Origin: Methanomassiliicoccaceae archaeon COG_1
GTDB lineage: Archaea; Thermoplasmatota; Thermoplasmata; Methanomassiliicoccales; Methanomethylophilaceae
Direction: 5' to 3'
NCBI GenBank assembly: GCA_028561875.1
Contig: JAQQTI010000001.1
Span: 434,001-498,000, forward strand
Length of the DNA: 64,000 nucleotides
Position numbers and translations under genes: made by a program. This document shows positions 1 to 64,000 of the stretch, in pieces. The first letter of the stretch is position 1, and the number at the start of each line of letters is the position of its first letter. A model generated the notes under the pieces. The model was given only the letters and a program-made list of their open reading frames with translations, did not search any database and was not told where the DNA came from.

Positions 1-750
1 CTCGTCGGCGGCCGCACCGCCGGCCATGCCGTTCGCCAGCATCAGGCAGGTGTCGTTCGTGCTCTGGTCGCCGTCTACGGAGACCATGTTCACGGAGTTG
101 TCCAGCATCCTCTGGAAGGTCTCGTTGAACGCGGGGGTGAGCACCGCGTCGGTGGCGATCGTGGAGAGGGTGGTCCCGTGGAGCACCTTGAGATGCGGGG
201 AGATCATGCCGCTTCCTTTAGAGACCATTGAGATGTAAACGAGGGTCCCGTCGCCGAGGCGGACGCGCGCGGCGCACTCCTTCTTGATGGTGTCCGTGGT
301 CATGATCGCCTCGCAGTAGCGGCCGTCGCTCTCCCTGCCTACGTCGAGTTCCTTGGCTGCGCGGCCGATGCCGTATTGGATCTTGTGCATGTCCATGAAG
401 CGGCCGATGAGTCCGGTGGACATGACGCCCACCTCGCTCGGCCGCAGGCCCAACGCGCGGGCGACGATCTGCTGCATGGATTCAGCGTCCTCGTACCCTC
501 TGCGTCCAGTGAGGGCGTTGGCGTTCCCGCTGTTGATGACGATAGCGGAGAGCTTCGGGGAGTTCTGCGCCATCATTAACTGTACCGGGGCGGCTTTGAC
601 CTTGTTCGAGGTGAAGGCTTTGAACGCTGTCGCGGGCACCTCTGAGTAGAGAAGCGCCATGTCGAGCGCGCGGAACTTCACACCGCTGTGCACCCCCGCG
701 CAGCGGAAACCCTGTGGGGACGTTATGCCCCCGTCAATGATCTCTACCAT
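1..750 (-). CDS. argJ: Glutamate N-acetyltransferase / N-acetylglutamate synthase ArgJ (C-terminus beyond window)
   Basis: Transfers acetyl from N-acetylornithine to glutamate, the cyclic arginine-biosynthesis step. The 250 visible residues start at the ATG at 750, two bases after the argC stop, so the two genes form an operon. Visible family features are the N-terminal 'GVHSGVKFRALDMAL' region, 'VINSGNANALTG' near residues 71-82, 'STGLIG' near 111 and the KGSGMI...TTLSTIATDA segment near 168-192. In that segment Thr183 lies where the autocleavage nucleophile of the family is. The gene runs off the left edge, so the beta chain is incomplete. Further arginine genes probably follow outside the window. 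Confidence 0.93.
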   Translation of the reverse strand, partial: MVEIIDGGITSPQGFRCAGVHSGVKFRALDMALLYSEVPATAFKAFTSNKVKAAPVQLMMAQNSPKLSAIVINSGNANALTGRRGYEDAESMQQIVARALGLRPSEVGVMSTGLIGRFMDMHKIQYGIGRAAKELDVGRESDGRYCEAIMTTDTIKKECAARVRLGDGTLVYISMVSKGSGMISPHLKVLHGTTLSTIATDAVLTPAFNETFQRMLDNSVNMVSVDGDQSTNDTCLMLANGMAGGAAADE

Positions 751-752
751 CT

Positions 753-1772
753 TTACACCCCCAGTCCCGGGAAGTCGAGGCCGGTGGCCTCGTCCAGCCC
801 GAGCATCAGGTTCATGTTCTGCACGGCCTGGCCAGAGGCGCCCTTGACGAGGTTATCGAGGACGCCAAAGGCGACCGCCTTGTTTCCGAGCGCTGAGCAC
901 CCGACCTGCGCGTGGTTCGAACCTACTACGTCGCGGATTGATGGGTCTGGCACGTAATGCACGAAGCGCTCCGCCCCGTACTGTTTCGTGTAAACGCTGT
1001 CGACGTCCTCCTGTGAGGCGTCATTTTTGAATCTGAAGTAGCAGGACGAGACAATCCCGCGTACGATCGGTAAGAGATGGGGGACGAAAGCCACGTCCGT
1101 CTTGCCCCCGGCGAACATACCGACCGCCATGCCGATCTCGGGTTGGTGCCTGTGCGAGCCGATGCTGTACGGGATGACGGACTCCCCGCAAGTCGGGTGG
1201 TGCAGGCGCTGGGAGGGGTTCATCCCCGCTCCGGAGGTGCCACTCTTGCCGTCGACGAAGACGTCTTCGTACACCAGCCCGGACTTCATCAGCGGGGCTA
1301 TGGCGAGGATCGCCGAGGTGGCGTAGCAGCCCGGGTTGGCGACGAGGTCCGCTCCCTTGATGTCCTTGCGGAACAGTTCGGGAAGGCCAAATGTGGCCTT
1401 GGCGAGTCCCTCGGGGTCGGTGTGCTCCCTGCCATACCATTGCGCGTAGAGGGCGGGGTCCTTAAGGCGGTAGTCGCCAGAAAGGTCTACGCACTTGACA
1501 CCCTGTTCGCGCAGAGCCGGGACCTCTTCCATGGCGACGCCGTAGGGGGCGGCGACCAGAACCAAGTCGAGGTCTTTCGTGTCCGAGATCCTTCCTGTGA
1601 ACTCTATGTCGGTGTAACCTTTCAGGAAGCGGTGCACAGCGGAGACCTTCCTCCCCGCATTGCTGCGGCTGGTCAGTGCGGCGAGCTCCACGCACGGGTG
1701 CCTGCAAAGCAGGCGGGAGAGCTCGCCTCCCGTGTATCCGGTCCCGCCGATGATACCTATTCTGTACGACAT
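753..1772 (-). CDS. argC: N-acetyl-gamma-glutamyl-phosphate reductase ArgC
   Basis: NADPH-dependent reduction of N-acetylglutamyl phosphate in arginine biosynthesis. The protein has 339 residues, normal for the family. It opens with the nucleotide-binding IGIIGGTGYTGGEL motif (residues 5-18) and has the catalytic cysteine in VANPGCYAT (Cys149). A T-rich TATA-like element (TTTATTTT, complement of about 1799-1806) lies about 30 bp upstream of the ATG at 1772, consistent with a leaderless transcript. It is the first gene of an argC-argJ operon. Confidence 0.96.
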   Translation of the reverse strand: MSYRIGIIGGTGYTGGELSRLLCRHPCVELAALTSRSNAGRKVSAVHRFLKGYTDIEFTGRISDTKDLDLVLVAAPYGVAMEEVPALREQGVKCVDLSGDYRLKDPALYAQWYGREHTDPEGLAKATFGLPELFRKDIKGADLVANPGCYATSAILAIAPLMKSGLVYEDVFVDGKSGTSGAGMNPSQRLHHPTCGESVIPYSIGSHRHQPEIGMAVGMFAGGKTDVAFVPHLLPIVRGIVSSCYFRFKNDASQEDVDSVYTKQYGAERFVHYVPDPSIRDVVGSNHAQVGCSALGNKAVAFGVLDNLVKGASGQAVQNMNLMLGLDEATGLDFPGLGV

Positions 1773-1953
1773 TGGGCAACACCATTACAGGCATGGTCGA
1801 AAATAAACACCTTAAAAAAACTGATGTCTTATTTCAGACATGAACTGTCGGATGCGTTACGAAAGAGACGAGTATGACGGTTTTGCAACCCCTTATCTCA
1901 GGAGGGACAGGTCATTAGCCAGCATGGGTATAGAGGCCGATTCGTAGAAACAG

Positions 1954-1967
1954 GTCGGATATCCGAC
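1954..1967. repeat. Perfect 14-bp palindrome
   Basis: GTCGGATATCCGAC is its own reverse complement. It lies just downstream of the TAG-terminated 81-residue gene (minus strand). It could be a protein-binding site or an RNA stem at the operon's 3' end. No T-run follows, so a classical terminator is not shown. Confidence 0.4.
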
Positions 1968-1990
1968 AATCGGCGCAGTTTCTCCAGAAG

Positions 1991-2236
1991 CTAAGCCGCA
2001 TCCCTTATGCACTCGGCCCTGTCCGTCTGCGGGAGGTACATGACCTTCCCCTGCGGATACAGGGTGACCTCCCTCCCGTTCCATTCGAAAACTAGGTACA
2101 TGTCCCCCCCCTCCTTGATGATGCAGTCCTCCTTCTCGAGGATTTCCACGGCGCGGCCCATGTCTATGTCCATGGCGTCGACGGAGATCGCCATGAGGGC
2201 CTTCCCACCGCAGAGGCGGGATGTGGTGAACCTCAT
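1991..2236 (-). CDS. Conserved-looking hypothetical protein (81 aa) ending in TAG
   Basis: An 81-residue protein with no recognised family. It contains the acidic stretch AISVDAMDIDMGRAVEI and the C-terminal EVTLYPQGKVMYLP. The ATG at 2236 overlaps the TGA of the upstream kinase-like gene as ATGA, so the two are translationally coupled; archaeal UPF0200 kinases are sometimes paired with a small putative RNA-binding protein. The stop codon is TAG. If amber is sense here, the frame continues 30 more codons to a TGA at 1898-1900. Function is not assigned. Confidence 0.6.
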   Translation of the reverse strand: MRFTTSRLCGGKALMAISVDAMDIDMGRAVEILEKEDCIIKEGGDMYLVFEWNGREVTLYPQGKVMYLPQTDRAECIRDAA

Positions 2237-2760
2237 CTCAGGGACCCCACAAGCCCGGCGGACCTCCTGCGGAAATCCTCCAGGGACCCGGAGTTGTCTA
2301 TCATGAGGTCGCTCAGGGCGATGACCTCGCCGACGCCCCACGAGAGCTCGCGCGCATCTCTGGCCTCGAACTCTTCCACGCTGTGCGGCATATCCTCCCT
2401 CGCCCGCTTCACGAGCCTCTTGTACCTGACCGGGGGCGGTGCGTGCACCGCAACGATGACGGTGTCCCCCAATCCGCGGAACGCCCTCACCTCGTCCATG
2501 CTGCGGCAGCCGTCGACGATGTTCGGCCCGTCGCGCATCCTCTCTAAGGCGCGCCTCGCCCAGATGTCGGCCCCCTGCCTCTCCCTCTCCTTCCCGGCGA
2601 ACTCGCCCATCGAAAGGGTCCGGTCTACCGGGGACCTTCCTGAGTAGAACTCCCTGACCAGGTCCCCCATCCTAACGAACGGAACCCCTGTGGCCCGTCC
2701 GGCAGCCAGGAACTCTTCCTTGCCCGCACCGGGCATGCCGGTGACGACGATCACTCTCAT
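2233..2760 (-). CDS. UPF0200 / dephospho-CoA-kinase-like P-loop protein
   Basis: A 175-residue P-loop nucleotide kinase. It begins MRVIVVTGMPGAGKEEF, with a Walker A motif at residues 8-15, then SMGEFAGKERERQGADIWARR and VDGCRSMDEVRAF, which match the archaeal UPF0200 family. The substrate is not known from sequence. The ATG at 2760 overlaps the pyrI stop as ATGA, and its own stop overlaps the next start in the same way. This makes a tight pyrB-pyrI-kinase-81aa operon. Longer in-frame starts exist but lie inside pyrI and add no conserved sequence. Confidence 0.75.
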   Translation of the reverse strand: MRVIVVTGMPGAGKEEFLAAGRATGVPFVRMGDLVREFYSGRSPVDRTLSMGEFAGKERERQGADIWARRALERMRDGPNIVDGCRSMDEVRAFRGLGDTVIVAVHAPPPVRYKRLVKRAREDMPHSVEEFEARDARELSWGVGEVIALSDLMIDNSGSLEDFRRRSAGLVGSLR

Positions 2761-3242
2761 GGTCGGAGGAGGTTGTCGGAGACGTTCGTCAGGTCGCGGT
2801 CGCAGTAGATGCAGCGTAGGCGCGGAGGATTGCGGGCCTCGACTATGAACTTCGGCGTGACGGGCTCGCTCTTGTTGGTGATGCAGTTCGGGTTGCTGCA
2901 TCTCACCAGTCCGACGACGGAGTCGCCGAGTTTCACTGGCGTCTTCTCTGCCACGTAGTAGTCGCGTATGATGGAAATCGTCGCGTCGGGCGCTATGAGC
3001 GCAATCTTGCTCACGGACACGGCATCAAGTTCGCGGTCCTCGAGCTTCACGATGTCCTTCCACCTCTGCTCGTTGTGCGCGGTGCGCACGTGCATGCCGA
3101 TGCTGATTGACGAGTCGATGCTGTTTTCGTTCACGCCGAGAATCTTCAGCACGTTGAGGGCCTGTCCGTTGGCGATATGGTCTATCACCGTGCCGTTCCT
3201 TATTGGCGGTATCTTGATATCCTCTACCGGTCCTGCAGTCAT
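2757..3242 (-). CDS. pyrI: Aspartate carbamoyltransferase regulatory subunit PyrI
   Basis: Allosteric nucleotide-binding subunit of aspartate transcarbamoylase, 161 residues. The N-terminal nucleotide domain includes IRNGTVIDHIANGQAL. The C-terminal zinc domain carries four cysteines in a CSNPNC...CIYC pattern that binds Zn and contacts PyrB. The start overlaps the pyrB stop as ATGA, giving the standard pyrBI arrangement and balanced subunit synthesis. Confidence 0.97.
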   Translation of the reverse strand: MTAGPVEDIKIPPIRNGTVIDHIANGQALNVLKILGVNENSIDSSISIGMHVRTAHNEQRWKDIVKLEDRELDAVSVSKIALIAPDATISIIRDYYVAEKTPVKLGDSVVGLVRCSNPNCITNKSEPVTPKFIVEARNPPRLRCIYCDRDLTNVSDNLLRP

Positions 3243-4171
3243 TGCGGATCGCCTCCTAGTATCGCGCAGAGTATCGCCATCCTCACGGGCACTCCGTTGA
3301 AGGCCTGCTGGAAGTAGCGGGCGTGCGGGGTGGAGTCCACCTCCGTGGCAATCTCATTCACCCTCGGCAGGGGGTGCATGATGATCATGTCGTCCTTCGC
3401 GCTGCGTAGGATGGCGTTGTCAATCCGATAGGTATCGGCCACCTTCTTGTACTCGGCGGGATCCGGGAACCTTTCTTTCTGGATCCTGGTGACGTACAGC
3501 ACGTCGGCGTCACCGATGGCCTTCTCGAGGTCGGCGGTCTTCCTCGGGTCGCAACCCTTGCTCTTGACCCTGTCGACGATGTCCTGTGGCATCTGCAGGC
3601 TCTCCGGGGCGATGAGAGTGAGCTTGACGCCGAACATGGTTAGCGCCTGCGCCAGGGTGTGCACGGTGCGACCGTACTTCAGGTCGCCGACGAGGGCGAC
3701 GTCGAGCCCGTCTAGGGAGCCCTTTGCCTCTTTGATGGTGAAAAGGTCGAGCAGCATCTGCGTGGGATGGGACCCCGCCCCGTCGCCGGCGTTGATGACG
3801 GGGTTCTCCGACACGTCCGCGGCGAGCCTTGCTGCCCCCTCGTATGGGTGACGTAGGACGATGCAGTCGCAGTAGGCATCGACCATGCGGATGGTGTCGG
3901 CGAGGGTCTCGCCCTTGGCGATTGAGGTCATCGACATCTCGGAGACGTCGATGACATCCATGCCGAGCCTGTACGCCGCGCTCTCGAAGGAGAGCTTCGT
4001 GCGGGTGGAAGGCTCGAAGAACAGGTTTCCGAGTATCTTCCCGTCGAGAGGACGGTCGTTCTTCTCTCCCCTCGCATAAGGGACCATTTTCTTCGAGAGG
4101 TCGAGGATGTACTCGATCTGCTCTCTGCGGAGGTCGCGGATGGAGACCAGGTCCTTATCGTAGAAGTCCAT
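3239..4171 (-). CDS. pyrB: Aspartate carbamoyltransferase catalytic subunit PyrB
   Basis: Condenses carbamoyl phosphate and aspartate in pyrimidine synthesis. The carbamoyl-phosphate loop FFEPSTRTKLSFE (STRT at residues 55-58), HPTQMLLDLFTI and the MHPLPRVNEI motif are present. I place the start at the ATG at 4171 (310 residues), because the protein then begins MDFYDKDLVSIRDL as in homologues. A TATA element also lies 22-29 bp upstream. A longer frame back to 4231 adds 20 unconserved residues and would sit upstream of that promoter. Confidence 0.96.
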   Translation of the reverse strand: MDFYDKDLVSIRDLRREQIEYILDLSKKMVPYARGEKNDRPLDGKILGNLFFEPSTRTKLSFESAAYRLGMDVIDVSEMSMTSIAKGETLADTIRMVDAYCDCIVLRHPYEGAARLAADVSENPVINAGDGAGSHPTQMLLDLFTIKEAKGSLDGLDVALVGDLKYGRTVHTLAQALTMFGVKLTLIAPESLQMPQDIVDRVKSKGCDPRKTADLEKAIGDADVLYVTRIQKERFPDPAEYKKVADTYRIDNAILRSAKDDMIIMHPLPRVNEIATEVDSTPHARYFQQAFNGVPVRMAILCAILGGDPQ

Positions 4172-4192
4172 GGTGCGGTATAAGCCGAACTT

Positions 4193-4200
4193 AGCATAAA
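4193..4200 (-). promoter_or_regulatory. TATA box of the pyrBI operon
   Basis: TTTATGCT on the minus strand, 22-29 bp before the pyrB ATG. The spacing implies transcription starts at or near the start codon (leaderless), and it decides the pyrB start. Confidence 0.6.
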
Positions 4201-4763
4201 AGCGTGCGCGTGATCCCTGCCATTCAGACATCTAATCGTGATAAACGTCCAAGATCCATCTGCGAGACTGGCCCCGGACAGGTGCTCCCCGTTGCCAACA
4301 TTCTTGCGTCGTGCGTATTTTACCGTAATTGCTAGGCATCTCCTTGTTCGGCATTCCCTAGGGATTCCCCTGCCGGTCCCATAGTAGGACATTCTGAACG
4401 GCTACCTCCGGTCATCGACCCTGATTCGCATCGGGGAGGCATACCGCATCTGTTCCGCAACCCCCGGTGATATCACGGAAAGCTAATGCCGAGGCTTCGT
4501 GGGATTCAGATTCGCATGGTATCCTCCTACGACCGGTAAAATACCGGTGCGATGGGACTCGATCGCGTCTTCACATCCAACGGCGGGCCGGGGCATTAGA
4601 ACCACTTCCAGTAAGTGCCGCCCGCGTCCCGTCCTCGGAACCTACGTTCCTCCGACGTCGGCAAAGGAACCGTCCAAGGTCGGCGGGAGAGCCGTCTCCC
4701 GACGGCGTTTGCACGTGAACTGGGAAGTGACCGAATCCTATGAACGTCCCCGAGGACTGGTAA
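4201..4763. other. Non-coding gap between divergent pyrB and arcS
   Basis: About 560 bases with no convincing gene; the open frames are short and look like chance. A small perfect inverted repeat lies at 4532-4548 (ACCGGTA, AAA, TACCGGT). No tRNA fold or known RNA motif was recognised. Confidence 0.5.
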
Positions 4764-4770
4764 TTTATAG
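4764..4770 (+). promoter_or_regulatory. TATA box of arcS
   Basis: TTTATAG centred 27 bp before the ATG at 4794. It supports a leaderless start there rather than the in-frame codon at 4770. Confidence 0.55.
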
Positions 4771-4793
4771 TGCCCCCCGATAAAGGGATACCG

Positions 4794-6494
4794 ATGCTAG
4801 ACGTTGTCGCCAGGTCTCAGCGCGGGCGCATCTGCGAGTACAGGAACGCCAGCGGCGCGCTGCGGACGCCGTGCGTACTCCGTTCGGACGCCGAGGGTAC
4901 GAGCTGCGTCATCCTCAAGGAAGGGGGGCGTACCGTGCGCATCCTCGGATTGGAGGTCGCGGTCGACCCCCTCATAAAGACCTCCGCCGCCTCGGGAGTG
5001 TCCGTGCAACCCATGGCCAAAGGCAGCATCGCCGTTATGAGGCTGCCAGTCAGGGGTGACGAGATCCTCCCAGACGACGCGGAAGTCGTCATCGTGCCCA
5101 ACGCCTACGAGGTGAAGGACGACTTCCGCCGCCTCGTCGACCAGGTCATGAGAGCCAGGATGGCGGCGGGGTACGGGCGCCTGCTGGTCATGCTCGGCAT
5201 CGCCGATCCCGCGAACATTGCGCTACTGACGTACATGGGGGTGGACGCCTTCGACGACGGGTACCTTCGCGTCGCTGGCATAGGCGGCACGGCGCTCACC
5301 CCGGAGGGCAGTTACGCCGTCGGGGGCGACCAGTCCATGAGGAACGTCGAAGAGGCGGAAAGGGAGGTGGCCAAAGTGCGCGTGTTCGCGCAGGCCGGCA
5401 GGCTCAGGGAACTGGTCGACCAGCGCTCGTTCTCCTCCGCAGAGGGGGTGGCCGCCCTGCGCGTCTTCGACGCCGACTGCTATGATTACCAGGAGAAGTC
5501 CTTTCCTGTCAACGGGCCCCGGTTCTCCTGCAACACTGTGCAGTCTCTGTGCCGCCCGGACATAGTCCGCTACGAGAGGGCGATGCATGGAAGGTACTTT
5601 CCGCCGCGGCACAAGAAGATACTCCTCCTCCTGCCGTGCTCGGCGAAGAAGCCCTACCACGTCTCGAAATCGCATCGCCTGTTCGCCTCGGCGATCCACA
5701 CGGCGCAGCACGACACCCTCGTGCACGAGGTCGTCGTCACCTCCCCGCTCGGCATCGTGCCGAGGGAGCTCGACGTCTTTTACCCCGCGAACGCCTACGA
5801 CATCCCCGTCACCGGCGAGTGGAAGCCCGAGGAGAGGGAGAGGATCCGCCGTATGCTTGCCGACCTGGTCTCCAAGGGGAATTACGAGAGGGTGGTTTCC
5901 CACCTCGGAGAGGACGACGCTCTCGTAAAGGACATGTTCGAGGGCATATCCCGTACATCCGTCGGGGACCCTGTCTCACCAGTCTCCCTGAGGAATCTTG
6001 ACGGTGCCCTCCGCGCTGCCTCGGAGGGCATGGGCCGTGTCGACTACGGGGCCGACCGTGATGCTACGGCACGTGCGGCGATGGCCTTCCAGTTCGGACC
6101 GGAAGTCGCGGGCGTATTGATGGAGGGGGCGCGGGCCACAGGCAAGTACCCCTACTGGAAGGTCTTCTGCGAAGAGGGAGGGAGGAGGACGCAGATGTGC
6201 ATGATGTCCGCCGAGAGGGGAATGTTCTCCCTATCGCCCGAGGGGGCGCGCACCGCGGCGGAGCAGGGATACAACATCGTCGAGATTCAGTCCTTTGAAC
6301 TCAAGGGGAGTCTGTTCGCCGTCGGGGTGGACAGGGCGGACCACCGCATCAGAATTGGTGACGAGGCCGTCATCGTCAGTGGCGGGAAAGCCGTTGGGGT
6401 GGGCGTGGCCGAGATGTGCGGTGAGGAGATGGAGCAGGCCAGGCGTGGGGTGGCCGTGCGGGTGCGCCATAAATTCCGATGTTCTCGACATTAA
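4794..6494 (+). CDS. arcS: Archaeosine synthase ArcS (TgtA2)
   Basis: Modifies preQ0 at tRNA position 15 toward archaeosine, acting as the lysine-transfer subunit in archaea. The protein has 566 residues from the ATG at 4794. The diagnostic central block reads KILLLLPCSAKKPYHVSKSH, followed by TSPLGIVPRELDVFYPANAYDIP, as in the ArcS/DUF5591 family. The N-terminal part resembles a degenerate TGT-like domain. The last ~80 residues (GDEAVIVSGGKAVGVGVAEM) look like a PUA RNA-binding domain. The partner radical-SAM protein RaSEA is not in the window. Confidence 0.88.
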   Translation: MLDVVARSQRGRICEYRNASGALRTPCVLRSDAEGTSCVILKEGGRTVRILGLEVAVDPLIKTSAASGVSVQPMAKGSIAVMRLPVRGDEILPDDAEVVIVPNAYEVKDDFRRLVDQVMRARMAAGYGRLLVMLGIADPANIALLTYMGVDAFDDGYLRVAGIGGTALTPEGSYAVGGDQSMRNVEEAEREVAKVRVFAQAGRLRELVDQRSFSSAEGVAALRVFDADCYDYQEKSFPVNGPRFSCNTVQSLCRPDIVRYERAMHGRYFPPRHKKILLLLPCSAKKPYHVSKSHRLFASAIHTAQHDTLVHEVVVTSPLGIVPRELDVFYPANAYDIPVTGEWKPEERERIRRMLADLVSKGNYERVVSHLGEDDALVKDMFEGISRTSVGDPVSPVSLRNLDGALRAASEGMGRVDYGADRDATARAAMAFQFGPEVAGVLMEGARATGKYPYWKVFCEEGGRRTQMCMMSAERGMFSLSPEGARTAAEQGYNIVEIQSFELKGSLFAVGVDRADHRIRIGDEAVIVSGGKAVGVGVAEMCGEEMEQARRGVAVRVRHKFRCSRH

Positions 6495-6663
6495 CCTCCC
6501 CGATTTTCACTTTCGGTCACTTTCGGCGACCTCTCCTGGTCCTCCTTAAATACTCCGGCCTCGATGAAGTGAAACAGGGGGAAAAAGAGCATCCCCAACC
6601 GGCTCTACCCCAGAGGTCCGTGCCATCCCATCCCATTTTCAAGCGCGGACCTCTTCCTCTGGT

Positions 6664-7209
6664 TCATCTGTTCCTGCGGTCGGCGCGGTCGTGCAGGGCG
6701 AGGATGAGCAGGCACCCTCCGCAGAAGAGCGCGAGGCACGTACCGAGGCCGATGTCGTACCCCATCTCCTGAGCCCGGACGCCAAACATGACTGTGGTGC
6801 CGAGCACTATCGCGCAGAGGGGCATTATGTAGAAGCGGAGGCACTCTCCCGCCATCGACAGCACGGCGCAGAACACTCCGAGCACGGCTACGAAGAGGGG
6901 CATGGCGCAGACCGCCAACGAGCCCCTGCCCATGTCCGGCTGGTCGAGGACGACGTCCAGACCGGTGATGCCGGCCGGCCCCAGCCATTCCAAGAAAAAC
7001 GACAGAGCCAGCATTGCTGACACGATGCAGGTGAGGACGAGGAGGGCATCCTTGCCCGTGGCGTAGCCGGTCATCGACGCGCGTGCCTCTCCCTTCGCGG
7101 GTTGCTCCTGCTTCAGGGCGTCGGCCTCGCATCTGCGGATACGGTGCCCGCACTCGGTGCAGACCTTCGCGCCGTCCGGGATCATACAGCCGCACTTCGG
7201 GCAGAACAT
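6664..7209 (-). CDS. Zinc-ribbon membrane protein of unknown function
   Basis: A 181-residue protein. The N-terminal zinc ribbon (MFCPKCGCMIPDGAKVCTECG) has two CxxC pairs. It is followed by a charged linker and about four hydrophobic segments, for example LLVLTCIVSAMLALSFFLEWL. It looks like a small integral membrane protein with a cytosolic zinc finger. The upstream DUF368 stop lies at 7212-7214, so translation is coupled. An alternative ATG at 7221 would add four residues and overlap that stop. Function is unknown. Confidence 0.7.
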   Translation of the reverse strand: MFCPKCGCMIPDGAKVCTECGHRIRRCEADALKQEQPAKGEARASMTGYATGKDALLVLTCIVSAMLALSFFLEWLGPAGITGLDVVLDQPDMGRGSLAVCAMPLFVAVLGVFCAVLSMAGECLRFYIMPLCAIVLGTTVMFGVRAQEMGYDIGLGTCLALFCGGCLLILALHDRADRRNR

Positions 7210-7211
7210 GC

Positions 7212-8105
7212 TCACTCGCATGCTTTATCATCGTTTAAGGGATTCTGTCTCCCCAGCTTAACGAACCACAGTGCAACCATTGTTCCGGCGGTGAGGGCCA
7301 GCGCGCACCACGTGGCCCCGGCTAAGTCGGCGATATCCATCGCGGACGTGACGGAGAGGGTTACCAACGATCCGATGGTCAGGCCGAGGATGAGGAACCC
7401 CATCATGCGATGATGACGCTCAAGGGCGAGGTGCACGGCCTTCGAGAACCCGAGGGCACCGGCCACCAGGCCTATCACCAGGGGCACTAGCAGGTACATG
7501 TCCAGGTTCCCGACGGTGTCTGTGAACACCGTGAAAAGACCGAAAACGATGAGTATCGTGGAATGGCTGATGCCGGGCACGAGGGCGGAGATGGCGACGA
7601 CCATGCCGACGGTGAACATGACCAGCATGCCCATTCCGTTATGATGAACCGAGGCCTCGGCCTCGTCGCCGGAGACGATCTCGACGACGAGCAGCGAGAG
7701 CATGACCGCTAGGCCGATGGCCAGCGCAGCGATGTTGGCTTTCGTTGGCCTTTCGCGCTTCCCCGGCTCCGCCATTCTGTAGACGGCGGGGGTCTGCCCG
7801 AAAATCAGTCCGACGAACAGGAATTGCGCGGGCACGCGGTAGGCGTCGTCGTTCATGACGGAGGATAAGCCCCTAGAGATCATGATTACGCCGACGACCG
7901 CCCCCGCGGTCAGGAAGAGCAGGAACCAGAAGTCCCTCTTCACGTAGATGCGGAGGGTGGCGACGTCGCGTATGAGGCGCTCGTAGATTCCGAAGCAGAC
8001 CGCTACCACGGCGCCGCTGATTCCGGGCACCTGTGCCGATATGCCGATGAGCATGCCGACAAGGAATGCCTTCAGGTCGCGCGGGCGGCCCCGAGTCTGC
8101 TCCAT
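7212..8105 (-). CDS. DUF368 family membrane transporter
   Basis: A polytopic membrane protein of 297 residues. The repeated half motif is typical of DUF368: GMLIGISAQVPGISGAVVAV near the N-terminus and VAISALVPGISHSTILIVFG in the second half. Some DUF368 proteins are reported to translocate polyprenyl-phosphate lipid carriers; the substrate here is inferred only. The start at 8105 is chosen because a TATA element (complement of 8127-8134) lies about 26 bp upstream. The open frame extends further into the chelatase gene without homology. Confidence 0.82.
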   Translation of the reverse strand: MEQTRGRPRDLKAFLVGMLIGISAQVPGISGAVVAVCFGIYERLIRDVATLRIYVKRDFWFLLFLTAGAVVGVIMISRGLSSVMNDDAYRVPAQFLFVGLIFGQTPAVYRMAEPGKRERPTKANIAALAIGLAVMLSLLVVEIVSGDEAEASVHHNGMGMLVMFTVGMVVAISALVPGISHSTILIVFGLFTVFTDTVGNLDMYLLVPLVIGLVAGALGFSKAVHLALERHHRMMGFLILGLTIGSLVTLSVTSAMDIADLAGATWCALALTAGTMVALWFVKLGRQNPLNDDKACE

Positions 8106-8136
8106 ATGCGGGCCATCGGGTTGCGGTATATAATCC

Positions 8137-10053
8137 TCAATCCCATATCCCTTTGGCATCCTCGGCCTTCTCGATGTCATCCAGCAGGAAAAACCTTCCG
8201 CGCAGGGCCTCCGCCATCTCCTTGGGTGCGTCGTTCTTGGTGAACCCGAGTCCTGTGTCGATGACGATCCAGTCGCAGTTGGGGATGTAGATGTCCCGGG
8301 CAATCTCGAGGGACTCCTCGATGGGGTCCCTTCCGGGCTCCAGGGGCTTCGTCCCCTTCCCATCGGTGACCAGCACTATGTGGCACTTCTCGTCGGGGTG
8401 CTTCGTAACGTACGGGCGCATGTACTCATAGACCTTGGTGAGGGCCTCGCTCATCGGCGTGCCAGGTCCGACCTCGATTCCGTCGACCATGGACTCGAGC
8501 TGCTCTACCGCTCTCGTCGGGGCGAGGAGTACGTCTATGCTCTTCTCGTTGAACGTCATCAGTCCGACGCGGTCTCTCTTGACGTAGTGCGTCTCCAGCA
8601 TGGCCTTCATCGCGGCCTTGACCTTGCTTATTCTGTTACGTATGAGCAGCGAGCCACTGGTGTCGAGGACGAAGAAGAAGGTGGTAGATACATTCTTTTG
8701 CCGGACCTTCTCGCGCACGTCTTGCTTCTCAAGTATGACGGCCATGTTCCCGCCCGTCGCGTGTCTGCTTCTCTGGTACGGCGCGGCGGCACGGACGGTA
8801 GCGTCGAAGGCGACGTCGGGGCAGCCGCTCTCGGGTATGCGCGCCTTGATGTACTTCCCTTTGCGGTCGCCGGATTCTACGAACCTTCTCTTGGCGACGT
8901 CGTCGCCGTCGAGGACACCGTTGCTGTCCTCTGACTCGAGGAGGTCGATGGCCTCGAAGGCCTCGCCGACTTTGACGACTACGCCCTCCGTCATGCCGTC
9001 TCCGGCAAGGATGTCCTCGCGGAGGGCCGACAGGTCCCCGCCGCTTCCCTCGACGGCTTCGGCGTTGATCGACGCTCTGATGCTGCCCTCTAGGTTCTGC
9101 CCGCGGTCGTCGTGAAAGAACCTCTTGATGCCACCGAGCGGGTTGTATCCGGTTTCGAGGGCGACGGGTTTCTTCTTTTCAGCCCTTGGCCTGATCGTGC
9201 GGCGATGGTCGAGGCATAGCAGGGCGGCGTACTCCACGTCCGCGTCCGAGGCGCGCCCTCTCCCGTCGAGGGCGGCGAGCGTGACCGCCACCCGCGCGGT
9301 GGAGATGGCGCCCCGGGCTCCTTTCACGCCGAGTAATTTGCAGATCTGTGCGATTGTCTTCAGCCTGGCCTTGGAGATCTTCACCTGCGGCAGGAGCTCC
9401 CTTGCCTTGGCGACCTTCTCGGCGAGCTTCGCATCCTCCTCCGCGAATGCATAGCTTGCCGGCAGGCCGTCGGCGAAGTCCAGATTGCGGCGCGCAACTT
9501 CCGTCCCGCCCGCGATGTCGTCGGGGTCGCGGCGCATAGTGGCGACGATGTCGAAGCAGTCCATGGTACGGGATCCGAGGGTCCTGCGCGAGGAGCTCAT
9601 CGAGGCGATCAGAGTGGTGTCCGACGCGTAAGATGCGGAGATGTTCTCCCTCTCCACGAGCACCCGCCCCTCCATCACGCAGTCTACCAGTGAGGTGAAA
9701 AGGCGGTTGTCGAAGAGGTCGGCGTCATCGACGTACAGGTAGTTCCCGTTGGCGCGTTTAAGCAGGCTGTCGCCCATCTCCACTCTCCCGGTGGAGATCG
9801 CCTTCTCCAGGTCTATGGTGCCGAACAGCATCTCCTCGGTGACGTTGAGCGGGACGTTGACGACCTCTCTCCCCGGGTCGACACCGGGCATGGCGCGGGC
9901 GAGCACGGTCTTAGCCGTACCAGAGGCACCTCTGACCATCACCGCCTTTATCGCCGGATTGGAGGCGGCGCAAAGCAGGGCGGTCTTCGCCGCCCCGTTC
10001 CCGTAGACTGCGGAGAAAGGGAAGCGCGGAGGCCTCGGAACTTCTTCAGGCAT
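8137..10053 (-). CDS. Magnesium/cobalt-chelatase ChlD-like subunit (AAA-like + VWA)
   Basis: A 638-residue protein. It has an N-terminal AAA-type module with GASGTAKT (residues 42-49), a linker, and a C-terminal von Willebrand A domain with the MIDAS motif DTSGS (464-468) and VLVTDGKGT near 561. This is the ChlD/BchD layout of class I chelatases. It is paired with the ChlI-like gene upstream. Methanogens need Ni (F430) and Co (corrinoid) insertion, but no large CobN/ChlH subunit is in the window. The metal and tetrapyrrole are therefore not determined. Confidence 0.85.
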   Translation of the reverse strand: MPEEVPRPPRFPFSAVYGNGAAKTALLCAASNPAIKAVMVRGASGTAKTVLARAMPGVDPGREVVNVPLNVTEEMLFGTIDLEKAISTGRVEMGDSLLKRANGNYLYVDDADLFDNRLFTSLVDCVMEGRVLVERENISASYASDTTLIASMSSSRRTLGSRTMDCFDIVATMRRDPDDIAGGTEVARRNLDFADGLPASYAFAEEDAKLAEKVAKARELLPQVKISKARLKTIAQICKLLGVKGARGAISTARVAVTLAALDGRGRASDADVEYAALLCLDHRRTIRPRAEKKKPVALETGYNPLGGIKRFFHDDRGQNLEGSIRASINAEAVEGSGGDLSALREDILAGDGMTEGVVVKVGEAFEAIDLLESEDSNGVLDGDDVAKRRFVESGDRKGKYIKARIPESGCPDVAFDATVRAAAPYQRSRHATGGNMAVILEKQDVREKVRQKNVSTTFFFVLDTSGSLLIRNRISKVKAAMKAMLETHYVKRDRVGLMTFNEKSIDVLLAPTRAVEQLESMVDGIEVGPGTPMSEALTKVYEYMRPYVTKHPDEKCHIVLVTDGKGTKPLEPGRDPIEESLEIARDIYIPNCDWIVIDTGLGFTKNDAPKEMAEALRGRFFLLDDIEKAEDAKGIWD

Positions 10054-11063
10054 TCGAAGACTCCGCTCTCGTCGAAGGTGGATTTGTCGAACGGGCGCTT
10101 CTTCACGCGGTGGGCGAGGACCAGCGGAGCGACATCGAGCATGTCTTGCTTGGAGATCGCGGCCTTCCCATCGAGGGCGGCGTTCGCTCTCGCGGCGCGG
10201 ATCATCGTGATGTCCGCCCGGTGCCCTTCCATTCTATATTTCATGGAGATGGTGGCGGCCATCTCCACCGCGGTGTCGTCGGCGGGGATTGATCTCAGCA
10301 TGCTCCGGGCACTCACGATTTTCTCGGTGAGCCCCTCGAGCTCCTCCCTGCACCCGGCGACGTAGCCCTCCGGGTCATTCTCGAACTCGATTCTGCGACG
10401 GACGACCTCCATCCTCGTGGAGATCTCCTCCTCGCCTTCGACTTCGACGGAGAGGCCGAACCTGTCGAGCAGCTGCGGCCGGAGGCTGCCCTCCTCGGGG
10501 TTCATCGTCCCGACGAGCACGAACCGCGCCGGGTGCGAGAACGAGACCCCCTCCCTCTCCACGTAGTTCACGCCCATGGCGGCGGAGTCGAGGAGGAGGT
10601 CGATGATATGGTCGTCGAGGAGGTTTATCTCGTCGACGTACAGGATGTTCCCGTTGGCAGAGGAGAGCACACCTGGCTCAAACTTCTTCTCCCCGGTCTT
10701 GAGGACGTACTCGAGATCGAGTGTCCCCGAGACCCTGTCCTCGGTGGCGTTGAGTGGGAGCTCGACCACCCTCATCGGGACGGTCTCCGTCTCGAGCTTC
10801 CCAGCCTTCGTGAGTTTTCCGAGGCAATCGGCGCAGAGCCTCTGCGGGTAGTGCGGGTCGCAGTGATAGACGCACCCCTTCACGGCATCCCTCGCAGGCA
10901 GGAACTGGGCCATGGAACGGACGGCGGTGGATTTCGCCGTTCCCTTTTCCCCCTTGATGAGAACACCCCCGATCCCCGGGTCGACGACGTTGAGCAGCAG
11001 GGCCCTCTTCATTCTATCTTGCTTCACGATTCTGGTGAACGGGAACACTGTCGATCCTTCCAT
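9948..11063 (-). CDS. Magnesium/cobalt-chelatase ChlI-like AAA ATPase
   Basis: A 371-residue AAA+ ATPase. Walker A is GEKGTAKS (38-45), Walker B is NILYVDEINLLDD, and the sensor region reads VGTMNPEEGSLRPQLLDRFGL, all matching ChlI/BchI. It drives metal insertion together with the D subunit. The 3' end overlaps the start of the D subunit by 106 bp, unusually long, because the last ~35 residues read through the D-subunit N-terminus in another frame. A TATA element (TTTATAT) lies near 11120-11128, and GGAGAT lies just before the ATG. Confidence 0.87.
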   Translation of the reverse strand: MEGSTVFPFTRIVKQDRMKRALLLNVVDPGIGGVLIKGEKGTAKSTAVRSMAQFLPARDAVKGCVYHCDPHYPQRLCADCLGKLTKAGKLETETVPMRVVELPLNATEDRVSGTLDLEYVLKTGEKKFEPGVLSSANGNILYVDEINLLDDHIIDLLLDSAAMGVNYVEREGVSFSHPARFVLVGTMNPEEGSLRPQLLDRFGLSVEVEGEEEISTRMEVVRRRIEFENDPEGYVAGCREELEGLTEKIVSARSMLRSIPADDTAVEMAATISMKYRMEGHRADITMIRAARANAALDGKAAISKQDMLDVAPLVLAHRVKKRPFDKSTFDESGVFECLKKFRGLRASLSPQSTGTGRRRPPCFAPPPIRR

Positions 11064-11347
11064 TGCGATATCTCCAGACTCCCCGGGGCGGGGGTTCTAG
11101 GGTTTGTAGCCCTGATTCCATATAAATAATGGCCGTTAGTGGACGTATTCCGTTCCATACGGGACTGAACCGCATTCCCCTCTAGTCGCGTTCACGACCA
11201 TTTCTGCTGCAAGCGATGGCTTCAGATTTCATCGGAAGCGGGGCAGAAGCGGGGGCGGCGCATACCCCGGGCGCGACCGGAGAGTGCGCTAACGCGGAAG
11301 CCGCCGGATTCGCGCATGGACAGAGACGGCGTCGGAACGAAACGAAG

Positions 11348-11420
11348 TGCAACCGCCGGGATTCGAACCCGAGTAGCAAGCTTGGAAGGCTTGAATCCTG
11401 ACCAGCTAGATTACGGTTGC
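11348..11420 (-). tRNA. tRNA-Gly (UCC anticodon)
   Basis: Reads on the minus strand as a 73-nt cloverleaf. The acceptor stem GCAACCG pairs with CGGTTGC and the discriminator is A. The anticodon stem CAAGC/GCTTG closes the loop CTTCCAA, with anticodon TCC. The T-loop is GGTTCGAATCC. No intron is seen and CCA is not encoded. A TATA-like GTTATATAGG (11446-11455) sits about 30 bp upstream. Confidence 0.93.
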
Positions 11421-11445
11421 AACGAGGCCTCGGTACTTTAATGGC

Positions 11446-11455
11446 CTATATAACG
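11446..11455 (-). promoter_or_regulatory. TATA box for tRNA-Gly
   Basis: GTTATATAGG on the minus strand about 25-35 bp before the tRNA 5' end. Confidence 0.5.
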
Positions 11456-11648
11456 ATTTCAGGAAAGCGCGAGGCCCAGGGTCGAGGCCTCTGTTGCGTA
11501 CCCCTGGAGGCCCGTACGGCGGGCTCCGAACGGGCGTCGTCGCGCTTCGGTCATTCCGCAGACTTTGCCAACCAGTCGAAGCATCGGCAACATGCGTCCG
11601 TCCGACCCCGCAAATGCTATTATCCAATCGGGCGATGACGAGTCCGTA

Positions 11649-14600
11649 ATGTCAGAAAGGCCCGTCTTTGGGAGCAAATTCGAGACAGACTTGTGGATTC
11701 AGGCGAACAAGTTGACCAATCAGAAAGATGGCGGCAAGGCCGTCCTCGATCTGGTCAACAAGGCCGTCTCACGTGGAGGCACCATGCATTCCGCCGTTCT
11801 GTGCGAGCTCATCGACCGCGTCGCCGAGGTGTCCGCGCCGGGGTGGCAGTCCGCCGTGGCGAGGCTGACCGCTCTCAAGCGCCCGGAGGACACCCGTCCG
11901 GTGCTCAAAGCGGCCTCGATGCTGGCCATACACGGCTTTACCGCGGAGGCGCAGAAGTACCTCGACGGAATCCAGGGCGGGGCAGACCTGCCGATGTACT
12001 ATCTCGTCAGGGGCGAGGTGGAGGCGGCCTCCGGGAAGAAGGCCGAGGCGATATCCGATCTCAAGGCGTCGCAGAAAAGTGACCCTCTGAACCCGCATGT
12101 GTACCTCCTCCTCGCCGAACTAGAGCCATCCGTGGACTGGTCGAGTGTCGAGGCCTGCGAGAGGATGTCCCGGGGGATGGACTACCTCGATCCGTCGGAG
12201 GGCCGTAACACCCCCGAGTATTCGCTTTATAAGATTTACAAGGAATGGTACATGGGGAGTCGCGACAACGCCACCCGCATGCTCATCTCCTCTCCGAGCT
12301 ACAAGTCCAAGAAGCCGGAGTTCTGCCTCCTGTCGGCTAGGATGTCCCGTGACGAGGGCGACTGGCACTCGGCGCAAATGATGTATGAGGAGGCCGCCGC
12401 CGGATTCGGCGACAGCGTATCCGTCCTCTGCGAGGCGGGGAGGGCGTACCTCCTCGGCGGGGACTACGAGTCAGCCCTCTCGAAATACCGCAGCGCGGAG
12501 GCCTTTGACCAGGGCTCGCCGGTCGTGCTCCGCGGGCTGATCGAATCTTACCTCCGCCTCGGCCGCTCCGGGGAGGCGATGCAGATCATCAACGAGCACC
12601 TCGACTCGGAGATGGCGGGGTACGAGGACTACGTCCTCGCCGCTACCGAGCTCATACGCATCGGGCATGTGCACGAGGCGACGGAGCTCGCTAACAGGGT
12701 GCTCGTCGCTTACCCTGGGGATGCCACCGCCTGCATCGTCCTCTCGAAGGCGGCGGTCGCCGAGGGCAACATGAAGGCTGCCGAGGATGCGGCCACCGCC
12801 GCGGTGCACTCCAATCGCGGTAACCCAGACGCCCTCGCGCAGCTGTCGAGGGTGTACCTTGCCATGAGGGAGACCGGCAAGGCGGTGCGCTTCGGGCGGA
12901 AGGCCGTCAAGGCTGACGAGGGCAGCATCCCTGCGCTGCTCTCCCTTGTGGAGGCGTACATGGAGACCGGGGACAGGTACGAGGCCGCCGAGCTCTGCAA
13001 GAAGGTCGTCAGCATCGACCCCGCGAACTCCGAGGCGTCAGAGGTCCTCGCGAGGCTGCAGATCCCCCGCGTCGGGACAGATGGAGGCCGTCCGCTCCCC
13101 ATCGTCACCGGCGCAGACGATTTCATCCGCCTCCTCGGCTCCCTGCTTTCCGAGTCCAACTACAGGGAGGCTGCGCGGCTGTGCGGGGAGAACCAGGAGA
13201 AGTTCGGGAGTCTCGCCGCCGTGAGGAGGCTCAGGGGGAACGCGGAGTACGCCCTCGGGGAGTACCTAAAGGCCTCCGCGTCGTTCGCGGCCGCCGCCGA
13301 GCTCATGCCGGACAGTGCCGCTGTATGGCATTCCAAAGGGATGGCCGACGAGGCCCTAGGGGATATGGACTCCGCAGAGGACGCCTACAACGAGGCCGTC
13401 CTTCTCGACATGAACAATCCCGACTATTGGGCCTCCAAGGGCTCTGCCCAGGAGAAGAACGGCGACCTCAAGGGTGCGGTGGAGTCCTACAACCGTGCCA
13501 TAGAGCTCAACCCCGCCTCCGCTTACCCCCTCGTGAGGAAGGCGGTCGTCCTCTCGAACTCCGGTCGCTACTCCGAGGCCCTCAATTTCATGGACCTCGC
13601 CGAGGTCACTGAGCCCGGCAGCGAGTCCGTGATGAAGGTACGCATGAGGATTTGCCTCGCGGCTGGGAGATACAACGACGTTATCTATGTCGGCAAGAAG
13701 CTGATGAAGAAGGGGAAGGCCGACCCCGAGACGGTGTCGATCGTCATCCGTGCTGACATGGGAATCGGTGATACCGCGTCGGCAAAGAAGACCATCGAAT
13801 CCGCCTTGCAGAAGGACCCCAATTCCCTCGACCTCCTCCTCGTGGCGAGGGACCTCGGTACGGCCATGGGTGATGCTGAGTCGGTGATCACCATATGCAG
13901 AATGATCCTCAAGCAGTCCCCGGAGGACAGGGAGACCAAGAAGCGCCTCGCGGATGCGCTGTTCAAGGCGGGTCGCGGCGAGGAGGCAACTCTGGTCTAT
14001 TCTGGAATAGAGAAGTCGGAGGGCCCCGTCTCGAAGGCGCAGACGAAGGAGGACGCGAAGGCCGCTATCGGCATCGCGAAGTCTCTGCTGCAGGCGGGCG
14101 ACGTGTCCGGCGCCGGGAGGATGGCCGACCGTGCTCTCGCCGCCGACCCGGACAATCCCGAGTACATACTGTTCAGGACGGAGGTCTACCGCCGTGCGGG
14201 CGATTCCACCATTGCCGGCGCGTTCCTCGCTAAGAGCATACAGAAGCACCCCGAGGAGGCCCGCCTATACGAGGCCTCCGGCGACATCAATGTGCAGGCG
14301 AAGGACTACGAGGCTGCGGTCTCCGACTACGGGGAAGCCGTCGTACACGGACTGAAAACCGCCGATGTCTATCTCAAGTTAGGGAGGGCGCAGGAGGCGT
14401 CCGGGGATATATCGTCGGCAATCGAGAGCTACTCTTCGTCGGTCATGCTCAACCCGAAGGATGCCCTCGCCTGCCGGCGCCTCGCCGCGCTGCAGCTCAG
14501 GGCGCACGACGAGGAGGGGGCCATAAGGGCCATCGAGATGTCGATAGCCGCCAAGCCCACCGCCGGGGCATACGCCATACTGGCCTCGGTGTACCAATCT

Positions 14601-15335
14601 CGGAAGGATAGGGACGGGGTGTACGGCGCCTACCGCGGTTTTGTCCGCTACGATGATGCTACTGACGAGGACACCGCGCGGATGACAACCGCTCTCAACA
14701 GCGTCGGGCTTCGCAAGGAGGCCAACGCTCTCAAGGGATGGGTGGATGCGGGTGATGCCGAACCCTCCGCTGACGTACCATCGGCGGTCAAAAGGTGCGC
14801 CGAGCGCATCATGCGCCGGGCCTACATGCTTGGATCCGATGTCGGCGACCCGGACCTGATGAGCTCCATGGGCCTTGACGACGAGACAGTCCGCCAGGCG
14901 GTCGCCTATCTCAGGGACATCCCCGACTACGGAGAGGTAATCCCCGGCACTCCGGAATACCAAAAGCTCGAGACCCTCTCGTACAACGCCGTGCGCAGGG
15001 CGAAGGTGAAGGACATAGAACTGATGACCGTCGACACCGCCTACGTCGCCGCGGGGTCGAAGGACGCCGACGAGGCGAAGCTCCTGCTCTCTTATATCCG
15101 CAGCGCGAGGACGTCCCGTCTGCCGAGAGAGATACCCGATACGTACAGGCAGATGGCCGCGGTGGTCTCGAAGCAGGACCCTCTCGAGGACATCATGATG
15201 GATTTCAAGGTGGGGGCGTTCGCCGCTCGTATGATAAAATCGCTTGCTCAACGAGGGCAAGCCAGAATCCCATGCTCGGATTTCTCCTCGCCGTTCGGCG
15301 GAGTCCTCGGTAATCCGTCATCTCGGACTTCATGA
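11649..15335 (+). CDS. Very large tetratricopeptide-repeat protein
   Basis: About 1,228 residues of almost continuous TPR-type helix pairs. Recurrent units include 'AEDAYNEAVLLDMNNPDYWASKG' type segments and AVESYNRAIELNPASAYPL. TPR solenoids are protein-interaction scaffolds, and no enzymatic domain or signal peptide is evident, so it is probably cytosolic. I choose the ATG at 11649 because a weak TATA-like CTATTAT lies 26-32 bp upstream; in-frame starts at 11565 and 11592 precede it. The 3' end overlaps the convergent truD gene by 131 bp, so the last ~40 residues are antisense to truD and may not be ancestral. Confidence 0.8.
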   Translation: MSERPVFGSKFETDLWIQANKLTNQKDGGKAVLDLVNKAVSRGGTMHSAVLCELIDRVAEVSAPGWQSAVARLTALKRPEDTRPVLKAASMLAIHGFTAEAQKYLDGIQGGADLPMYYLVRGEVEAASGKKAEAISDLKASQKSDPLNPHVYLLLAELEPSVDWSSVEACERMSRGMDYLDPSEGRNTPEYSLYKIYKEWYMGSRDNATRMLISSPSYKSKKPEFCLLSARMSRDEGDWHSAQMMYEEAAAGFGDSVSVLCEAGRAYLLGGDYESALSKYRSAEAFDQGSPVVLRGLIESYLRLGRSGEAMQIINEHLDSEMAGYEDYVLAATELIRIGHVHEATELANRVLVAYPGDATACIVLSKAAVAEGNMKAAEDAATAAVHSNRGNPDALAQLSRVYLAMRETGKAVRFGRKAVKADEGSIPALLSLVEAYMETGDRYEAAELCKKVVSIDPANSEASEVLARLQIPRVGTDGGRPLPIVTGADDFIRLLGSLLSESNYREAARLCGENQEKFGSLAAVRRLRGNAEYALGEYLKASASFAAAAELMPDSAAVWHSKGMADEALGDMDSAEDAYNEAVLLDMNNPDYWASKGSAQEKNGDLKGAVESYNRAIELNPASAYPLVRKAVVLSNSGRYSEALNFMDLAEVTEPGSESVMKVRMRICLAAGRYNDVIYVGKKLMKKGKADPETVSIVIRADMGIGDTASAKKTIESALQKDPNSLDLLLVARDLGTAMGDAESVITICRMILKQSPEDRETKKRLADALFKAGRGEEATLVYSGIEKSEGPVSKAQTKEDAKAAIGIAKSLLQAGDVSGAGRMADRALAADPDNPEYILFRTEVYRRAGDSTIAGAFLAKSIQKHPEEARLYEASGDINVQAKDYEAAVSDYGEAVVHGLKTADVYLKLGRAQEASGDISSAIESYSSSVMLNPKDALACRRLAALQLRAHDEEGAIRAIEMSIAAKPTAGAYAILASVYQSRKDRDGVYGAYRGFVRYDDATDEDTARMTTALNSVGLRKEANALKGWVDAGDAEPSADVPSAVKRCAERIMRRAYMLGSDVGDPDLMSSMGLDDETVRQAVAYLRDIPDYGEVIPGTPEYQKLETLSYNAVRRAKVKDIELMTVDTAYVAAGSKDADEAKLLLSYIRSARTSRLPREIPDTYRQMAAVVSKQDPLEDIMMDFKVGAFAARMIKSLAQRGQARIPCSDFSSPFGGVLGNPSSRTS

Positions 15336-16617
15336 ACTCGCGCATGAGGCAGGTGGCGTAGTTGCCCTTGGGCAGAGAGAACGACACGTCGTAGCCGTTC
15401 TCTCCGACGTGGTAGGCGAGGTTGCCGACCGGACAGAGGACCTCCCTGCGGTCGCCCTCCGAGCTGCAGTGTGGCAGGCCTGGGATGATGAAGTCCCTTC
15501 CCTCGACGCCCGCTCTTCCGACGACACCCCTCTCGACCTCACCCGGCTCGCCCTCCGCGAAGGCGCTCTTGCTGCCGTAGAGCACGACGGTGACGAACGC
15601 CTTCCCCGCCACAATCTGCCGGTTCACGAGGTCGACGTTCCTATCGGTCACCAATACCTGGTCTCCGTGGTTCGGGGAGCCGTCGGTGGACCTGGGGACC
15701 ACGACGTCGCCGACCAACGCTCTGTTCAGTGGGAGGCCCCTGCGTATCCTCTCACTCAGCATGAGGTTGAAGAGATATGATTGGTATGCGTGCACGAGCA
15801 TCATCTGCAGGTTGCGTGGGAGCGCCCCGATTGCCCCGACCCAGTCGCCCGGGTTCTCGGCGAGGTACGAAACGATCGACGCCTCGAAACCCATGCTCTT
15901 CGGCATGTCCCTCAGGAGGGACGGCCAATCGCTGCTCTCGGCGAGTTTGGCCCTCATCACCGCCGCCTCTCCGTCCCTGCTCTCCTCCTTCGATGGGGTG
16001 CAGACGTAGCACCTAACCGCACCCTCGATGTCCCCTCTCACGAGGAGCTCGCCGACCCTGTGCGTTATCGGTCTCATTACGCCGAATCTCTGTACCCCGA
16101 AGTAGTTAGGGAAACCGCCGGCGCGACCTATGTCAGCGGAGACGCTCTCGAGGGTCTCTCCGATGCGGCCCGGATCGGCCTCGCATTCGGTCACTCTTAT
16201 GGTGAACCTGTTGCCGGTCAGATCGCCGATGCTCATGCCCCTGCCGGCGGTGTAGGCGATCTCTATCCACAGATCCTGCAACGAGACCTTTTCCAATTGG
16301 GACGGCGGGCACATGAACGACATCAGCTGCGTCGTCACGGCGCGCTTGTCCTTCGTTCCCGCGAACCCGATGCGGTCGCGAGAGATGCCCATCTGCCGGG
16401 AGAGCATGCGCACCATGCGGTTGGTCTCCCAGTTGCGGGCGGTGACCTTTGCGATGGTGTATCTTCCTCCTTCCTTCGGATCGGGTCCGGCGGAGACCTC
16501 CTCGACGACGAAGTCCTCCGGCCTCGCTTTCAGCCTCCCGCCGGTGCCATCGGCTTCGCTGAGGTAGTACAGCATGCCGAGGTCCGCTTCCGCGGTACGG
16601 CACTCCTTGAAGGCCAT
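15205..16617 (-). CDS. truD: tRNA pseudouridine synthase TruD
   Basis: Makes pseudouridine 13 in tRNA. The protein has 470 residues. The signature FAGTKDKRAVTTQ spans 85-97 with catalytic Asp90, and NYFGVQRFG and AYQSYLFN are also present. It follows rpoL with a four-base gap, so it lies in the rpoL operon. The C-terminus is antisense to the end of the TPR gene. Confidence 0.95.
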   Translation of the reverse strand: MAFKECRTAEADLGMLYYLSEADGTGGRLKARPEDFVVEEVSAGPDPKEGGRYTIAKVTARNWETNRMVRMLSRQMGISRDRIGFAGTKDKRAVTTQLMSFMCPPSQLEKVSLQDLWIEIAYTAGRGMSIGDLTGNRFTIRVTECEADPGRIGETLESVSADIGRAGGFPNYFGVQRFGVMRPITHRVGELLVRGDIEGAVRCYVCTPSKEESRDGEAAVMRAKLAESSDWPSLLRDMPKSMGFEASIVSYLAENPGDWVGAIGALPRNLQMMLVHAYQSYLFNLMLSERIRRGLPLNRALVGDVVVPRSTDGSPNHGDQVLVTDRNVDLVNRQIVAGKAFVTVVLYGSKSAFAEGEPGEVERGVVGRAGVEGRDFIIPGLPHCSSEGDRREVLCPVGNLAYHVGENGYDVSFSLPKGNYATCLMREFMKSEMTDYRGLRRTARRNPSMGFWLALVEQAILSYERRTPPP

Positions 16618-16621
16618 CCCC

Positions 16622-16876
16622 TCACTCGGAGACTGCCGAGAAGTACTTGCTGACGGCTTTGGAGGCCTTCTTTATGGCGTCGCGGGGGCTGCCCTTTGAT
16701 ACCCTGACCTCGAAGAACGGATCGTCCAGGTACGGGTGCTCTTCGATGTACCTCGCGAAAACCACGTTCCCGTCGGCGTTGAGCTCCTGGATGATGGGCT
16801 CGATAATCGTCGTGCTGGGGTCCTTCAGGCCGAGTCTGAGGAGTCCGTCCGTCTCTTCCACAACGTAGGCGCGCAT
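16622..16876 (-). CDS. rpoL: RNA polymerase subunit L (Rpo11)
   Basis: A small subunit (84 residues) that pairs with subunit D in the archaeal polymerase assembly platform. The segment GNVVFARYIEEHPYLDDPFFEVRV followed by DAIKKASKAVSKYF matches the RpoL family, and the length is normal. A TATA element (ATTTAAAATA, complement of 16897-16906) lies about 26 bp before the ATG, implying a leaderless message shared with truD. Confidence 0.87.
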   Translation of the reverse strand: MRAYVVEETDGLLRLGLKDPSTTIIEPIIQELNADGNVVFARYIEEHPYLDDPFFEVRVSKGSPRDAIKKASKAVSKYFSAVSE

Positions 16877-16910
16877 ATGAGCGCACCATCGTGCGGTATT
16901 TTAAATAACT

Positions 16911-18641
16911 TTAGTCCGACGGCTCGTCCGCGTCCCTGTCGCGGCCCCCCTGCATCTCGTAGAATTCGAGCATCTCGGCGGACGTGGTGCACTGCTCCGG
17001 GGTTTTATCGCTGCGGACCCTCCCGGTGAACCGCGGGAAGCGCAGACCCAGGCCGGCACCCCCCTTCACCGTGTCGAAGGCGGCGGTGTGGACGGGGCTG
17101 ATGCTGATGTCGGCGGCGGTGACCTCAAGGACCATGCCTGGCACGAACCACACGTCGGGCACCATCTCCGCATCCACCGAGCGGGGCCTCGACTCGGAGC
17201 GGTACTTCTCGAGCATGCCTGGCAAGGCGTCGAGGAAGGCGTCGTCAAAGCCGGTGCCGAGCTTGCACGCGGTGCACCAACTCCCGGAATCCGGGTCGTA
17301 TGCGGCCATGAGGAGGGCGCCGTACCTTCCGGCCCGCTTCCCCATGCCGTAGAACGCCCCCACGACGGCGAGGTCGAAGGTGTCCACCAGCGCCTGCTCG
17401 TAGTCCTTCTTGTATTTGATCCACAGGAAACCCCTCGACCCGGCACGGTATATCGAGTCGTCGGTGAGGGATTTTGCCATGATTCCCTCGCAGTTGCTGG
17501 CTACGGCGTCGTTGAAGAACCTTTGGGCCTCCTCGGCGTTCTCTATGATCTCCCTCGTCGTGTACTCGATCCTGTCGGATCCGGGATCGGCCGTCCTCGC
17601 GAAAGACGATTCCAGCACGGCGCGCCTCTCTGTGTACGGCTCCAGGGTGTAGTCCTTCCCGTCCTTGTACAGCAGGTCGAACATGAAGATCCGCACAGGG
17701 ATCTCCTCTATGGTCTCGGACATTCCGTGTTTGCGGCGCCTGTGGGTCACGTTCTGGAACGGCCGCAGCGCGCCCGTATCCGGGTCATAGGCGACGCACT
17801 CCCCCTCGACTATCGCCTCTCCCCCCTCCAGCTGCGCGACGAGGGCGTCGGCGATGTCGCGAAAGTTCTCGGTGAGATCCTCCAGCCGGCGGGAATAGAG
17901 CTTTACGCCCTCCCCCCTTCTTATGTGGGCCTGCACCCTGATTCCATCGTACTTGTACTCGAAGGCGCATCTCCCGCCCATCCTCTCCATGATCTCTGGC
18001 AGGGAGCGCAACCTCTCGGCCAGCATGACCTTGATGGGGTTGCCAACGCTCACGCCGATCCCCCTCACGGCCCCCATACCGCCGGAGGCGAGGGTCTCGG
18101 CGACCAGGCCCATGTCGCAGGTGACGTTGAACGCGCGCTCGATGTCCGGCCGATCCTCCTTCGTGGCGAAGGCCTGCGCGAGGGCGTCCATGACGGTCAT
18201 CGCCCCCGCCCCGACTCTCATCCTCCCGGTGACGATCCTGCACAGGTATCTCGCCTCGAGCGGGGTGGCGTCGTGCAGCATGCGGGCGAGGATCTTCATC
18301 TTCTTGCCCTGCGAGTCCCTACCGGAAGCGGACTCTATCGCGGTGAGATCGTCGATGACCGCGTCGAAGGTGAGGGGCTCGGAGAACAGCGTCATCTGCT
18401 TCTTTCCGCCGATGAGGGACTCCGCCACCTCGCCCGGGTCGCCAACCTTCCGCCAAATCGCCTCGACCTCGGGAAGAGGCCTCCCCGAAACGGAGGCTAT
18501 GGCGTGCAGGGCGAGCTTGTCCGCCATGCCGAGCTCCTGCGGATGGAAGTCTGGATGGAGTCTCCCGACCGAGAGGTAGATAACCCTTCTCAGGTCCTTC
18601 GGCTCCACCCCGCGGAAAAACCCTGCGAGTATTTCGGCCAT
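16911..18641 (-). CDS. lig: ATP-dependent DNA ligase
   Basis: Joins nicks during replication and repair. From the first ATG the protein has 576 residues. The adenylation motif EYKYDGIR has nucleophile Lys230, and motifs IVEGECVAYDP, IFMFDLLYKDGKDYT, EGIMAKSL and GFLWIKYKK follow in order. Conserved sequence continues upstream of this ATG. The 22 codons before it encode FGEIAETFDRLEATTKRLE, typical of archaeal ligase N-termini, but no ATG, GTG or TTG is available in that frame. The gene overlaps the hef-like 3' end by 52 bp. The true start may be non-canonical, or the two genes may be joined by a frameshift. Confidence 0.93.
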   Translation of the reverse strand: MAEILAGFFRGVEPKDLRRVIYLSVGRLHPDFHPQELGMADKLALHAIASVSGRPLPEVEAIWRKVGDPGEVAESLIGGKKQMTLFSEPLTFDAVIDDLTAIESASGRDSQGKKMKILARMLHDATPLEARYLCRIVTGRMRVGAGAMTVMDALAQAFATKEDRPDIERAFNVTCDMGLVAETLASGGMGAVRGIGVSVGNPIKVMLAERLRSLPEIMERMGGRCAFEYKYDGIRVQAHIRRGEGVKLYSRRLEDLTENFRDIADALVAQLEGGEAIVEGECVAYDPDTGALRPFQNVTHRRRKHGMSETIEEIPVRIFMFDLLYKDGKDYTLEPYTERRAVLESSFARTADPGSDRIEYTTREIIENAEEAQRFFNDAVASNCEGIMAKSLTDDSIYRAGSRGFLWIKYKKDYEQALVDTFDLAVVGAFYGMGKRAGRYGALLMAAYDPDSGSWCTACKLGTGFDDAFLDALPGMLEKYRSESRPRSVDAEMVPDVWFVPGMVLEVTAADISISPVHTAAFDTVKGGAGLGLRFPRFTGRVRSDKTPEQCTTSAEMLEFYEMQGGRDRDADEPSD

Positions 18642-20254
18642 CTCCAGCCTCTTCGTGGTGGCTTCCAGTCTGTCGAACGTCTCGGCGATTTCCCCGAACC
18701 TCGTCGTCGGAACCCCCCTATCTCCGTCTGGCCGGAGAACCTCTGGCGCCTCCTCCCGAGGTCGGCGTTTAGGGTCTCCAGCCTCTCCCGCATAAGCCGC
18801 TCCTTGCGGCGGCTGTTCTGCTCGGCGACCTCGTCTATGGTGCCCTTGGCCACGAGGACGTAGACCTCGCCGTCGTTCTTCCTGCCAGTTCTCCCCCTCC
18901 GCTGTATGGTGCGGATCTCCGAGGATACTGGTTCGTAGAAGATCACGGCATTCGTGCTCGTGATATCCAGCCCCTCCTCGCCGACGGAGGTGGAGACGAC
19001 GACGTTGTACCTCCCGGCGCGGAAGTCGTCAAGGATGCCGACCTGCTCCTTCTGCTTCAGGCCGCCGTTCGCCTGCCCGATGAGCTTACACACCCGAGCG
19101 CCATGCACCATGGAGAGTTTATCGGCGATGATGTCGCACGATTCCCTGTACTGGGTGAAGACGATTACCTTGTTGCCCGGCTGCGAGCCCAGCACCTGCG
19201 ATACGAGGCTCATGATCTTCGAGACTTTGGGGTGCTCGACGTTGGACTCCGAGGCGATCCGCCACGCCTCCCTGCACTCCTCCCGCGATGCCAGCTCCTT
19301 GTTCGCCCTCGACCCCTTCGGGTCGGCGGCATCCTCGCTTATCTTCGACAGGTAGGCGCGCAGCGCCGACATGCCCTGCGTCTCGGCGAGGTCGATGGCG
19401 TGCAGGAGCTTGATGCATATCGACTGCACCGACAGACCGCGGAATATGGCGTTGGTCTTTTCCCCCCGCGCGAGTCTGGCCTGCAGCGTCTGCCCGATGG
19501 TCAGCATATGCTTGGTGGAGGGAGGCCAGTTGGGGTTGGCCAGCCTCAGCCCCACCAGCTCCTCGTAATAGCCGTCTAGCATCCTCCGGAATAGGGCGGA
19601 GACATCGGCGAGGTCCTTCGGCATGTTCACCTCTATCCTGTTCACGTAGGTGTCGTGGACGTAGGGGGCGACGTCGGGGTCGTCGTCAGAGCGGATGTCC
19701 ACCCTGGTAATCGAGAGATTCCGGCACACCTCCTCGATCTTGCCCATGTCGCTACCGGGGGACGCGGTCATACCCATGGAGCGGACGCCCGGAGGAATGT
19801 GCGCCGCCACGTTCACATAGGCGTAGCTGCCAGTGGCGCGGTGGGCCTCGTCGAAGATGACGAGCCCGAAGGGCTCCAGGCCGTACATCCTGTTGTCAAG
19901 GTCGTTGGACACGGACTGCGGGGTGGAGATGACGAAATCACACTCGCTGACGATCCTCTTCCGCTTCTCGGGGGCCATGAGGCCGTTTATCATCTCCACC
20001 CTGCACTCGGGGAGCATCTCCGAGAAATAGGCGGCATGCTGGTCGACGAGGGGCTTCGTCGGTGCAAGGGCGAGCACCTTCCCCCCCTCGCTGAGCACGC
20101 GCGCGGCCACCCTCGCGGCCACCGCGGTCTTCCCGAGTCCGGTGGGGAGGATGACCAGGGTGTTCTCCCTGAGGCAGCCGGCGGCCATCGCCGCCTGGTA
20201 CCTGCGATCCTCCATCCTCCCGGGCGCGATGCCCGGTTCGGTGACATGCTCCAT
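18590..20254 (-). CDS. Hef-type superfamily 2 helicase (no nuclease domain)
   Basis: A fork-repair helicase related to archaeal Hef/FANCM, 554 residues. Walker A is ILPTGLGKTAV (GKT 41-43), and VIFDEAHRATGSYAYV, GMTASPGSD, VIVFTQYRESCD, VVVSTSVGEEGLDI and IQRRGRTGR follow. Typical Hef carries an XPF-like nuclease after the helicase. Here the protein ends right after the helicase core and runs into the ligase gene, so it is the short helicase-only form. A TATA element (CTTTTTATGG, near 20278-20286) supports a leaderless start at 20254. Confidence 0.86.
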   Translation of the reverse strand: MEHVTEPGIAPGRMEDRRYQAAMAAGCLRENTLVILPTGLGKTAVAARVAARVLSEGGKVLALAPTKPLVDQHAAYFSEMLPECRVEMINGLMAPEKRKRIVSECDFVISTPQSVSNDLDNRMYGLEPFGLVIFDEAHRATGSYAYVNVAAHIPPGVRSMGMTASPGSDMGKIEEVCRNLSITRVDIRSDDDPDVAPYVHDTYVNRIEVNMPKDLADVSALFRRMLDGYYEELVGLRLANPNWPPSTKHMLTIGQTLQARLARGEKTNAIFRGLSVQSICIKLLHAIDLAETQGMSALRAYLSKISEDAADPKGSRANKELASREECREAWRIASESNVEHPKVSKIMSLVSQVLGSQPGNKVIVFTQYRESCDIIADKLSMVHGARVCKLIGQANGGLKQKEQVGILDDFRAGRYNVVVSTSVGEEGLDITSTNAVIFYEPVSSEIRTIQRRGRTGRKNDGEVYVLVAKGTIDEVAEQNSRRKERLMRERLETLNADLGRRRQRFSGQTEIGGFRRRGSGKSPRRSTDWKPPRRGWRWPKYSQGFSAGWSRRT

Positions 20255-20333
20255 CGCCCACGGCTATGCGGGGGCACCATAAAAAGAAAGCGTGCTTGGG
20301 AAAGGAATCGGGGGATGGCCCCCGTGAGATGTC

Positions 20334-20666
20334 TCAGTACGAGCCGCAGCCACCGCCGCAGGAGGCGCAACCGCTGAAGTTGGGGTTGCGGATCGAGAGC
20401 CCGGTCCCGAAGTTTGGATCGTCGACGAACTCGATGACGCAGTCTTTGAGGGCCGCTTCGGTCTCTTCGTCGTAGAACATATTGAACGATTTCGCGGTCT
20501 CGTCGACCTTCTCCCCCTCGGCGGGGTTCTGCTGGAAGGACATCCCGAACTGGGGCCCGGAGCAGGCGTAGCCGGAGAGGTACACCTTGATGCCCCACCC
20601 GGACTTCTCGTTCTTCACGAGTAGTTCATCTATGAACTTTTCCGCGTCAGGCGTTATGTTAACCAT
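20334..20666 (-). CDS. IscA/HesB-like iron-sulfur carrier protein
   Basis: A 110-residue A-type carrier with the conserved first cysteine in GYACSGPQFGM (Cys35) and a C-terminal cysteine cluster NPNFSGCASCGGGCGSY (Cys100, 103, 107). The C-terminal CxxCxxxC is richer in Cys than the usual CGC pair. Such proteins bind and hand over Fe-S clusters, a heavy need in methanogens. A TATA-like run lies near 20683-20692 on the minus strand. Confidence 0.85.
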   Translation of the reverse strand: MVNITPDAEKFIDELLVKNEKSGWGIKVYLSGYACSGPQFGMSFQQNPAEGEKVDETAKSFNMFYDEETEAALKDCVIEFVDDPNFGTGLSIRNPNFSGCASCGGGCGSY

Positions 20667-20852
20667 GCCTAAAGTATCCTGGGACTACTATAAAAAGAAT
20701 AGCGATTGGTCGACGGCGGTGCCTGCCCCCTGCCGAATCTCTCTGCGGGGCCGCGAATGCCAGGGCGACTGTGCGAGGGCCGAACGAGGACTTGACCGGT
20801 TTGTTCGCCGGAGAATACAGATCCGACCCCGTCGCCCGACAAAGCTTTCGTA

Positions 20853-20884
20853 CTACATGTAGCCCGCCCCTCCCTTACATGTAG
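20853..20884. promoter_or_regulatory. Tandem palindromic operator-like pair
   Basis: CTACATGTAG (20853-20862) and TTACATGTAG (20875-20884) share TACATGTAG and have centres 22 bp apart, about two helical turns. They end just before the TATA-like CTTTATC (20893-20899) of the metallopeptidase gene. The arrangement resembles a dimeric-repressor operator, though the regulator is unknown. Confidence 0.5.
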
Positions 20885-20935
20885 TGCCCGCGCTTTATCT
20901 CATTGGCTACGCATCCCGTCGTGGTGAATCATCGG

Positions 20936-21637
20936 ATGGTCACGCAAGAGGCTCTCCAGGACTGCTTCCTGGAGGCTGGAAGGAGGTACGGCTACGACGA
21001 TGTCATGGCCGAGTTCGCGCAGTACAGGGATTTCAAGGTGCGCTGGCAGCGCTCCTACAGGTGGGCGAGGTTCAAGGTCTCGGACTACCTCGAGGACGCG
21101 CCGGAGAAGGTCGTCCGCGACCTGGCGCAGTCGCTCTTCAGGAGGATCGTCGGCGACGGGGATGACGGGTACACCGAGAACGTCCGGGCATGGGTGACCT
21201 CCGAGGGTTTCCGCGAGGCGAAACAGCAGATCTACCTGCGTCGCAGCCGCAGCCTCACGCGCTCCCCCGTCGGGGACCACCAGAACATCCGCGACGCGTA
21301 CGAATCCCTCATCGCCCAGGGCCTTGTAGACAATGACCCGGAGATCTATCTCTCGTGGTCGAAGGACGCCGACCCAGGGAACGTCGTCCGTTGCTCCGTG
21401 CTCATGAAGGTCGTAGCCCTGTCGAGTCTGCTCGACGGCAAGGACGTGCCCGGATGCGTCGTGGAGTATTGCCTCTACCACGAGCTCTGCCATATCGCGA
21501 TAGGGTTCGATCCCACCTCGGAGAAGCACGAGAGGTCGTACGACGAGCTCGAGAAGAGGTATCCGCGGCGGGCGGAGGCGAGGCAGTGGATGGCGCGGCA
21601 TTGCCTGCGCATACGAGGGGTGTCTCCACGGCGCTAA
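20936..21637 (+). CDS. YgjP/SprT-like zinc metallopeptidase
   Basis: About 233 residues from the ATG at 20936. The zinc-binding motif YHELCHIAIGFD (HELCH 182-186) is followed by conserved EKHERSYDELEKRYP, the typical end of small YgjP/SprT-like metal-dependent peptidases. The rest is helical without a membrane segment. Upstream in-frame GTG codons at 20921/20924 lie at a leaderless distance from the TATA-like CTTTATC and are alternative starts. The two ACATGT palindromes upstream suggest regulation. Confidence 0.75.
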   Translation: MVTQEALQDCFLEAGRRYGYDDVMAEFAQYRDFKVRWQRSYRWARFKVSDYLEDAPEKVVRDLAQSLFRRIVGDGDDGYTENVRAWVTSEGFREAKQQIYLRRSRSLTRSPVGDHQNIRDAYESLIAQGLVDNDPEIYLSWSKDADPGNVVRCSVLMKVVALSSLLDGKDVPGCVVEYCLYHELCHIAIGFDPTSEKHERSYDELEKRYPRRAEARQWMARHCLRIRGVSPRR

Positions 21638-22012
21638 CACACCCTGTCATCGTCCGGCGGTGACGCCGGCCTCGGGGCACTGACTGACGCCGGGAGTCTT
21701 TGTCGGACCCCGCGTTGGCTTCCGGTCATGGTGACGGCGACACGCCGAGACTTCCGCAAGAGCCCCACTTGAGTAGGGACGGGGCCGCTGTGCGCCGTCC
21801 CGTACACATGGCGTTCATGAGTCACGCCCGTACGTCGGAGCGGCAGACCTCGTACGGCGAGCCGGTAGATATCCGTTTCGGGGCCCCTCCGGGCCCTGAT
21901 TTACGGATGTCACGAATTCAGCTACGAAATCTGCAACATCTGAGAGGGAGAATGCGATTGTCAAACAGAAAACATCATGAAAACTACGAATTCCGTAAGA
22001 CATTGAAGTAGG
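21638..22012 (+). other. Intergenic region before the acyl-CoA synthetase
   Basis: About 375 bases without a supported gene. The only recognisable signal is the TTTATAAT promoter box at its right end (22013-22020). Confidence 0.5.
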
Positions 22013-22043
22013 TTTATAATAGTTGAGCGAATACAGGCGCAAC

Positions 22044-24137
22044 ATGATGGAATTCCTCAACCCCAGTTCCATTGCGATCATAGGGGCGTCCAACGACGAG
22101 ACCAAGCTTGGCGGGATGCTGGTAAAGAACATGAAGAACGCCGGCTACAAGGGGAGGCTGTACCTGATCAATCCCAAAGGCGGGGAGATTCAGGGCCTCA
22201 GAGCCTACGCGAACGTCACCGAGGTCGGCGAACCCATCGACGTCGCCGTCATCGTCGTGAAGAGCAACTTCGTAGAGCAGGCCATCAGGGACTGCGGCAG
22301 AGCCGGCATCAAATATGCCAGCATCCTTTCCGCAGGGTTCAAGGAGATCGGCGGCGCGGGGAAGGAGCTTGAGGCCAGCCTGATCGGCGCCGCCAGGGAG
22401 TGCGGTGTGAGGATAATGGGCCCGAACTGCTTCGGGAACATGAACGTCAGGAACGGCGTAAACTACACCTTCTCCCACTTAGTGCCCCCCGCGGGCAACA
22501 TCTCCATCATGTCGCAGTCCGGCGCGGTGGGCTCCTCCATCCTCGACTGGTCCTGTGCCAACGGCCTCGGCCTCGCCAACTTCGTGACCTTCGGGAACAA
22601 GTGCGACCTAGACGAGAGCGACTTCCTGAGGTACTTCTCCGAGGACCCCCACACCAAGGTCATTGGGATGTACTGCGAGGGCATCGCCGACGGCGAGAGG
22701 TTCATCAAGGCCGTCGAGAGCATGCCGGTCAAAAAGCCGATAGTCGTGTTCAAGTCGGGGAAGACTGAAGCAGGCTCGAAGGCGGCCTCGTCCCATACCG
22801 GCTCGATCGCCGGTTCCGACTCGGTCAACAACGTCGTATTCAAGAAGCTCAACATCCACAGGGCGTTCGACCTCGACGAGCTGTTCGACGCGCTCCTAGT
22901 GTTCTCTTGCTGCAGTCTTATGAAAAAGGATGGCATGGCCATCATCACCAATGCCGGCGGCCTCGGGGTCATGTCCGCCGACGCCGCCTTCAACGCCAAT
23001 CACGTGGAGGCTGCCAAACTCGACAAGGCCACCATCGACGAGCTGGTCGAGAAGCTCCCCAAGCTCGCCGGCATCACCAACCCCATCGACATCAGGGGTG
23101 ACGCCGCCCCGAGCGACTTCGAGACCGCCGTAAGGACGGTCATCAAGGACCCGTCCGTGGGTGGCCTGGTCATCATGGGATCTCCGCTGGACACCGCCGA
23201 CCTCGAGTCCGTCGCGAAGCTGTTGGTCAGGATCATGGACGACATCCCCTTCTCGACCACCGTCTGTTTCGCCGGTGGCGTGAAGTGCGCCGCGGCCGAC
23301 AGGATTCTCAAGGAGGGAAAGTTTCCGTCCTACCCCACCCCCGACCGCGCGGTGCGCGCGCTGGACATCCTCCGGCAGTACAGCGTCGGCCTCGGCACGG
23401 GGGGCACCGCCCTGGCCAAGCCGAAAGTCGCCGGCCGCGCCAAGAGCAAGGAGCTCATCGAGGCCGTCTACGCGGACAACAGGCACAGCCTGACCGAGGA
23501 GGAGGGCAAGAAGATCTTCGATGCCTACGGCATCCCCGCGCCCGGCGAGGCCAACGCCGCCTCCGCGGATGAGGCGGAGAAGCTGAGCCAGACGGTCGGC
23601 TTCCCCTGTGTCATGAAGATCGTCTCCCCCGACATCCAGCACAAGACGGACGTCGGCGGGGTGGTCGTCGGCGTGAAGGACGCCAAGCAGGCGAGGGAGG
23701 CCTACGAAAGGATCATGGCGAGCTGCAGGGCGAAGAAGCCAGGGGCCCGCCTCGACGCCGTATCCATTCAGCAGATGGTCTCCGGGCAGGAGGTAATCCT
23801 TTCCATGGTGAGGGACCCGCAGTTCGGCCCGGTAGTCTCCTTCGGCCTTGGGGGAATCTACGTGGAGATCCTCAGGGAAATCTCCCAGAGGCACGTGCCC
23901 ATGACCGAGGAGCAGCTCGACGATATGATCCAGTCCACCAAGGCCTTCAAGCTCCTGTCCGGGGCGAGGGGCATGGCGGCCTCGGACCTCGACGCCATGA
24001 AGGACGTCATCAGGAGGGTCGTCCTCATCGCCGAGGAGAACCCCGAGATTAACGAGATCGAGATCAACCCGGTCCTGGTTGGCAGGAGGGGCGAGGGCTG
24101 TTACGCCGTCGACTGCCTCTGCAACCTGAAGCATTAA
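22044..24137 (+). CDS. ADP-forming acetate/acyl-CoA synthetase, fused alpha-beta
   Basis: Interconverts acyl-CoA + ADP + Pi with acid + CoA + ATP. The single chain (697 residues) has the N-terminal CoA-binding domain (IAIIGASNDETKLGG), succinyl-CoA-ligase-like domains with the phosphohistidine motif KAASSHTGSIAGSD (His251), and a C-terminal ATP-grasp domain (FPCVMKIVSPDIQHKTDVGG). I prefer ATG 22044 over the TTG at 22023, because the TATA box TTTATAAT (22013-22020) is 27 bp upstream and homology starts at FLNPSSIAIIGAS. It is monocistronic. Confidence 0.92.
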   Translation: MMEFLNPSSIAIIGASNDETKLGGMLVKNMKNAGYKGRLYLINPKGGEIQGLRAYANVTEVGEPIDVAVIVVKSNFVEQAIRDCGRAGIKYASILSAGFKEIGGAGKELEASLIGAARECGVRIMGPNCFGNMNVRNGVNYTFSHLVPPAGNISIMSQSGAVGSSILDWSCANGLGLANFVTFGNKCDLDESDFLRYFSEDPHTKVIGMYCEGIADGERFIKAVESMPVKKPIVVFKSGKTEAGSKAASSHTGSIAGSDSVNNVVFKKLNIHRAFDLDELFDALLVFSCCSLMKKDGMAIITNAGGLGVMSADAAFNANHVEAAKLDKATIDELVEKLPKLAGITNPIDIRGDAAPSDFETAVRTVIKDPSVGGLVIMGSPLDTADLESVAKLLVRIMDDIPFSTTVCFAGGVKCAAADRILKEGKFPSYPTPDRAVRALDILRQYSVGLGTGGTALAKPKVAGRAKSKELIEAVYADNRHSLTEEEGKKIFDAYGIPAPGEANAASADEAEKLSQTVGFPCVMKIVSPDIQHKTDVGGVVVGVKDAKQAREAYERIMASCRAKKPGARLDAVSIQQMVSGQEVILSMVRDPQFGPVVSFGLGGIYVEILREISQRHVPMTEEQLDDMIQSTKAFKLLSGARGMAASDLDAMKDVIRRVVLIAEENPEINEIEINPVLVGRRGEGCYAVDCLCNLKH

Positions 24138-24144
24138 ACCCTCA

Positions 24145-24160
24145 GGCCCCGTGAGGGGCC
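24145..24160 (+). terminator. GC-rich hairpin after the acyl-CoA synthetase
   Basis: GGCCCC-GTGA-GGGGCC, a perfect 6-bp stem with a GTGA (GNRA-type) loop, starting 8 bases after the stop. It lacks a T-run, so it may be a 3'-end stabiliser rather than a terminator. Confidence 0.4.
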
Positions 24161-24590
24161 CCCCCTGCCGGTCTGTGCGGTACGGTTCCCGCCGATCTGC
24201 AAGCGGCGAAGTTATGTGAACATGGAGGCGCCAGAGGCGGATCGGCACACTTGAAGCATTGCCAGCGGGCCTGCAGGACTCCAAGGGGCTGCGGAGGTGG
24301 CCATTACCACGTCACAAGATACGCTCGTCACGCAGATTCTCGGCAGCAACGTTCTCGGGGGCACCCTCCACTCCGGCGCCTCGGCAAATCCATCCTCAGC
24401 ATGCTCGACGCGTTCCTAAATGACGGAGTACGGTAACAACGTCGGCTCGATGGGTCCCAGTCCCAATCCGATATGACCTTCCGCGGAAAGGATGCCGAGG
24501 GCGTCTCTGAGGGGATATGATGCCTGAGGTGACCGATTGTTTCGCAATCGCGTGTCATCGATCGTAGTGCGCCTTTCGGACTGGTTAAAG
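24161..24590. other. Gene-free gap
   Basis: About 430 bases with only short chance open frames. No RNA or mobile element is recognised. Confidence 0.45.
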
Positions 24591-24619
24591 TATAAATCTG
24601 AGTTTAGATATTCCGAAAC

Positions 24620-24949
24620 ATGGATTATCTCGCGATAGGCGGACTGCTCATCACGGTCTGCCTTGTGATTACCATCATCGGCTACAAGAGGCTCAACGAG
24701 TGCAACGCCATGAACACCTACGGGCTGATCATGATTGCGTTCATCATCGCCACCCTCTGCCTCGCCGCCGTGATGTCCCATGACTATGTCGATGCCGTCG
24801 AGGCGGGGGAGGAGGGGCTGTCTCAGGTCGAGAGGCTCGGACGTTGCGCGGTCCTCTTCGGCTTCGGCATGGCGATCTCTCTCGTCGCTGCCTTCGCGCG
24901 TTACCACCGCGCGGACATCGGCTCCGGGAGGGGCGCGGCCTCCGAGTGA
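24620..24949 (+). CDS. Small membrane protein (109 aa), unknown
   Basis: Three hydrophobic segments are visible: LAIGGLLITVCLVITIIGY (4-22), YGLIMIAFIIATLCLAAVM (about 34-52) and LFGFGMAISLVAAFA. An acidic loop (DAVEAGEEGLSQ) lies between the last two. A TATA box TATAAAT (24591-24597) is 26 bp before the ATG, so it is expressed from its own leaderless promoter. No family is recognised. Confidence 0.65.
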   Translation: MDYLAIGGLLITVCLVITIIGYKRLNECNAMNTYGLIMIAFIIATLCLAAVMSHDYVDAVEAGEEGLSQVERLGRCAVLFGFGMAISLVAAFARYHRADIGSGRGAASE

Positions 24950-25017
24950 AGTCACGGGAAACCATTTAGGGAACCATCCCGCACCTTTTAAGAGCCCGGC
25001 GGACATCGCATGGGCAT

Positions 25018-25875
25018 ATGACTTCCGAACTTGTGTTCGTCGGCCTCGGGCTGAGTGGGGTCGGCGGTATGACCGTCTCCGCCATGGACGCTCTGAAGGG
25101 ATGCGACAGGATATTCGCGGAGTTCTACACCTCGTCCCTCATCGGCACCGAGGCGGAGGAGCTCGAGGCGGCCATCGGGAGGGAGATAACCGTGGTCTAC
25201 CGTCAGGAGGTGGAGGAGGGGCACGCCATCATCGACAGCGCAAGGGAGTGCCGCACCGCCTTCGTCTGCCCGGGCGACACCATGCTCGCCACCACCCACG
25301 TCGACCTGAGGATACAGGCGGTGCTCGAGAACATCCCCGTGAGGATATTCTACGGAGTCTCCATCTTCGGCGCCTGCCCTGCCGCTCTCGGCCTGCAACC
25401 TTACAAGTTCGGCCGCACGGTGACGGTACCCTTCCCCGAGAAGGGATATCACCCCAAGTCCCCATACGACCACATCATGGAGAACAAGAAGAGGGGTCTT
25501 CACACCATGATCCTCCTGGACATCCGTGCCGAGGAGCTCCGCTACATGACCGCCCACGAGGCCATCGAATGGTTGCTCGCCAGCGAGGAGGAGTGGCAGG
25601 AGGGTCTGGTGGGCGACAAGACGGTGCTGTGCGTGGTCTCCCACGCGGGGGCCCCCGACCAGAAGGTTTTCGCGGGATACCCGTACGACCTTCTGGATAA
25701 GGATCTGGGGGCGCCGCTGCAGACCGTCGTCCTGCCCGGGGAGATGCATTTCATGGAGGCGGAGGCCCTAGTCGACTTCGCCGGCGCCCCGCCGGAGATC
25801 GTCGGGGACGACCGAAGATGGCAAGGTGCATTCGCGTTCCCGCCGCCGAAGGCGAGGGCGTACGGAAGAGGCTGA
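25018..25875 (+). CDS. dphB: Diphthine synthase DphB
   Basis: Methylates the modified histidine of elongation factor 2 toward diphthamide, using SAM. The protein has 285 residues. It has the SAM-dependent tetrapyrrole-methylase fold: LVFVGLGLSGVGGMTVSA at the start, then FVCPGDTMLATTHVDLR, YGVSIFGACPAALGLQPYKFGRT and HTMILLDIRA. It overlaps the downstream trm5 start by 58 bp and is probably co-transcribed with it. The last ~20 residues in the overlap are poorly conserved. Confidence 0.95.
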   Translation: MTSELVFVGLGLSGVGGMTVSAMDALKGCDRIFAEFYTSSLIGTEAEELEAAIGREITVVYRQEVEEGHAIIDSARECRTAFVCPGDTMLATTHVDLRIQAVLENIPVRIFYGVSIFGACPAALGLQPYKFGRTVTVPFPEKGYHPKSPYDHIMENKKRGLHTMILLDIRAEELRYMTAHEAIEWLLASEEEWQEGLVGDKTVLCVVSHAGAPDQKVFAGYPYDLLDKDLGAPLQTVVLPGEMHFMEAEALVDFAGAPPEIVGDDRRWQGAFAFPPPKARAYGRG

Positions 25876-26819
25876 TCGAAGCGGGACTGCTCGACTTGGA
25901 CCACAGGATAAGGGCGGAGGGCGGTTCCCTATGCATCCCCGTACTGGCCGATTCCTTCGAAGGTTACCGGGCGGAGACCGCCGACGTTCCCGAGCAGCCG
26001 CGCCGTGAGACGGACTACAAGGAGCTGGCGAACGTGCCCTCGGAGCTCAAGTGCCTTCTGCCCAGCTCGTACGACGTCATCGGCGACGTCATCGTCGTAA
26101 AGCTCGCCGATGAGCTCACGCCCTACGAATCGCAGATCGCAGAAGCGTTGCTTGCGACGGTGAAGAGCGTGCGCGCAGTGTTCCTCGACACCGGGGTGCA
26201 GGGCGAGTTGCGCATCCGCGGGCTGAAGAAGATTTCCGGTCGGGGGGAGTCCGAGACGGTCCACAAGGAGTCGGGCGTGAGACTCATGACCGATCCGTCT
26301 CTGGTGTACTTCAACCCCCGCCTGGCCACCGAGCGCGAGAGGGTCGCTTCTCTCGTGGCGGACGGAGAGGTAATAATAGACATGTTCGCCGGGGTCGCCC
26401 CCTTCGGGACGGTGATCTGCAGGCACGCGAATCCTAAGGCCGTCTACTCGATAGACCTCAACCCGGAGTGCCTCCGTTTCATGGAGGAGAACATCCGCAT
26501 GAACGGAATAGGGAATATGGTGCCGATGATCGGCGATTCTGCCGAGCTTGTGAAGGGTCTGCCGAAGGCCGACCGCGTCATAATGAACCTGCCGCAGTCC
26601 GCAGACGAGTTCCTCGTCTACGCACTCGGCGCGGCGAAGCCCGGCGCCACTGTGCACATGCACAAAATCCTTGAACGCGGCGATCTTCGTTCATTCGAGG
26701 AGCGCATCGTCTTCGACATGCGCGAGGCCGGCTACGGCATTTCCGTGGCTCGTGTCTCCGAGCTCAAGACCTACTCGCCGACGATGAGCGTCTACGTCTT
26801 CGATATCATCGCTTCTTGA
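25818..26819 (+). CDS. trm5: tRNA (guanine37-N1)-methyltransferase aTrm5
   Basis: Forms m1G37 in tRNA. The protein has 333 residues. The N-terminal D1-like region is followed by the class I SAM domain with IDMFAGVAPFGTVI, YSIDLNPECLRFMEENIRMN and the catalytic-pocket motif MNLPQSADEFL. This combination is diagnostic of Trm5. The end converges with dcd, overlapping by 14 bp. Confidence 0.93.
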   Translation: MARCIRVPAAEGEGVRKRLIEAGLLDLDHRIRAEGGSLCIPVLADSFEGYRAETADVPEQPRRETDYKELANVPSELKCLLPSSYDVIGDVIVVKLADELTPYESQIAEALLATVKSVRAVFLDTGVQGELRIRGLKKISGRGESETVHKESGVRLMTDPSLVYFNPRLATERERVASLVADGEVIIDMFAGVAPFGTVICRHANPKAVYSIDLNPECLRFMEENIRMNGIGNMVPMIGDSAELVKGLPKADRVIMNLPQSADEFLVYALGAAKPGATVHMHKILERGDLRSFEERIVFDMREAGYGISVARVSELKTYSPTMSVYVFDIIAS

Positions 26820-27291
26820 GCGGGTCGAGGGTCACCCCGGTCTGTCCCTGGTAATGCCCGCTCCTCTTCGCGTAGCTCTTCTCGCTGAGGGAGGACATGT
26901 CCTGGAACACGATTTGACAGTACCTTTCACCGATGGGTATCTCCACTTCGTGGCCGGAGCTGTTGTAGGAGCCCAAGGTGAGCGTCCCTTCGAATCCTGC
27001 GTCCACCATGCCAAAGGCGGCGATTACGCCCTTCCTGATCCACGTCGTGCGCATCCAAAGGGTGCCACAGACGTCGTCGGGCATCCTCACCCTCTCGATG
27101 GTCGAGACGAAGAACATCGTGTGCGCCGGGACCTTCACCGTATCCCCGCGGTGGATTTCCCCGTCGATGGAGATTTCCGCGACGCGGAGGTCGTACCCGT
27201 TAGGCGTAAGGCTCTTCTCGCTGTATCCGTAGATGCCGATGCGGCCGCTTTCGATGCCGGACAGGATATCCCTGTCGGAAAGTATCGTCAT
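26806..27291 (-). CDS. dcd: dCTP deaminase
   Basis: Supplies dUTP for thymidylate synthesis. The protein has 161 residues from the ATG at 27291 (MTILSDRDI). Recognisable motifs are LTPNGYDLRV, RTTWIRKGVIA, DAGFEGTLTLGSYN, ERYCQIVF and the C-terminal HYQGQTGVT. It may be the bifunctional dCTP deaminase/dUTPase, which sequence alone does not settle. A longer frame to 27372 lacks homology. Confidence 0.95.
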   Translation of the reverse strand: MTILSDRDILSGIESGRIGIYGYSEKSLTPNGYDLRVAEISIDGEIHRGDTVKVPAHTMFFVSTIERVRMPDDVCGTLWMRTTWIRKGVIAAFGMVDAGFEGTLTLGSYNSSGHEVEIPIGERYCQIVFQDMSSLSEKSYAKRSGHYQGQTGVTLDPLKKR

Positions 27292-27322
27292 GGGGGAGCG
27301 ATGGCACTGTTTGGATAATAGG

Positions 27323-28603
27323 TTACCTGAACCTCTGGCGGTTCGCGATGACGTTGAGGACGCCGTCCACAATCCGCGTGGTCCCGCCGAGACCGATTCC
27401 GGGGCAGGGGTCGACGTGCACGAAACTCAGGCCGGGGGCCTCGACGTCCACCGAGCCCTGCGCCACGCCCCTCGATACGGCGGAGGAGCCGATGCTCGCC
27501 GAGGAGAGGATGACGTCGGCGCCGGTGTTCTCGGGGTCGTCCCCGACGGGGATGCCGAGGGAGTCGAAGTACTCCACCACCCTTCCCCCCCACTCCTTAC
27601 CGTTCGGGCATCTCACCGCCACGGGCACCATGCCGAGATAGGAGTACAGGAACCGGGACAGGGCGTACGCCGTGGACCCATCGGCGAGGACCGAGAACGT
27701 CCTGCCTCTCGGCAGGAGGTGGGCAGACTCCATCGCGAGCATCGCCGACGCGGCGCGTCCCCTCCCATCAGCTATCTTCCCCAGGGCGGGGGAGGGGTCC
27801 TTCCCGAGCGCATCGCAGACACACTCCACCCACCCCTCAAGGGAGTCGAATCCCACCGGGGCGCCCTCGGGGGAGGCGACGTACGGTACGCCGAACCTAT
27901 CCTCGTAGCCCTTCGCCGTGTCCTCCCCCCACTCGGGGTGGACGAGCGCGTTGAGTTCCGCGTCCGCCGACCTCCTTATGTCCTCCACCGACCACCCCGC
28001 GCCGATGACGCAGTTCACCTCGATGCCGCAGAGGCTCAGGAGATGTGTCAGGTCGGCGGCGGTGTCCTTCCAGCCGAGGTGGAGGATGCTCAGTCCGACG
28101 AGGTTAACCCCGTGGCGTTCGCCCTGCTCCGGGACGACGACGTCCGTGATCGCCCTGACGGCGTCCTGGAACCCTTCCGCCGCGGTGCCGGAGTACCGCG
28201 CGTGATCGACTGCCACCGTCGGTATGTCTCCCTTCAGCACGGCGAGGTCCTCGCCGATGAGTGACGCCCCCGGCGAGTTCACCACCGAGATCAGCGACGG
28301 CGACATCCTTCTGATTTTGGCGTATACATCCTTCAGCCGGTCGGCGCCGCCGGTGACGAACTTCCCCATGTCGAGGTAAGTACAGGGGATGCGCGGCTGC
28401 CCGAAGAAGTACTCGTCGCCGAAGCGGAAGACGTTCCTCGACACGGCCGACCCGGTACGGCACCTGTAGGCCGCCTCCGAAGCGCTCGCAGGGTAGTACT
28501 TGCACCCGGTTGGCCCGTGGAGTATCGTGTAGCCGTCGGCCACGCCCTCAAGCCCCATAAGAAGGCCGAGGAAGCTCTCCGGCCTCTCGTCGTCTAGCGG
28601 CAT
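27323..28603 (-). CDS. Nitrogenase component-1-like protein (second subunit)
   Basis: A 426-residue NifD/NifK/CfbD-fold protein. Conserved parts are [14 protein letters not shown] (Cys34), [28 protein letters not shown] (Cys74), [20 protein letters not shown] and the C-terminal [11 protein letters not shown]. It lacks the N-terminal GCAF cysteine, and a Ser/Asn replaces the third cluster cysteine (the usual TC..xIGDD). It therefore probably contributes fewer cluster ligands than its partner, as in the DPOR NB pair (inference). The start at 28603 has a strong GGAGGA site just upstream and overlaps the fusion gene by 56 bp. Function is unknown. Confidence 0.85.
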
Positions 28604-30746
28604 CTCTCCTCCATCCCTCCTCCGCCGGGGCCAACATGCCCCGCGCTATGTCCTCGGCCAGCCACCTACCCGCATATGGGTCGGAGGCGGGGGCGTAGGG
28701 AAGCCGGGACTGGTAGATGCGCGTGTCGACGTCGGCCGCCGCCGGGGAGAGGAGGACGTCGGGCATCAGCCCGTCTATCTCCCTCATGATGCGCGGCACG
28801 TCGGACATTCTCACGACGTCGAATCCAGCCTCGTCGGCCATCGAGCGCAGGTCATCCACGTAATCCGAGCATTTGACGACGTACGCCCTTAAGATTCTCA
28901 TCCCCGCCGCCTCGACGGCCTCCCTTACCCATGACACGTCGGAGCTTACGGACACGGCACAGCACGTCCTGCCCTCGAGGACGGAGCGGGGGCCCTCCAT
29001 CGCCGCGGCGAAGCGTCCCCTCACCTCTTCTTCGAGCGCCGCCGCCTTCCTCTCCTTACCGAAGAATCCGCCAACACAAGATATCCATCCACACGCTCCG
29101 GAGACGCCGCCGCGGACCGGTGCGGCGAGGGTCGGTATACCGTACTCGTCAGAGAAGAAACGGCAAATCTTGTCGGTGAACGCATCGGTGTTCAGGCGGA
29201 GGCAGGCACAGGCCCGCGGCGCATGGGCGAGCCCTTCGATGTCGGTCATGCCGGGAAGCACGCAGCCCACTTTGATATCCATCCTGGCGAGGAACAGTTC
29301 CACCTCCTTTATTTCCGCGCGGGAGGAGCTCGACATAGTTTTGGCACCGATGAGGTTCACGGAATCCGGCATCCTCCTCCCGGGGGCACCGAACCCCCTC
29401 ACCAGTCCTATGCCCGCATCGATGACGCCCTGCATGAAATCGCCGGCGGCGTTGCCGTCCTCGTCGAGGACGATGACCTTCGTGCCGGGATACTCGTTCT
29501 CGATCTGCCCCGCAACGGCGCGTGCGTCGTCGCCGATGATCCCGGGCGGGCACCCGGTGATGACGGCGAAGCACCTCTTACCGGCGGCGGCCTGCTTCCT
29601 CATTACCTCGTGTAGCCCCTCCGCACCGCCGAAGATCATCGCCTTCTCGTCCATATATGTGCAGGCCGCGTCCGGGTCCTCGTACGTCCTCGCAACCTCG
29701 TACCCGCGGAGCCTGGCGCCCTTGGCGCAGTTGCTGTCAAGCTGTATGGTGAAGTGGGCGCAGCTCTTCGGCGAATGCAGGATGGTGGTGAGTCCCTCTA
29801 CGGAGGTGCACACCGATGACGCGCCGGAGAATGCGCACCCGTTCAGAGGCTCGCCGAACTCCACGTTCCGCGAGGCGTAAGGCGTCCTCTTCCTGCCCGC
29901 GGCCCTCTCCGCCGCGGGCAGTTCGGCGCGTGACACCCTCCCGGCGGTCCGTCCGAGGATGAGCCTCTCGAGCTCCCCTTCCTCGATATGCCTTCCTGCG
30001 TACCTCTTTCCCTCCGTCACCTTCCTCGCAAGCTCGCGGAAGGACCCGGCTATGTCCGAGTCGGGCGCCATTTGCACGACGGTCATGCCCATCCTTTCCG
30101 CCTCCATGAACATGTTGGAGCGGGCGAAGCGGGCGATGATGGGCACGCCCACCGCCTCAGAGAAGCGCTCCACGCGGTCGACCTCCCCTTTGTCGCCCCG
30201 GCTGTTGAATATGATTCCCCCGATGCGGCCGGTGTTGTAGTTCGCCGCCCCGCGGAGGATGTTGTTCGCGGCGTAGATCGACATGAACTCGCCGGAGGTG
30301 ACGATGTACACTGTGTCGGCATAGCCGTTCCTCATCGGCACGGCGAACCCGCCGCACACGACGTCGCCGAGGACGTCGTACAGGGTGATGTCCGCGGATA
30401 CGGCGTCCGAGCCCAGGTCCTCGAGGAGGCCGAAGGCGGTGATTATCCCCCTCCCGGCGCAGCCAACGCCGGGCTCTGGTCCGCCCGCCTCCACACAGAG
30501 GCAGCCGCCGTAGCCCTCGGCGACGACGTCGCCCAATCTCCTGTCCTCCGGCCGGGTGGCGCGCAGGTAGTCGAGAACGGTGCTCTGCACGTTGCCCCCG
30601 AGCAGCGAGCGGGTGGAGTCGTGCTTCGGGTCGCAGCCGATCTGCAACACCCTCACGCCCATCTCCCCAAGGGCCGCGGTGAGGTTCGATGACACCGTCG
30701 ATTTCCCTATCCCGCCCTTGCCGTAAACGGCTATCTTCCTGCCCAT
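28548..30746 (-). CDS. NifH-like / nitrogenase component-1-like fusion protein
   Basis: A 732-residue two-domain protein. Residues 1-265 are a complete NifH-type ATPase: Walker A GKGGIGKS (9-16), GCDPKHDST, cluster ligands Cys96 in [10 protein letters not shown] and Cys131 in DVVCGGF. After a linker, residues ~295-732 are component-1-like, with cluster cysteines Cys304 (LNGCAFSG), Cys329 (SPKSCAHF) and Cys399 ([12 protein letters not shown]). Reductase and catalytic subunit are normally separate, so the fusion is unusual. The gene lies between cobA and a second component-1 gene. Candidate roles are tetrapyrrole reduction (CfbCD-like) or a new reductase; the evidence does not choose between them. 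Confidence 0.9.
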
Positions 30747-30750
30747 GCTA

Positions 30751-31296
30751 TCAGTACTCTATGCCCGCCCGGGCGCCGGTCCCGTCGCGGAACGGGTGTT
30801 TCACGAGCTTCATCTCGGTCACGAGATCGGCGTAATCGACCAGGTCCTGCGAGGTGCATCTTCCGGTGAGCACGACCTCGACTTGCTTGGCGCGACGATC
30901 GAGGACCCTGATGAGGTCCTTCGCCTCCAGAAACCCCATGCGCACGGCGTTGTTCGCCTCGTCGAGTATGACGATGTCGTACTCCCCGCTCCGCAGGACC
31001 TCGTCGGCTTTGGCGAGGGCGGTCTTCGCGCTCTTGACGTCCTCCTCCCGGGTGACGGCCCGGCCAGACATGTGGTCGAGCCCCATGGGCAGTATGGTTA
31101 TGCCGTCCACCCTCTCCGCCATCGCCTGTTCGCCGCAGTCCCCCGCGGGCTTGAGGAACTGGATCATCACGACCCTGAGTCCCCGTCCGGCGGCGCGGAA
31201 GGCGAGCCCAAGAGCCGCCGTGGTCTTCCCCTTACCGTCTCCCATGTAGAGCTGGACGAGGCCCAGCTCCCTCCTCGTATCATCATCCGCCGACAT
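30751..31296 (-). CDS. cobA: Cob(I)alamin / cobyrinate adenosyltransferase (CobA/BtuR type)
   Basis: Adenosylates Co(I) corrinoids. The protein has 181 residues, with P-loop [14 protein letters not shown] (19-26), [23 protein letters not shown] and VVLTGRC, all typical of CobA/CobO/BtuR. It is the first gene of the leftward operon, five bases before the NifH-fusion start. This links that complex to corrinoid chemistry by context. A TATA box (CTTTAAATAC, near 31319-31328) lies about 27 bp before the ATG, implying a leaderless start. Confidence 0.94.
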
Positions 31297-31424
31297 GGCC
31301 TCAATATCGGCCTAGATTGTATTTAAAGTCTCATCGGAGCCCCATGGCGCCAGGATCCTGGCACATGATACATCCACCATCCGCTATCTTGATATTCTTT
31401 TCCCACATACACGGCCCGGATAAC
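31297..31424. promoter_or_regulatory. Divergent promoter region cobA / cobD
   Basis: 128 bp separate the two corrinoid operons. The leftward TATA is CTTTAAATAC at 31319-31328. The rightward TTGATATTC at 31389-31397 is about 30 bp before the cobD ATG. A shared regulator is plausible but no operator repeat was identified. Confidence 0.5.
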
Positions 31425-32543
31425 ATGGACGTGAAGCCCAGGAAGGAGGTCGCGGAGCTCCCGGAGGCTGTCCACGGTGGGCAGGCTTGGAAGCTCACCT
31501 GCGTGGAGGACTACAGCCAGAACCTGAACCCCCTCGGGCCCCCGGAGGGGCTCGCCGACGAGATAGCCAAGGCGTACGGCTGCCTCGGCCATTACCCTGA
31601 CGTGGAGTGCACGAGAGCCAGGGAGGCCATCGCGGCCTATTACGGGCTCGGGAAGGAGAACGTCGTCATGGGTGCAGGGTCCTCGGAGATTATCCGCAAC
31701 TTTCCGATGACCTTTCTGGAGCCCAGCGACCGCGTCCTCATGTTCTCGCCGACCTTCGCGGAGTACGCCAGACAGTGCGGAATCATGGGCGTCAGGGCCG
31801 ACGTCGTCGAACTCCTCCCCTCCAACGACTTCCGCATCGACCGCAACGCCCTCACCGACGCCCTCGACACCCGGCAGCACAAGGCGCTCTGGCTCTGCAA
31901 TCCGAACAACCCGACCGGGAGGATGGAGAAGCGGGCCGACCTCCTCGACATCGTCAGGGAGTGCGAGGAAATCGGCACGATGGTATTCCTCGACGAGACC
32001 CTGCTCAGCCTGTGCAAGGATGCCGAGAGCACCTCGCTGATTCCCTTCGTGGACGATTTCTCCAATCTAGTCATCGCCAAATCGTTCACCAAGAGCTTCG
32101 CGATCCCGGGCCTGAGAATCGGCTATGCGCTGACCAACCCCGCCATCGCGAGGGAGATGCAGAAGGTCAGCCTCCCGTGGAATCTCGGTGCCATCGAGCA
32201 GCATGCGGCAGCGTACCTAATCAGTCTTCGCGCGAACTACGTCTCCGAGGCGGCGATCACCCTCCGCAAGGAATCGGAAATAATGCAGAGCCAGCTCGAC
32301 TCCGTGATGTTCCCGGTTGGGCCGGTCTCGGACTCGTTCTTCTACTTCGTCCCGGTCTCCCAGTTCGGCATTACCGGCGAGGACATGCAGAGGCAGATGC
32401 TCAAGAACGGGATCATGGTGCGCGACTGCGCCTCCTTCGGCCCCCAGTTCAAGGACTACATCCGCTACTGCGTGAAAGGGAGGGAGCAGAACGCCACCTT
32501 CCTCGCGGCGGCCGAGAAAGTAATGACCGCGTTGGGCCATTGA
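31425..32543 (+). CDS. cobD: L-threonine-O-3-phosphate decarboxylase CobD-like aminotransferase
   Basis: A fold-type I PLP enzyme that makes the aminopropanol phosphate linker of cobamides. The protein has 372 residues. YSQNLNPLGPPEGL near the N-terminus, GAGSSEIIRNFP, LCNPNNPTGRM, VFLDETLLSLC and the PLP lysine in IAKSFTKSFAIPGLRIGY fit CobD rather than HisC. Its place at the head of cbiB-cbiZ-cobS-cobY agrees. The ATG at 31425 is favoured by TATA spacing over an upstream frame extension. Confidence 0.9.
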   Translation: MDVKPRKEVAELPEAVHGGQAWKLTCVEDYSQNLNPLGPPEGLADEIAKAYGCLGHYPDVECTRAREAIAAYYGLGKENVVMGAGSSEIIRNFPMTFLEPSDRVLMFSPTFAEYARQCGIMGVRADVVELLPSNDFRIDRNALTDALDTRQHKALWLCNPNNPTGRMEKRADLLDIVRECEEIGTMVFLDETLLSLCKDAESTSLIPFVDDFSNLVIAKSFTKSFAIPGLRIGYALTNPAIAREMQKVSLPWNLGAIEQHAAAYLISLRANYVSEAAITLRKESEIMQSQLDSVMFPVGPVSDSFFYFVPVSQFGITGEDMQRQMLKNGIMVRDCASFGPQFKDYIRYCVKGREQNATFLAAAEKVMTALGH

Positions 32544-32544
32544 C

Positions 32545-33585
32545 ATGGACCTATGGTTCGACGGGGCCCTCATGGCCGTCGGCGCGATGCTGATCGACCG
32601 CTACGTGGGGGACGTGTCCAATCGCTATCACCCGCTTCGGTGGATGGGCAACATTCTCGATGCCCTCGACCGGAGGGTATAGGACCGGGAATCCCGGTGG
32701 TGCATCCTGTACGGGCTGCTATCTTACCTCGCGGTGCTCCTGCTCTTCGGCGCGGCCGCTCTGGCGGTCTGCGTCCTTGCGAAATACGGGCTGTCCGGCG
32801 TTCTGGAGTTCGAGGTGTTCGGCAGGACCGGCGACCTCGGGGAGGTCCTGTGGGTGGCCCTGTCCGCCCTGTTCCTCAAGGTCACCTACTCCCTCTTCCT
32901 GTTCCGGAAGCTCTGTCGCCCCATTGAGGCCGACCTCCTCCGCGGCGACCTGGATGCAGCCGCCGACAAGACGCAGATGATGGTGAACCGCAGGACGCGC
33001 GGCATGGACCGCGAGCACATAGCCTCCTCCTGCTGCGAGACGATCTCGGAGAACCTGGTCGACAGTGTCCTCTCCCCCCTGCTCTACTTCGGCCTGCTCG
33101 GCCTCCCCGGGGCGCTGATTTTCCGCTGCACCAACCTCATGGACGCCATGTGGGGGAGGAGGGACGAGAGGTACGAGCGTCTCGGGAAGTTCCCCGCCCG
33201 TCTGGACGACGCGCTGGGGTTCGTCCCTTCGAGGCTGTCCCCCGCATTCGTCTGGCTGGCGGCAAGGCTGTCGCGCATGGAATCGGGGGGGAAGGCGATG
33301 GCCGCCGCGCGGCGCGAGCATGCCAAGACGCCCAGCCCGAACAGTGGCTGGCCCATGGCCGCCTCGGCGGCGGCGATGGGGGTCAGCTTCGAGAAGGCTG
33401 GAGTGTACGTGATGGGGGAGGGGCCGCTGCCCTCCATCGGTGACATCGCCGTGTGCTACCGTCTTATAGAAAGGGCGTCCTTACTGTTCCTCGTAATAGC
33501 GGTCGTCCCGCTAGCGATGCTCTTCGGAATCCACGTCCAGGTGGCCGTCGAGGAGTTCTTCGGCGGACTGATCGGAGTGTGCTGA
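32545..33585 (+). CDS. cbiB: Adenosylcobinamide-phosphate synthase CbiB with one in-frame amber codon
   Basis: Attaches aminopropanol (phosphate) to cobyric acid at the membrane. The frame starts at ATG 32545, one base after the cobD stop. It reads MDLWFDGALMAVG...HPLRWMGNILDALDRRV, meets TAG at codon 46 (32680-32682), then continues without another stop to TGA (346 residues counting the amber). Downstream are CbiB hallmarks: CCETISENLVDSVLSPLLYFGLLG, TNLMDAMWGRRDERYERLGKFPARLDD and several membrane segments. Both sides of the TAG are CbiB-like, and the TAG falls in a variable loop before the first long membrane helix. I infer pyrrolysine read-through rather than a pseudogene. Confidence 0.85.
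32680..32682 (+). other. In-frame TAG (probable pyrrolysine) in cbiB
   Basis: Codon 46 of cbiB, between LDRRV and DRESRWCILYG. The conserved HP.R.MG motif precedes it and the rest of the enzyme follows in the same frame. Confidence 0.7.
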
Positions 33586-33586
33586 T

Positions 33587-34693
33587 ATGAAGTACGTCGA
33601 ATGCACCGAGGTGCGCGAGGAGGACGGGGAGATGGCCACCGCCATCATCCGTCTGTCGGAGAGGATGGATGTCCTCAGCAACGCTCCTCTTAACGGCGGG
33701 CACTGCCTTACTGACACCATTTTCATCATGCAGGTCTCGCACGACTACGACGACCCCGACTACCTGGGCGACCTGAGGAGGAAGAGGGAGCAGTACGGGC
33801 TCCCCGCGGATTCCGTCGGGTTCATGACCGCAGCCGAAGTGAAGTACGTGTTCTCCACTGCGGAAGAGGGGTGCGGGGACGATGCCGTCTTCGTCGCCGC
33901 CACCGCCGGCGTCACGAACTGCGTGTGCGCGGGCGACGAGCTCGACAACTGGGAGCGGAGGAAGGCCCATTCGCGGGAGATCTACGAGAGGCTGGTAGCG
34001 GGGACGATCAACATCGTCGCAGTGTCCTCTCTCCCTCTCACGAACGGGGCGAAGGCGAACCTCATGATGCCCATCGTCGAGGCGAAGACCCTCGCCATGT
34101 CCGACCGCGGGTTCGGGGAGACGGGGACCACCTCCGACGCGGTGGCAATCGTGTCGCCGGTCTCCGAGGACAGGGCTAGGTTCGCCGGCACCGGCACCCC
34201 GCTGGGCATTGCCGCGGCGAGGGGTGTGAGGAGAGCGGTCGCCGAGTGCCTGGAGAACCGCGGCGAGGCCCCGATCCCGAGGGACGCCCTCGACATGCTC
34301 GGCATGGCTGGCGTGGATGCCGGCATGCTCTGGGACGTCGCCGCCGCCCTCGGCCTCGAGGGATCAGCGAAGGACGAGTTCGAAGGGACCGTGGGGGAGA
34401 TGGCCTCAGACCCCGACATCCGCACTCTGGTGTATGGTGTCCTTTCAGCGGGCCTCTTCGCCGAGAGGGACGGTGCCATGGTACGGGAGGGTACGCCCGA
34501 GGTCATCGCCGACGGCACCCTCGCAATTCTCATCGCCTCGCGCATCTCCGAGGAGAGAGGGAGCGACTCCGCCGTTGATGCCATCGGCCTCCGTCCCCTT
34601 GAGGGCAGGGGAGTCCCGGAGTACGCCGAGGCCGCCGCCTACGGGCTCGCCGCTGGTGTCGTCGCCTACCTGACGGGGTTCTCGGATGACTGA
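33587..34693 (+). CDS. cbiZ: Adenosylcobinamide amidohydrolase CbiZ
   Basis: Cleaves the aminopropanol linker of salvaged (adenosyl)cobinamide to give cobyric acid, so that foreign corrinoids can be remodelled. The protein has 368 residues. Motifs VLSNAPLNGG, FVAATAGVTNCVCAG, TINIVAVSSLPLTNGAKANLMM and AKTLAMSDRGFGETGTTSDAVAIVS identify CbiZ. The ~130-residue C-terminal extension after residue ~225 is helical and unassigned. It sits between cbiB and cobS in the salvage operon. Confidence 0.92.
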   Translation: MKYVECTEVREEDGEMATAIIRLSERMDVLSNAPLNGGHCLTDTIFIMQVSHDYDDPDYLGDLRRKREQYGLPADSVGFMTAAEVKYVFSTAEEGCGDDAVFVAATAGVTNCVCAGDELDNWERRKAHSREIYERLVAGTINIVAVSSLPLTNGAKANLMMPIVEAKTLAMSDRGFGETGTTSDAVAIVSPVSEDRARFAGTGTPLGIAAARGVRRAVAECLENRGEAPIPRDALDMLGMAGVDAGMLWDVAAALGLEGSAKDEFEGTVGEMASDPDIRTLVYGVLSAGLFAERDGAMVREGTPEVIADGTLAILIASRISEERGSDSAVDAIGLRPLEGRGVPEYAEAAAYGLAAGVVAYLTGFSDD

Positions 34694-35534
34694 CGGGGAT
34701 CAGGTGCGGAAGGTTGGCGCCCTCGATGCACTCAAGGGGATGCTGTCGTTCTTCACGATTGTCCGCCTGAACGTCGGCGAGAGGGAGTTCGGCGCCATGG
34801 AGCGCAGCTTCTGGCTTGCACCCGTGATCGGCCTGCTCAACGGTCTCGTCGCCTTCCTTGCGCTGGTCCTCCTTGACGTCTGCGATGTCCCCGCCATGGT
34901 GCAGGCCGCGGTGGCCATCGCTGTCGTCTGTGCTTTCTCCAAGTTCCTGCACTTCGACGGCCTTGCCGACTTCGGCGACGGCATGGTCGTGTCGTCGGAG
35001 AGGAGGGAGGACCATGTCCGCGCTCTCAAGGACAGCCTCATCGGCGCGGGCGCGCTCGGCACCGCCGTCACCGTTACGTTGCTAACATTTGCCTGCTACG
35101 CCGGCCTCGCCTCGTTCGCGGCGGTGCCCCTGGCGGTCGTGCCGGCGGAGGTGCTCGCGAAGAACTCCATGGTCGCCGCCGCCGCTTTCGGCGAGCCAGG
35201 GGACGGGATGGCGTCCAGGCAGGTGTCTTGCACGGGAGCCAAGTCCCTAATCCTATCCGCCGTCCTGAGTGCCGTCCTTATCGCCACAACATGGCTCTTG
35301 GTGGGTCCCGTCGCAGGATGGCTCGGCCTGCACCATCCGGACATCGGCCCCGGCCTTGCCGTATGGATGGTGGCCCTCCCGCTACTCGCGTCCGTACTCG
35401 TCGGGCGGGCGATGGCGAGGGCCGCGAACAGGACGTTCGGATTCGTAAACGGGGACGTGCTCGGAGCGACCAACGAGGTCTCCCGCCCCTTCGTGCTCCT
35501 GGCCGCCCTGATTGTTCTGGGACTGGGGCTCTGA
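34686..35534 (+). CDS. cobS: Cobamide synthase CobS
   Basis: Adenosylcobinamide-GDP ribazoletransferase, an integral membrane protein of 282 residues that joins the lower ligand to the corrin ring. LKGMLSFFTIVRLNVG near the start, KFLHFDGLADFGDGMVVSSERREDHVRALKDSLIGAGA (the Asp-rich motif) and multiple membrane helices fit the family. It overlaps the cbiZ end by 8 bp and its stop touches the cobY start (TGATG). Confidence 0.95.
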   Translation: MTDGDQVRKVGALDALKGMLSFFTIVRLNVGEREFGAMERSFWLAPVIGLLNGLVAFLALVLLDVCDVPAMVQAAVAIAVVCAFSKFLHFDGLADFGDGMVVSSERREDHVRALKDSLIGAGALGTAVTVTLLTFACYAGLASFAAVPLAVVPAEVLAKNSMVAAAAFGEPGDGMASRQVSCTGAKSLILSAVLSAVLIATTWLLVGPVAGWLGLHHPDIGPGLAVWMVALPLLASVLVGRAMARAANRTFGFVNGDVLGATNEVSRPFVLLAALIVLGLGL

Positions 35535-36985
35535 TGCAGGCGCTCGTCAATGCCGGCGGGAAGGGTACCCGTATGGGTGCCACGGGAATAGAGAAGCCCA
35601 TGCAGCTTGTCGGCGGAAAGCCCGTCGTGCGGCGCGTTGTCGAGGCCCTCCTGGGGTCAGACCGCATCGGCCGCATCCTCGTCTCCGTGAGCAAGAACAC
35701 GCCGGAGACCGAGAGGTTCGTGCGGTCCCTAGGGGTGGATGTGATACGCACCTCCGGCGAGGATTTCATGAAGGACATGCACGAGGCGTTCGGGGCGATG
35801 GACGGCAGGTACGTGTTCACCACGCCCTCCGACATACCATTACTGACTAGCGGCGTCGTGGATGCGGTGTGCGACTACTTCCGCCCCGAGATGCAGTCGA
35901 TGATCGTGATGGTCTCTGCCGACCTAGTGAGGAAGATGGGGATCACCCCGTCCTATGTGCGCGAGACGCCGAGGGGGGAGTACGTCATATCCGGCGTGTC
36001 GGTCATGGACCGTCCGGCGACCCTCGCCGGGGAGTACCTGCACGAGGAGCTGTTCGCCACCGATTGGAAGGAGCTAGCGGTGAACGTGAACACGCCTGGT
36101 GAGCTCGAAATCGCCCGCGCCCTGCTGCGCCGATCGGTCAGAGGCGCTCTCGAGGATCGGTCTCTCGGACTTCTTGGCCTTGGTCTTCGGGCGCGCTTTC
36201 TTCGCACCTCCCCTCCCGTCGGGGACCGTGACGGTGACAACCTTCCCGACCCTGTCGCCGGACCCCCCCTTCCCGCTTCCGGAAGACGCGGGACGGCGCC
36301 TTCCGCGGGTGGGGCAGTCCATGTTGATGCACTCTCTCAGGGTACCCATCTGCACGATGGGTGCCCCGCAGGCCTGGCAGGGCTCGCCGGTGGGCGTGAT
36401 CACGCCTCTCGGGCGGAGCGGGTAGGTCTGCGTGCAGGCTGGCCATTCGGAGCATCCTGCGAAGCGCCTGCCAGCCTTGGAGTACATCACGCGGACGACC
36501 CCCTTACCGCAGGCCGGGCAGGAGCCGAGGTCGTTCATCTCGGTGTTGCTGCGGCAGTTCGGGTCGATGCATTGCATGAGCGGGGGGGAGCCCCGCCTCA
36601 CGACCTTCAGCTGCGGGAGCCCGCAGACTGCGCACCGCAGATCGGTCATCTGCACGAGGGCGCCCTTCGGCAGAGGATATGCGTTCTTGCAGTCGGGGTA
36701 GTTGTCGCAGCCGATGAAGTTCCCGTTCTTCGACCTCTTGATGGTGAGGCTGCCTCCGCAGCTAGGGCACGCCCCGACGTACTGCTGCTTCTTCAACGCG
36801 GCCTTGATCTCGTCGCCTATCGCCTCGCTCTGGTCCCGTATGGTGACCGCGACCCGGCGGAGCATGTCCTGCGATTCCTTCACCACGCTGTCGAGGGTCC
36901 TCTCGCCGTCGGTTATGCTGAGCATGTCCCTCTCGAGCTTCGCCGTCATCTCCGGCTCGGCGATGCCGCCGCCGTGCTTCTCTAA
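35534..36985 (+). CDS. cobY: Adenosylcobinamide-phosphate guanylyltransferase CobY with over-long 3' extension
   Basis: Archaeal GTP:AdoCbi-P guanylyltransferase, last gene of the corrinoid salvage operon. The nucleotidyltransferase start MQALVNAGGKGTRMG, IEKPMQLVGGKPV, VFTTPSDIPLL and VNVNTPGELEIARAL match CobY, which normally is about 200 residues. That region ends near 36130. No stop of any type occurs there and the frame stays open to a TAA at 36983-36985 (483 residues), entirely antisense to topA. The tail is almost certainly not ancestral. Either cobY lost its stop in a convergent fusion, or the message ends early. Confidence 0.82.
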   Translation: MQALVNAGGKGTRMGATGIEKPMQLVGGKPVVRRVVEALLGSDRIGRILVSVSKNTPETERFVRSLGVDVIRTSGEDFMKDMHEAFGAMDGRYVFTTPSDIPLLTSGVVDAVCDYFRPEMQSMIVMVSADLVRKMGITPSYVRETPRGEYVISGVSVMDRPATLAGEYLHEELFATDWKELAVNVNTPGELEIARALLRRSVRGALEDRSLGLLGLGLRARFLRTSPPVGDRDGDNLPDPVAGPPLPASGRRGTAPSAGGAVHVDALSQGTHLHDGCPAGLAGLAGGRDHASRAERVGLRAGWPFGASCEAPASLGVHHADDPLTAGRAGAEVVHLGVAAAVRVDALHERGGAPPHDLQLREPADCAPQIGHLHEGALRQRICVLAVGVVVAADEVPVLRPLDGEAASAARARPDVLLLLQRGLDLVAYRLALVPYGDRDPAEHVLRFLHHAVEGPLAVGYAEHVPLELRRHLRLGDAAAVLL

Positions 36986-38542
36986 GGACTTCGTCAAAGC
37001 AATCCCGGAGGCGGTGGGCACGAGGTAGTTGCCCTGCACGTAATTGCGCGAGAACAGCTTGCTGATGATGTCGTGCCGGGTGGACTTGGTGCCGAGCTGC
37101 AGCCTGTCCATCTCCTGGATGAGCGAGCCCTGATTGTAGCGGTAGGGCGGGCGGGTCTGCGACTCGTCCTCGGTTATGCCGCGGACGCTGACCCTGTCGC
37201 CCTCTTTCATGGCGGGCACGTGCGACTCGGCGGAGCGCAGGTACTTCCCGTAGTACTTCTTCCACCCCTTCTCCTTCTGCACGTAGCCCTCCACCTTGAA
37301 CCTCTCGCCCTCGACCTCGAGGACGGCGTCGGCGGTCTCGGCCACGGCGTTGGGTGCGACGGTGGCGAGGAACCTCCTCACGATAAGCTCGTAGAGCTTC
37401 CACTTATCGCCTTTTAGCCTCGCCGAGGTGGCCCCGGCGGTCGGGTAGATGGGCGGGTGGTCCGTCGTCCTCCTTTTGCCGCGGGAGGGCGAGATCTTCT
37501 CCTGACTGAGGAGCTCCTCGGCCTCCGCCCTGAAGTCGGAGTCCCGAAGGGCCTCGAGGACGTTCCTCAGGCCGAGGGTGCGCGGGTACTCCGTGTTCTC
37601 GGTGCGCGGGTAGGATATGTACCCCGACGTGTAGAGGTCCTCGGCAATCTTCATCGCCGCCGACGGCGGGATGCCAATCTTGTTCGCCTCAACCTGCATG
37701 GTTGTGGTGTCGAACGGCGGGGGGCGGTACTCCTCCTTGACGGCGGTCTCGTACGACGAGACGACGGCCTCCTTCGCGTCCCTGCATTTCGTGTAGACCG
37801 CGTCTGCCTCCTCCCTCTCCCAGAATCTCCCCTTCTCGTGCTGGCCCTTGAAGGCGAGCATGCCGAAGCGGCCGTTGACCTCCCAATAGGGGACGGGGAC
37901 GAAGTTCTCAATCTCCTCGTTCCTGTCGACGAGGAGCTTGAGGGTGGGGCTCTGCACCCTGCCCACGGACATGAAGTTCTTACCGACCTGGCCCGAGGAG
38001 AGCGAGATGAGCCGGGTGAGCACCGCCCCCCAGGAGAGGTCCACGACCTGCCTGGCCTCGGCGGCGTTGGCGAGGTTCTCGTCGGGATTGACGAGGTTAG
38101 CGAAGGCCCCCTCCACCTCGCCTTTGGTGAGGGCGCTGAACCTGGCCCTCCTCACACGCTCCATCGGCACGCCGGCGGCCTTGACGGTCTCCATGCCGAT
38201 GAGCTCCCCCTCCCGGTCGAAGTCGGTGGCGATGATGACCTCGTCCGCATCGGCGGATAGGGCCCTGATTTTCTCGAGAATGGACCTGACGCGGACGGTC
38301 TTAATCTGCGGCGCGTCGACGAGGTCCACCGGGGAGACGGCCTTCCAGTCCCCGTACTCCTCGGGGTAGTCGAGCTCCATGATGTGGCCCCGCAGGCTGA
38401 CGACGCTGTAGTCATCCCCGCCCACCGCGAACACGATGAGGGTCACGCCGCCCTCGGACGCCGAGTGGGATTCGCCGTTGGAGAGAATCGTGGCGATCCT
38501 GCGCGCGGCGTTCGCCTTCTCGGTGATTATGAGGATTTTCAT
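36074..38542 (-). CDS. topA: DNA topoisomerase I (type IA) with four zinc ribbons
   Basis: Relaxes negative supercoils. The protein has 822 residues from the ATG at 38542. The Toprim domain carries IIATDFDREGELIG (metal-binding Asp107 and Asp109). The catalytic tyrosine lies in GYISYPRTENTEYP near residue 315. Four C-terminal Zn ribbons follow: CPSCGG...C..YPDC, CAVCG...C, CPACG...CSEWPAC and CQACG...CINMDC. A lysine-rich tail ends at TAG (36074-36076), over the 3' end of cobY. If amber is sense, the frame runs 77 more codons (one more TAG) to a TAA at 35840-35842. A/T-rich AATAAATAAAG sits about 25 bp before the start. Confidence 0.95.
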   Translation of the reverse strand: MKILIITEKANAARRIATILSNGESHSASEGGVTLIVFAVGGDDYSVVSLRGHIMELDYPEEYGDWKAVSPVDLVDAPQIKTVRVRSILEKIRALSADADEVIIATDFDREGELIGMETVKAAGVPMERVRRARFSALTKGEVEGAFANLVNPDENLANAAEARQVVDLSWGAVLTRLISLSSGQVGKNFMSVGRVQSPTLKLLVDRNEEIENFVPVPYWEVNGRFGMLAFKGQHEKGRFWEREEADAVYTKCRDAKEAVVSSYETAVKEEYRPPPFDTTTMQVEANKIGIPPSAAMKIAEDLYTSGYISYPRTENTEYPRTLGLRNVLEALRDSDFRAEAEELLSQEKISPSRGKRRTTDHPPIYPTAGATSARLKGDKWKLYELIVRRFLATVAPNAVAETADAVLEVEGERFKVEGYVQKEKGWKKYYGKYLRSAESHVPAMKEGDRVSVRGITEDESQTRPPYRYNQGSLIQEMDRLQLGTKSTRHDIISKLFSRNYVQGNYLVPTASGIALTKSLEKHGGGIAEPEMTAKLERDMLSITDGERTLDSVVKESQDMLRRVAVTIRDQSEAIGDEIKAALKKQQYVGACPSCGGSLTIKRSKNGNFIGCDNYPDCKNAYPLPKGALVQMTDLRCAVCGLPQLKVVRRGSPPLMQCIDPNCRSNTEMNDLGSCPACGKGVVRVMYSKAGRRFAGCSEWPACTQTYPLRPRGVITPTGEPCQACGAPIVQMGTLRECINMDCPTRGRRRPASSGSGKGGSGDRVGKVVTVTVPDGRGGAKKARPKTKAKKSERPILESASDRSAQQGAGDFELTRRVHVHR

Positions 38543-38658
38543 CGGGCAGGGCACGAGACTCGCTTTATTTATTGTTAAGCTTGGGAAGGGCGCTTCCGCA
38601 TACGCAGGGTTCCCGCCGACAACTGGTTTTATATTGGATGGATGTATAGTCCGCTCAG

Positions 38659-39252
38659 ATGCGCTCAGACGACACTATTGACAGGGTCCTCGCCAAGCTC
38701 CGTTCCGATGCCAAGGTGTTGGGAGCGTTTCACATGAAGCAGGGCACTCGCCTCAGGGTGGAGGTCGAGGAGTCGGGGATATCCTCGGTCTGCGGTGTGG
38801 AGTACGAGAACCGCAGCCTGCTCGACGACCGCCATAAGGACATCCACATCTGCGTTTTCTCCACCTCGTTCCTGAACGACCCGACCGAATGCCAGGTTGT
38901 CCTCACCGACGAGACCGGCATCATCTACGGCCACGACGTGCCCCGCGGCATGCCGAGGAGCTAGATATCCGACGAGAAGAACGGAGTCTGGGTCTCCGAG
39001 GATTTCATCGTTTACCCGGACATCATGCCGAAGAGCGACCCCCACTTCGTCCTGGTGCCCCACAGCTTCCTCGACCTTGGCGAGACGGAGGGTGTGAAGG
39101 ACGTAACCGCCTACAATCCGGCTATGACCACCGACGAGATCCTGAAGATGGAGTACGGGTTCCCGCTGATGAAGAGGACCACCTCCACGATAATATCCAT
39201 GAACCGCATCCGAATGCCGCCATGGAGGCATAGCCCGACCGATGACCGCTGA
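38659..39252 (+). CDS. Unknown protein A of a tandem paralogue pair, with in-frame amber
   Basis: No known family. The frame begins at ATG 38659 (TATA TTTTATATT, 28 bp upstream), meets TAG as codon 102 and continues to TGA at 39252 (197 residues counting the amber). It is a paralogue of the next gene. Both have VL[GA]A near the N-terminus, a [DR]xHxC segment and VW[VI]S[ED]DF. The distance between the first and last of these is 90 residues in both, so the TAG is opposite an ordinary residue (about Glu98) of the intact copy. This argues for read-through. No membrane segment or signal peptide is seen. Confidence 0.7.
38962..38964 (+). other. In-frame TAG (probable pyrrolysine) in protein A
   Basis: Codon 102, between GMPRS and ISDEKNGVWVSEDF. 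The downstream part aligns with the intact paralogue at 39242. Confidence 0.65.
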
Positions 39253-39811
39253 GGATGTGATGGCTAGCCTGCGCGCCAACAGGGGCGTTCTCGCCGCCCA
39301 CTGGCTGGACGGCGACAGGTTCGCTAGGTTCTGCGCCGAGGAGAGAAAGGTCCAATCGTCGGTGTCTGGCATCCCGGTGGACAACGAGGCGTTCGAGCAG
39401 ACCCGGCGCCGCGACCGCCACGTCTGTCTCATGCTTCGCCGCGGGTCGGAGTGCTACCGCACCGCCTGCGTGCAGATGAAGAACGAGAGCGGGGACGTGG
39501 TCGGATTCTACGCCACGCCCGAGACGAAGGAGGAGCTCATACAACGCGAGGAGCTCGTCTGGATATCGGACGACTTCGCCCTCGACCCCACCAAAAACGG
39601 AGGGGACATCAGGGTGGTTCTTCCGCCGATCGGGACCGACATAATCGGGGAGGCGGAGGGTGCGAGGGACGTGATCCTCATGTCGCCGTCGCCGAGCACC
39701 GACTGGGAGCTGCGCATAATGTTCGGAATGGACAGCAGCCGGGCGTTCTCCACCGCGGTGCTCTCGTACAACGAGATTCGAAGCTCCGATATCGTCCGTG
39801 GACTGCCTTGA
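39242..39811 (+). CDS. Unknown protein B of the tandem paralogue pair
   Basis: A 189-residue soluble-looking protein of unknown function, overlapping protein A by 11 bp (ATG before A's TGA), so the two are co-translated. Shared with A are GVLAAH, RHVCLM, DVVGFY, LVWISDDFALDP, DIIGEAEGARDV and a C-terminal SYNEIRSSD. It has no in-frame TAG and therefore serves as an internal reference for the length of A. Confidence 0.7.
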   Translation: MTAEDVMASLRANRGVLAAHWLDGDRFARFCAEERKVQSSVSGIPVDNEAFEQTRRRDRHVCLMLRRGSECYRTACVQMKNESGDVVGFYATPETKEELIQREELVWISDDFALDPTKNGGDIRVVLPPIGTDIIGEAEGARDVILMSPSPSTDWELRIMFGMDSSRAFSTAVLSYNEIRSSDIVRGLP

Positions 39812-39902
39812 CCTGGCCGCCATCGCCTCCGGCGGACGACACGGACCGGGAGGGTCCTGGGCGCGGACCGCTCGCCGGGGAACCACACGTCGATAGCCGG
39901 GT

Positions 39903-40346
39903 TCAATCCTTCCTGACGCCGATGTAATGCATGTGGCCCGTGGACTTCGACGCCATGGTGAGCTTGCACCTGAGCACTCCCTTGATGGCCCCGAGGTCGT
40001 TGGCGAGAGCCTTCAGCTCGGCGAGCTCGCCCTCCACGATTACCACCTCCATGCAGCGGGAGCGGTCCAGATGGATGTGTACGGTGGTGCTGATCTCCTG
40101 GAGGGCGGCGTGCTGAATCTCGGTGATCCTGTCCGAGAGGCCGGTGGTGTCGTGGTCGTAGACCATGGTGATGACGCCGCACATGTACTCCTTTTCGTTC
40201 TTCCACTCCGTCTCGGCCAGAGAGTCCCTGACGAGGTCGCGGATAGCCTCAGACCGGCTGACGTATCCCTTCTTCTGGATGATCCTGTCGAATTCTGCGA
40301 GAAGCTCCGGCTCGAGGGAAACGCCGATGCGAGTTACGCCCTCCAT
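39903..40346 (-). CDS. nikR: Nickel-responsive regulator NikR
   Basis: A ribbon-helix-helix repressor of nickel uptake. The protein has 147 residues from the ATG at 40346. The N-terminal RHH segment VTRIGVSLEPELLAEFD is followed by the ACT-like metal domain with His79, His90, His92 and Cys98. These are offset by three from the classical His76/87/89/Cys95 site, so all four ligands are present. A TATA box (TAGGTATAAA, near 40371-40380) is about 28 bp upstream. The nickel genes it controls are not adjacent, but hypA and hypD lie 3 kb away. Confidence 0.94.
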   Translation of the reverse strand: MEGVTRIGVSLEPELLAEFDRIIQKKGYVSRSEAIRDLVRDSLAETEWKNEKEYMCGVITMVYDHDTTGLSDRITEIQHAALQEISTTVHIHLDRSRCMEVVIVEGELAELKALANDLGAIKGVLRCKLTMASKSTGHMHYIGVRKD

Positions 40347-40473
40347 GCCCGGGTCATGGGCGACTCGTGCTTTATACCTATCCCACGGGCATACGGAAGA
40401 TATACGAATCCTGAGGCGAAGGGATACAGAACGCATAAGCGCGCTTTAATAGGATGCTCGCGTTGGCCCGTCC

Positions 40474-41268
40474 ATGGAGGATCTGGTGGCTGAGGTCTCG
40501 GCCGTGCTGCGGGAGTCAGTCAGGGAATGCGTGGAGGGGAGGGACGTAGCCGTGGCCTTCTCCGGCGGGTTGGACTCCTCCCTCGCCGCCGCGCTCTCCA
40601 AGGAGTATGCCAGGTCCCTGCGCCTTTACGTCGCCGGGACGGAGGGCAGCTGGGATGTGGAGGCCGCGCGGTCCGCCGCCGGAATCATCGGCGCCGAACT
40701 TGCCGTGGCGGAGATATCCCCGGACACCCTCATCGGGGAGCTCGGGGACTCAATGTCCGTCACCGGGACGACCAGCCCTCTCATACTGGCCTTCGAGTTC
40801 CCGCTGTACAAGGTCATGAAGGCCTGCGCCGAGGGCGACGTCATCGGCGGACAGGGCGCCGACGAGCTGTTCGTCGGATACGCGAAATACAGGGGGGCGG
40901 ACCCTGCCTTCCTCGCCCCGCGGCGGCGGGAGGACCTGCGTCGCCTGAAACGGGACGTCCTCCCCCACGAAGCGGCGCTGGCAGCCAACTTCGGGAAGAC
41001 CATGCACCACCCCTACCTGCGGGAGGACCTGGAACGTCTGGTCATGAGCGCACCCCTGGGCGAGATTGACCCGGCCAACGACGCCGGGAAGCCGGTCCTG
41101 AGGGCGGTGGCGGAGGAGCTCGGCTACGGGGCCCTGGCCAAGCGCCCTAAGAAGGCCGCGCAGTACGGCTCCGGCCTCATGGACGCGATAAACGGGATAT
41201 GCCGGGAGAGGGGGGTCAAGTACAACGCCCTCATCTCCAGCCTGCTGGTGCCACGGACCGAGCATTGA
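40474..41268 (+). CDS. Asparagine synthase-like ATP pyrophosphatase
   Basis: A 264-residue protein carrying only the synthetase half of AsnB-type enzymes. The PP-loop VAFSGGLDSSLAAAL (SGGLDSS 30-36) and GGQGADELFVGYAKY are conserved, but no N-terminal glutaminase exists. Stand-alone forms in archaea are not functionally settled; amidation or another adenylation reaction is possible. A TATA-like GCTTTAAT lies near 40443-40450. The folC start overlaps its stop. Confidence 0.8.
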   Translation: MEDLVAEVSAVLRESVRECVEGRDVAVAFSGGLDSSLAAALSKEYARSLRLYVAGTEGSWDVEAARSAAGIIGAELAVAEISPDTLIGELGDSMSVTGTTSPLILAFEFPLYKVMKACAEGDVIGGQGADELFVGYAKYRGADPAFLAPRRREDLRRLKRDVLPHEAALAANFGKTMHHPYLREDLERLVMSAPLGEIDPANDAGKPVLRAVAEELGYGALAKRPKKAAQYGSGLMDAINGICRERGVKYNALISSLLVPRTEH

Positions 41269-42569
41269 ATAAGGGCGCGCCCATATCGGCGCACGTGAAT
41301 CCGGAGTGTGCCCCCGTGGGGGACTTGGAATGGCTGTACGGCCTGCAGATGCGGGGCGTGAAGCTCGGCCTGACAAACGTGACCGAACTGCTGCGGAGGA
41401 TGGGGGACCCCCACCGCTCGTTCCCCTGCATTCACGTCGCCGGCAGCGACGGCAAGGGGTCGACGTGCGCCATCCTCGCCTCCGTCCTCCGCGCGTCTGG
41501 TATGAGGGTAGGGCTGTACACCTCGCCCCACATCCTCGCATTCAACGAGCGCATCGATGTGGGCGGGGAGAAGATATCCGACGCGGAGATGGCGGATATC
41601 GTCCCCTCGATACGGGGCATAGCCGAGGGCATGCGGGGGGAGGGCATGGGATGCACCTTCTTCGAGGCGACCACCGCCCTGGCGTTCGAGCATTTCAGGA
41701 GGAGGGAGGTGGACGTGGCCGTAATCGAGGTGGGCATGGGCGGGAGGCTCGACGCGACGAACGTCGTGACCCCGCTGGTGAGCGTGATCAGCAACATCAG
41801 TCTCGAGCACCGGGAGCACCTCGGGGCGACCATCGAGGAGATCGCCCTCGAGAAGGCGGGGATAATCAAGCCAGGCGTCCCGGTGGTGACGATCAACCCC
41901 GAGCCCGCCTTCGGTGTGATCGCGAGGGCTGCGGAAGAGAGGGGTTCGAGGCTGGTCCGTCTCCGTGCCGAGGACGTCGAGGTGGTGGAGAACACGTGGC
42001 GCGGCCCTCGTTTCAGGCTGCGCGGGGAGGAGTTCTCCGTATCCGTCCCCGGGAGGTTCGAAGCGGAGGACGCCGCCCTCGCGATTACCGCCCTGAGGCA
42101 GCTACCCGGCTACGGGGAAAGGATAGAGCCCCACCTGAGGGAGGGGCTGGAGAGCGTATCCTGGCCTTGCCGCATGCAGAGGGTCGGCGACAGGGTGGTC
42201 GTCGACGTAACCCACACCGAGGCGGGGTCCGAGGGGCTGGCGCGCGACATCGCGGAGATCTACGGCAAGGTCGTGCTCGTGTTCGGTGTGCTTTCCGACA
42301 AGGACGCCGACGGGATGTGCAGGAACCTCGCACACATCGCGTCGCGCGCGGTCGCCACCGCGCCGCTCGCCCCACGTGCGAGGGCCGTGGCGGAGACGCT
42401 CGGGATCATGAGGAGGTACATGCCCGATGCCGAGTCCGCGCCCACCGTCGCCGCCGCGATAACACGCGCGCTGGATATCGCGCTGCCGGGAGAGACGGTC
42501 CTGGTCACGGGGTCGTTCCACATGGCGGAGGAGGCGCTGAGGTGGCGGGCGAGATCGTCAACGTACTGA
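41265..42569 (+). CDS. folC: Folylpolyglutamate synthase / dihydrofolate synthase-like FolC
   Basis: Mur-ligase family enzyme adding glutamate to a pterin cofactor. HVAGSDGKGSTCAILASVL is the ATP loop, followed by VGLYTSPHILAFNERI, VIEVGMGGRLDATNVV, ISNISLEHREHLG, EKAGIIKPGVPVV and a C-terminal LVFGVLSDKDADGM. The start is taken at TTG 41265, which overlaps the upstream TGA as TTGA (434 residues); a GTG at 41295 is possible. The 3' end overlaps the nth start by 28 bp. In a methanogen the substrate may be a folate or a related pterin. Confidence 0.88.
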   Translation: MNKGAPISAHVNPECAPVGDLEWLYGLQMRGVKLGLTNVTELLRRMGDPHRSFPCIHVAGSDGKGSTCAILASVLRASGMRVGLYTSPHILAFNERIDVGGEKISDAEMADIVPSIRGIAEGMRGEGMGCTFFEATTALAFEHFRRREVDVAVIEVGMGGRLDATNVVTPLVSVISNISLEHREHLGATIEEIALEKAGIIKPGVPVVTINPEPAFGVIARAAEERGSRLVRLRAEDVEVVENTWRGPRFRLRGEEFSVSVPGRFEAEDAALAITALRQLPGYGERIEPHLREGLESVSWPCRMQRVGDRVVVDVTHTEAGSEGLARDIAEIYGKVVLVFGVLSDKDADGMCRNLAHIASRAVATAPLAPRARAVAETLGIMRRYMPDAESAPTVAAAITRALDIALPGETVLVTGSFHMAEEALRWRARSSTY

Positions 42570-43267
42570 ACATCCTGCGGGAGGAGTACAGGGGTGTGGG
42601 CGTGCAGCCCGGCCACTCCTCGGAGGGGCTGGACCCGAAGTGGCCACAGGATCCGTTCCATGTGCTGGTCGCCACCATCCTCTCGCAGAGGACGAGGGAC
42701 GACAACACGCGCAAGGCATCGGACGCGCTGTTCGGGAGGTATCCTACGCTGGACGCATTGGCCGATGCCGACCTCTCGGTGGTGGAGGAACTCATCCGCC
42801 CCGCGGGGTTCCCGAAGCAGAAGGCGAAGGGCGTCGTATCCTGCTGCCGGGAGATCCGCGACGTGTACGGCGGGGAGGTGCCAAGGGATACCGAATAGCT
42901 AGTCAAGCTCCCCTGGGTGGGCAGGAAGACCGCCGCCTGCGTGCGCACCTACGCCATGGGTCTCCCGTCGGTCTGCGTCGACACCCATGTACACCGCATA
43001 TCGAATCTTATGGGCCTGGTGCGCACGAACACGCCGGAGGAGACGGAGTACGCCCTGATGGGGATTACCCCAGAGGGCCTCTGGGGAGACATCAACCGCT
43101 ACTTCGTGAGGCACGGGCAGGTGGTCTGCGTACCGAACCACATGCGTTGCGGAAGGTGCGCTGTGAGAGAGCACTGTGACCACTGGAGGGGGAAACACCG
43201 ACATTGCCACCAGGCCATCGGTGCAACGAGTTCCAGTCATCGCTGCTCGTCGGTTTTCTCCCGTTGA
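42542..43267 (+). CDS. nth: Endonuclease III (Nth) with one in-frame amber codon
   Basis: DNA glycosylase/AP lyase for oxidised pyrimidines. The frame starts at GTG 42542 (MAGEIVNVLNILREEY), includes DPFHVLVATILSQRTRDDNT, meets TAG as codon 119 (42896-42898) and continues to TGA (241 residues). After the TAG come the helix-hairpin-helix LVKLPWVGRKTA with catalytic Lys, VDTHVHRISN with catalytic Asp, and the [4Fe-4S] motif C-x6-C-x2-C-x5-C (CVPNHMRCGRCAVREHC). Everything essential lies beyond the TAG and remains intact, so read-through as pyrrolysine is the best explanation. The TAG aligns with the variable residue before L.xLPGVGRKTA. Confidence 0.88.
42896..42898 (+). other. In-frame TAG (probable pyrrolysine) in nth
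   Basis: Codon 119, between EVPRDTE and LVKLPWVGRKTA. No other stop occurs in the frame until 43267. Confidence 0.75.
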
Positions 43268-43428
43268 GGGGGCCGTTTTTGACGGAGGATTCCGTTCTGC
43301 CCTCCTTCCGGGCGGGCGCGGTCGTCAATAATGTTGCAGCATCCCGTGTCCGATCGACCGTCGGCTCGCCCTCTCCCTCCGGCCCCGGTAATTGCCCTAA
43401 TATACCGCCAGCCCGATACCCGCCCGTC

Positions 43429-44082
43429 ATGCACGAGGCTTCCGTCGTAGCCAACATGGTGGACGCCGTTCTCGGCGAGCTCGAGAAATACGACGTCATC
43501 AAAGTGAACGCCGTGAACATCGTGGTAGGAGACCTCACCCAGCTTGGCTGTGAGCAGATGCGGTTCGCGTACGAGGTGCTTTCCGAGGGGACGGCCCTAG
43601 AGGGCTCCGCCCTCGTCATCGAAAGGGAGCCAATCGTGCTCCGTTGCAGGAAGTGCGGCTTCGAAGGTCCGCCGAAGGAGATCGACCTCGGCACGGGCTC
43701 CGCCGGGCACAACATCCCCGTCATCGCCTGCCCGGAGTGCGGGGGGCCGGTGGAGGTGACCTCCGGCGAGTCGTGCGCGGTGAGGGATATTGACATAGAG
43801 GCGGGGGAGGGCGAGCGATGTTCAAGTACAGGGACGAGGCAACCGCGAAGAGGATTGTTAGGGACCTCAGAGACATGGGCGTGCGCGCCAACCTCATGCA
43901 CGTCTGCGGGACGCACCAGGACACCATCGTTCGCTTCGGGTTGCTTCCGATGCTCGAGGAGGCCGGTATCGTCGTGCACCAGGGGCCGGGGTGCCCGGTG
44001 TGCGTCACCACCAGCAAGGAGATCGCCGACGCTGTCACCCTCGCGAGGAACGGCGTCACCGTCACCGCCTTCGGCGACATGA
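43429..44082 (+). CDS. hypA: Hydrogenase nickel-insertion protein HypA, reading into hypD
   Basis: Delivers Ni to [NiFe] hydrogenases. MHEASVVANMVDAV has the Ni-binding His2, and the zinc domain carries LRCRKCGFE...IACPECGG. HypA normally ends soon after the segment VTSGESCAVRDIDIEAGEG (about 130 residues, near 43817). No stop occurs there and the frame runs 265 bp into hypD before a TGA (217 residues). The extra tail has no HypA counterpart. A TATA box CTAATATACC (43397-43406) is 28 bp before the ATG. Confidence 0.85.
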   Translation: MHEASVVANMVDAVLGELEKYDVIKVNAVNIVVGDLTQLGCEQMRFAYEVLSEGTALEGSALVIEREPIVLRCRKCGFEGPPKEIDLGTGSAGHNIPVIACPECGGPVEVTSGESCAVRDIDIEAGEGERCSSTGTRQPRRGLLGTSETWACAPTSCTSAGRTRTPSFASGCFRCSRRPVSSCTRGRGARCASPPARRSPTLSPSRGTASPSPPSAT

Positions 44083-44903
44083 TGAGGGTGCCCACCACCG
44101 CAGGGTCCCTCTTCGACGCGAAGGCCGAGGGCGCCGACGTGAGGGTCGTCTACTCCATCGAGGACGCCGTGCGCATGGCGCAGGAGCAGAAGGACAAGCC
44201 GCTTGTGTTCGTTGGCGTGGGATTCGAGACCACCGCCCCCTCCGCGGGCGTGCCCCTCGCCAGGGGCGACGCGCCTGATAACTTCTCGCTCTACAGTTGT
44301 CACCGCTACACGGACGCGGCAATCAGGGCGATCCTCGACATGGGCGAGAACAGGATCGACGGCATCATCGAGCCAGGGCATGTCGCCGTCGTCACCGGAC
44401 TGGACCCGTTCCGCGAGTTCCGCGACAAGTACCGTGTTCCGCAGGTGGTTGCAGGGTTCGAGCCCCTAGACATGCTGATGGCGGCCTACATGCTATGCAG
44501 GCAGATCTACGACGGAAGGGTGGACCTGGAGAACGAGTACTCCCGCGTCGTGAAAGAGCACGGCAACCTCAAGGCGAGGGCCGTCCTCGATGAGGTGTTC
44601 GAGCCCGCCGACCGGAACTGGAGGGGATTCCCGGTTCTCAGGAGGTCCGCCATGCGGATTAAGGCGAAGTACGGGCAGTACGACGCTGTGAAGGTCCACG
44701 AGGACATACTCCGGCTCGCGCCCGAGGTCGCCGACGAGGCGAAGGGTTGCAACTGCGGGCAGGTGCTCCGCGGGTTGATTGAGTCGCACGAATGCCCTAT
44801 GTTCGCCAAGGGCTGCACGCCCGCCCATCCGATTGGTCCGTGTATGGTCTCTTCCGAGGGTAACTGCAGTATAGCGTACAGGTTCAGGGGGCCCCTCGGT
44901 TGA
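43818..44903 (+). CDS. hypD: Hydrogenase maturation protein HypD
   Basis: Scaffold for the Fe(CN)2CO ligand group of [NiFe] hydrogenase, with a [4Fe-4S] cluster. The protein has 361 residues. LMHVCGTHQDTIVRFGL, HQGPGCPVCVTT, GVGFETTAPS, GIIEPGHVAVVTG, GFEPLDMLMA and the C-terminal CNCGQVLRG motif are diagnostic. It is co-transcribed with hypA; its TGA overlaps the next start as TTGA. Confidence 0.97.
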   Translation: MFKYRDEATAKRIVRDLRDMGVRANLMHVCGTHQDTIVRFGLLPMLEEAGIVVHQGPGCPVCVTTSKEIADAVTLARNGVTVTAFGDMMRVPTTAGSLFDAKAEGADVRVVYSIEDAVRMAQEQKDKPLVFVGVGFETTAPSAGVPLARGDAPDNFSLYSCHRYTDAAIRAILDMGENRIDGIIEPGHVAVVTGLDPFREFRDKYRVPQVVAGFEPLDMLMAAYMLCRQIYDGRVDLENEYSRVVKEHGNLKARAVLDEVFEPADRNWRGFPVLRRSAMRIKAKYGQYDAVKVHEDILRLAPEVADEAKGCNCGQVLRGLIESHECPMFAKGCTPAHPIGPCMVSSEGNCSIAYRFRGPLG

Positions 44904-45772
44904 AGCCGAAGGCGCATCCTCTGGCGCCGACTCTGGTGCTAGTCATAACCAACGATTCAGCGGTGTTTCTCCGGAGCGGCATAGCCAGCGCCTTCGAGAT
45001 GTTCGGGGGCAGGATGGAGGAGGTCAAGCGTCTAGTGGCGAGGCTGGATCTCGCCAAGAAGGCAGACGGAACCAAGCTCTGCGAGGTCTCCTTCGGCGTG
45101 GTCTCCAGTCGCTTCGGCTACGTACCCGCCGATTACACTGTCGCGCCCTATCCCGCCGAGGAGGTCATGAAGGATGCGGAGGGCTACCGCCGTGTGCAGG
45201 CCGAGAAGGACTACCTCAGCAGCATCTGTTACACGTCGAAGATGTTTGACCGCATCATACTCTGCGTGCCGAAGGACATGGCGAGGATGATCATGGAGGC
45301 CGGCGCGCTGCCGGACGGGAGGGTCATCGCAGTCACCAGCCCGGAACTCCGCAGGGAGTGCGAGGAACGCGGCTGGCTGTTCCTGGAGAGGAGGGGCGCG
45401 CGGGTCGGCAGGGAGAACACCGACCGCATCATGGAGGAGATACGCGACATCTCACGAGAGGGACCCGAGCCTCGCCTTCAGACGGGCCTTGTCCTCCGCC
45501 GGTACGCGGTAGGAGTCGCGGATCTTCCCGACGGTCATGCGGAGGGTTTCGAGAGGGAGAGAGCCGGAGAACGCCGCCTCCTCCGTTTTCTCGGGATATC
45601 TGATGTAGCACACCGACAGCGCCCATGCCGCGCCCATGCGGTAGGGGCGCTCCGGGCTGTCGTGCGAGGTAAGGGCCCCCAGGATGCCGTCGATGTGCCC
45701 GTCGTCGACGAAGTGCGCAAGCATCATCACGGCGCATACCCTCATGGGGAACCCCTCACCGGTTTCGATTAG
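44900..45772 (+). CDS. Unknown protein downstream of hypD, tail antisense to AlkD-like gene
   Basis: Starts at TTG 44900 overlapping the hypD stop. The first ~185 residues look like a genuine soluble protein (LVLVITNDSAVFLRSGIASAFEMFGG, VSSRFGYVPADYTVAPYPAEEV, FDRIILCVPKDMARMIMEAG), but I recognise no family. From about 45452 the frame is antisense to the AlkD-like gene and ends at TAG (45770-45772). The real C-terminus is probably near RIMEEIRDISREG, yet no stop is found there. Co-occurrence with hypA and hypD may be accidental. Confidence 0.55.
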   Translation: MKPKAHPLAPTLVLVITNDSAVFLRSGIASAFEMFGGRMEEVKRLVARLDLAKKADGTKLCEVSFGVVSSRFGYVPADYTVAPYPAEEVMKDAEGYRRVQAEKDYLSSICYTSKMFDRIILCVPKDMARMIMEAGALPDGRVIAVTSPELRRECEERGWLFLERRGARVGRENTDRIMEEIRDISREGPEPRLQTGLVLRRYAVGVADLPDGHAEGFERERAGERRLLRFLGISDVAHRQRPCRAHAVGALRAVVRGKGPQDAVDVPVVDEVRKHHHGAYPHGEPLTGFD

Positions 45773-46174
45773 CCCGAGACAGTAATCCCACAGCCTGCCC
45801 CTCGTCTCCTCGGAATCGATCCTCCAATCGCCGCAGAACAGGTCACAGCAAGCCCAGTTGTCGATCTCCGGGAGGAACCCCTCCGTAAGGGAGAGCCTCT
45901 CCTCCCCGCTCATGTCCGCGCTGGCGATGACTATCGCCCTGAGCACGGTGTGCTCGTAGCATTCCGATCCGATCTCCAGGAAGGAGCGCCAGTCCCCCTT
46001 GCAGATCTCCCTCCCCTTCTTCCGCAACACGGGTACGCGTACGCCGTACATCTTACCGTGCCCGGGTACAAGCCTGCCATTGAATTCGCGGTACTTCGGA
46101 TCCGCGTTCTCTTCGAAGAACGCGTAAAGCTCCTTCTTCCTCAAGAGATTCCACCCTCCCGCGAGAGCAGCCAC
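45452..46174 (-). CDS. AlkD-like DNA alkylation repair protein
   Basis: HEAT-like-repeat DNA glycosylase family, 240 residues. Characteristic segments are MYGVRVPVLRKKGREICKG, VLRAIVIASADMS, IDNWACCDLFCGDWR (the D.W..CD motif) and KTEEAAFSGSLPLETLRMT. It lies alone on the minus strand and converges with the 44900 gene. The start at 46174 gives a normal N-terminus, though a TTG shortly downstream is possible. Confidence 0.83.
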   Translation of the reverse strand: MAALAGGWNLLRKKELYAFFEENADPKYREFNGRLVPGHGKMYGVRVPVLRKKGREICKGDWRSFLEIGSECYEHTVLRAIVIASADMSGEERLSLTEGFLPEIDNWACCDLFCGDWRIDSEETRGRLWDYCLGLIETGEGFPMRVCAVMMLAHFVDDGHIDGILGALTSHDSPERPYRMGAAWALSVCYIRYPEKTEEAAFSGSLPLETLRMTVGKIRDSYRVPAEDKARLKARLGSLS

Positions 46175-46342
46175 CGTCCGGGGGAGTATCCTTCTGTCCG
46201 CCGTTCATTCTCGTCGAGCGGGGAGCCCCCCTCCACCGCGGCAGGCGGGAAAGCACCCCTGTTGGCGCCGCGAGCGCGTCCTTCCGTCATCAGCCTTGGT
46301 AGCGGAGTCAAACATAAAACGTTATTCGGACTCACCCCTTCC

Positions 46343-47275
46343 ATGATAATCTGCGCCAGCAGGCGGACCGACATCCCCGCGTTCCATTCGGAGTGGATGA
46401 TGAACCGTCTGCGCGCGGGGTACGCCCTTGTCCGCAACCCGGTCCACCGCACGCTGGTCTACCGCGTGGATCTGGCGCAGAGGAACGTCGACGCCATCGT
46501 CTTCGTGACCAAGAACCCCGCGCCGATGGTCCCTCGCCTGAAGGAGATCGGCGCGATGGGCCACACGAGCATATTCATGGTCACCGTCACGCCCTACGGC
46601 AGGGACCTGGAGCCCGGTGTCCCTTTCAAGGCTGACGTTGTCGACGCGTTCAAGGACGTCTCCGACACGATTGGCAGGGACCGCATCCTATGGCGGTACG
46701 ACCCGGTGATAGTCGACTCCAGGCACAGCGTGGAATGGCACCGCCGCAGGTTCGGGCTGCTCTGCCGGGAGCTCGAGGGGTACACCGACAGGTGCATCTT
46801 CAGCTTTCTGGAGACGTATGGCAGGTTCTCCCCGCGCAACGACGTGCTGAGGGCGGCCTCCCCCGCCGAAATGGACGCCGTGGCGGCAATGATGGCGCCG
46901 ATTGCCGTGGAGCACGGAATCAGGCTGAGCTACTGCTGTCCGCGCCGCGACCTCTCCCGCTTCGGCATCGACGGCATCGGGTGCATCGACCGCACGCTGA
47001 TGCGCCGGCTGGGAATACCCTTCGAAGAACCGTCGGCGCCCCTGCGCGAGGGGTGCTCTTGCGTGAGGAACATCGACATCGGGGAATACGACACCTGCGG
47101 GCACAACTGTGCGTACTGCTACGCCAACGCCACCGATTCCGCAGCGCGGGAGGCGAGGAAGTACGATCCGGAGTCGGAGCTCCTGTGTGGTGCGCTACGT
47201 CCCGGTGACGAGATCGTCACCCTCGCCGGGAGGAGGGGGCCGCGGCTGTCCGACTACGCGGACCGCGCCCCGTAA
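46343..47275 (+). CDS. DUF1848 family protein (radical-SAM-like cysteine motif)
   Basis: A 310-residue protein matching DUF1848. It begins MIICASRRTDIPAFHSEWMMNRLRAGYALVRNP and ends with the cysteine-rich CSCVRNIDIGEYDTCGHNCAYCYAN. The C-terminal CxxxCxxC-like cluster suggests an Fe-S cofactor, but the function is not established. The ATG at 46343 has a TATA-like CATAAAAC 27 bp upstream. The frame is open upstream without homology. Confidence 0.85.
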   Translation: MIICASRRTDIPAFHSEWMMNRLRAGYALVRNPVHRTLVYRVDLAQRNVDAIVFVTKNPAPMVPRLKEIGAMGHTSIFMVTVTPYGRDLEPGVPFKADVVDAFKDVSDTIGRDRILWRYDPVIVDSRHSVEWHRRRFGLLCRELEGYTDRCIFSFLETYGRFSPRNDVLRAASPAEMDAVAAMMAPIAVEHGIRLSYCCPRRDLSRFGIDGIGCIDRTLMRRLGIPFEEPSAPLREGCSCVRNIDIGEYDTCGHNCAYCYANATDSAAREARKYDPESELLCGALRPGDEIVTLAGRRGPRLSDYADRAP

Positions 47276-47308
47276 CGTTTATTGCGCCCGGCCCGGATTC
47301 TTCGCGCG

Positions 47309-47821
47309 ATGAAAGGGGACATCTCCACCCTGAGGAAGGTATGCGGGTACGCCAAGTCCGTGCTGTTCATGGCTTTCTTCGCCCTCGCGGCCCTCGCGGC
47401 GCTCGTGGCGGCCCTCGGGGCGCACTCGTTCTTCGGCGGGTCCGCGGACCTCGTCGAGTCCATACTGCCCATGGGCCCCGGTGCCCCGGATTGGGAGAGA
47501 GCGGCGCTCGTGGCGGAATCCGTCCTGGTCCTGGGGATGGGCGCCGCCGTGGCGGGAATACTCAGCCGGATCATGGAATCCGTCGCCTCCGAGCCCAGCC
47601 CGTTCACGCTTAAGAACGCCGGTCTGCTGAAAGCCATCGCCCTGATGTTTCTCCCCGCCTCCGCCGCCCTCTTCGTCCTGGAACTCCTCGCCGGCCGCGG
47701 CCCTGCCGAGGCGGTGTTCGTCCTCTTCGGAGCGCTGCTCGTCTCGCTCGTGATGTACTGCCTTACAATCGTCTTCCGCTACGGCGCTGCCCTCCAAAAG
47801 GAGTCGGACGAGACCCTGTGA
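47309..47821 (+). CDS. DUF2975-type membrane protein
   Basis: A 170-residue protein with four hydrophobic segments (VLFMAFFALAALAALVAAL, LVLGMGAAVAGILSRIM, IALMFLPASAALFVLELLA, VLFGALLVSLVMYCLTIVF). Its layout resembles DUF2975, and it is followed four bases later by a small Cro-type regulator. That pairing is common for DUF2975 genes. A TATA-like GTTTATTGC is 28 bp before the ATG at 47309. Confidence 0.75.
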   Translation: MKGDISTLRKVCGYAKSVLFMAFFALAALAALVAALGAHSFFGGSADLVESILPMGPGAPDWERAALVAESVLVLGMGAAVAGILSRIMESVASEPSPFTLKNAGLLKAIALMFLPASAALFVLELLAGRGPAEAVFVLFGALLVSLVMYCLTIVFRYGAALQKESDETL

Positions 47822-47825
47822 GACC

Positions 47826-48041
47826 ATGGCGATAATACTACGCCTCGACAGAGTGATGGCCGACCGCAAGATGTCCCTCAACGAGCTCGCCGGGAGGGTG
47901 GGCATCTCCAACGTCAACCTCTCGAACATAAAGACCGGCAAGATCAGCGCCATTCGCTTCTCCACCCTCAACGGGATCTGCGAGGCGCTGGACTGCCAGC
48001 CGGGAGACATCCTTGAGTACGTCGGGGACGAAGAGGATTAA
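47826..48041 (+). CDS. XRE/YozG-like helix-turn-helix regulator
   Basis: A 71-residue Cro/C1-type HTH protein: LDRVMADRKMSLNELAGRVGISNVNLSNIKTGKISAIRFSTL with the usual LCEALDCQPGDILEY-like end. It is co-transcribed with the membrane protein. The pair may autoregulate. Its stop overlaps that of the convergent transporter gene by four bases. Confidence 0.9.
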   Translation: MAIILRLDRVMADRKMSLNELAGRVGISNVNLSNIKTGKISAIRFSTLNGICEALDCQPGDILEYVGDEED

Positions 48042-49006
48042 GCGAACCCGGCGGCCGTCTCCCGCTCCATGCGCCTCCGGCCGAACAGCACGGAGTCCAT
48101 GAAGATCACCCACAGAATCTCCACGACGATTGAGGTGGCGATGGCCACCATGGCGTCCGCGGCGAGCCCCCTCGGCGCGAGCACCGCCATACACAGCGCG
48201 ATGGCGATGCCCTTGTTCTTGTAGGAGGCCATGAGGATGTCGGTGACCCTCTGTCCCCACGAGATCCCCGCCCTCCTATCCGCCAGCTCTACGGCGTCGC
48301 CAAGACCGAAGGAGCGCAGCGCGGCGACCGCCGCGAAGGCGGCGAACACCCACGCGGCGACGCCGAAGTTTGTCGACCCGACGGACAACCACACCAGGGC
48401 GAAGATGCAGCAGTTCAGCACGGCGGCCATGAGTCCCCTGGGGATGTCCACGCGGGTGAACAGCCTCGAGAGGGCCAGCGGCACGCCGATGACCTTCGCC
48501 ACGGTGAGAATCACATCCCTCATGTCAACGAGCTCGCCGAGGGCGAGCCACACGATGAACGGGATCCACACCAGGGAGACGGTGTAGACGATGATGGTCC
48601 CCCTCGCGGCGTGCTCCATGTCGCCGTTGAGGATGTAGGAGAGCGGCGTTACGGAAGCCGCGAACGGGGTCGCCGCAATGAACACGAGCCCCATGGCCTG
48701 GTCGCCATACTCCGTGCCCCTCAGGGCCAAGTACCCGGCGAGGGGGATGAGTGACGACAGCACCAGCCCGAAGAAAACCGCGCGGAGGACGGATCTCCAA
48801 TTGGATACGGGATTTAGGTTTCTCGCCGGTATGCGGGAGAGGGAGACGGTGAGCATGCCCGCGAGGATGATGATGGTTAGGTCGGAGCGGCGCGACGGGG
48901 TGAGGACGTTGCCGGGGAAGAGCCCGCCGAAGTTCGTCGCGAGGGCCGCGATCAGGGCGAGCGACATCATGAGCGCCGTGCTCGTGACCAGCTGCGATGC
49001 CTTCAT
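48038..49006 (-). CDS. Bile-acid:sodium-symporter-like (BASS superfamily) membrane protein
   Basis: A 322-residue polytopic protein with about ten hydrophobic segments. FIAATPFAASVTPLSYILNGDMEHAARGTIIVY resembles the crossover motif of the BASS/ArsB-like fold, but the substrate cannot be read from sequence. I use the ATG at 49006 because the T/A-rich ATTAAATACT lies about 25 bp upstream; the ATG at 49018 would add four residues. The gene is divergent from the UbiA-family gene. Confidence 0.65.
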   Translation of the reverse strand: MKASQLVTSTALMMSLALIAALATNFGGLFPGNVLTPSRRSDLTIIILAGMLTVSLSRIPARNLNPVSNWRSVLRAVFFGLVLSSLIPLAGYLALRGTEYGDQAMGLVFIAATPFAASVTPLSYILNGDMEHAARGTIIVYTVSLVWIPFIVWLALGELVDMRDVILTVAKVIGVPLALSRLFTRVDIPRGLMAAVLNCCIFALVWLSVGSTNFGVAAWVFAAFAAVAALRSFGLGDAVELADRRAGISWGQRVTDILMASYKNKGIAIALCMAVLAPRGLAADAMVAIATSIVVEILWVIFMDSVLFGRRRMERETAAGFA

Positions 49007-49119
49007 GGCGAGGGGCATGCGGGGGGAGTATTTAATTTATCTTTTGTCGATAAATAATTAACTCCTAACTTTAAAATTGGAGGCATCCTTTATTATGGTC
49101 GAAAAGGTTCCCGTAAGGC

Positions 49120-50073
49120 ATGGCCGATGTGAAGTCGGTGAGGCCTGGGTGGCTCAACCTGTTCCGCCCGTGGACGCTGCACGGCGCGGTGGTGCCCGTC
49201 CTAATCGGGTGGGCCGTCGCGTTCCGCGAGGGCCTCTTCGATGCAAGCGATGCACTCTCATGGTCCGTCCTCGCTCTCGTGTTGACCGGGGGATGCCTGC
49301 TGCAGTCTGCCGCCAACATCCTAAACACCTATGGCGACTTCGTGAAGGGCACCGACACGGTGGAGAACGAGACGCGTTCGCCCGAGCTCGTTGCCGGGAC
49401 GCTGTCGAAGGAGAAGGTGCTCTCCGCCGGGCTAGCCTGCCTCGGGGCCACCGTCCTCATCGGGCTCATCCTCATCTGGTACAGCGACTGGGGCATTCTG
49501 GTCTACGGTCTGCTTGGCATGGCTGGGGCGGGGCTGTACACCGTTGGCATATCCTACAAGTATCACGGCTTCGGACAGGCCTCCGTATTCCTGATGATGG
49601 GCGTGCTCATGCCGCTCGGCACCTACCACGAGTTCGGGGGCGGCTTCTCCATGGACACTTTGCTCATCGGGTTGCCAAACGCGTTCATGATCACCGGCGT
49701 TCTCTGCGGCAACGAGCTGCGCGACTACTACGAGGATAAGAAGGTGCACGTGGGAACGCTCTGCGGGCACATGTCTTACGAGAATGCGAAATGGACGTAC
49801 CACGCAGAGAATCTGATCGGCTACCCGATCCTGGCGGCGCTCATCATGACCGGGGCCGCGCCCTGGCCTTGCGCCCTGGCATTCCTGGCGCTGTACGACG
49901 CATATCGGATGGCATCGAACGCGAGGAGGGCATCCGCCGATCCGGGGTGCAACCGCCTCCTCGTGCCGAGGGCGTTCACGCACAATTGGCATTTCGGGGT
50001 GCTGTTGGTGGTAGGATATCTTTTAGCGGATCATGCAATCGGGGCGTTCCGATATGGCAGGGGAAGAGCTTAA
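49120..50073 (+). CDS. UbiA-family prenyltransferase (MenA-like)
   Basis: A 317-residue membrane prenyltransferase. The first Asp-rich site is NILNTYGDFVKGTD and the second NELRDYYEDKKVHVGTL, typical of MenA-type enzymes. Several membrane helices follow. It is paired with a UbiE-like methyltransferase, overlapping by 20 bp, but no other menaquinone gene is visible. In a methanogen the product could be a methanophenazine-like or other membrane redox lipid (inference). A TATA-like CTTTATTATG is 27 bp upstream. Confidence 0.82.
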   Translation: MADVKSVRPGWLNLFRPWTLHGAVVPVLIGWAVAFREGLFDASDALSWSVLALVLTGGCLLQSAANILNTYGDFVKGTDTVENETRSPELVAGTLSKEKVLSAGLACLGATVLIGLILIWYSDWGILVYGLLGMAGAGLYTVGISYKYHGFGQASVFLMMGVLMPLGTYHEFGGGFSMDTLLIGLPNAFMITGVLCGNELRDYYEDKKVHVGTLCGHMSYENAKWTYHAENLIGYPILAALIMTGAAPWPCALAFLALYDAYRMASNARRASADPGCNRLLVPRAFTHNWHFGVLLVVGYLLADHAIGAFRYGRGRA

Positions 50074-50815
50074 GCCGAACGGCATGCAGTTCGCGGACAA
50101 GGAGGTCTACGTGAAGGATGTTTTCACGGAGATCGCGTCGTACTACGACGAGATGAACGAGATAATGTCCCTGCGCATGATACGGGGCTGGCACCGCTAC
50201 ATGATGAAGCTTCTCGGCGACATATCCGGGAAGAGGTGCGCGGACGTCGGCACCGGCACCGGCGAAATCGCCCTCCTCTTGGCCGAGAAGGCCGGCAAGG
50301 GAGGGGAAGTCGTGGGCATCGACATCACCCCTGAGATGCTCATCTATGCAGAGAGGAAGATGAGGGGCCGTGGGCCTCCGAAGGACGTGGCGTTCGAGGT
50401 CGGGGACGCCCTCGACCTCCAGTATCCTGACGGCTCGTTCGACGTAGTCACCTCGGGCTACATGCTCCGCAACGTCAATGATGTGCAGAAGGCCATCGAC
50501 GAGATGTACCGCATCCTGGCCCCTGGCGGGAAAGCCGTGATGGCGGAGATGGCCACTCCCGACAACCGCGTCGTCAGGTGGGCGTTCAAGCTTTACATGG
50601 AGAAGCGCGTTAAGCGCATCGGCCGGAAGTACGACAGGGGCGAGGAGATTGACGGGAAGATGCCCGCCTACGACTGGCTAGCCAAGTCTATCGAGGGGTT
50701 CCCCCACGGGGAGGTCATGGCCGACAAGTTCTCGAAGGCGGGGTTTGTCGACGTGAGGGCGCACAAGAAGAATTTCGGCGCCGTGTACATCTATGAGGGC
50801 GCCAAACTCCGTTGA
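50054..50815 (+). CDS. UbiE/MenG-like SAM methyltransferase
   Basis: A 253-residue class I methyltransferase. KDVFTEIASYYDEMNEIMSLRMIRGWHRY precedes motif I CADVGTGTGEIALLLA, then VVGIDITPEMLIYAERKM and DVVTSGYMLRNVNDVQKAIDEMYRILAPGGKA, matching UbiE/MenG C-methyltransferases of quinone pathways. The start lies inside the end of the prenyltransferase gene, so they form one unit. The natural substrate is unknown here. Confidence 0.85.
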   Translation: MAGEELKPNGMQFADKEVYVKDVFTEIASYYDEMNEIMSLRMIRGWHRYMMKLLGDISGKRCADVGTGTGEIALLLAEKAGKGGEVVGIDITPEMLIYAERKMRGRGPPKDVAFEVGDALDLQYPDGSFDVVTSGYMLRNVNDVQKAIDEMYRILAPGGKAVMAEMATPDNRVVRWAFKLYMEKRVKRIGRKYDRGEEIDGKMPAYDWLAKSIEGFPHGEVMADKFSKAGFVDVRAHKKNFGAVYIYEGAKLR

Positions 50816-50866
50816 AAGGCAATCGGGGAGGGGGTCCAGGGAATCCCCTGGGACGGTCCGGGAGTT

Positions 50867-52291
50867 TCAAATGTCCTTGGGCCTCTCGTAGTTGTAGTAG
50901 GCGTAGACCGCCTTGTAGAGGTAGTACTCGTCCACCTTGGAGATGACCTCGAGGGGGGCGTGCATGGAGAGCAGGGGCACGCCCATATCCACGGTGTCCA
51001 GGTTGTGGATGGAGATCTCCACGGCGATTGTGCCTCCGCCGCCTACGTCGACCCTGCCGAGCTCGCCGACCTGCCACGGGATTCCCGCCTCTTCGATGAT
51101 CCCTCTGAGGTACGCCATGACCTCCGCCGAGGCGTCGTTCGTGGAGTATTTGCCGCGGGACCCGGTGTACTTGGAGATGACCGGCCCCTTCCCGAGGTAG
51201 GAGCAGTTCTGCGGCTCGAAGGCCTCCGGCCAGGCGGGGTCCACCGCGGCGTTTACGTCGCAGGAGAGGCACATGGACCGGCGGAGCACATGCCTGATCT
51301 GGAAGCCCCAGGCGGATGCGAAGTCCTCGAGGAAGTCCTTCCAGAAAACCGACCTCATGCCGGTGGGCCCGTCAGAGCCGGTCTCCTCCTTGTCGGCGAA
51401 GACCATCACGGTAGTGAACTCCGGGGCCTTCGTCTCGATCTCCGCCCTGAACTGGGCGTAGGCGCAGGACTTGTCGTCCTGCCCGTAGGCGGCGACCATG
51501 GATCCGTCGAACCCGATGTCCCGGGGCTTGAACGCGGGGCAGGCGCACAGCTCGGCGGAGAGGAAGTCCTTCTCCACGAAGCCGTACTTCCGGTGGAGGA
51601 TGTCCATGATGTTGAGTTTTACGCGGTCCTTGACCTTGTCGTCGCCGTAGGGCCAGCTGCCTATGAGGATGTTCATCTGCTCGGCATCGATGGCCTGGGA
51701 CATGGGCTTCTTCATCTGCTCCTGCGCCAGGTGGGGCAGCAGGTCGGTGACGCAGAACTGAGGCTCGCCATCCTCCTCGCCGACGCGCACCTTGACCTCC
51801 TTCCCGCCCTTCAGCTTCACGACGCCGTGGAGGGAGAGGGGGATGGCCGTCCACTGGTACTTCTTGATCCCGCCGTAGTAGTGGGTCTTGAAGTAGGCCA
51901 TCCCGCTGGCTTCGAACAGGGGGTTGGGCTTGAAGTCGAGGCGGGGGCTGTCGATGTGCGCCACGCTGATTCTGGCGCCTTCGGAGACGGGCCTCTTCCC
52001 GACGGTGACGAGTATGAGGTTCTTGCCGCGGTTGTCGAAGTAGACCTTGTCGCCGGCCCGGTATTTGGTGCCGAGCCTGAACGCCTTGTATCCCTTCCTC
52101 CTCGCGATGGGGAGGGCGTAGTCCACGACCTCCCTCTCGGTCTTGTTGCAGAGGAACTCCTTGTAGTCTTCGGCGAAGTCCATGACCTCGGGGAGCAGCC
52201 CGGGGTCATCTTCGCCTATGAACTTCGGCTTGTAGAGGATTTCCTCCTCGAGCCTTTGGCCTGTCGTCTTCTCGTCTTTCTTGCTGACCAT
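50867..52291 (-). CDS. M18 family aspartyl aminopeptidase
   Basis: A zinc aminopeptidase of 474 residues. ISVAHIDSPRLDFKPNPLFE carries a metal-binding His-Asp, and MVFADKEETGSDGPTGMRS the catalytic Glu pair. HVLRRSMCLSCDVNAAVDPAWP and the C-terminal DTVDMGVPLLSMHAPLEVISK complete the M18 signature. The start MVSKKDEK at 52291 has an A/T-rich element about 27 bp upstream. It converges with ubiE across a short gap holding a CCAGGG/CCCTGG hairpin. Confidence 0.95.
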   Translation of the reverse strand: MVSKKDEKTTGQRLEEEILYKPKFIGEDDPGLLPEVMDFAEDYKEFLCNKTEREVVDYALPIARRKGYKAFRLGTKYRAGDKVYFDNRGKNLILVTVGKRPVSEGARISVAHIDSPRLDFKPNPLFEASGMAYFKTHYYGGIKKYQWTAIPLSLHGVVKLKGGKEVKVRVGEEDGEPQFCVTDLLPHLAQEQMKKPMSQAIDAEQMNILIGSWPYGDDKVKDRVKLNIMDILHRKYGFVEKDFLSAELCACPAFKPRDIGFDGSMVAAYGQDDKSCAYAQFRAEIETKAPEFTTVMVFADKEETGSDGPTGMRSVFWKDFLEDFASAWGFQIRHVLRRSMCLSCDVNAAVDPAWPEAFEPQNCSYLGKGPVISKYTGSRGKYSTNDASAEVMAYLRGIIEEAGIPWQVGELGRVDVGGGGTIAVEISIHNLDTVDMGVPLLSMHAPLEVISKVDEYYLYKAVYAYYNYERPKDI

Positions 52292-52590
52292 GACGCGCAG
52301 TATGCGCCGGGGGTATTTGTTGTTTTTCGGGATGTCTAAATAATTTTTCAAGTTATAGTATATAATAATAGTTATATAATCTCTCAAGCTTTTTATCATT
52401 ATATTTGAATATTGTTACTTACTACCATAAATCATTAAATACAATCCAAAAGAATTTTTTCAACAGGACAGGGAAGGCCTCCGATAAACGGTCGCCCCTT
52501 ACCCAGTGCCGGTGAATACATCATCGGCGCCCTGAAGCGCAACCAGGACGTCCCTCGTAAGGCGGGCGCATACAGAAACGGTGGATGTAA
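52292..52590. promoter_or_regulatory. AT-rich divergent regulatory region
   Basis: About 300 bp between the M18 gene and the first APC permease. The left half (52319-52460) is strikingly AT-rich, with many TATA-like runs (GTATATAATAATAG, GTTATATAATC). It contains TAAATCATTAAATA at 52428-52441, which recurs at 61558-61571 before the MttP-like gene. The remaining ~125 bases before the ATG would form a leader. Confidence 0.55.
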
Positions 52591-54057
52591 ATGGAAGAAA
52601 ACAGCAACGGTGGTCTAAAGCGCACCGTGGACTGGAAACAGGGCATGTTCATTGCCCTCGGCGTTCCTCTCCTCATTCTGCCCTCGTTATACGACGTCGG
52701 CTCTATCGTATGGGGCCTGTGCATACTCGTGTGGTCCCTCTCAGTCGTGCAGGGGTTCGTGCAGAACCTCGCCTACGGCGAGATGGTGACAGCCTTGCCC
52801 GATGCGACCGGCCTGCCCGGCTGCGCGCAAAAGGTCTTCGGGTCGAAGGAGGGCGACCCCCCTCGCAACATGAGGAAGTTCATCGGCGCTTTCAGCGCCT
52901 GGTGCTACTGGTTCGCATGGTGTCCTGTCGTGGCCATCTTCACGATGCTTATCGGCGACTACCTCGTCAGGATGTTCGGGTGGGATCTCACCGGCTGGGA
53001 GAATCTTGGACTGTACCTCGGTGTCGGAATAGCCATCGTATTCGTCATGTACGCTCTCGGATCCCGCGGGCTGGAGGGGGGAGCCAAGCTCGGCACCCTC
53101 CTCGCAGTAATCTCCATCATACCCATCGTCATCATCGTTGCCGGCGCCTTTGTCACCGGCATGTTCGACATGGACCTGATCACCGACCGCATCACCGCCG
53201 ACGGATGGTCCTGGAGCGCGGTCGACCTCGTACTCCTCTTCGGATGTTTCGCCCTTGCTCAGTGGAGCGCCTGTGCTTGGGAGACCGCGGCCATTTACGG
53301 CCCCGAGTACAGGAATCCGGGGAAGGACGTCCCTAAGGCCCTTTTCGGCTGCGGGCTCATTTGCCTGTTCATGTACTTCTTCGTCTCCTTCGGAGTGTTC
53401 GGTTCGCTCGACACCGGGGAGATGGATGCGGCCGGTGCCGCATCCCTCGTTCCAATCGCCGAGTTCGTCTTCGGCGGTTTCGGGAAGTACGTCGCTCTGT
53501 TTCTACTGATCGTCGCCATGATCCTCATCATTCAGACCGGGTTCCTCGGGTCATCCAGGACCCTCTATTCCATGGCGGGGGAGCACAACCTCCCATCATG
53601 GTTCAAGAAGACCAACAGGCACGGCATGCCGACGAACGCGATGCTGTTCGTCGGCATGTTCAACATGCTTCTCGTTCTCGTCGTCGGGTACAGCGGATGC
53701 GTCGCGGGCTCGAGCGACACGAACATGACGATTCTCTCTGCCTCCGCGATGGGGTACTGCATCGCCAACGGGATCGCTCTCGCAGCCTATGTCAAGACCA
53801 AGAGGGACCCGGAGTTCTCCGACCTTGACAGGCCTTTCAAGGCCCCGCATGGTTGGAATCACGTCATCCTCGCGATGACCGCCGTGCAGTTTTTCGTATG
53901 GTTCCCCTGCCTCGTATACTGGAGCTACTACCAGTCCGACGGGTTCACTCCGGTCATTCTCGGGGCGGCGATCCTTCTGCTTTTCGTCCCGCTGTGGTAT
54001 TACGTGCAGGGCAAGGGCTACGAGGACGCGTATGATGTTATGCCGACTTCGGAATAA
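52591..54057 (+). CDS. APC-superfamily permease 1
   Basis: A 488-residue transporter with about 12 membrane segments. The N-terminal block DWKQGMFIALGVPLLILPSLYDVGSIVWGL...LSVVQGFVQNLAYGEM is shared with the two other APC genes nearby. The SD-like GGTGGAT lies just before the ATG. APC-type proteins near methylamine methyltransferase genes have been proposed as methylamine permeases (MtmP-like), and position supports this. An amino-acid substrate is equally possible. Confidence 0.82.
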   Translation: MEENSNGGLKRTVDWKQGMFIALGVPLLILPSLYDVGSIVWGLCILVWSLSVVQGFVQNLAYGEMVTALPDATGLPGCAQKVFGSKEGDPPRNMRKFIGAFSAWCYWFAWCPVVAIFTMLIGDYLVRMFGWDLTGWENLGLYLGVGIAIVFVMYALGSRGLEGGAKLGTLLAVISIIPIVIIVAGAFVTGMFDMDLITDRITADGWSWSAVDLVLLFGCFALAQWSACAWETAAIYGPEYRNPGKDVPKALFGCGLICLFMYFFVSFGVFGSLDTGEMDAAGAASLVPIAEFVFGGFGKYVALFLLIVAMILIIQTGFLGSSRTLYSMAGEHNLPSWFKKTNRHGMPTNAMLFVGMFNMLLVLVVGYSGCVAGSSDTNMTILSASAMGYCIANGIALAAYVKTKRDPEFSDLDRPFKAPHGWNHVILAMTAVQFFVWFPCLVYWSYYQSDGFTPVILGAAILLLFVPLWYYVQGKGYEDAYDVMPTSE

Positions 54058-54063
54058 AACCAA

Positions 54064-54081
54064 GGGGGCCGGCGCGCCCCC
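54064..54081 (+). terminator. GC-rich hairpin after APC permease 1
   Basis: GGGGG and CCCCC arms around CCGGCGCG, starting 7 bases after the stop codon. Confidence 0.35.
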
Positions 54082-54299
54082 GTTCAAAACCTTTTGAAAT
54101 AATCTCGGCGGGGCTCGCAAACAACCATTCTCTGGGTCCCGCCGGCCTGTATCCAAACGGCTTATCCGCGGATTCGGAACCTCCGCCCTCTGGCCCGCAT
54201 GCCCCGTACGTCCGTTAGGTAGCCGTTGCATGCCGTGCGCTGGGGTCCTCTCCCGACCTGCGAACATTTATTAGGGTTTTTTTTATTGGCAGGTCTGCT

Positions 54300-54320
54300 G
54301 CATCCGCTAATTCGGGATGC
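54300..54320 (+). promoter_or_regulatory. Leader hairpin before APC permease 2
   Basis: GCATCCG pairs with CGGGATGC (one bulge) around a six-base loop, located between a TATA-like TTTATTAGG (54268-54276) and the ATG at 54340. GCATCC/GGATGC arms recur upstream of mtbC. Confidence 0.4.
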
Positions 54321-54339
54321 AAGAGAATGGTGCTACTAA

Positions 54340-55851
54340 ATGACAGAATCGAATGATGAAGCGAAGCTGGGGAAACCCGGCGCAAACGAACTTCTCAGGA
54401 CGATTGACTGGAAGCAGGGACTGATAATCGCCATGGGAATTCCGATCCTTATAGTGCCCTCCCTCTGCGACCTATCCGTCAATCTCTGGGCCATGAGCAT
54501 AATCATCTGGGTGCTTTCCGTGCTCTCTGGGTTCCTGCTCAACCTCCCCCTCGGGGAGATGTGTGCAACTTTCGGCGTCGCAGGGATCGGCGGATCAATT
54601 CTGCACGTATTCCGCGACGACGAGAAGTACAAGAGCAAGAAAATCAACACCGGGAGGGTCATCGGATCCCTCGGCGCATGGGCATACTTCGCCACATGGG
54701 TCCCCGTCATCCCCATCTTCACCATAATGACGGGCGTTTACCTCAACGAATACTTCGAACTGGGAATGGACGGTTGGGCCGCCACCGGGTTCTACTTGCT
54801 CCTGGGAGCGCTCATCTACGGATTCATTATCGTCACTGGCGTGAAAGGCCTGGAGGGCGGTGCGAGGACGCAACTCATCCTCGCCGCCATCACCATTGTG
54901 CCCATCCTCATCATCTGTCTCGTGCCGCTCGTCAATGGGGCCTTTCATCTCGACTACATAACCGACCAGATGACGCCTAGCGGATGGAAGTGGGACGGCA
55001 ATTCCCTCCTAATGATCCTTGGATGCTTCACCGTGGCGCAGTGGAGCGCCGTCGGCTGGGAGTCTGCCGCCACTTACGGTGCGGAGTACAAGCAGCCGGA
55101 AAAGGACGTTCCCAAGGCCCTCACCTCTTGCGGCTTCCTCTGTCTCTTCATGTACTTTGTCATCGCGTTCTGCATGTACGGGACGCTCGGCATGGCGAAC
55201 GACGGCAGCATCGAGACCATAGGGGAGGCCGGAGCCTCAACTCTCATCCCCATCGCCAAGAGCGATTTCGGAAACATCGGCGGTTTCATCGCGATATTCC
55301 TGCTAATCGCCGGCATGGTGATGATCATCCAGAGTGCGTTCCTCGGTACTGCGAGGACCATACAGATCATGGCCAGGGACGGGAACTTCCCGCTGTTGTT
55401 CGCAAGGACAAACGTATACGGTGTGCCCATGTATGCCATGTTCTTCGAGGCCGCCATCGGCTTCATCATCATCCTCGCAAACATCTCCGCGTCGCAGATT
55501 CTTGCCGTTTCCGCGCTCGGATTCGCCATCGCACTAGGCATGTGCATGCTCGCGTTCATCAAGTCCCGCAGGGCCCCTCGTTTCAAGGACGTCGAAAGGG
55601 TCTACCGTGTCGGCAGGTTCTGGTACGGTGGCGCGTGGTTCATGGCGATTTTCGAGTTCTTCTTCATGATTCCGGGCCTGTTGTACTACGTCTACGATTC
55701 GATGGGCCTTGTCTACGTGTTCGTCGGCATCGGCGCCACCCTGCTCTACCTCCCGTTCTGGTTCCTACTCCAGAGCTGGAATCACAAGCACCATCCCGAT
55801 GTGGTGTGCGGAATCAACTACGACGTGGTGGAATCCGAGAAGGCCGAATGA
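54340..55851 (+). CDS. APC-superfamily permease 2
   Basis: A 503-residue paralogue of permease 1. Shared landmarks are TIDWKQGLIIAMGIPILIVPSLCD, LNLPLGEM, GAWAYFATWVPVIPIFTIMTG, QWSAVGWESAATYGAEYKQPEKDVPKAL and AFLGTARTIQIMARDGNFP. It has its own promoter and leader hairpin. The substrate is probably related to that of permease 1; a methylamine or an amine-containing amino acid is inferred from location only. Confidence 0.82.
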   Translation: MTESNDEAKLGKPGANELLRTIDWKQGLIIAMGIPILIVPSLCDLSVNLWAMSIIIWVLSVLSGFLLNLPLGEMCATFGVAGIGGSILHVFRDDEKYKSKKINTGRVIGSLGAWAYFATWVPVIPIFTIMTGVYLNEYFELGMDGWAATGFYLLLGALIYGFIIVTGVKGLEGGARTQLILAAITIVPILIICLVPLVNGAFHLDYITDQMTPSGWKWDGNSLLMILGCFTVAQWSAVGWESAATYGAEYKQPEKDVPKALTSCGFLCLFMYFVIAFCMYGTLGMANDGSIETIGEAGASTLIPIAKSDFGNIGGFIAIFLLIAGMVMIIQSAFLGTARTIQIMARDGNFPLLFARTNVYGVPMYAMFFEAAIGFIIILANISASQILAVSALGFAIALGMCMLAFIKSRRAPRFKDVERVYRVGRFWYGGAWFMAIFEFFFMIPGLLYYVYDSMGLVYVFVGIGATLLYLPFWFLLQSWNHKHHPDVVCGINYDVVESEKAE

Positions 55852-56654
55852 ACACCCATTACGAGTCCCGGCTCGGCAAACACTTTACCGGGCCCCCGAT
55901 CCTGCGGGCCCCGGAATCCCCTCCGATGCCTCTTCCCGGTTTGAGCGCATTTCCACGAACCTTTGCACTTAGGCGGGAAGCACCCCAAATCAAAATCAAC
56001 GGGGACCAGGAGCGTACGTGCTGAGAGGGATACGGGGAGGCGCCTACAGCTGGCGTACGACCTCCACCCGTCTGTTCAGGGGCCCGTCCCAAGTCCGAGG
56101 CATACGGCGCACCGCCCGTGAAGAGCCCGATGTCGATGATGCCTGTGGCAATCCGGGCCATCGGGAGCGGTCACGGCGATTTTTCCTCGTATGCCTAGCA
56201 CTCGTACAAATCGCCGCAATGCTTGATAGCGTCGTGCACGCGACGTCCGATCAGCTCTCGACGTTTCGAGCATCAGGCGGTTTTTTTCCGGAATTCTCCG
56301 ATTTACCCGGCATCGCGGTCGGCAGGGGCCCTAGCACGCTTTTGTCAAAAAATCGGAACAAGTCCTGCCCCTACTTGTCCACATACTCGAGAAAACCTCA
56401 GACATCGGTATTTATAACATAGTACGAACACTTCCAACCATTTTGCGCAACTCTTGGATGGCCAGCATGATTACGCGAAAGAATCACGGAGGCAGAGCCC
56501 GAGATCACCGCTGGTTAATTATGGATGGATGTATCATGCATCCGCCGCAAAGAGCATTTTCCCGCATATTTTTTTTCGATTCCGTTCTAATTTTGGAGCC
56601 TCATCGATGACGGCAAACGTTCTGTTTCGATGCGACCGATGGACGATTGCAAAA
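55852..56654. other. Long gene-poor region upstream of the mtb/mtt operon
   Basis: About 800 bases without a supported coding gene; open frames here (for example 56018-56422) have no protein-like composition. AT-content rises to the right. A GGATG-TATCATG-CATCC inverted repeat lies at 56527-56543. Confidence 0.5.
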
Positions 56655-56666
56655 TTTTAATATACG
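56655..56666 (+). promoter_or_regulatory. TATA-like element before a structured region
   Basis: TTTTAATATACG lies about 27 bp before the stem-loops starting at 56691. It is a second promoter-like signal upstream of mtbC and separate from the one at 56825. Confidence 0.4.
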
Positions 56667-56690
56667 TTCGATTTTGCCCTAGCCAGTATC

Positions 56691-56740
56691 GGAGGATGGA
56701 TGCCTCCGTGATTGTCGTGGGATGCATCCTAGGACAATCA
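56691..56740 (+). ncRNA. Candidate structured RNA or operator upstream of mtbC
   Basis: Two inverted repeats lie back to back. GGAGG-ATGGATG-CCTCC spans 56691-56707. Then a 32-bp near-perfect palindrome runs 56709-56740, with 8-bp arms TGATTGTC/GACAATCA around GGATGCATCC. A TATA-like box lies ~27 bp before them, so they could start a small RNA. They could also be a regulator site about 85-115 bp before the mtbC TATA box. Confidence 0.35.
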
Positions 56741-56824
56741 TCCCGGGAATTGGTTGCGGTCTTCCAAGTCGCATGCGTGTGCGTCCGCTAGAGGAACGGT
56801 CCATCTAAAACGGTCTTTTTCCAG

Positions 56825-56831
56825 TATATAA
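56825..56831 (+). promoter_or_regulatory. TATA box of the mtbC operon
   Basis: TATATAA in CCAGTATATAAG, about 100 bp before the mtbC start codon. It implies a leader of roughly 75-80 nt, unlike the leaderless genes elsewhere in the window. Confidence 0.55.
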
Positions 56832-56916
56832 GATTTTCATTGAAGGCGTACACACCATTTTATAGGGTTACCAAGATTCATAGCTCAATGGTCGGAGCAA
56901 TCCTTCGACTAGCCTT

Positions 56917-56925
56917 TAGGAGAGA
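56917..56925 (+). promoter_or_regulatory. Shine-Dalgarno site of mtbC
   Basis: TTAGGAGAG ends five bases before TTG 56931 and decides that non-ATG start. Confidence 0.6.
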
Positions 56926-56930
56926 GAAAA

Positions 56931-57572
56931 TTGGCAGATTTTGAGAAAGAGAGCAAAGCACTGCACGATGCGATGGTGGCATACAAGGTACCTGGCATTC
57001 TTGCCGCGGTCGATGCCGCTCGTGCTGCCAAAATGCCCGCGAACGCAATCATCGACGCCATGGGCGATGGCATGACCGAAGTCGGCGTCCTGTTCGAGAG
57101 GGGCAGGTTGTTCCTCCCCCACGTCCTTTCCGCGGCCGCGGGAATGACGAAGGCCATGGAGGTTCTCGAGCCTGAGATGAAGGCTGCCGGTGGCGAGGCG
57201 CAGGCGAAGAAGGCCTCCGTTGTCATGGGGACCGTCGAGGGAGACGTCCACGATATCGGGAAGTCCATCTGCTCCACCATGCTCCAGTGCGCAGGTTTCG
57301 ACGTCCACGATCTCGGAAGGGACGTCCCCAAGCAGGCGTTCATCGACGAGTGCAAAAACGGTTGCACCATGTGCGGCATGTCCGCCCTTATGACCACCAC
57401 CATGACCGTCCAGAAGGACGTTATTGAGATGTTGAAGGCCGAGGGGATCCGCGACAAGGTCGTCGTCATGGTCGGCGGTGCCCCCGTCACCCAGGCTTAC
57501 GCGGACAAGATTGGAGCTGACATTTACGGAGAGTCCGCTTCCGAAACCACCTCGAAGGTCAAGGACCTCTGA
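56931..57572 (+). CDS. mtbC: Dimethylamine corrinoid protein MtbC
   Basis: Carries the methyl group from dimethylamine on cobalt. The protein has 213 residues from the TTG, supported by a strong Shine-Dalgarno site. The N-terminal helical cap is followed by the B12-binding domain with GTVEGDVHDIGKS (cobalt ligand His107, the DxHxxG motif) and VMVGGAPVTQAYADKIGAD. It is the first gene of mtbC-mtbB-mttB-mttC and directly precedes mtbB, which supports DMA specificity. Confidence 0.93.
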   Translation: MADFEKESKALHDAMVAYKVPGILAAVDAARAAKMPANAIIDAMGDGMTEVGVLFERGRLFLPHVLSAAAGMTKAMEVLEPEMKAAGGEAQAKKASVVMGTVEGDVHDIGKSICSTMLQCAGFDVHDLGRDVPKQAFIDECKNGCTMCGMSALMTTTMTVQKDVIEMLKAEGIRDKVVVMVGGAPVTQAYADKIGADIYGESASETTSKVKDL

Positions 57573-57604
57573 GGGGCAAATACGTCTTCGATAGAGGGAA
57601 AGCA

Positions 57605-59014
57605 ATGACAGCGAAAGAATTCTACACCAGGATGGGTGACGGCAAGAGGGTCACCATGACCCGCGAGAAGATCATGGACGACCTTCAGGCCGGAGCCGCC
57701 GACGCCGCTGACATGGGGGCCATCCCCCAGATCAGCGACGATGACCTCGAGCGCCTCGCGGACATAATCTGCGACCCCAACAGGGCCGTGTCCGTTGAGC
57801 CCGGGAACGAGGTCGTCCTCACGTACGATATCGGGCAGCTCGATTTCACCGGCGACAACGGCAACTCCGGCGCCGGCGTCGACATGGGCAGACTCGAGGC
57901 CGCCCTCCTCCACGAGAGGGCGCTCGGTTCCGACACCTTCGAACTCGCGCACTCCGACTACTCCATCAAGCCGGTCAAGCCGGTCATCGCGATGGAGATG
58001 CAAACGATGGAGGAGATTCAACAGGAGATCATCATCCCCTACTTCTACGGCGCGATGCCCAACATGGGCCTTTACTATGCTCCGGACGGGCCGTACGGCA
58101 ATCCCGCAGACCTCATGAGGGAGTTCAAAATCGACGAGTCCATGGAGCAGTCCGAGAAGGCCGCCTCCCATCTTGCCAGGGACATCGAGTACGTCGGGAA
58201 CAAGATTTACGCCGCCAGCGCGGACGGTTTCGACTTCGACACCATCGCCTCCGCCGGCGACGCCGACTTCGTCGGGTCCCTCAACGGGATCGAGGCCCTC
58301 AGGAAGGCCAACCCCCAGATGTACATCAACTCCGGCATGTCCGGCGAGTCCGTCATGGGGATCCATGGCGCAATCGAGTACAAGGGCAACGTCGTGGCGG
58401 GAATGTTCCCGCACCAGCAGGTCAAGATGTGCGAGATGGCCGGAGCCAATGTGTTCGGCGCCGTCTGCAACACGAATACCAGCAAGAGCCTCGCCTGGAA
58501 CATGGGCAGGGCCGTCACCTTCGTCAAGGAGTGCGTCAAGCAGGCGAGCATACCGGTCCACTGCGACCTCGGAATGGGCGTCGGGGGAATTCCGATGTTC
58601 GAGACCCCGCCGGTAGATGCGGTCACCCGGTGCTCCAAGGCGATGGTCGAGATCGCGCACGTCGACGGCGTATAGATCGGAGTGGGCGACCCCATCGGAA
58701 TGGACGTCGCTCACTTCATGGCCTCCTCCATGGGCGGAATCAGGACCGCCGGCGACATGGTCGCTCGCATGGAATACGCCAAGAACATGAAGATCGGACC
58801 TGCCAAGGAGTACGTTGCCAAGAAGCTGGGCATATCCACCCTCGACATCGCCGACGAGCACATCATGAGGGAGCTCCGCGAGGAGATGAAACTCGGCGTC
58901 GTCACGGGAGTCCCCAATGCCCCCCGGGGCATCGCTGCCAAGATGAACCTCGAGAAGCTACTGGATATCAAGATCAACAGCTGCGAGAAGTTCAGGCAGA
59001 GCCTTAGGAGCTGA
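57605..59014 (+). CDS. mtbB: Dimethylamine methyltransferase MtbB (pyrrolysine protein)
   Basis: Transfers a methyl group from dimethylamine to MtbC. The frame has 469 residues including an in-frame TAG at codon 357 (58673-58675), between EIAHVDGV and [10 protein letters not shown]. This matches the known pyrrolysine position of Mtb[31 protein letters not shown] lies before it and [22 protein letters not shown] after it. It has a GAGGGAAAG ribosome-binding site. Read literally with TAG as stop it would be cut at 356 residues and inactive. Confidence 0.97.
58673..58675 (+). other. Pyrrolysine codon of mtbB
   Basis: TAG codon 357 at the expected catalytic position of the DMA methyltransferase family. 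Confidence 0.93.
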
Positions 59015-59071
59015 AGCTACAAACCATCATTCAAATCATTTAACCACAAAAAAAAGAAGAGAGGAAATAAT

Positions 59072-60601
59072 ATGGGAACAACAACGCCCCTTTATCCGGC
59101 TCAGACTCAGTTGAACGGCATCAAGTTCGACCTGTTCACCGACGACGAGATCCGCAGGATCGACATGGCTACCAGGGATGTCCTGGAATTCTATGGCGTA
59201 CAGGTCACCGACCTCAAGGCCTGCAAAATCTTCGAGGACGCCGGTTGCACCGTCGAAGAGATTCCTGGAAACAAAAGCGCGAAGATGGTCAAGATTCCCG
59301 GATACATTCTTGACAGGGCGCTCGCCACCTGCCCCAAGAAGTTCTACCTCTACGGGCGCGACGAGAAGAGGACCTTCACCCAGGAATGGAAGGGCAAGGT
59401 CCACTACACCTGCTTCGGAACCGGCATCCAGGTCTGCGACTACAAGGGCCACGGCAAGTACGAGACCAGGGACTCCAACGAGGACGACCTCGCCAAGATC
59501 GCCAAGCTCTGCGATTGGTGCGAAGGCCTCAGCTACTTCTCCCTCCCAGTTTCCGCGAGGAACTGGGCCGGGAAGGGCGCCGAGGACGTCCACGAGCTCC
59601 TCGTTTCGCTCTCCAACACCACCATGCACTTCCACCACATCGATCCCGTCGCGGCCAACGTCCCCTTCTACAGGGATTTCGTCCTCGCCTACTACCGCGG
59701 GGACAAGAAGGCCGCCTTCGAGAAGCCGATCATGTCCATGCTCGTCTGCCCGACCTCTCCGCTGGAGCTCTCCTTCAACGCCGCGGAGTGCATCATGCAG
59801 GGTGCCGAGTTCGGCATTCCCGTGAACGTCCTGTCCATGGCCATGGCCGGCGGGTCGTCCTCAGTCTTCCTCGCCGGGACCCTCGTCACCCACAACGCCG
59901 AGATCCTCTCGGGAATCGTCCTTTCGCAGCTCGTCAGGCCGGGGGCGAGGGTATGGTACGGGTCCTCCACCACCACCTTCGACCTCAAGAGGGGCACCGC
60001 TCCCGTCGGGTCCCCCGAGCTCGGACTCATCAGCGCGGCCGTTGCGAAGCTCGGGCAGTACTACAAGCTCCCCGTCTTCACCGCCGGCATGTAGACCGAC
60101 GCCAAGGTGCCCGACGGACAGGCCGGTCACGAGAAGACCATCACCTCGTTCTGCGCGGCGCTCGCTGGCGTCAACATGATCTACGGCTCCGGGATGCTGG
60201 AGCTCGGAATGACCTTCTCCCTCGAGCAGATGGTCATCGACAACGACATCATCAGGATGGAGAGGAAGTCCATGGAGGGCATCCCCGTTAACGACGAGAC
60301 CCTCGCCGTCGAGGCCACCAAGGAGATCGGAGTCGGCAACGACTTCATAGCCCACCCCTCCACCATGGAGAACATAGACCTCGCTTCCGATCCGGTCGTC
60401 TTCGACAGGCTCATGCTCGGCGACTGGAGGAACAACGGCTACAAGGACGCCGCCGAAGTCGCCCACGACATAGTCGAAGACGTCCTGAAGAACCATACCG
60501 TTGCTCCCGTCCCCGAGGACATCGTGGCCGAGTGGAAGAAGATCACCGAGAAGGCGGACCAGGCCTACCTCAAGAAGGCTGCCGCCGAGGAGAACGAGTA
60601 A
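59072..60601 (+). CDS. mttB: Trimethylamine methyltransferase MttB (pyrrolysine protein)
   Basis: Demethylates trimethylamine and loads MttC. The frame has 509 residues with TAG at codon 341 (60092-60094), between LPVFTAGM and [15 protein letters not shown], the known Pyl site of Mtt[38 protein letters not shown] and [30 protein letters not shown] are typical. A GAGAGGA site precedes the ATG. It is positioned between mtbB and mttC in one operon. Confidence 0.97.
60092..60094 (+). other. Pyrrolysine codon of mttB
   Basis: TAG codon 341, in the conserved FTAGM-Pyl-TDAK context of TMA methyltransferases. Confidence 0.93.
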
Positions 60602-60622
60602 ACACAATCACCAAACCTCTTC

Positions 60623-60644
60623 TCCCGACGGGCGACCGTCGGGA
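60623..60644 (+). promoter_or_regulatory. GNRA-loop hairpin between mttB and mttC
   Basis: TCCCGACGG-GCGA-CCGTCGGGA is a perfect 9-bp stem with a GCGA tetraloop, 21 bases after the mttB stop and 23 before the mttC ATG. It could be a processing or stability element that sets different mttB and mttC levels. Confidence 0.5.
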
Positions 60645-60667
60645 CGTATCCCAAAGGAGAGAGACAA

Positions 60668-61315
60668 ATGACTCAGCAGGAACTCAACGAGAGGGCGATC
60701 AAAGCGATCATGTCCTACAACGTGAACGAGAGCAAGAAGGTCGCCCAGGACGCCCTAGACCAGAAGGCCGACCTTGTCGATCTGATCCAGAACGGTTACA
60801 CCGTAGGCATCAACCAGGTAGGCGACCTCTACGAGCAGAAGAAGGTTTTCCTTCCCCACATCATGGCCGCCGCCAATGCCATGAATGCCGGCGTGGACCT
60901 CCTGACGCCGCACCTAGGCGGGGCCTCCGCCGGAGAAAGCCTCGGCAAGTTCGTCATCTGCACCATCGAGGGAGACATCCACTCCATCGGCAAAGACATA
61001 TGCGCCATCATGCTGAAGGTCGCCGGCTTTGATGTCGTCAACCTCGGCAGGGACATCCTGCTGAAGGACATCGCGCAGGCCTGCGAGGACAACAAGGCAG
61101 TGGCCGTCGGCACCTCGGCGCTCATGACCTCCACCATGGTCAACCAGAAGGCCCTCGAGGAGATCATGAACAAGCGTGGCCTCAAGGGCAAGTGCCTCAC
61201 GAACGTCGGCGGTGCCCCCGTAACCCAGCAGTGGGCCGACGAGATTGGGGCGGACGTCTACTCCGAAAATGCCACCGACATCGTCGGCAAGATGGTCAAG
61301 GCCGTAAAAGGCTGA
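60668..61315 (+). CDS. mttC: Trimethylamine corrinoid protein MttC
   Basis: Methyl carrier for MttB, 215 residues. The corrinoid motif TIEGDIHSIGKD has cobalt ligand His105, and NVGGAPVTQQWADEIGADVY is the second signature. It is preceded by AAGGAGAGAGAC. It is clearly a paralogue of MtbC but divergent, in keeping with separate DMA and TMA partners. Confidence 0.94.
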   Translation: MTQQELNERAIKAIMSYNVNESKKVAQDALDQKADLVDLIQNGYTVGINQVGDLYEQKKVFLPHIMAAANAMNAGVDLLTPHLGGASAGESLGKFVICTIEGDIHSIGKDICAIMLKVAGFDVVNLGRDILLKDIAQACEDNKAVAVGTSALMTSTMVNQKALEEIMNKRGLKGKCLTNVGGAPVTQQWADEIGADVYSENATDIVGKMVKAVKG

Positions 61316-61333
61316 TAGCCACAATCAAACCCA

Positions 61334-61353
61334 GCCGCGCCTTCGGGCGCGGC
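61334..61353 (+). terminator. UUCG hairpin after mttC
   Basis: GCCGCGCC-TTCG-GGCGCGGC is a perfect 8-bp stem closed by a TTCG tetraloop, 18 bases after the stop, followed by CCCTTCT. It is a likely 3' end or stabiliser of the operon transcript. Confidence 0.55.
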
Positions 61354-61625
61354 GACACCCTTCTCATTTGCGCGTTACGGCGCTATGCCATCGGCACGCG
61401 CCCTTACCTTCCATCGTCGGGAGATGGATGGATGTTTTACACACCCGCTATAAAACGGCATCAGCCCATACCCAGTGAGTGATTCTATATTTTTATACTG
61501 TTACAATTTGATACCAATCAAATAAGTACATTATTTAAGAATTTCTACGAACATCTGTAAATCATTAAATAAGAAAAAATTTGGTCTAACCCCGTTGCCA
61601 AAATCTGGCACGAGGTGAAAAAATA
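61354..61625 (+). promoter_or_regulatory. Promoter and leader region of the MttP-like permease
   Basis: No gene is supported here. Two TATA-like boxes (CTATAAAAC near 61449; TTTTTATACTG near 61490) are followed by an AT-rich stretch with TAAATCATTAAATA at 61558-61571. A TGCCA-AAATC-TGGCA stem-loop (61596-61610) lies directly before the Shine-Dalgarno GAGGTGA (61612-61618). Confidence 0.5.
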
Positions 61626-62732
61626 GTGGATGCTAATGCTAATATTGACGCGCCGCTAGACGTCGACGCGATCAAAAGAGCTGACCATAAGAAAAAAATC
61701 CGTTTCGGGCTCATCATGGGTATCTTCTGCGCTCTCTACTGGGGGATATGGTATGTTCCCGGGGCAGCAATCTGGGGATTCGACTTCGCCTACCCCGTAA
61801 AGTACGAGGGAAATGTCAACATGGTGATCGACTGCTTGTTCATCACCTGCGTAAACGCTACCGCCTGCGCCGTACTTCTCCTCATTTGGAACGGAGCGCT
61901 TGGAAAACTTCCCGAGTTCAGGAGAACCCTCGTAGAGTTCAGGGCTGCCTCTAAGTATTTCATGGCCGCCGGAATCTGCGGCGCCTGCGCTGTCTCCGGT
62001 ACCTATCTCGCCGCATGCTTCCTTAGTCCTGGCTTCGCCGCCGTGGCAGGGCTGCTGTATCCGATCATCGGGACCTCCATGTCCGTGCTGTATCTTCATC
62101 AGAAGGTCTCCAAGAGAGGTTATCTCGCCATCATCGTCCTGCTCGCCGGAGGCATCACCCTGTACTCCGGGTCCATGATCAGCGGCACCGACTCCTCCGA
62201 ACCTCTTCTCGGAGCCATCGGAGGCATCATGGCCGCCGTCGGATGGGGTTTCGAGGGGACCATCGCCGGGAAGGCGCTCGACATCTGCGAGCCCGACGTG
62301 GGCCTCCACCTCAGGTTCGTCTTCGAGGCCGTTTTCTGGTGGATAGTCATGTTCGTTCTCGTTGCCGCTGGCTATGACATGTTCTCGACACTCGGGGACA
62401 TTCTCGACTGGCCGGTGTTCGTCGCCATTCTCATGATCGGCCTGTCATTCGCATGGTGCTACGTCACCTGGTACAAGTCGTTCCCGTTCTTGGGAGTGGC
62501 AAGGGGCCAGGCGGTCGGGAGCCTGTACGCGGCCTGTGCCGTCATCTTCCTCGTGATCTTTTTCGGACCCGAGGGGGCTCTCAAGTACAATGACGACTCG
62601 ATGCTACTCATCGTCACCACCACCATCCTCGGCCTGATCATCTGCCTCATCGGGAGCTATCTGATAGCGACAGAGGACACGGAAGGAATGGTCAGCCTGA
62701 AGGTGCTGTACGACAAAGGAGGGATTGAATGA
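61626..62732 (+). CDS. mttP: MttP-like trimethylamine permease
   Basis: A 368-residue membrane protein with about ten hydrophobic segments, for example LIMGIFCALYWGIWYVPGAAIWG near residue 30. GTYLAACFLSPGFAAVAGLLYPIIGTSMSVLYLHQKVSKRGYLAIIVLLAGGI resembles drug/metabolite-type carriers. The location after mttC matches the permease gene of other methanogens' methylamine clusters. The start is GTG 61626, set by the GAGGTGA site eight bases upstream. Transport of TMA is an inference. Confidence 0.78.
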   Translation: MDANANIDAPLDVDAIKRADHKKKIRFGLIMGIFCALYWGIWYVPGAAIWGFDFAYPVKYEGNVNMVIDCLFITCVNATACAVLLLIWNGALGKLPEFRRTLVEFRAASKYFMAAGICGACAVSGTYLAACFLSPGFAAVAGLLYPIIGTSMSVLYLHQKVSKRGYLAIIVLLAGGITLYSGSMISGTDSSEPLLGAIGGIMAAVGWGFEGTIAGKALDICEPDVGLHLRFVFEAVFWWIVMFVLVAAGYDMFSTLGDILDWPVFVAILMIGLSFAWCYVTWYKSFPFLGVARGQAVGSLYAACAVIFLVIFFGPEGALKYNDDSMLLIVTTTILGLIICLIGSYLIATEDTEGMVSLKVLYDKGGIE

Positions 62733-63034
62733 TAATAAACGCCCCCATTAAGTTCCGCCTTATGGAACTCTTCGAGGAGGAGGGCCCCATGTGGAACTAC
62801 GAAGTCATTCTCAGGGTGATGGAGGAGTACAACATGCACTCCCAGCACCAGCAGCAGATGGTCAACTACGACCTAATCGAGATGGTCTCCGCTGGTTTCC
62901 TGACCGAGGAGGAGTCCGTGGTCGACACCGAGGGCAGGTTCCACAAGGATCATCTCCTTATGAAGTACCAGATTACCAATCTAGGAATCGAGACCGTCGA
63001 CGGTCTCAAAAAGAAGGTGAAGCACTATGAGTGA
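62729..63034 (+). CDS. Small winged-helix-like protein
   Basis: A 101-residue charged protein overlapping the permease stop as ATGA, with AAGGAGGG before it. APIKFRLMELFEEEGPMWNYEVILRVMEEY and MVNYDLIEMVSAGFLTEEESV followed by KYQITNLGIETVDGL looks like a winged helix with a C-terminal strand pair. That fits a transcription factor for the methylamine cluster. No family is named with certainty. Confidence 0.6.
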   Translation: MIINAPIKFRLMELFEEEGPMWNYEVILRVMEEYNMHSQHQQQMVNYDLIEMVSAGFLTEEESVVDTEGRFHKDHLLMKYQITNLGIETVDGLKKKVKHYE

Positions 63035-63161
63035 TTGGTCTAGTTACGCCGATTACTTCGCCGATGGCATGCCCTTCGGCGAAGTAATCAGCACTATATT
63101 CATCATCGGGCTCTGCACCTTGGGCGTGATCGTTGCTCGGTGGATGTACAACCAACTCTGA
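63027..63161 (+). CDS. 44-aa single-pass membrane peptide
   Basis: MSDWSSYADYFADGM is followed by a hydrophobic helix, VISTIFIIGLCTLGVIVA, and a short basic end. The ATG overlaps the previous gene by 8 bp. It may be an accessory subunit of the adjacent permease; function is unknown. It is easy to miss because of its size. Confidence 0.55.
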   Translation: MSDWSSYADYFADGMPFGEVISTIFIIGLCTLGVIVARWMYNQL

Positions 63162-63172
63162 GAAACGTCTTA

Positions 63173-63200
63173 CGGGAGCTTCAGCTCCCGGTCACCTTTT
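63173..63200 (+). terminator. Hairpin with T-run after the mttP operon
   Basis: CGGGAGCT-TC-AGCTCCCG is a perfect 8-bp inverted repeat, followed by GTCACCTTTT. Confidence 0.6.
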
Positions 63201-63526
63201 CGGGCCTGGAGGCCCCCTCCGTTCATCTGCTGGCGCACCTTCGTCGCTGTTTCTTTTCGGTTCTCCAGACGCGTTGCCTGGTCGTATCCGGCAATGATCT
63301 GGGCCCGTTCTTCGCATTTGTTAATTAGACAATACCTCCATTCTCAAGACTACTTAAGATAGTAATATATAAAACAATCATATTAAAATAGGACTATATT
63401 ATATAATAATTCTATAACAATAACAACATTCGTAACTAATTTCTAATAGTGAAAAAGTTCCCTAATTACCAAAAAGGGGCGATTTTTGACGAAGCACGGG
63501 TGAGAATCCTGGCCGAGGGCAACAGC
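63201..63526 (+). promoter_or_regulatory. AT-rich upstream region of APC permease 3
   Basis: No gene is supported. Positions ~63330-63460 are very AT-rich with several TATA-like runs (ACTATATTATATAATAATT), echoing the region before permease 1. Confidence 0.45.
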
Positions 63527-64000
63527 ATGTCCTATGGCGCAGAGGTCGACTCTGACAGCGGTCTTGTGAAATCCATCACCTGGAAGCAGGGCATGATTAT
63601 TGCGATGGGGGTTCCCATACTGATCCTCCCTGGAATCTATGACATCGCGGGGACCGCTTGGGGACTGAGCATCCTAATCTGGACACTCTCAGTCGTACAG
63701 GGTTTTGCTCAGAATCTCGCCATCGGCGAGATGGCCGCCACGCTGGAGACCCCCGGCATAGGCGGTTGCGCTCAGAAAGTCTTCAAGAAACAAAACGAAG
63801 GAAGGTACGGGGTGGGGCGGTTCGTAGGCGCGTTCACGGCATGGGCTTACTGGTTCACATGGACGCCCGTCATACCAATTTTCACCTGCACATCTGTAGA
63901 TTACATCTCCAAGTATCTGGAGTACGGCCTCGGTGCCGATCCGCTCACTTCCAATACAATCCTTGCGCTGCAGCTCATCTTCGGCGCCACGATTTTCAGC
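63527..64000 (+). CDS. APC-superfamily permease 3 (truncated by window end)
   Basis: 158 visible residues from the ATG at 63527. ITWKQGMIIAMGVPILILPGIYDIAGTAWGLSILIWTLSVVQGFAQNLAIGEM is nearly the same block as in permeases 1 and 2, and CAQKVFKK and AFTAWAYWFTWTPVIPIFTC follow. An in-frame GTG at 63500 is an alternative start. It is the third such permease flanking the mtb/mtt operon. Confidence 0.8.
   Translation, partial: MSYGAEVDSDSGLVKSITWKQGMIIAMGVPILILPGIYDIAGTAWGLSILIWTLSVVQGFAQNLAIGEMAATLETPGIGGCAQKVFKKQNEGRYGVGRFVGAFTAWAYWFTWTPVIPIFTCTSVDYISKYLEYGLGADPLTSNTILALQLIFGATIFS

Follow-up and report, generated by a model that had tools for sequence, protein, structure and literature searches.

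A probable pyrrolysine codon in the endonuclease III gene of a Methanomassiliicoccales archaeon

Introduction

'Pyl code' archaea, in which all TAG codons are read as pyrrolysine (Pyl), have reportedly been described by Kivenson et al. in Science in 2025. In the order Methanomassiliicoccales, 'Ca. Methanomethylophilus alvus' uses TAG for 1.6% of its stops and carries 16 non-methyltransferase genes with an in-frame TAG (Borrel et al. 2014, PMC4153887); according to the available text of that study, homologues without the TAG exist for half of these genes, which include Cas1 and a lipid-synthesis enzyme. In ISO4-H5, the available text reports in-frame amber codons in 46 genes, among them those for adenylate kinase, a sugar-phosphate isomerase and geranylgeranyl reductases (PMC5011839). 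Outside this order, Pyl was physically observed in Thg1 of Methanosarcina acetivorans, where, in the account available, it is not essential for activity (Heinemann et al. 2009, via PMC2933860).

Here we analyse an in-frame TAG in nth, the endonuclease III gene of a Methanomassiliicoccales archaeon. The genome resembles that of M. alvus in belonging to the same order, in the rarity of TAG as a stop and in the route proposed, by which a change is first tolerated and then depended upon, but nth, pheS, gatA, thiL and cbiB are not named as Pyl proteins in the available text on M. alvus (PMC4153887). As in ISO4-H5, housekeeping proteins are affected, although the genes differ and the available text on ISO4-H5 names no essential translation factor (PMC5011839). 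The nth case is most like Thg1, with a single-species TAG of neutral appearance in a conserved housekeeping gene, except that Pyl in Thg1 was shown experimentally (PMC2933860, in the part available), whereas the home nth is known from its sequence alone. Since Pyl outside the methyltransferases has already been reported for the order in the available texts (PMC4153887, PMC5011839), nth is a further example.

Results

The home genome is a Methanomassiliicoccales MAG from a gut-type methane-making archaeon, with its nearest relatives in the Methanomethylophilaceae, and its assembly (6 contigs, 1.51 Mb) is estimated to be 86% complete. In such assemblies standard gene calling cuts TAG-bearing genes short, and these truncated calls may also be part of the reason for the completeness estimate. 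The window, the whole stretch of 64,000 nucleotides that was analysed, corresponds to C1:434001-498000. With TAG taken as sense, translation and profile matches define nth as a gene of 241 codons on the forward strand (42542..43267), with a GTG start preceded by GGAGG 7 nt upstream (42530-42534) and overlapping by 28 nt the end of an intact Mur-ligase/FolC-type gene (41199..42569, forward strand). The frame is open throughout and ends in TGA, apart from one TAG at codon 119 (42896..42898, forward strand), which bears out the original prediction of an endonuclease III gene interrupted by a single amber codon. When 147 genomes of the order were searched for nth, the home assembly gave one match, the one with the internal TAG, and no second, intact nth; the one other HhH-GPD protein in this assembly is an OGG1-type glycosylase.

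The read-through protein matches PF00730 (HhH-GPD) at residues 43-177 (E 3.4e-22; 79 bits, cut-off 26) and the nth model TIGR01083 at residues 36-203 (E 4.3e-48), where the home sequence, the one that was scored, reaches 163.5 bits and so falls below the equivalog cut-off of 211.7. Because it lies below this NCBIfam cut-off we name the protein Nth-family, on the grounds of fold, motifs and best-model rank, and do not file it as the equivalog. The functional elements that had been predicted around and after the TAG were all located: the helix-hairpin-helix (HhH) with the catalytic Lys129 (42890..42958, forward strand; predicted helices 117-120 and 128-139), the catalytic Asp at codon 147 (42980..42982, forward strand) and the C-x6-C-x2-C-x5-C ligands of the iron-sulfur cluster at codons 196-212 (43127..43177, forward strand). 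In an alignment of 18 sequences, the home Nth and 17 relatives, Lys129, Asp147 and the cysteines C196, C203 and C206 are invariant and C212 is almost so, and all six residues are encoded 3' of the TAG. An alignment-based structure model (pLDDT 86.6) matches the endonuclease III structures 1p59, 1orn and 2abk with TM scores of 0.88-0.89 by target length. The home Nth shares with these enzymes the HhH-GPD fold, the catalytic Lys and Asp and the 4Fe-4S cysteines, and differs from them in the predicted Pyl, which the model places in helix 117-120, the short helix that opens the HhH motif, outside the catalytic residues.

The TAG lies, as predicted, at a variable position. No stop is present at this site in any of the 109 homologues that cover it, and ten residue types occur there (E, D, T, A, V, I, K, S, M and R), with Glu, encoded by GAG or GAA, in 82 of the 109, of which 61 have GAG; the relatives with names come from assemblies of Methanomethylophilaceae and Methanomassiliicoccales. 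Since none of the relatives shows a stop here, the TAG is a recent, lineage-specific change, one base from the commonest codon of the relatives. The conserved or functionally required UAG position of MtmB, MtbB and MttB has no counterpart in nth, where the site is variable and TAG is found in 0/109 relatives. In this respect the nth TAG resembles the neutral Thg1-type case, and a conserved UAG marks the methyltransferase kind of Pyl protein, not every Pyl protein.

A TAG confined to the home species is also what would be expected of a recent nonsense mutation that stops translation, so that nth is lost but too young to have decayed, and nth is dispensable in many organisms. The sequence beyond the TAG bears on this alternative. 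Collinear homology runs for about 95 residues past the TAG, beyond chance, and no further stop or lesion is found in nth, with homology on both sides. Compared with its counterpart in a congener whose assembly is a single contig, the whole protein shows 68% identity, and across 68 relatives its identity is 63% before the TAG and 73% after it. The resulting gap (0.10) is not smaller than that of intact homologues (mean 0.07), and therefore the downstream half is not relaxed and is as conserved as in those homologues. Near-invariant columns are departed from at 1/42 positions before the TAG and at 2/49 after it. Two unusual residues count against the Pyl reading: Leu180, and Trp125, where almost every relative has Met. 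Beside the TAG, at 42893-42916, a GAA codon, the rare codon CTA and Trp125 differ from the relatives; these flanking departures possibly represent local compensation, or chance. The absence of decay marks distinguishes nth from the true remnants of this genome, which have mixed stops and a lost frame.

A complete set of pyl genes is present in the genome, as the original prediction invited one to verify. The gene pylT, for a tRNA-Pyl with anticodon CUA (C1:503380), is followed by pylS, pylC and pylD (C1:503380-506344), 5 kb past the window, and pylB lies apart from them at C4:61940. PylB and PylS score above their family cut-offs, and pylC and pylD were identified from their sequence and from their location following pylS, not by family search. 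These genes also bear on whether UAG might be read by near-cognate readthrough or by another suppressor tRNA, giving a standard residue. The list of 43 tRNA matches is incomplete, with a few tRNAs unresolved and the expected Trp, Tyr and Ile tRNAs not seen, which leaves some room for another decoder; within it, tRNA-Pyl is the only CUA tRNA, and with the full pyl set at hand we regard this alternative as extremely unlikely. The pylS gene itself appears to end in TAG (C1:504352-504354), overlapping the pylC start, and the following stop in frame, also TAG, comes 43 codons later. The first TAG may be a genuine stop, or may permit PylS to be extended in a feedback response to abundant Pyl. In the sister species pylS appears to end in TGA.

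The window holds two positive controls on the forward strand, the dimethylamine methyltransferase gene mtbB (57605..59014) with its canonical Pyl TAG at codon 357 (58673-58675) and the trimethylamine methyltransferase gene mttB (59111..60601) with its own at codon 328 (60092-60094), and decoding of UAG in these genes argues against the nonsense alternative for nth. Three other genes of the window have an in-frame TAG. In cbiB (adenosylcobinamide-phosphate synthase, 32545..33585, forward strand), present as a sole copy, the single TAG is codon 46 (32680-32682), and among the matches listed from the 147 genomes searched no other genome of the order has an internal stop in this gene. A conserved gene of unknown family (38659..39252, forward strand) has a TAG at 38962-38964, where a relative has Ser, and a small conserved protein (1898..2341, reverse strand) has one near its C-terminus (1993-1991), where a relative has Ala. 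Two TAGs at 20687-20690 were rejected as lying upstream of a gene start and not within a gene, and an apparent TAG at 45120 on the reverse strand as antisense.

For stop usage, scored genes were compared between stretches totalling 850 kb in the home genome and 1.2 Mb in a sister species, over about 437 kb of aligned coding sequence. First comparisons of all ORFs, swamped by the antisense ORFs of a GC-rich genome, were replaced by this one with a strand filter. A test on composition only, which sought coding-like flanks on both sides of a stop, did not discriminate (TAA 21, TGA 60, TAG 17) because neighbouring genes fuse. Counting cellular genes only, with methylamine methyltransferases and decayed remnants left out, we found 8 TAG, 0 TAA and 0 TGA as clean internal stops, the TAGs being in nth, cbiB, thiL, a GT4 glycosyltransferase, a Sel1 protein, a DUF4143 ATPase and the 38962 and 1993 genes. 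On codon usage TAG makes up 63% of one-step nonsense changes, so that eight of eight has P ~0.03; the test is weaker than it appears because GAG and AAG are common codons, and the ratio by itself is weak evidence, being only mildly skewed against nonsense mutation. Mixed stops occur in the aligned part only in decayed material, namely a transposase-like gene (C1:166419), a PPIase-like remnant (C1:276470) and a fragment at 602.8 kb (C1:602806), which are real remnants with a lost frame. The internal TAA at C1:166419, considered as a counter-example, was set aside because the gene, which from its sequence we take to be a transposase, has broken ends.

Gene ends supported by homologues comprise 242 TGA, 34 TAA and 10 TAG, and of the last, five are methyltransferase codons or belong to the 1993 gene and others are doubtful, leaving about 1-2%. 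As TAG apparently still ends some genes, including pylS, UAG appears to be mainly sense and not fully reassigned. The genome is similar in its predicted genome-wide use of TAG as Pyl to the 'Pyl code' archaea, and differs from them in these apparent TAG ends. In the sister species (G034), in-frame TAGs are found in other genes than in the home genome, a primase-large-subunit-like gene and an OGG1-type glycosylase gene (L142:3909 and L177:11948).

A look at TAG alone, outside the stop-type ratio, added hsdR, gatA and pheS. Both gatA (C1:299167-300495, reverse strand; TAG at codon 242 of 442, Lys or Arg in 13 congeners) and pheS (C1:327375-328910, forward strand; TAG at codon 65 of 511, Ser, Lys or Arg in six relatives) are sole copies, full length, collinear and about 69-76% identical to relatives, and neither has a further stop besides its one TAG. 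Among the matches listed from the 147 genomes, the internal TAG of pheS is found in the home genome only. PheRS is essential. A shortened PheS starting after codon 65 is conceivable, but reinitiation of this kind would not be expected to save gatA. These two TAGs are not readily explained by nonsense decay and are the strongest evidence, coming from outside nth itself: at least some of these genes require translation of TAG, for which tRNA-Pyl is the obvious agent. The original prediction had argued that a core enzyme would be lost if TAG ended translation, an argument that carries little weight for nth by itself, a gene that is often dispensable, and is much stronger for gatA and pheS. With equivalent TAGs in these single-copy genes, we judge a recent nonsense mutation in nth to be improbable.

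A single TAA lies inside the pheS match of two assemblies of the family (G111:C81:14442-15920 and G065:C66:4006-5487), perhaps owing to sequence errors or alignment ends. Such cases, together with the one-base distance of the nth TAG from the commonest codon of the relatives, are in favour of an error in one base, or an artefact of assembly, having turned GAG (Glu) into TAG in this metagenome-type assembly. Error of this kind would have to explain why independent TAGs recur in many genes that are intact in other respects, and why cellular genes show no clean TAA or TGA. The assembly reaches 1.5 Mb in 6 contigs, and in its aligned part frameshift candidates number only three, a remnant among them. 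We consider it quite improbable.

Discussion

The nth UAG is, in our assessment, very probably a sense codon read as pyrrolysine, which would give full-length endonuclease III after drift away from Glu. The pyl set, the single nth and the sense codons of the relatives support, at the level of sequence, the proposal that Pyl occurs in a housekeeping protein and not just in methyltransferases. PylB, PylC and PylD would make pyrrolysine, PylS would load it onto tRNA-Pyl (CUA), and its insertion at residue 119 would yield the 241-residue enzyme; this insertion, its efficiency and the activity of Nth are what we infer from the gene. The Glu codon was presumably lost by one G-to-T change, from GAG to TAG, and the variability of the position, together with routine suppression of UAG in the lineage, would have allowed the change to be tolerated. 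With routine suppression by Pyl-tRNA, new in-frame TAGs would be nearly neutral at tolerant positions, and could accumulate, as has been put forward for 'Ca. M. alvus' (PMC4153887).

Less ordinary, and worth following, is the dependence on Pyl that would extend to PheRS alpha and GatA. We lean, with some reserve, towards the view that Pyl is obligatory for basic protein synthesis in this organism: both single-copy proteins would be completed only with UAG decoding, the whole cell would depend on the Pyl machinery, and nth would be one of many neutral captures. In this way nth adds a base-excision-repair enzyme to the proteins that likely contain the 22nd amino acid, acquired by drift and not for its chemistry, and the pheS and gatA TAGs suggest a way for an expanded code to lock itself in: from the moment that core translation genes required UAG decoding, loss of the pyl genes would be barred even where methylamines are absent.
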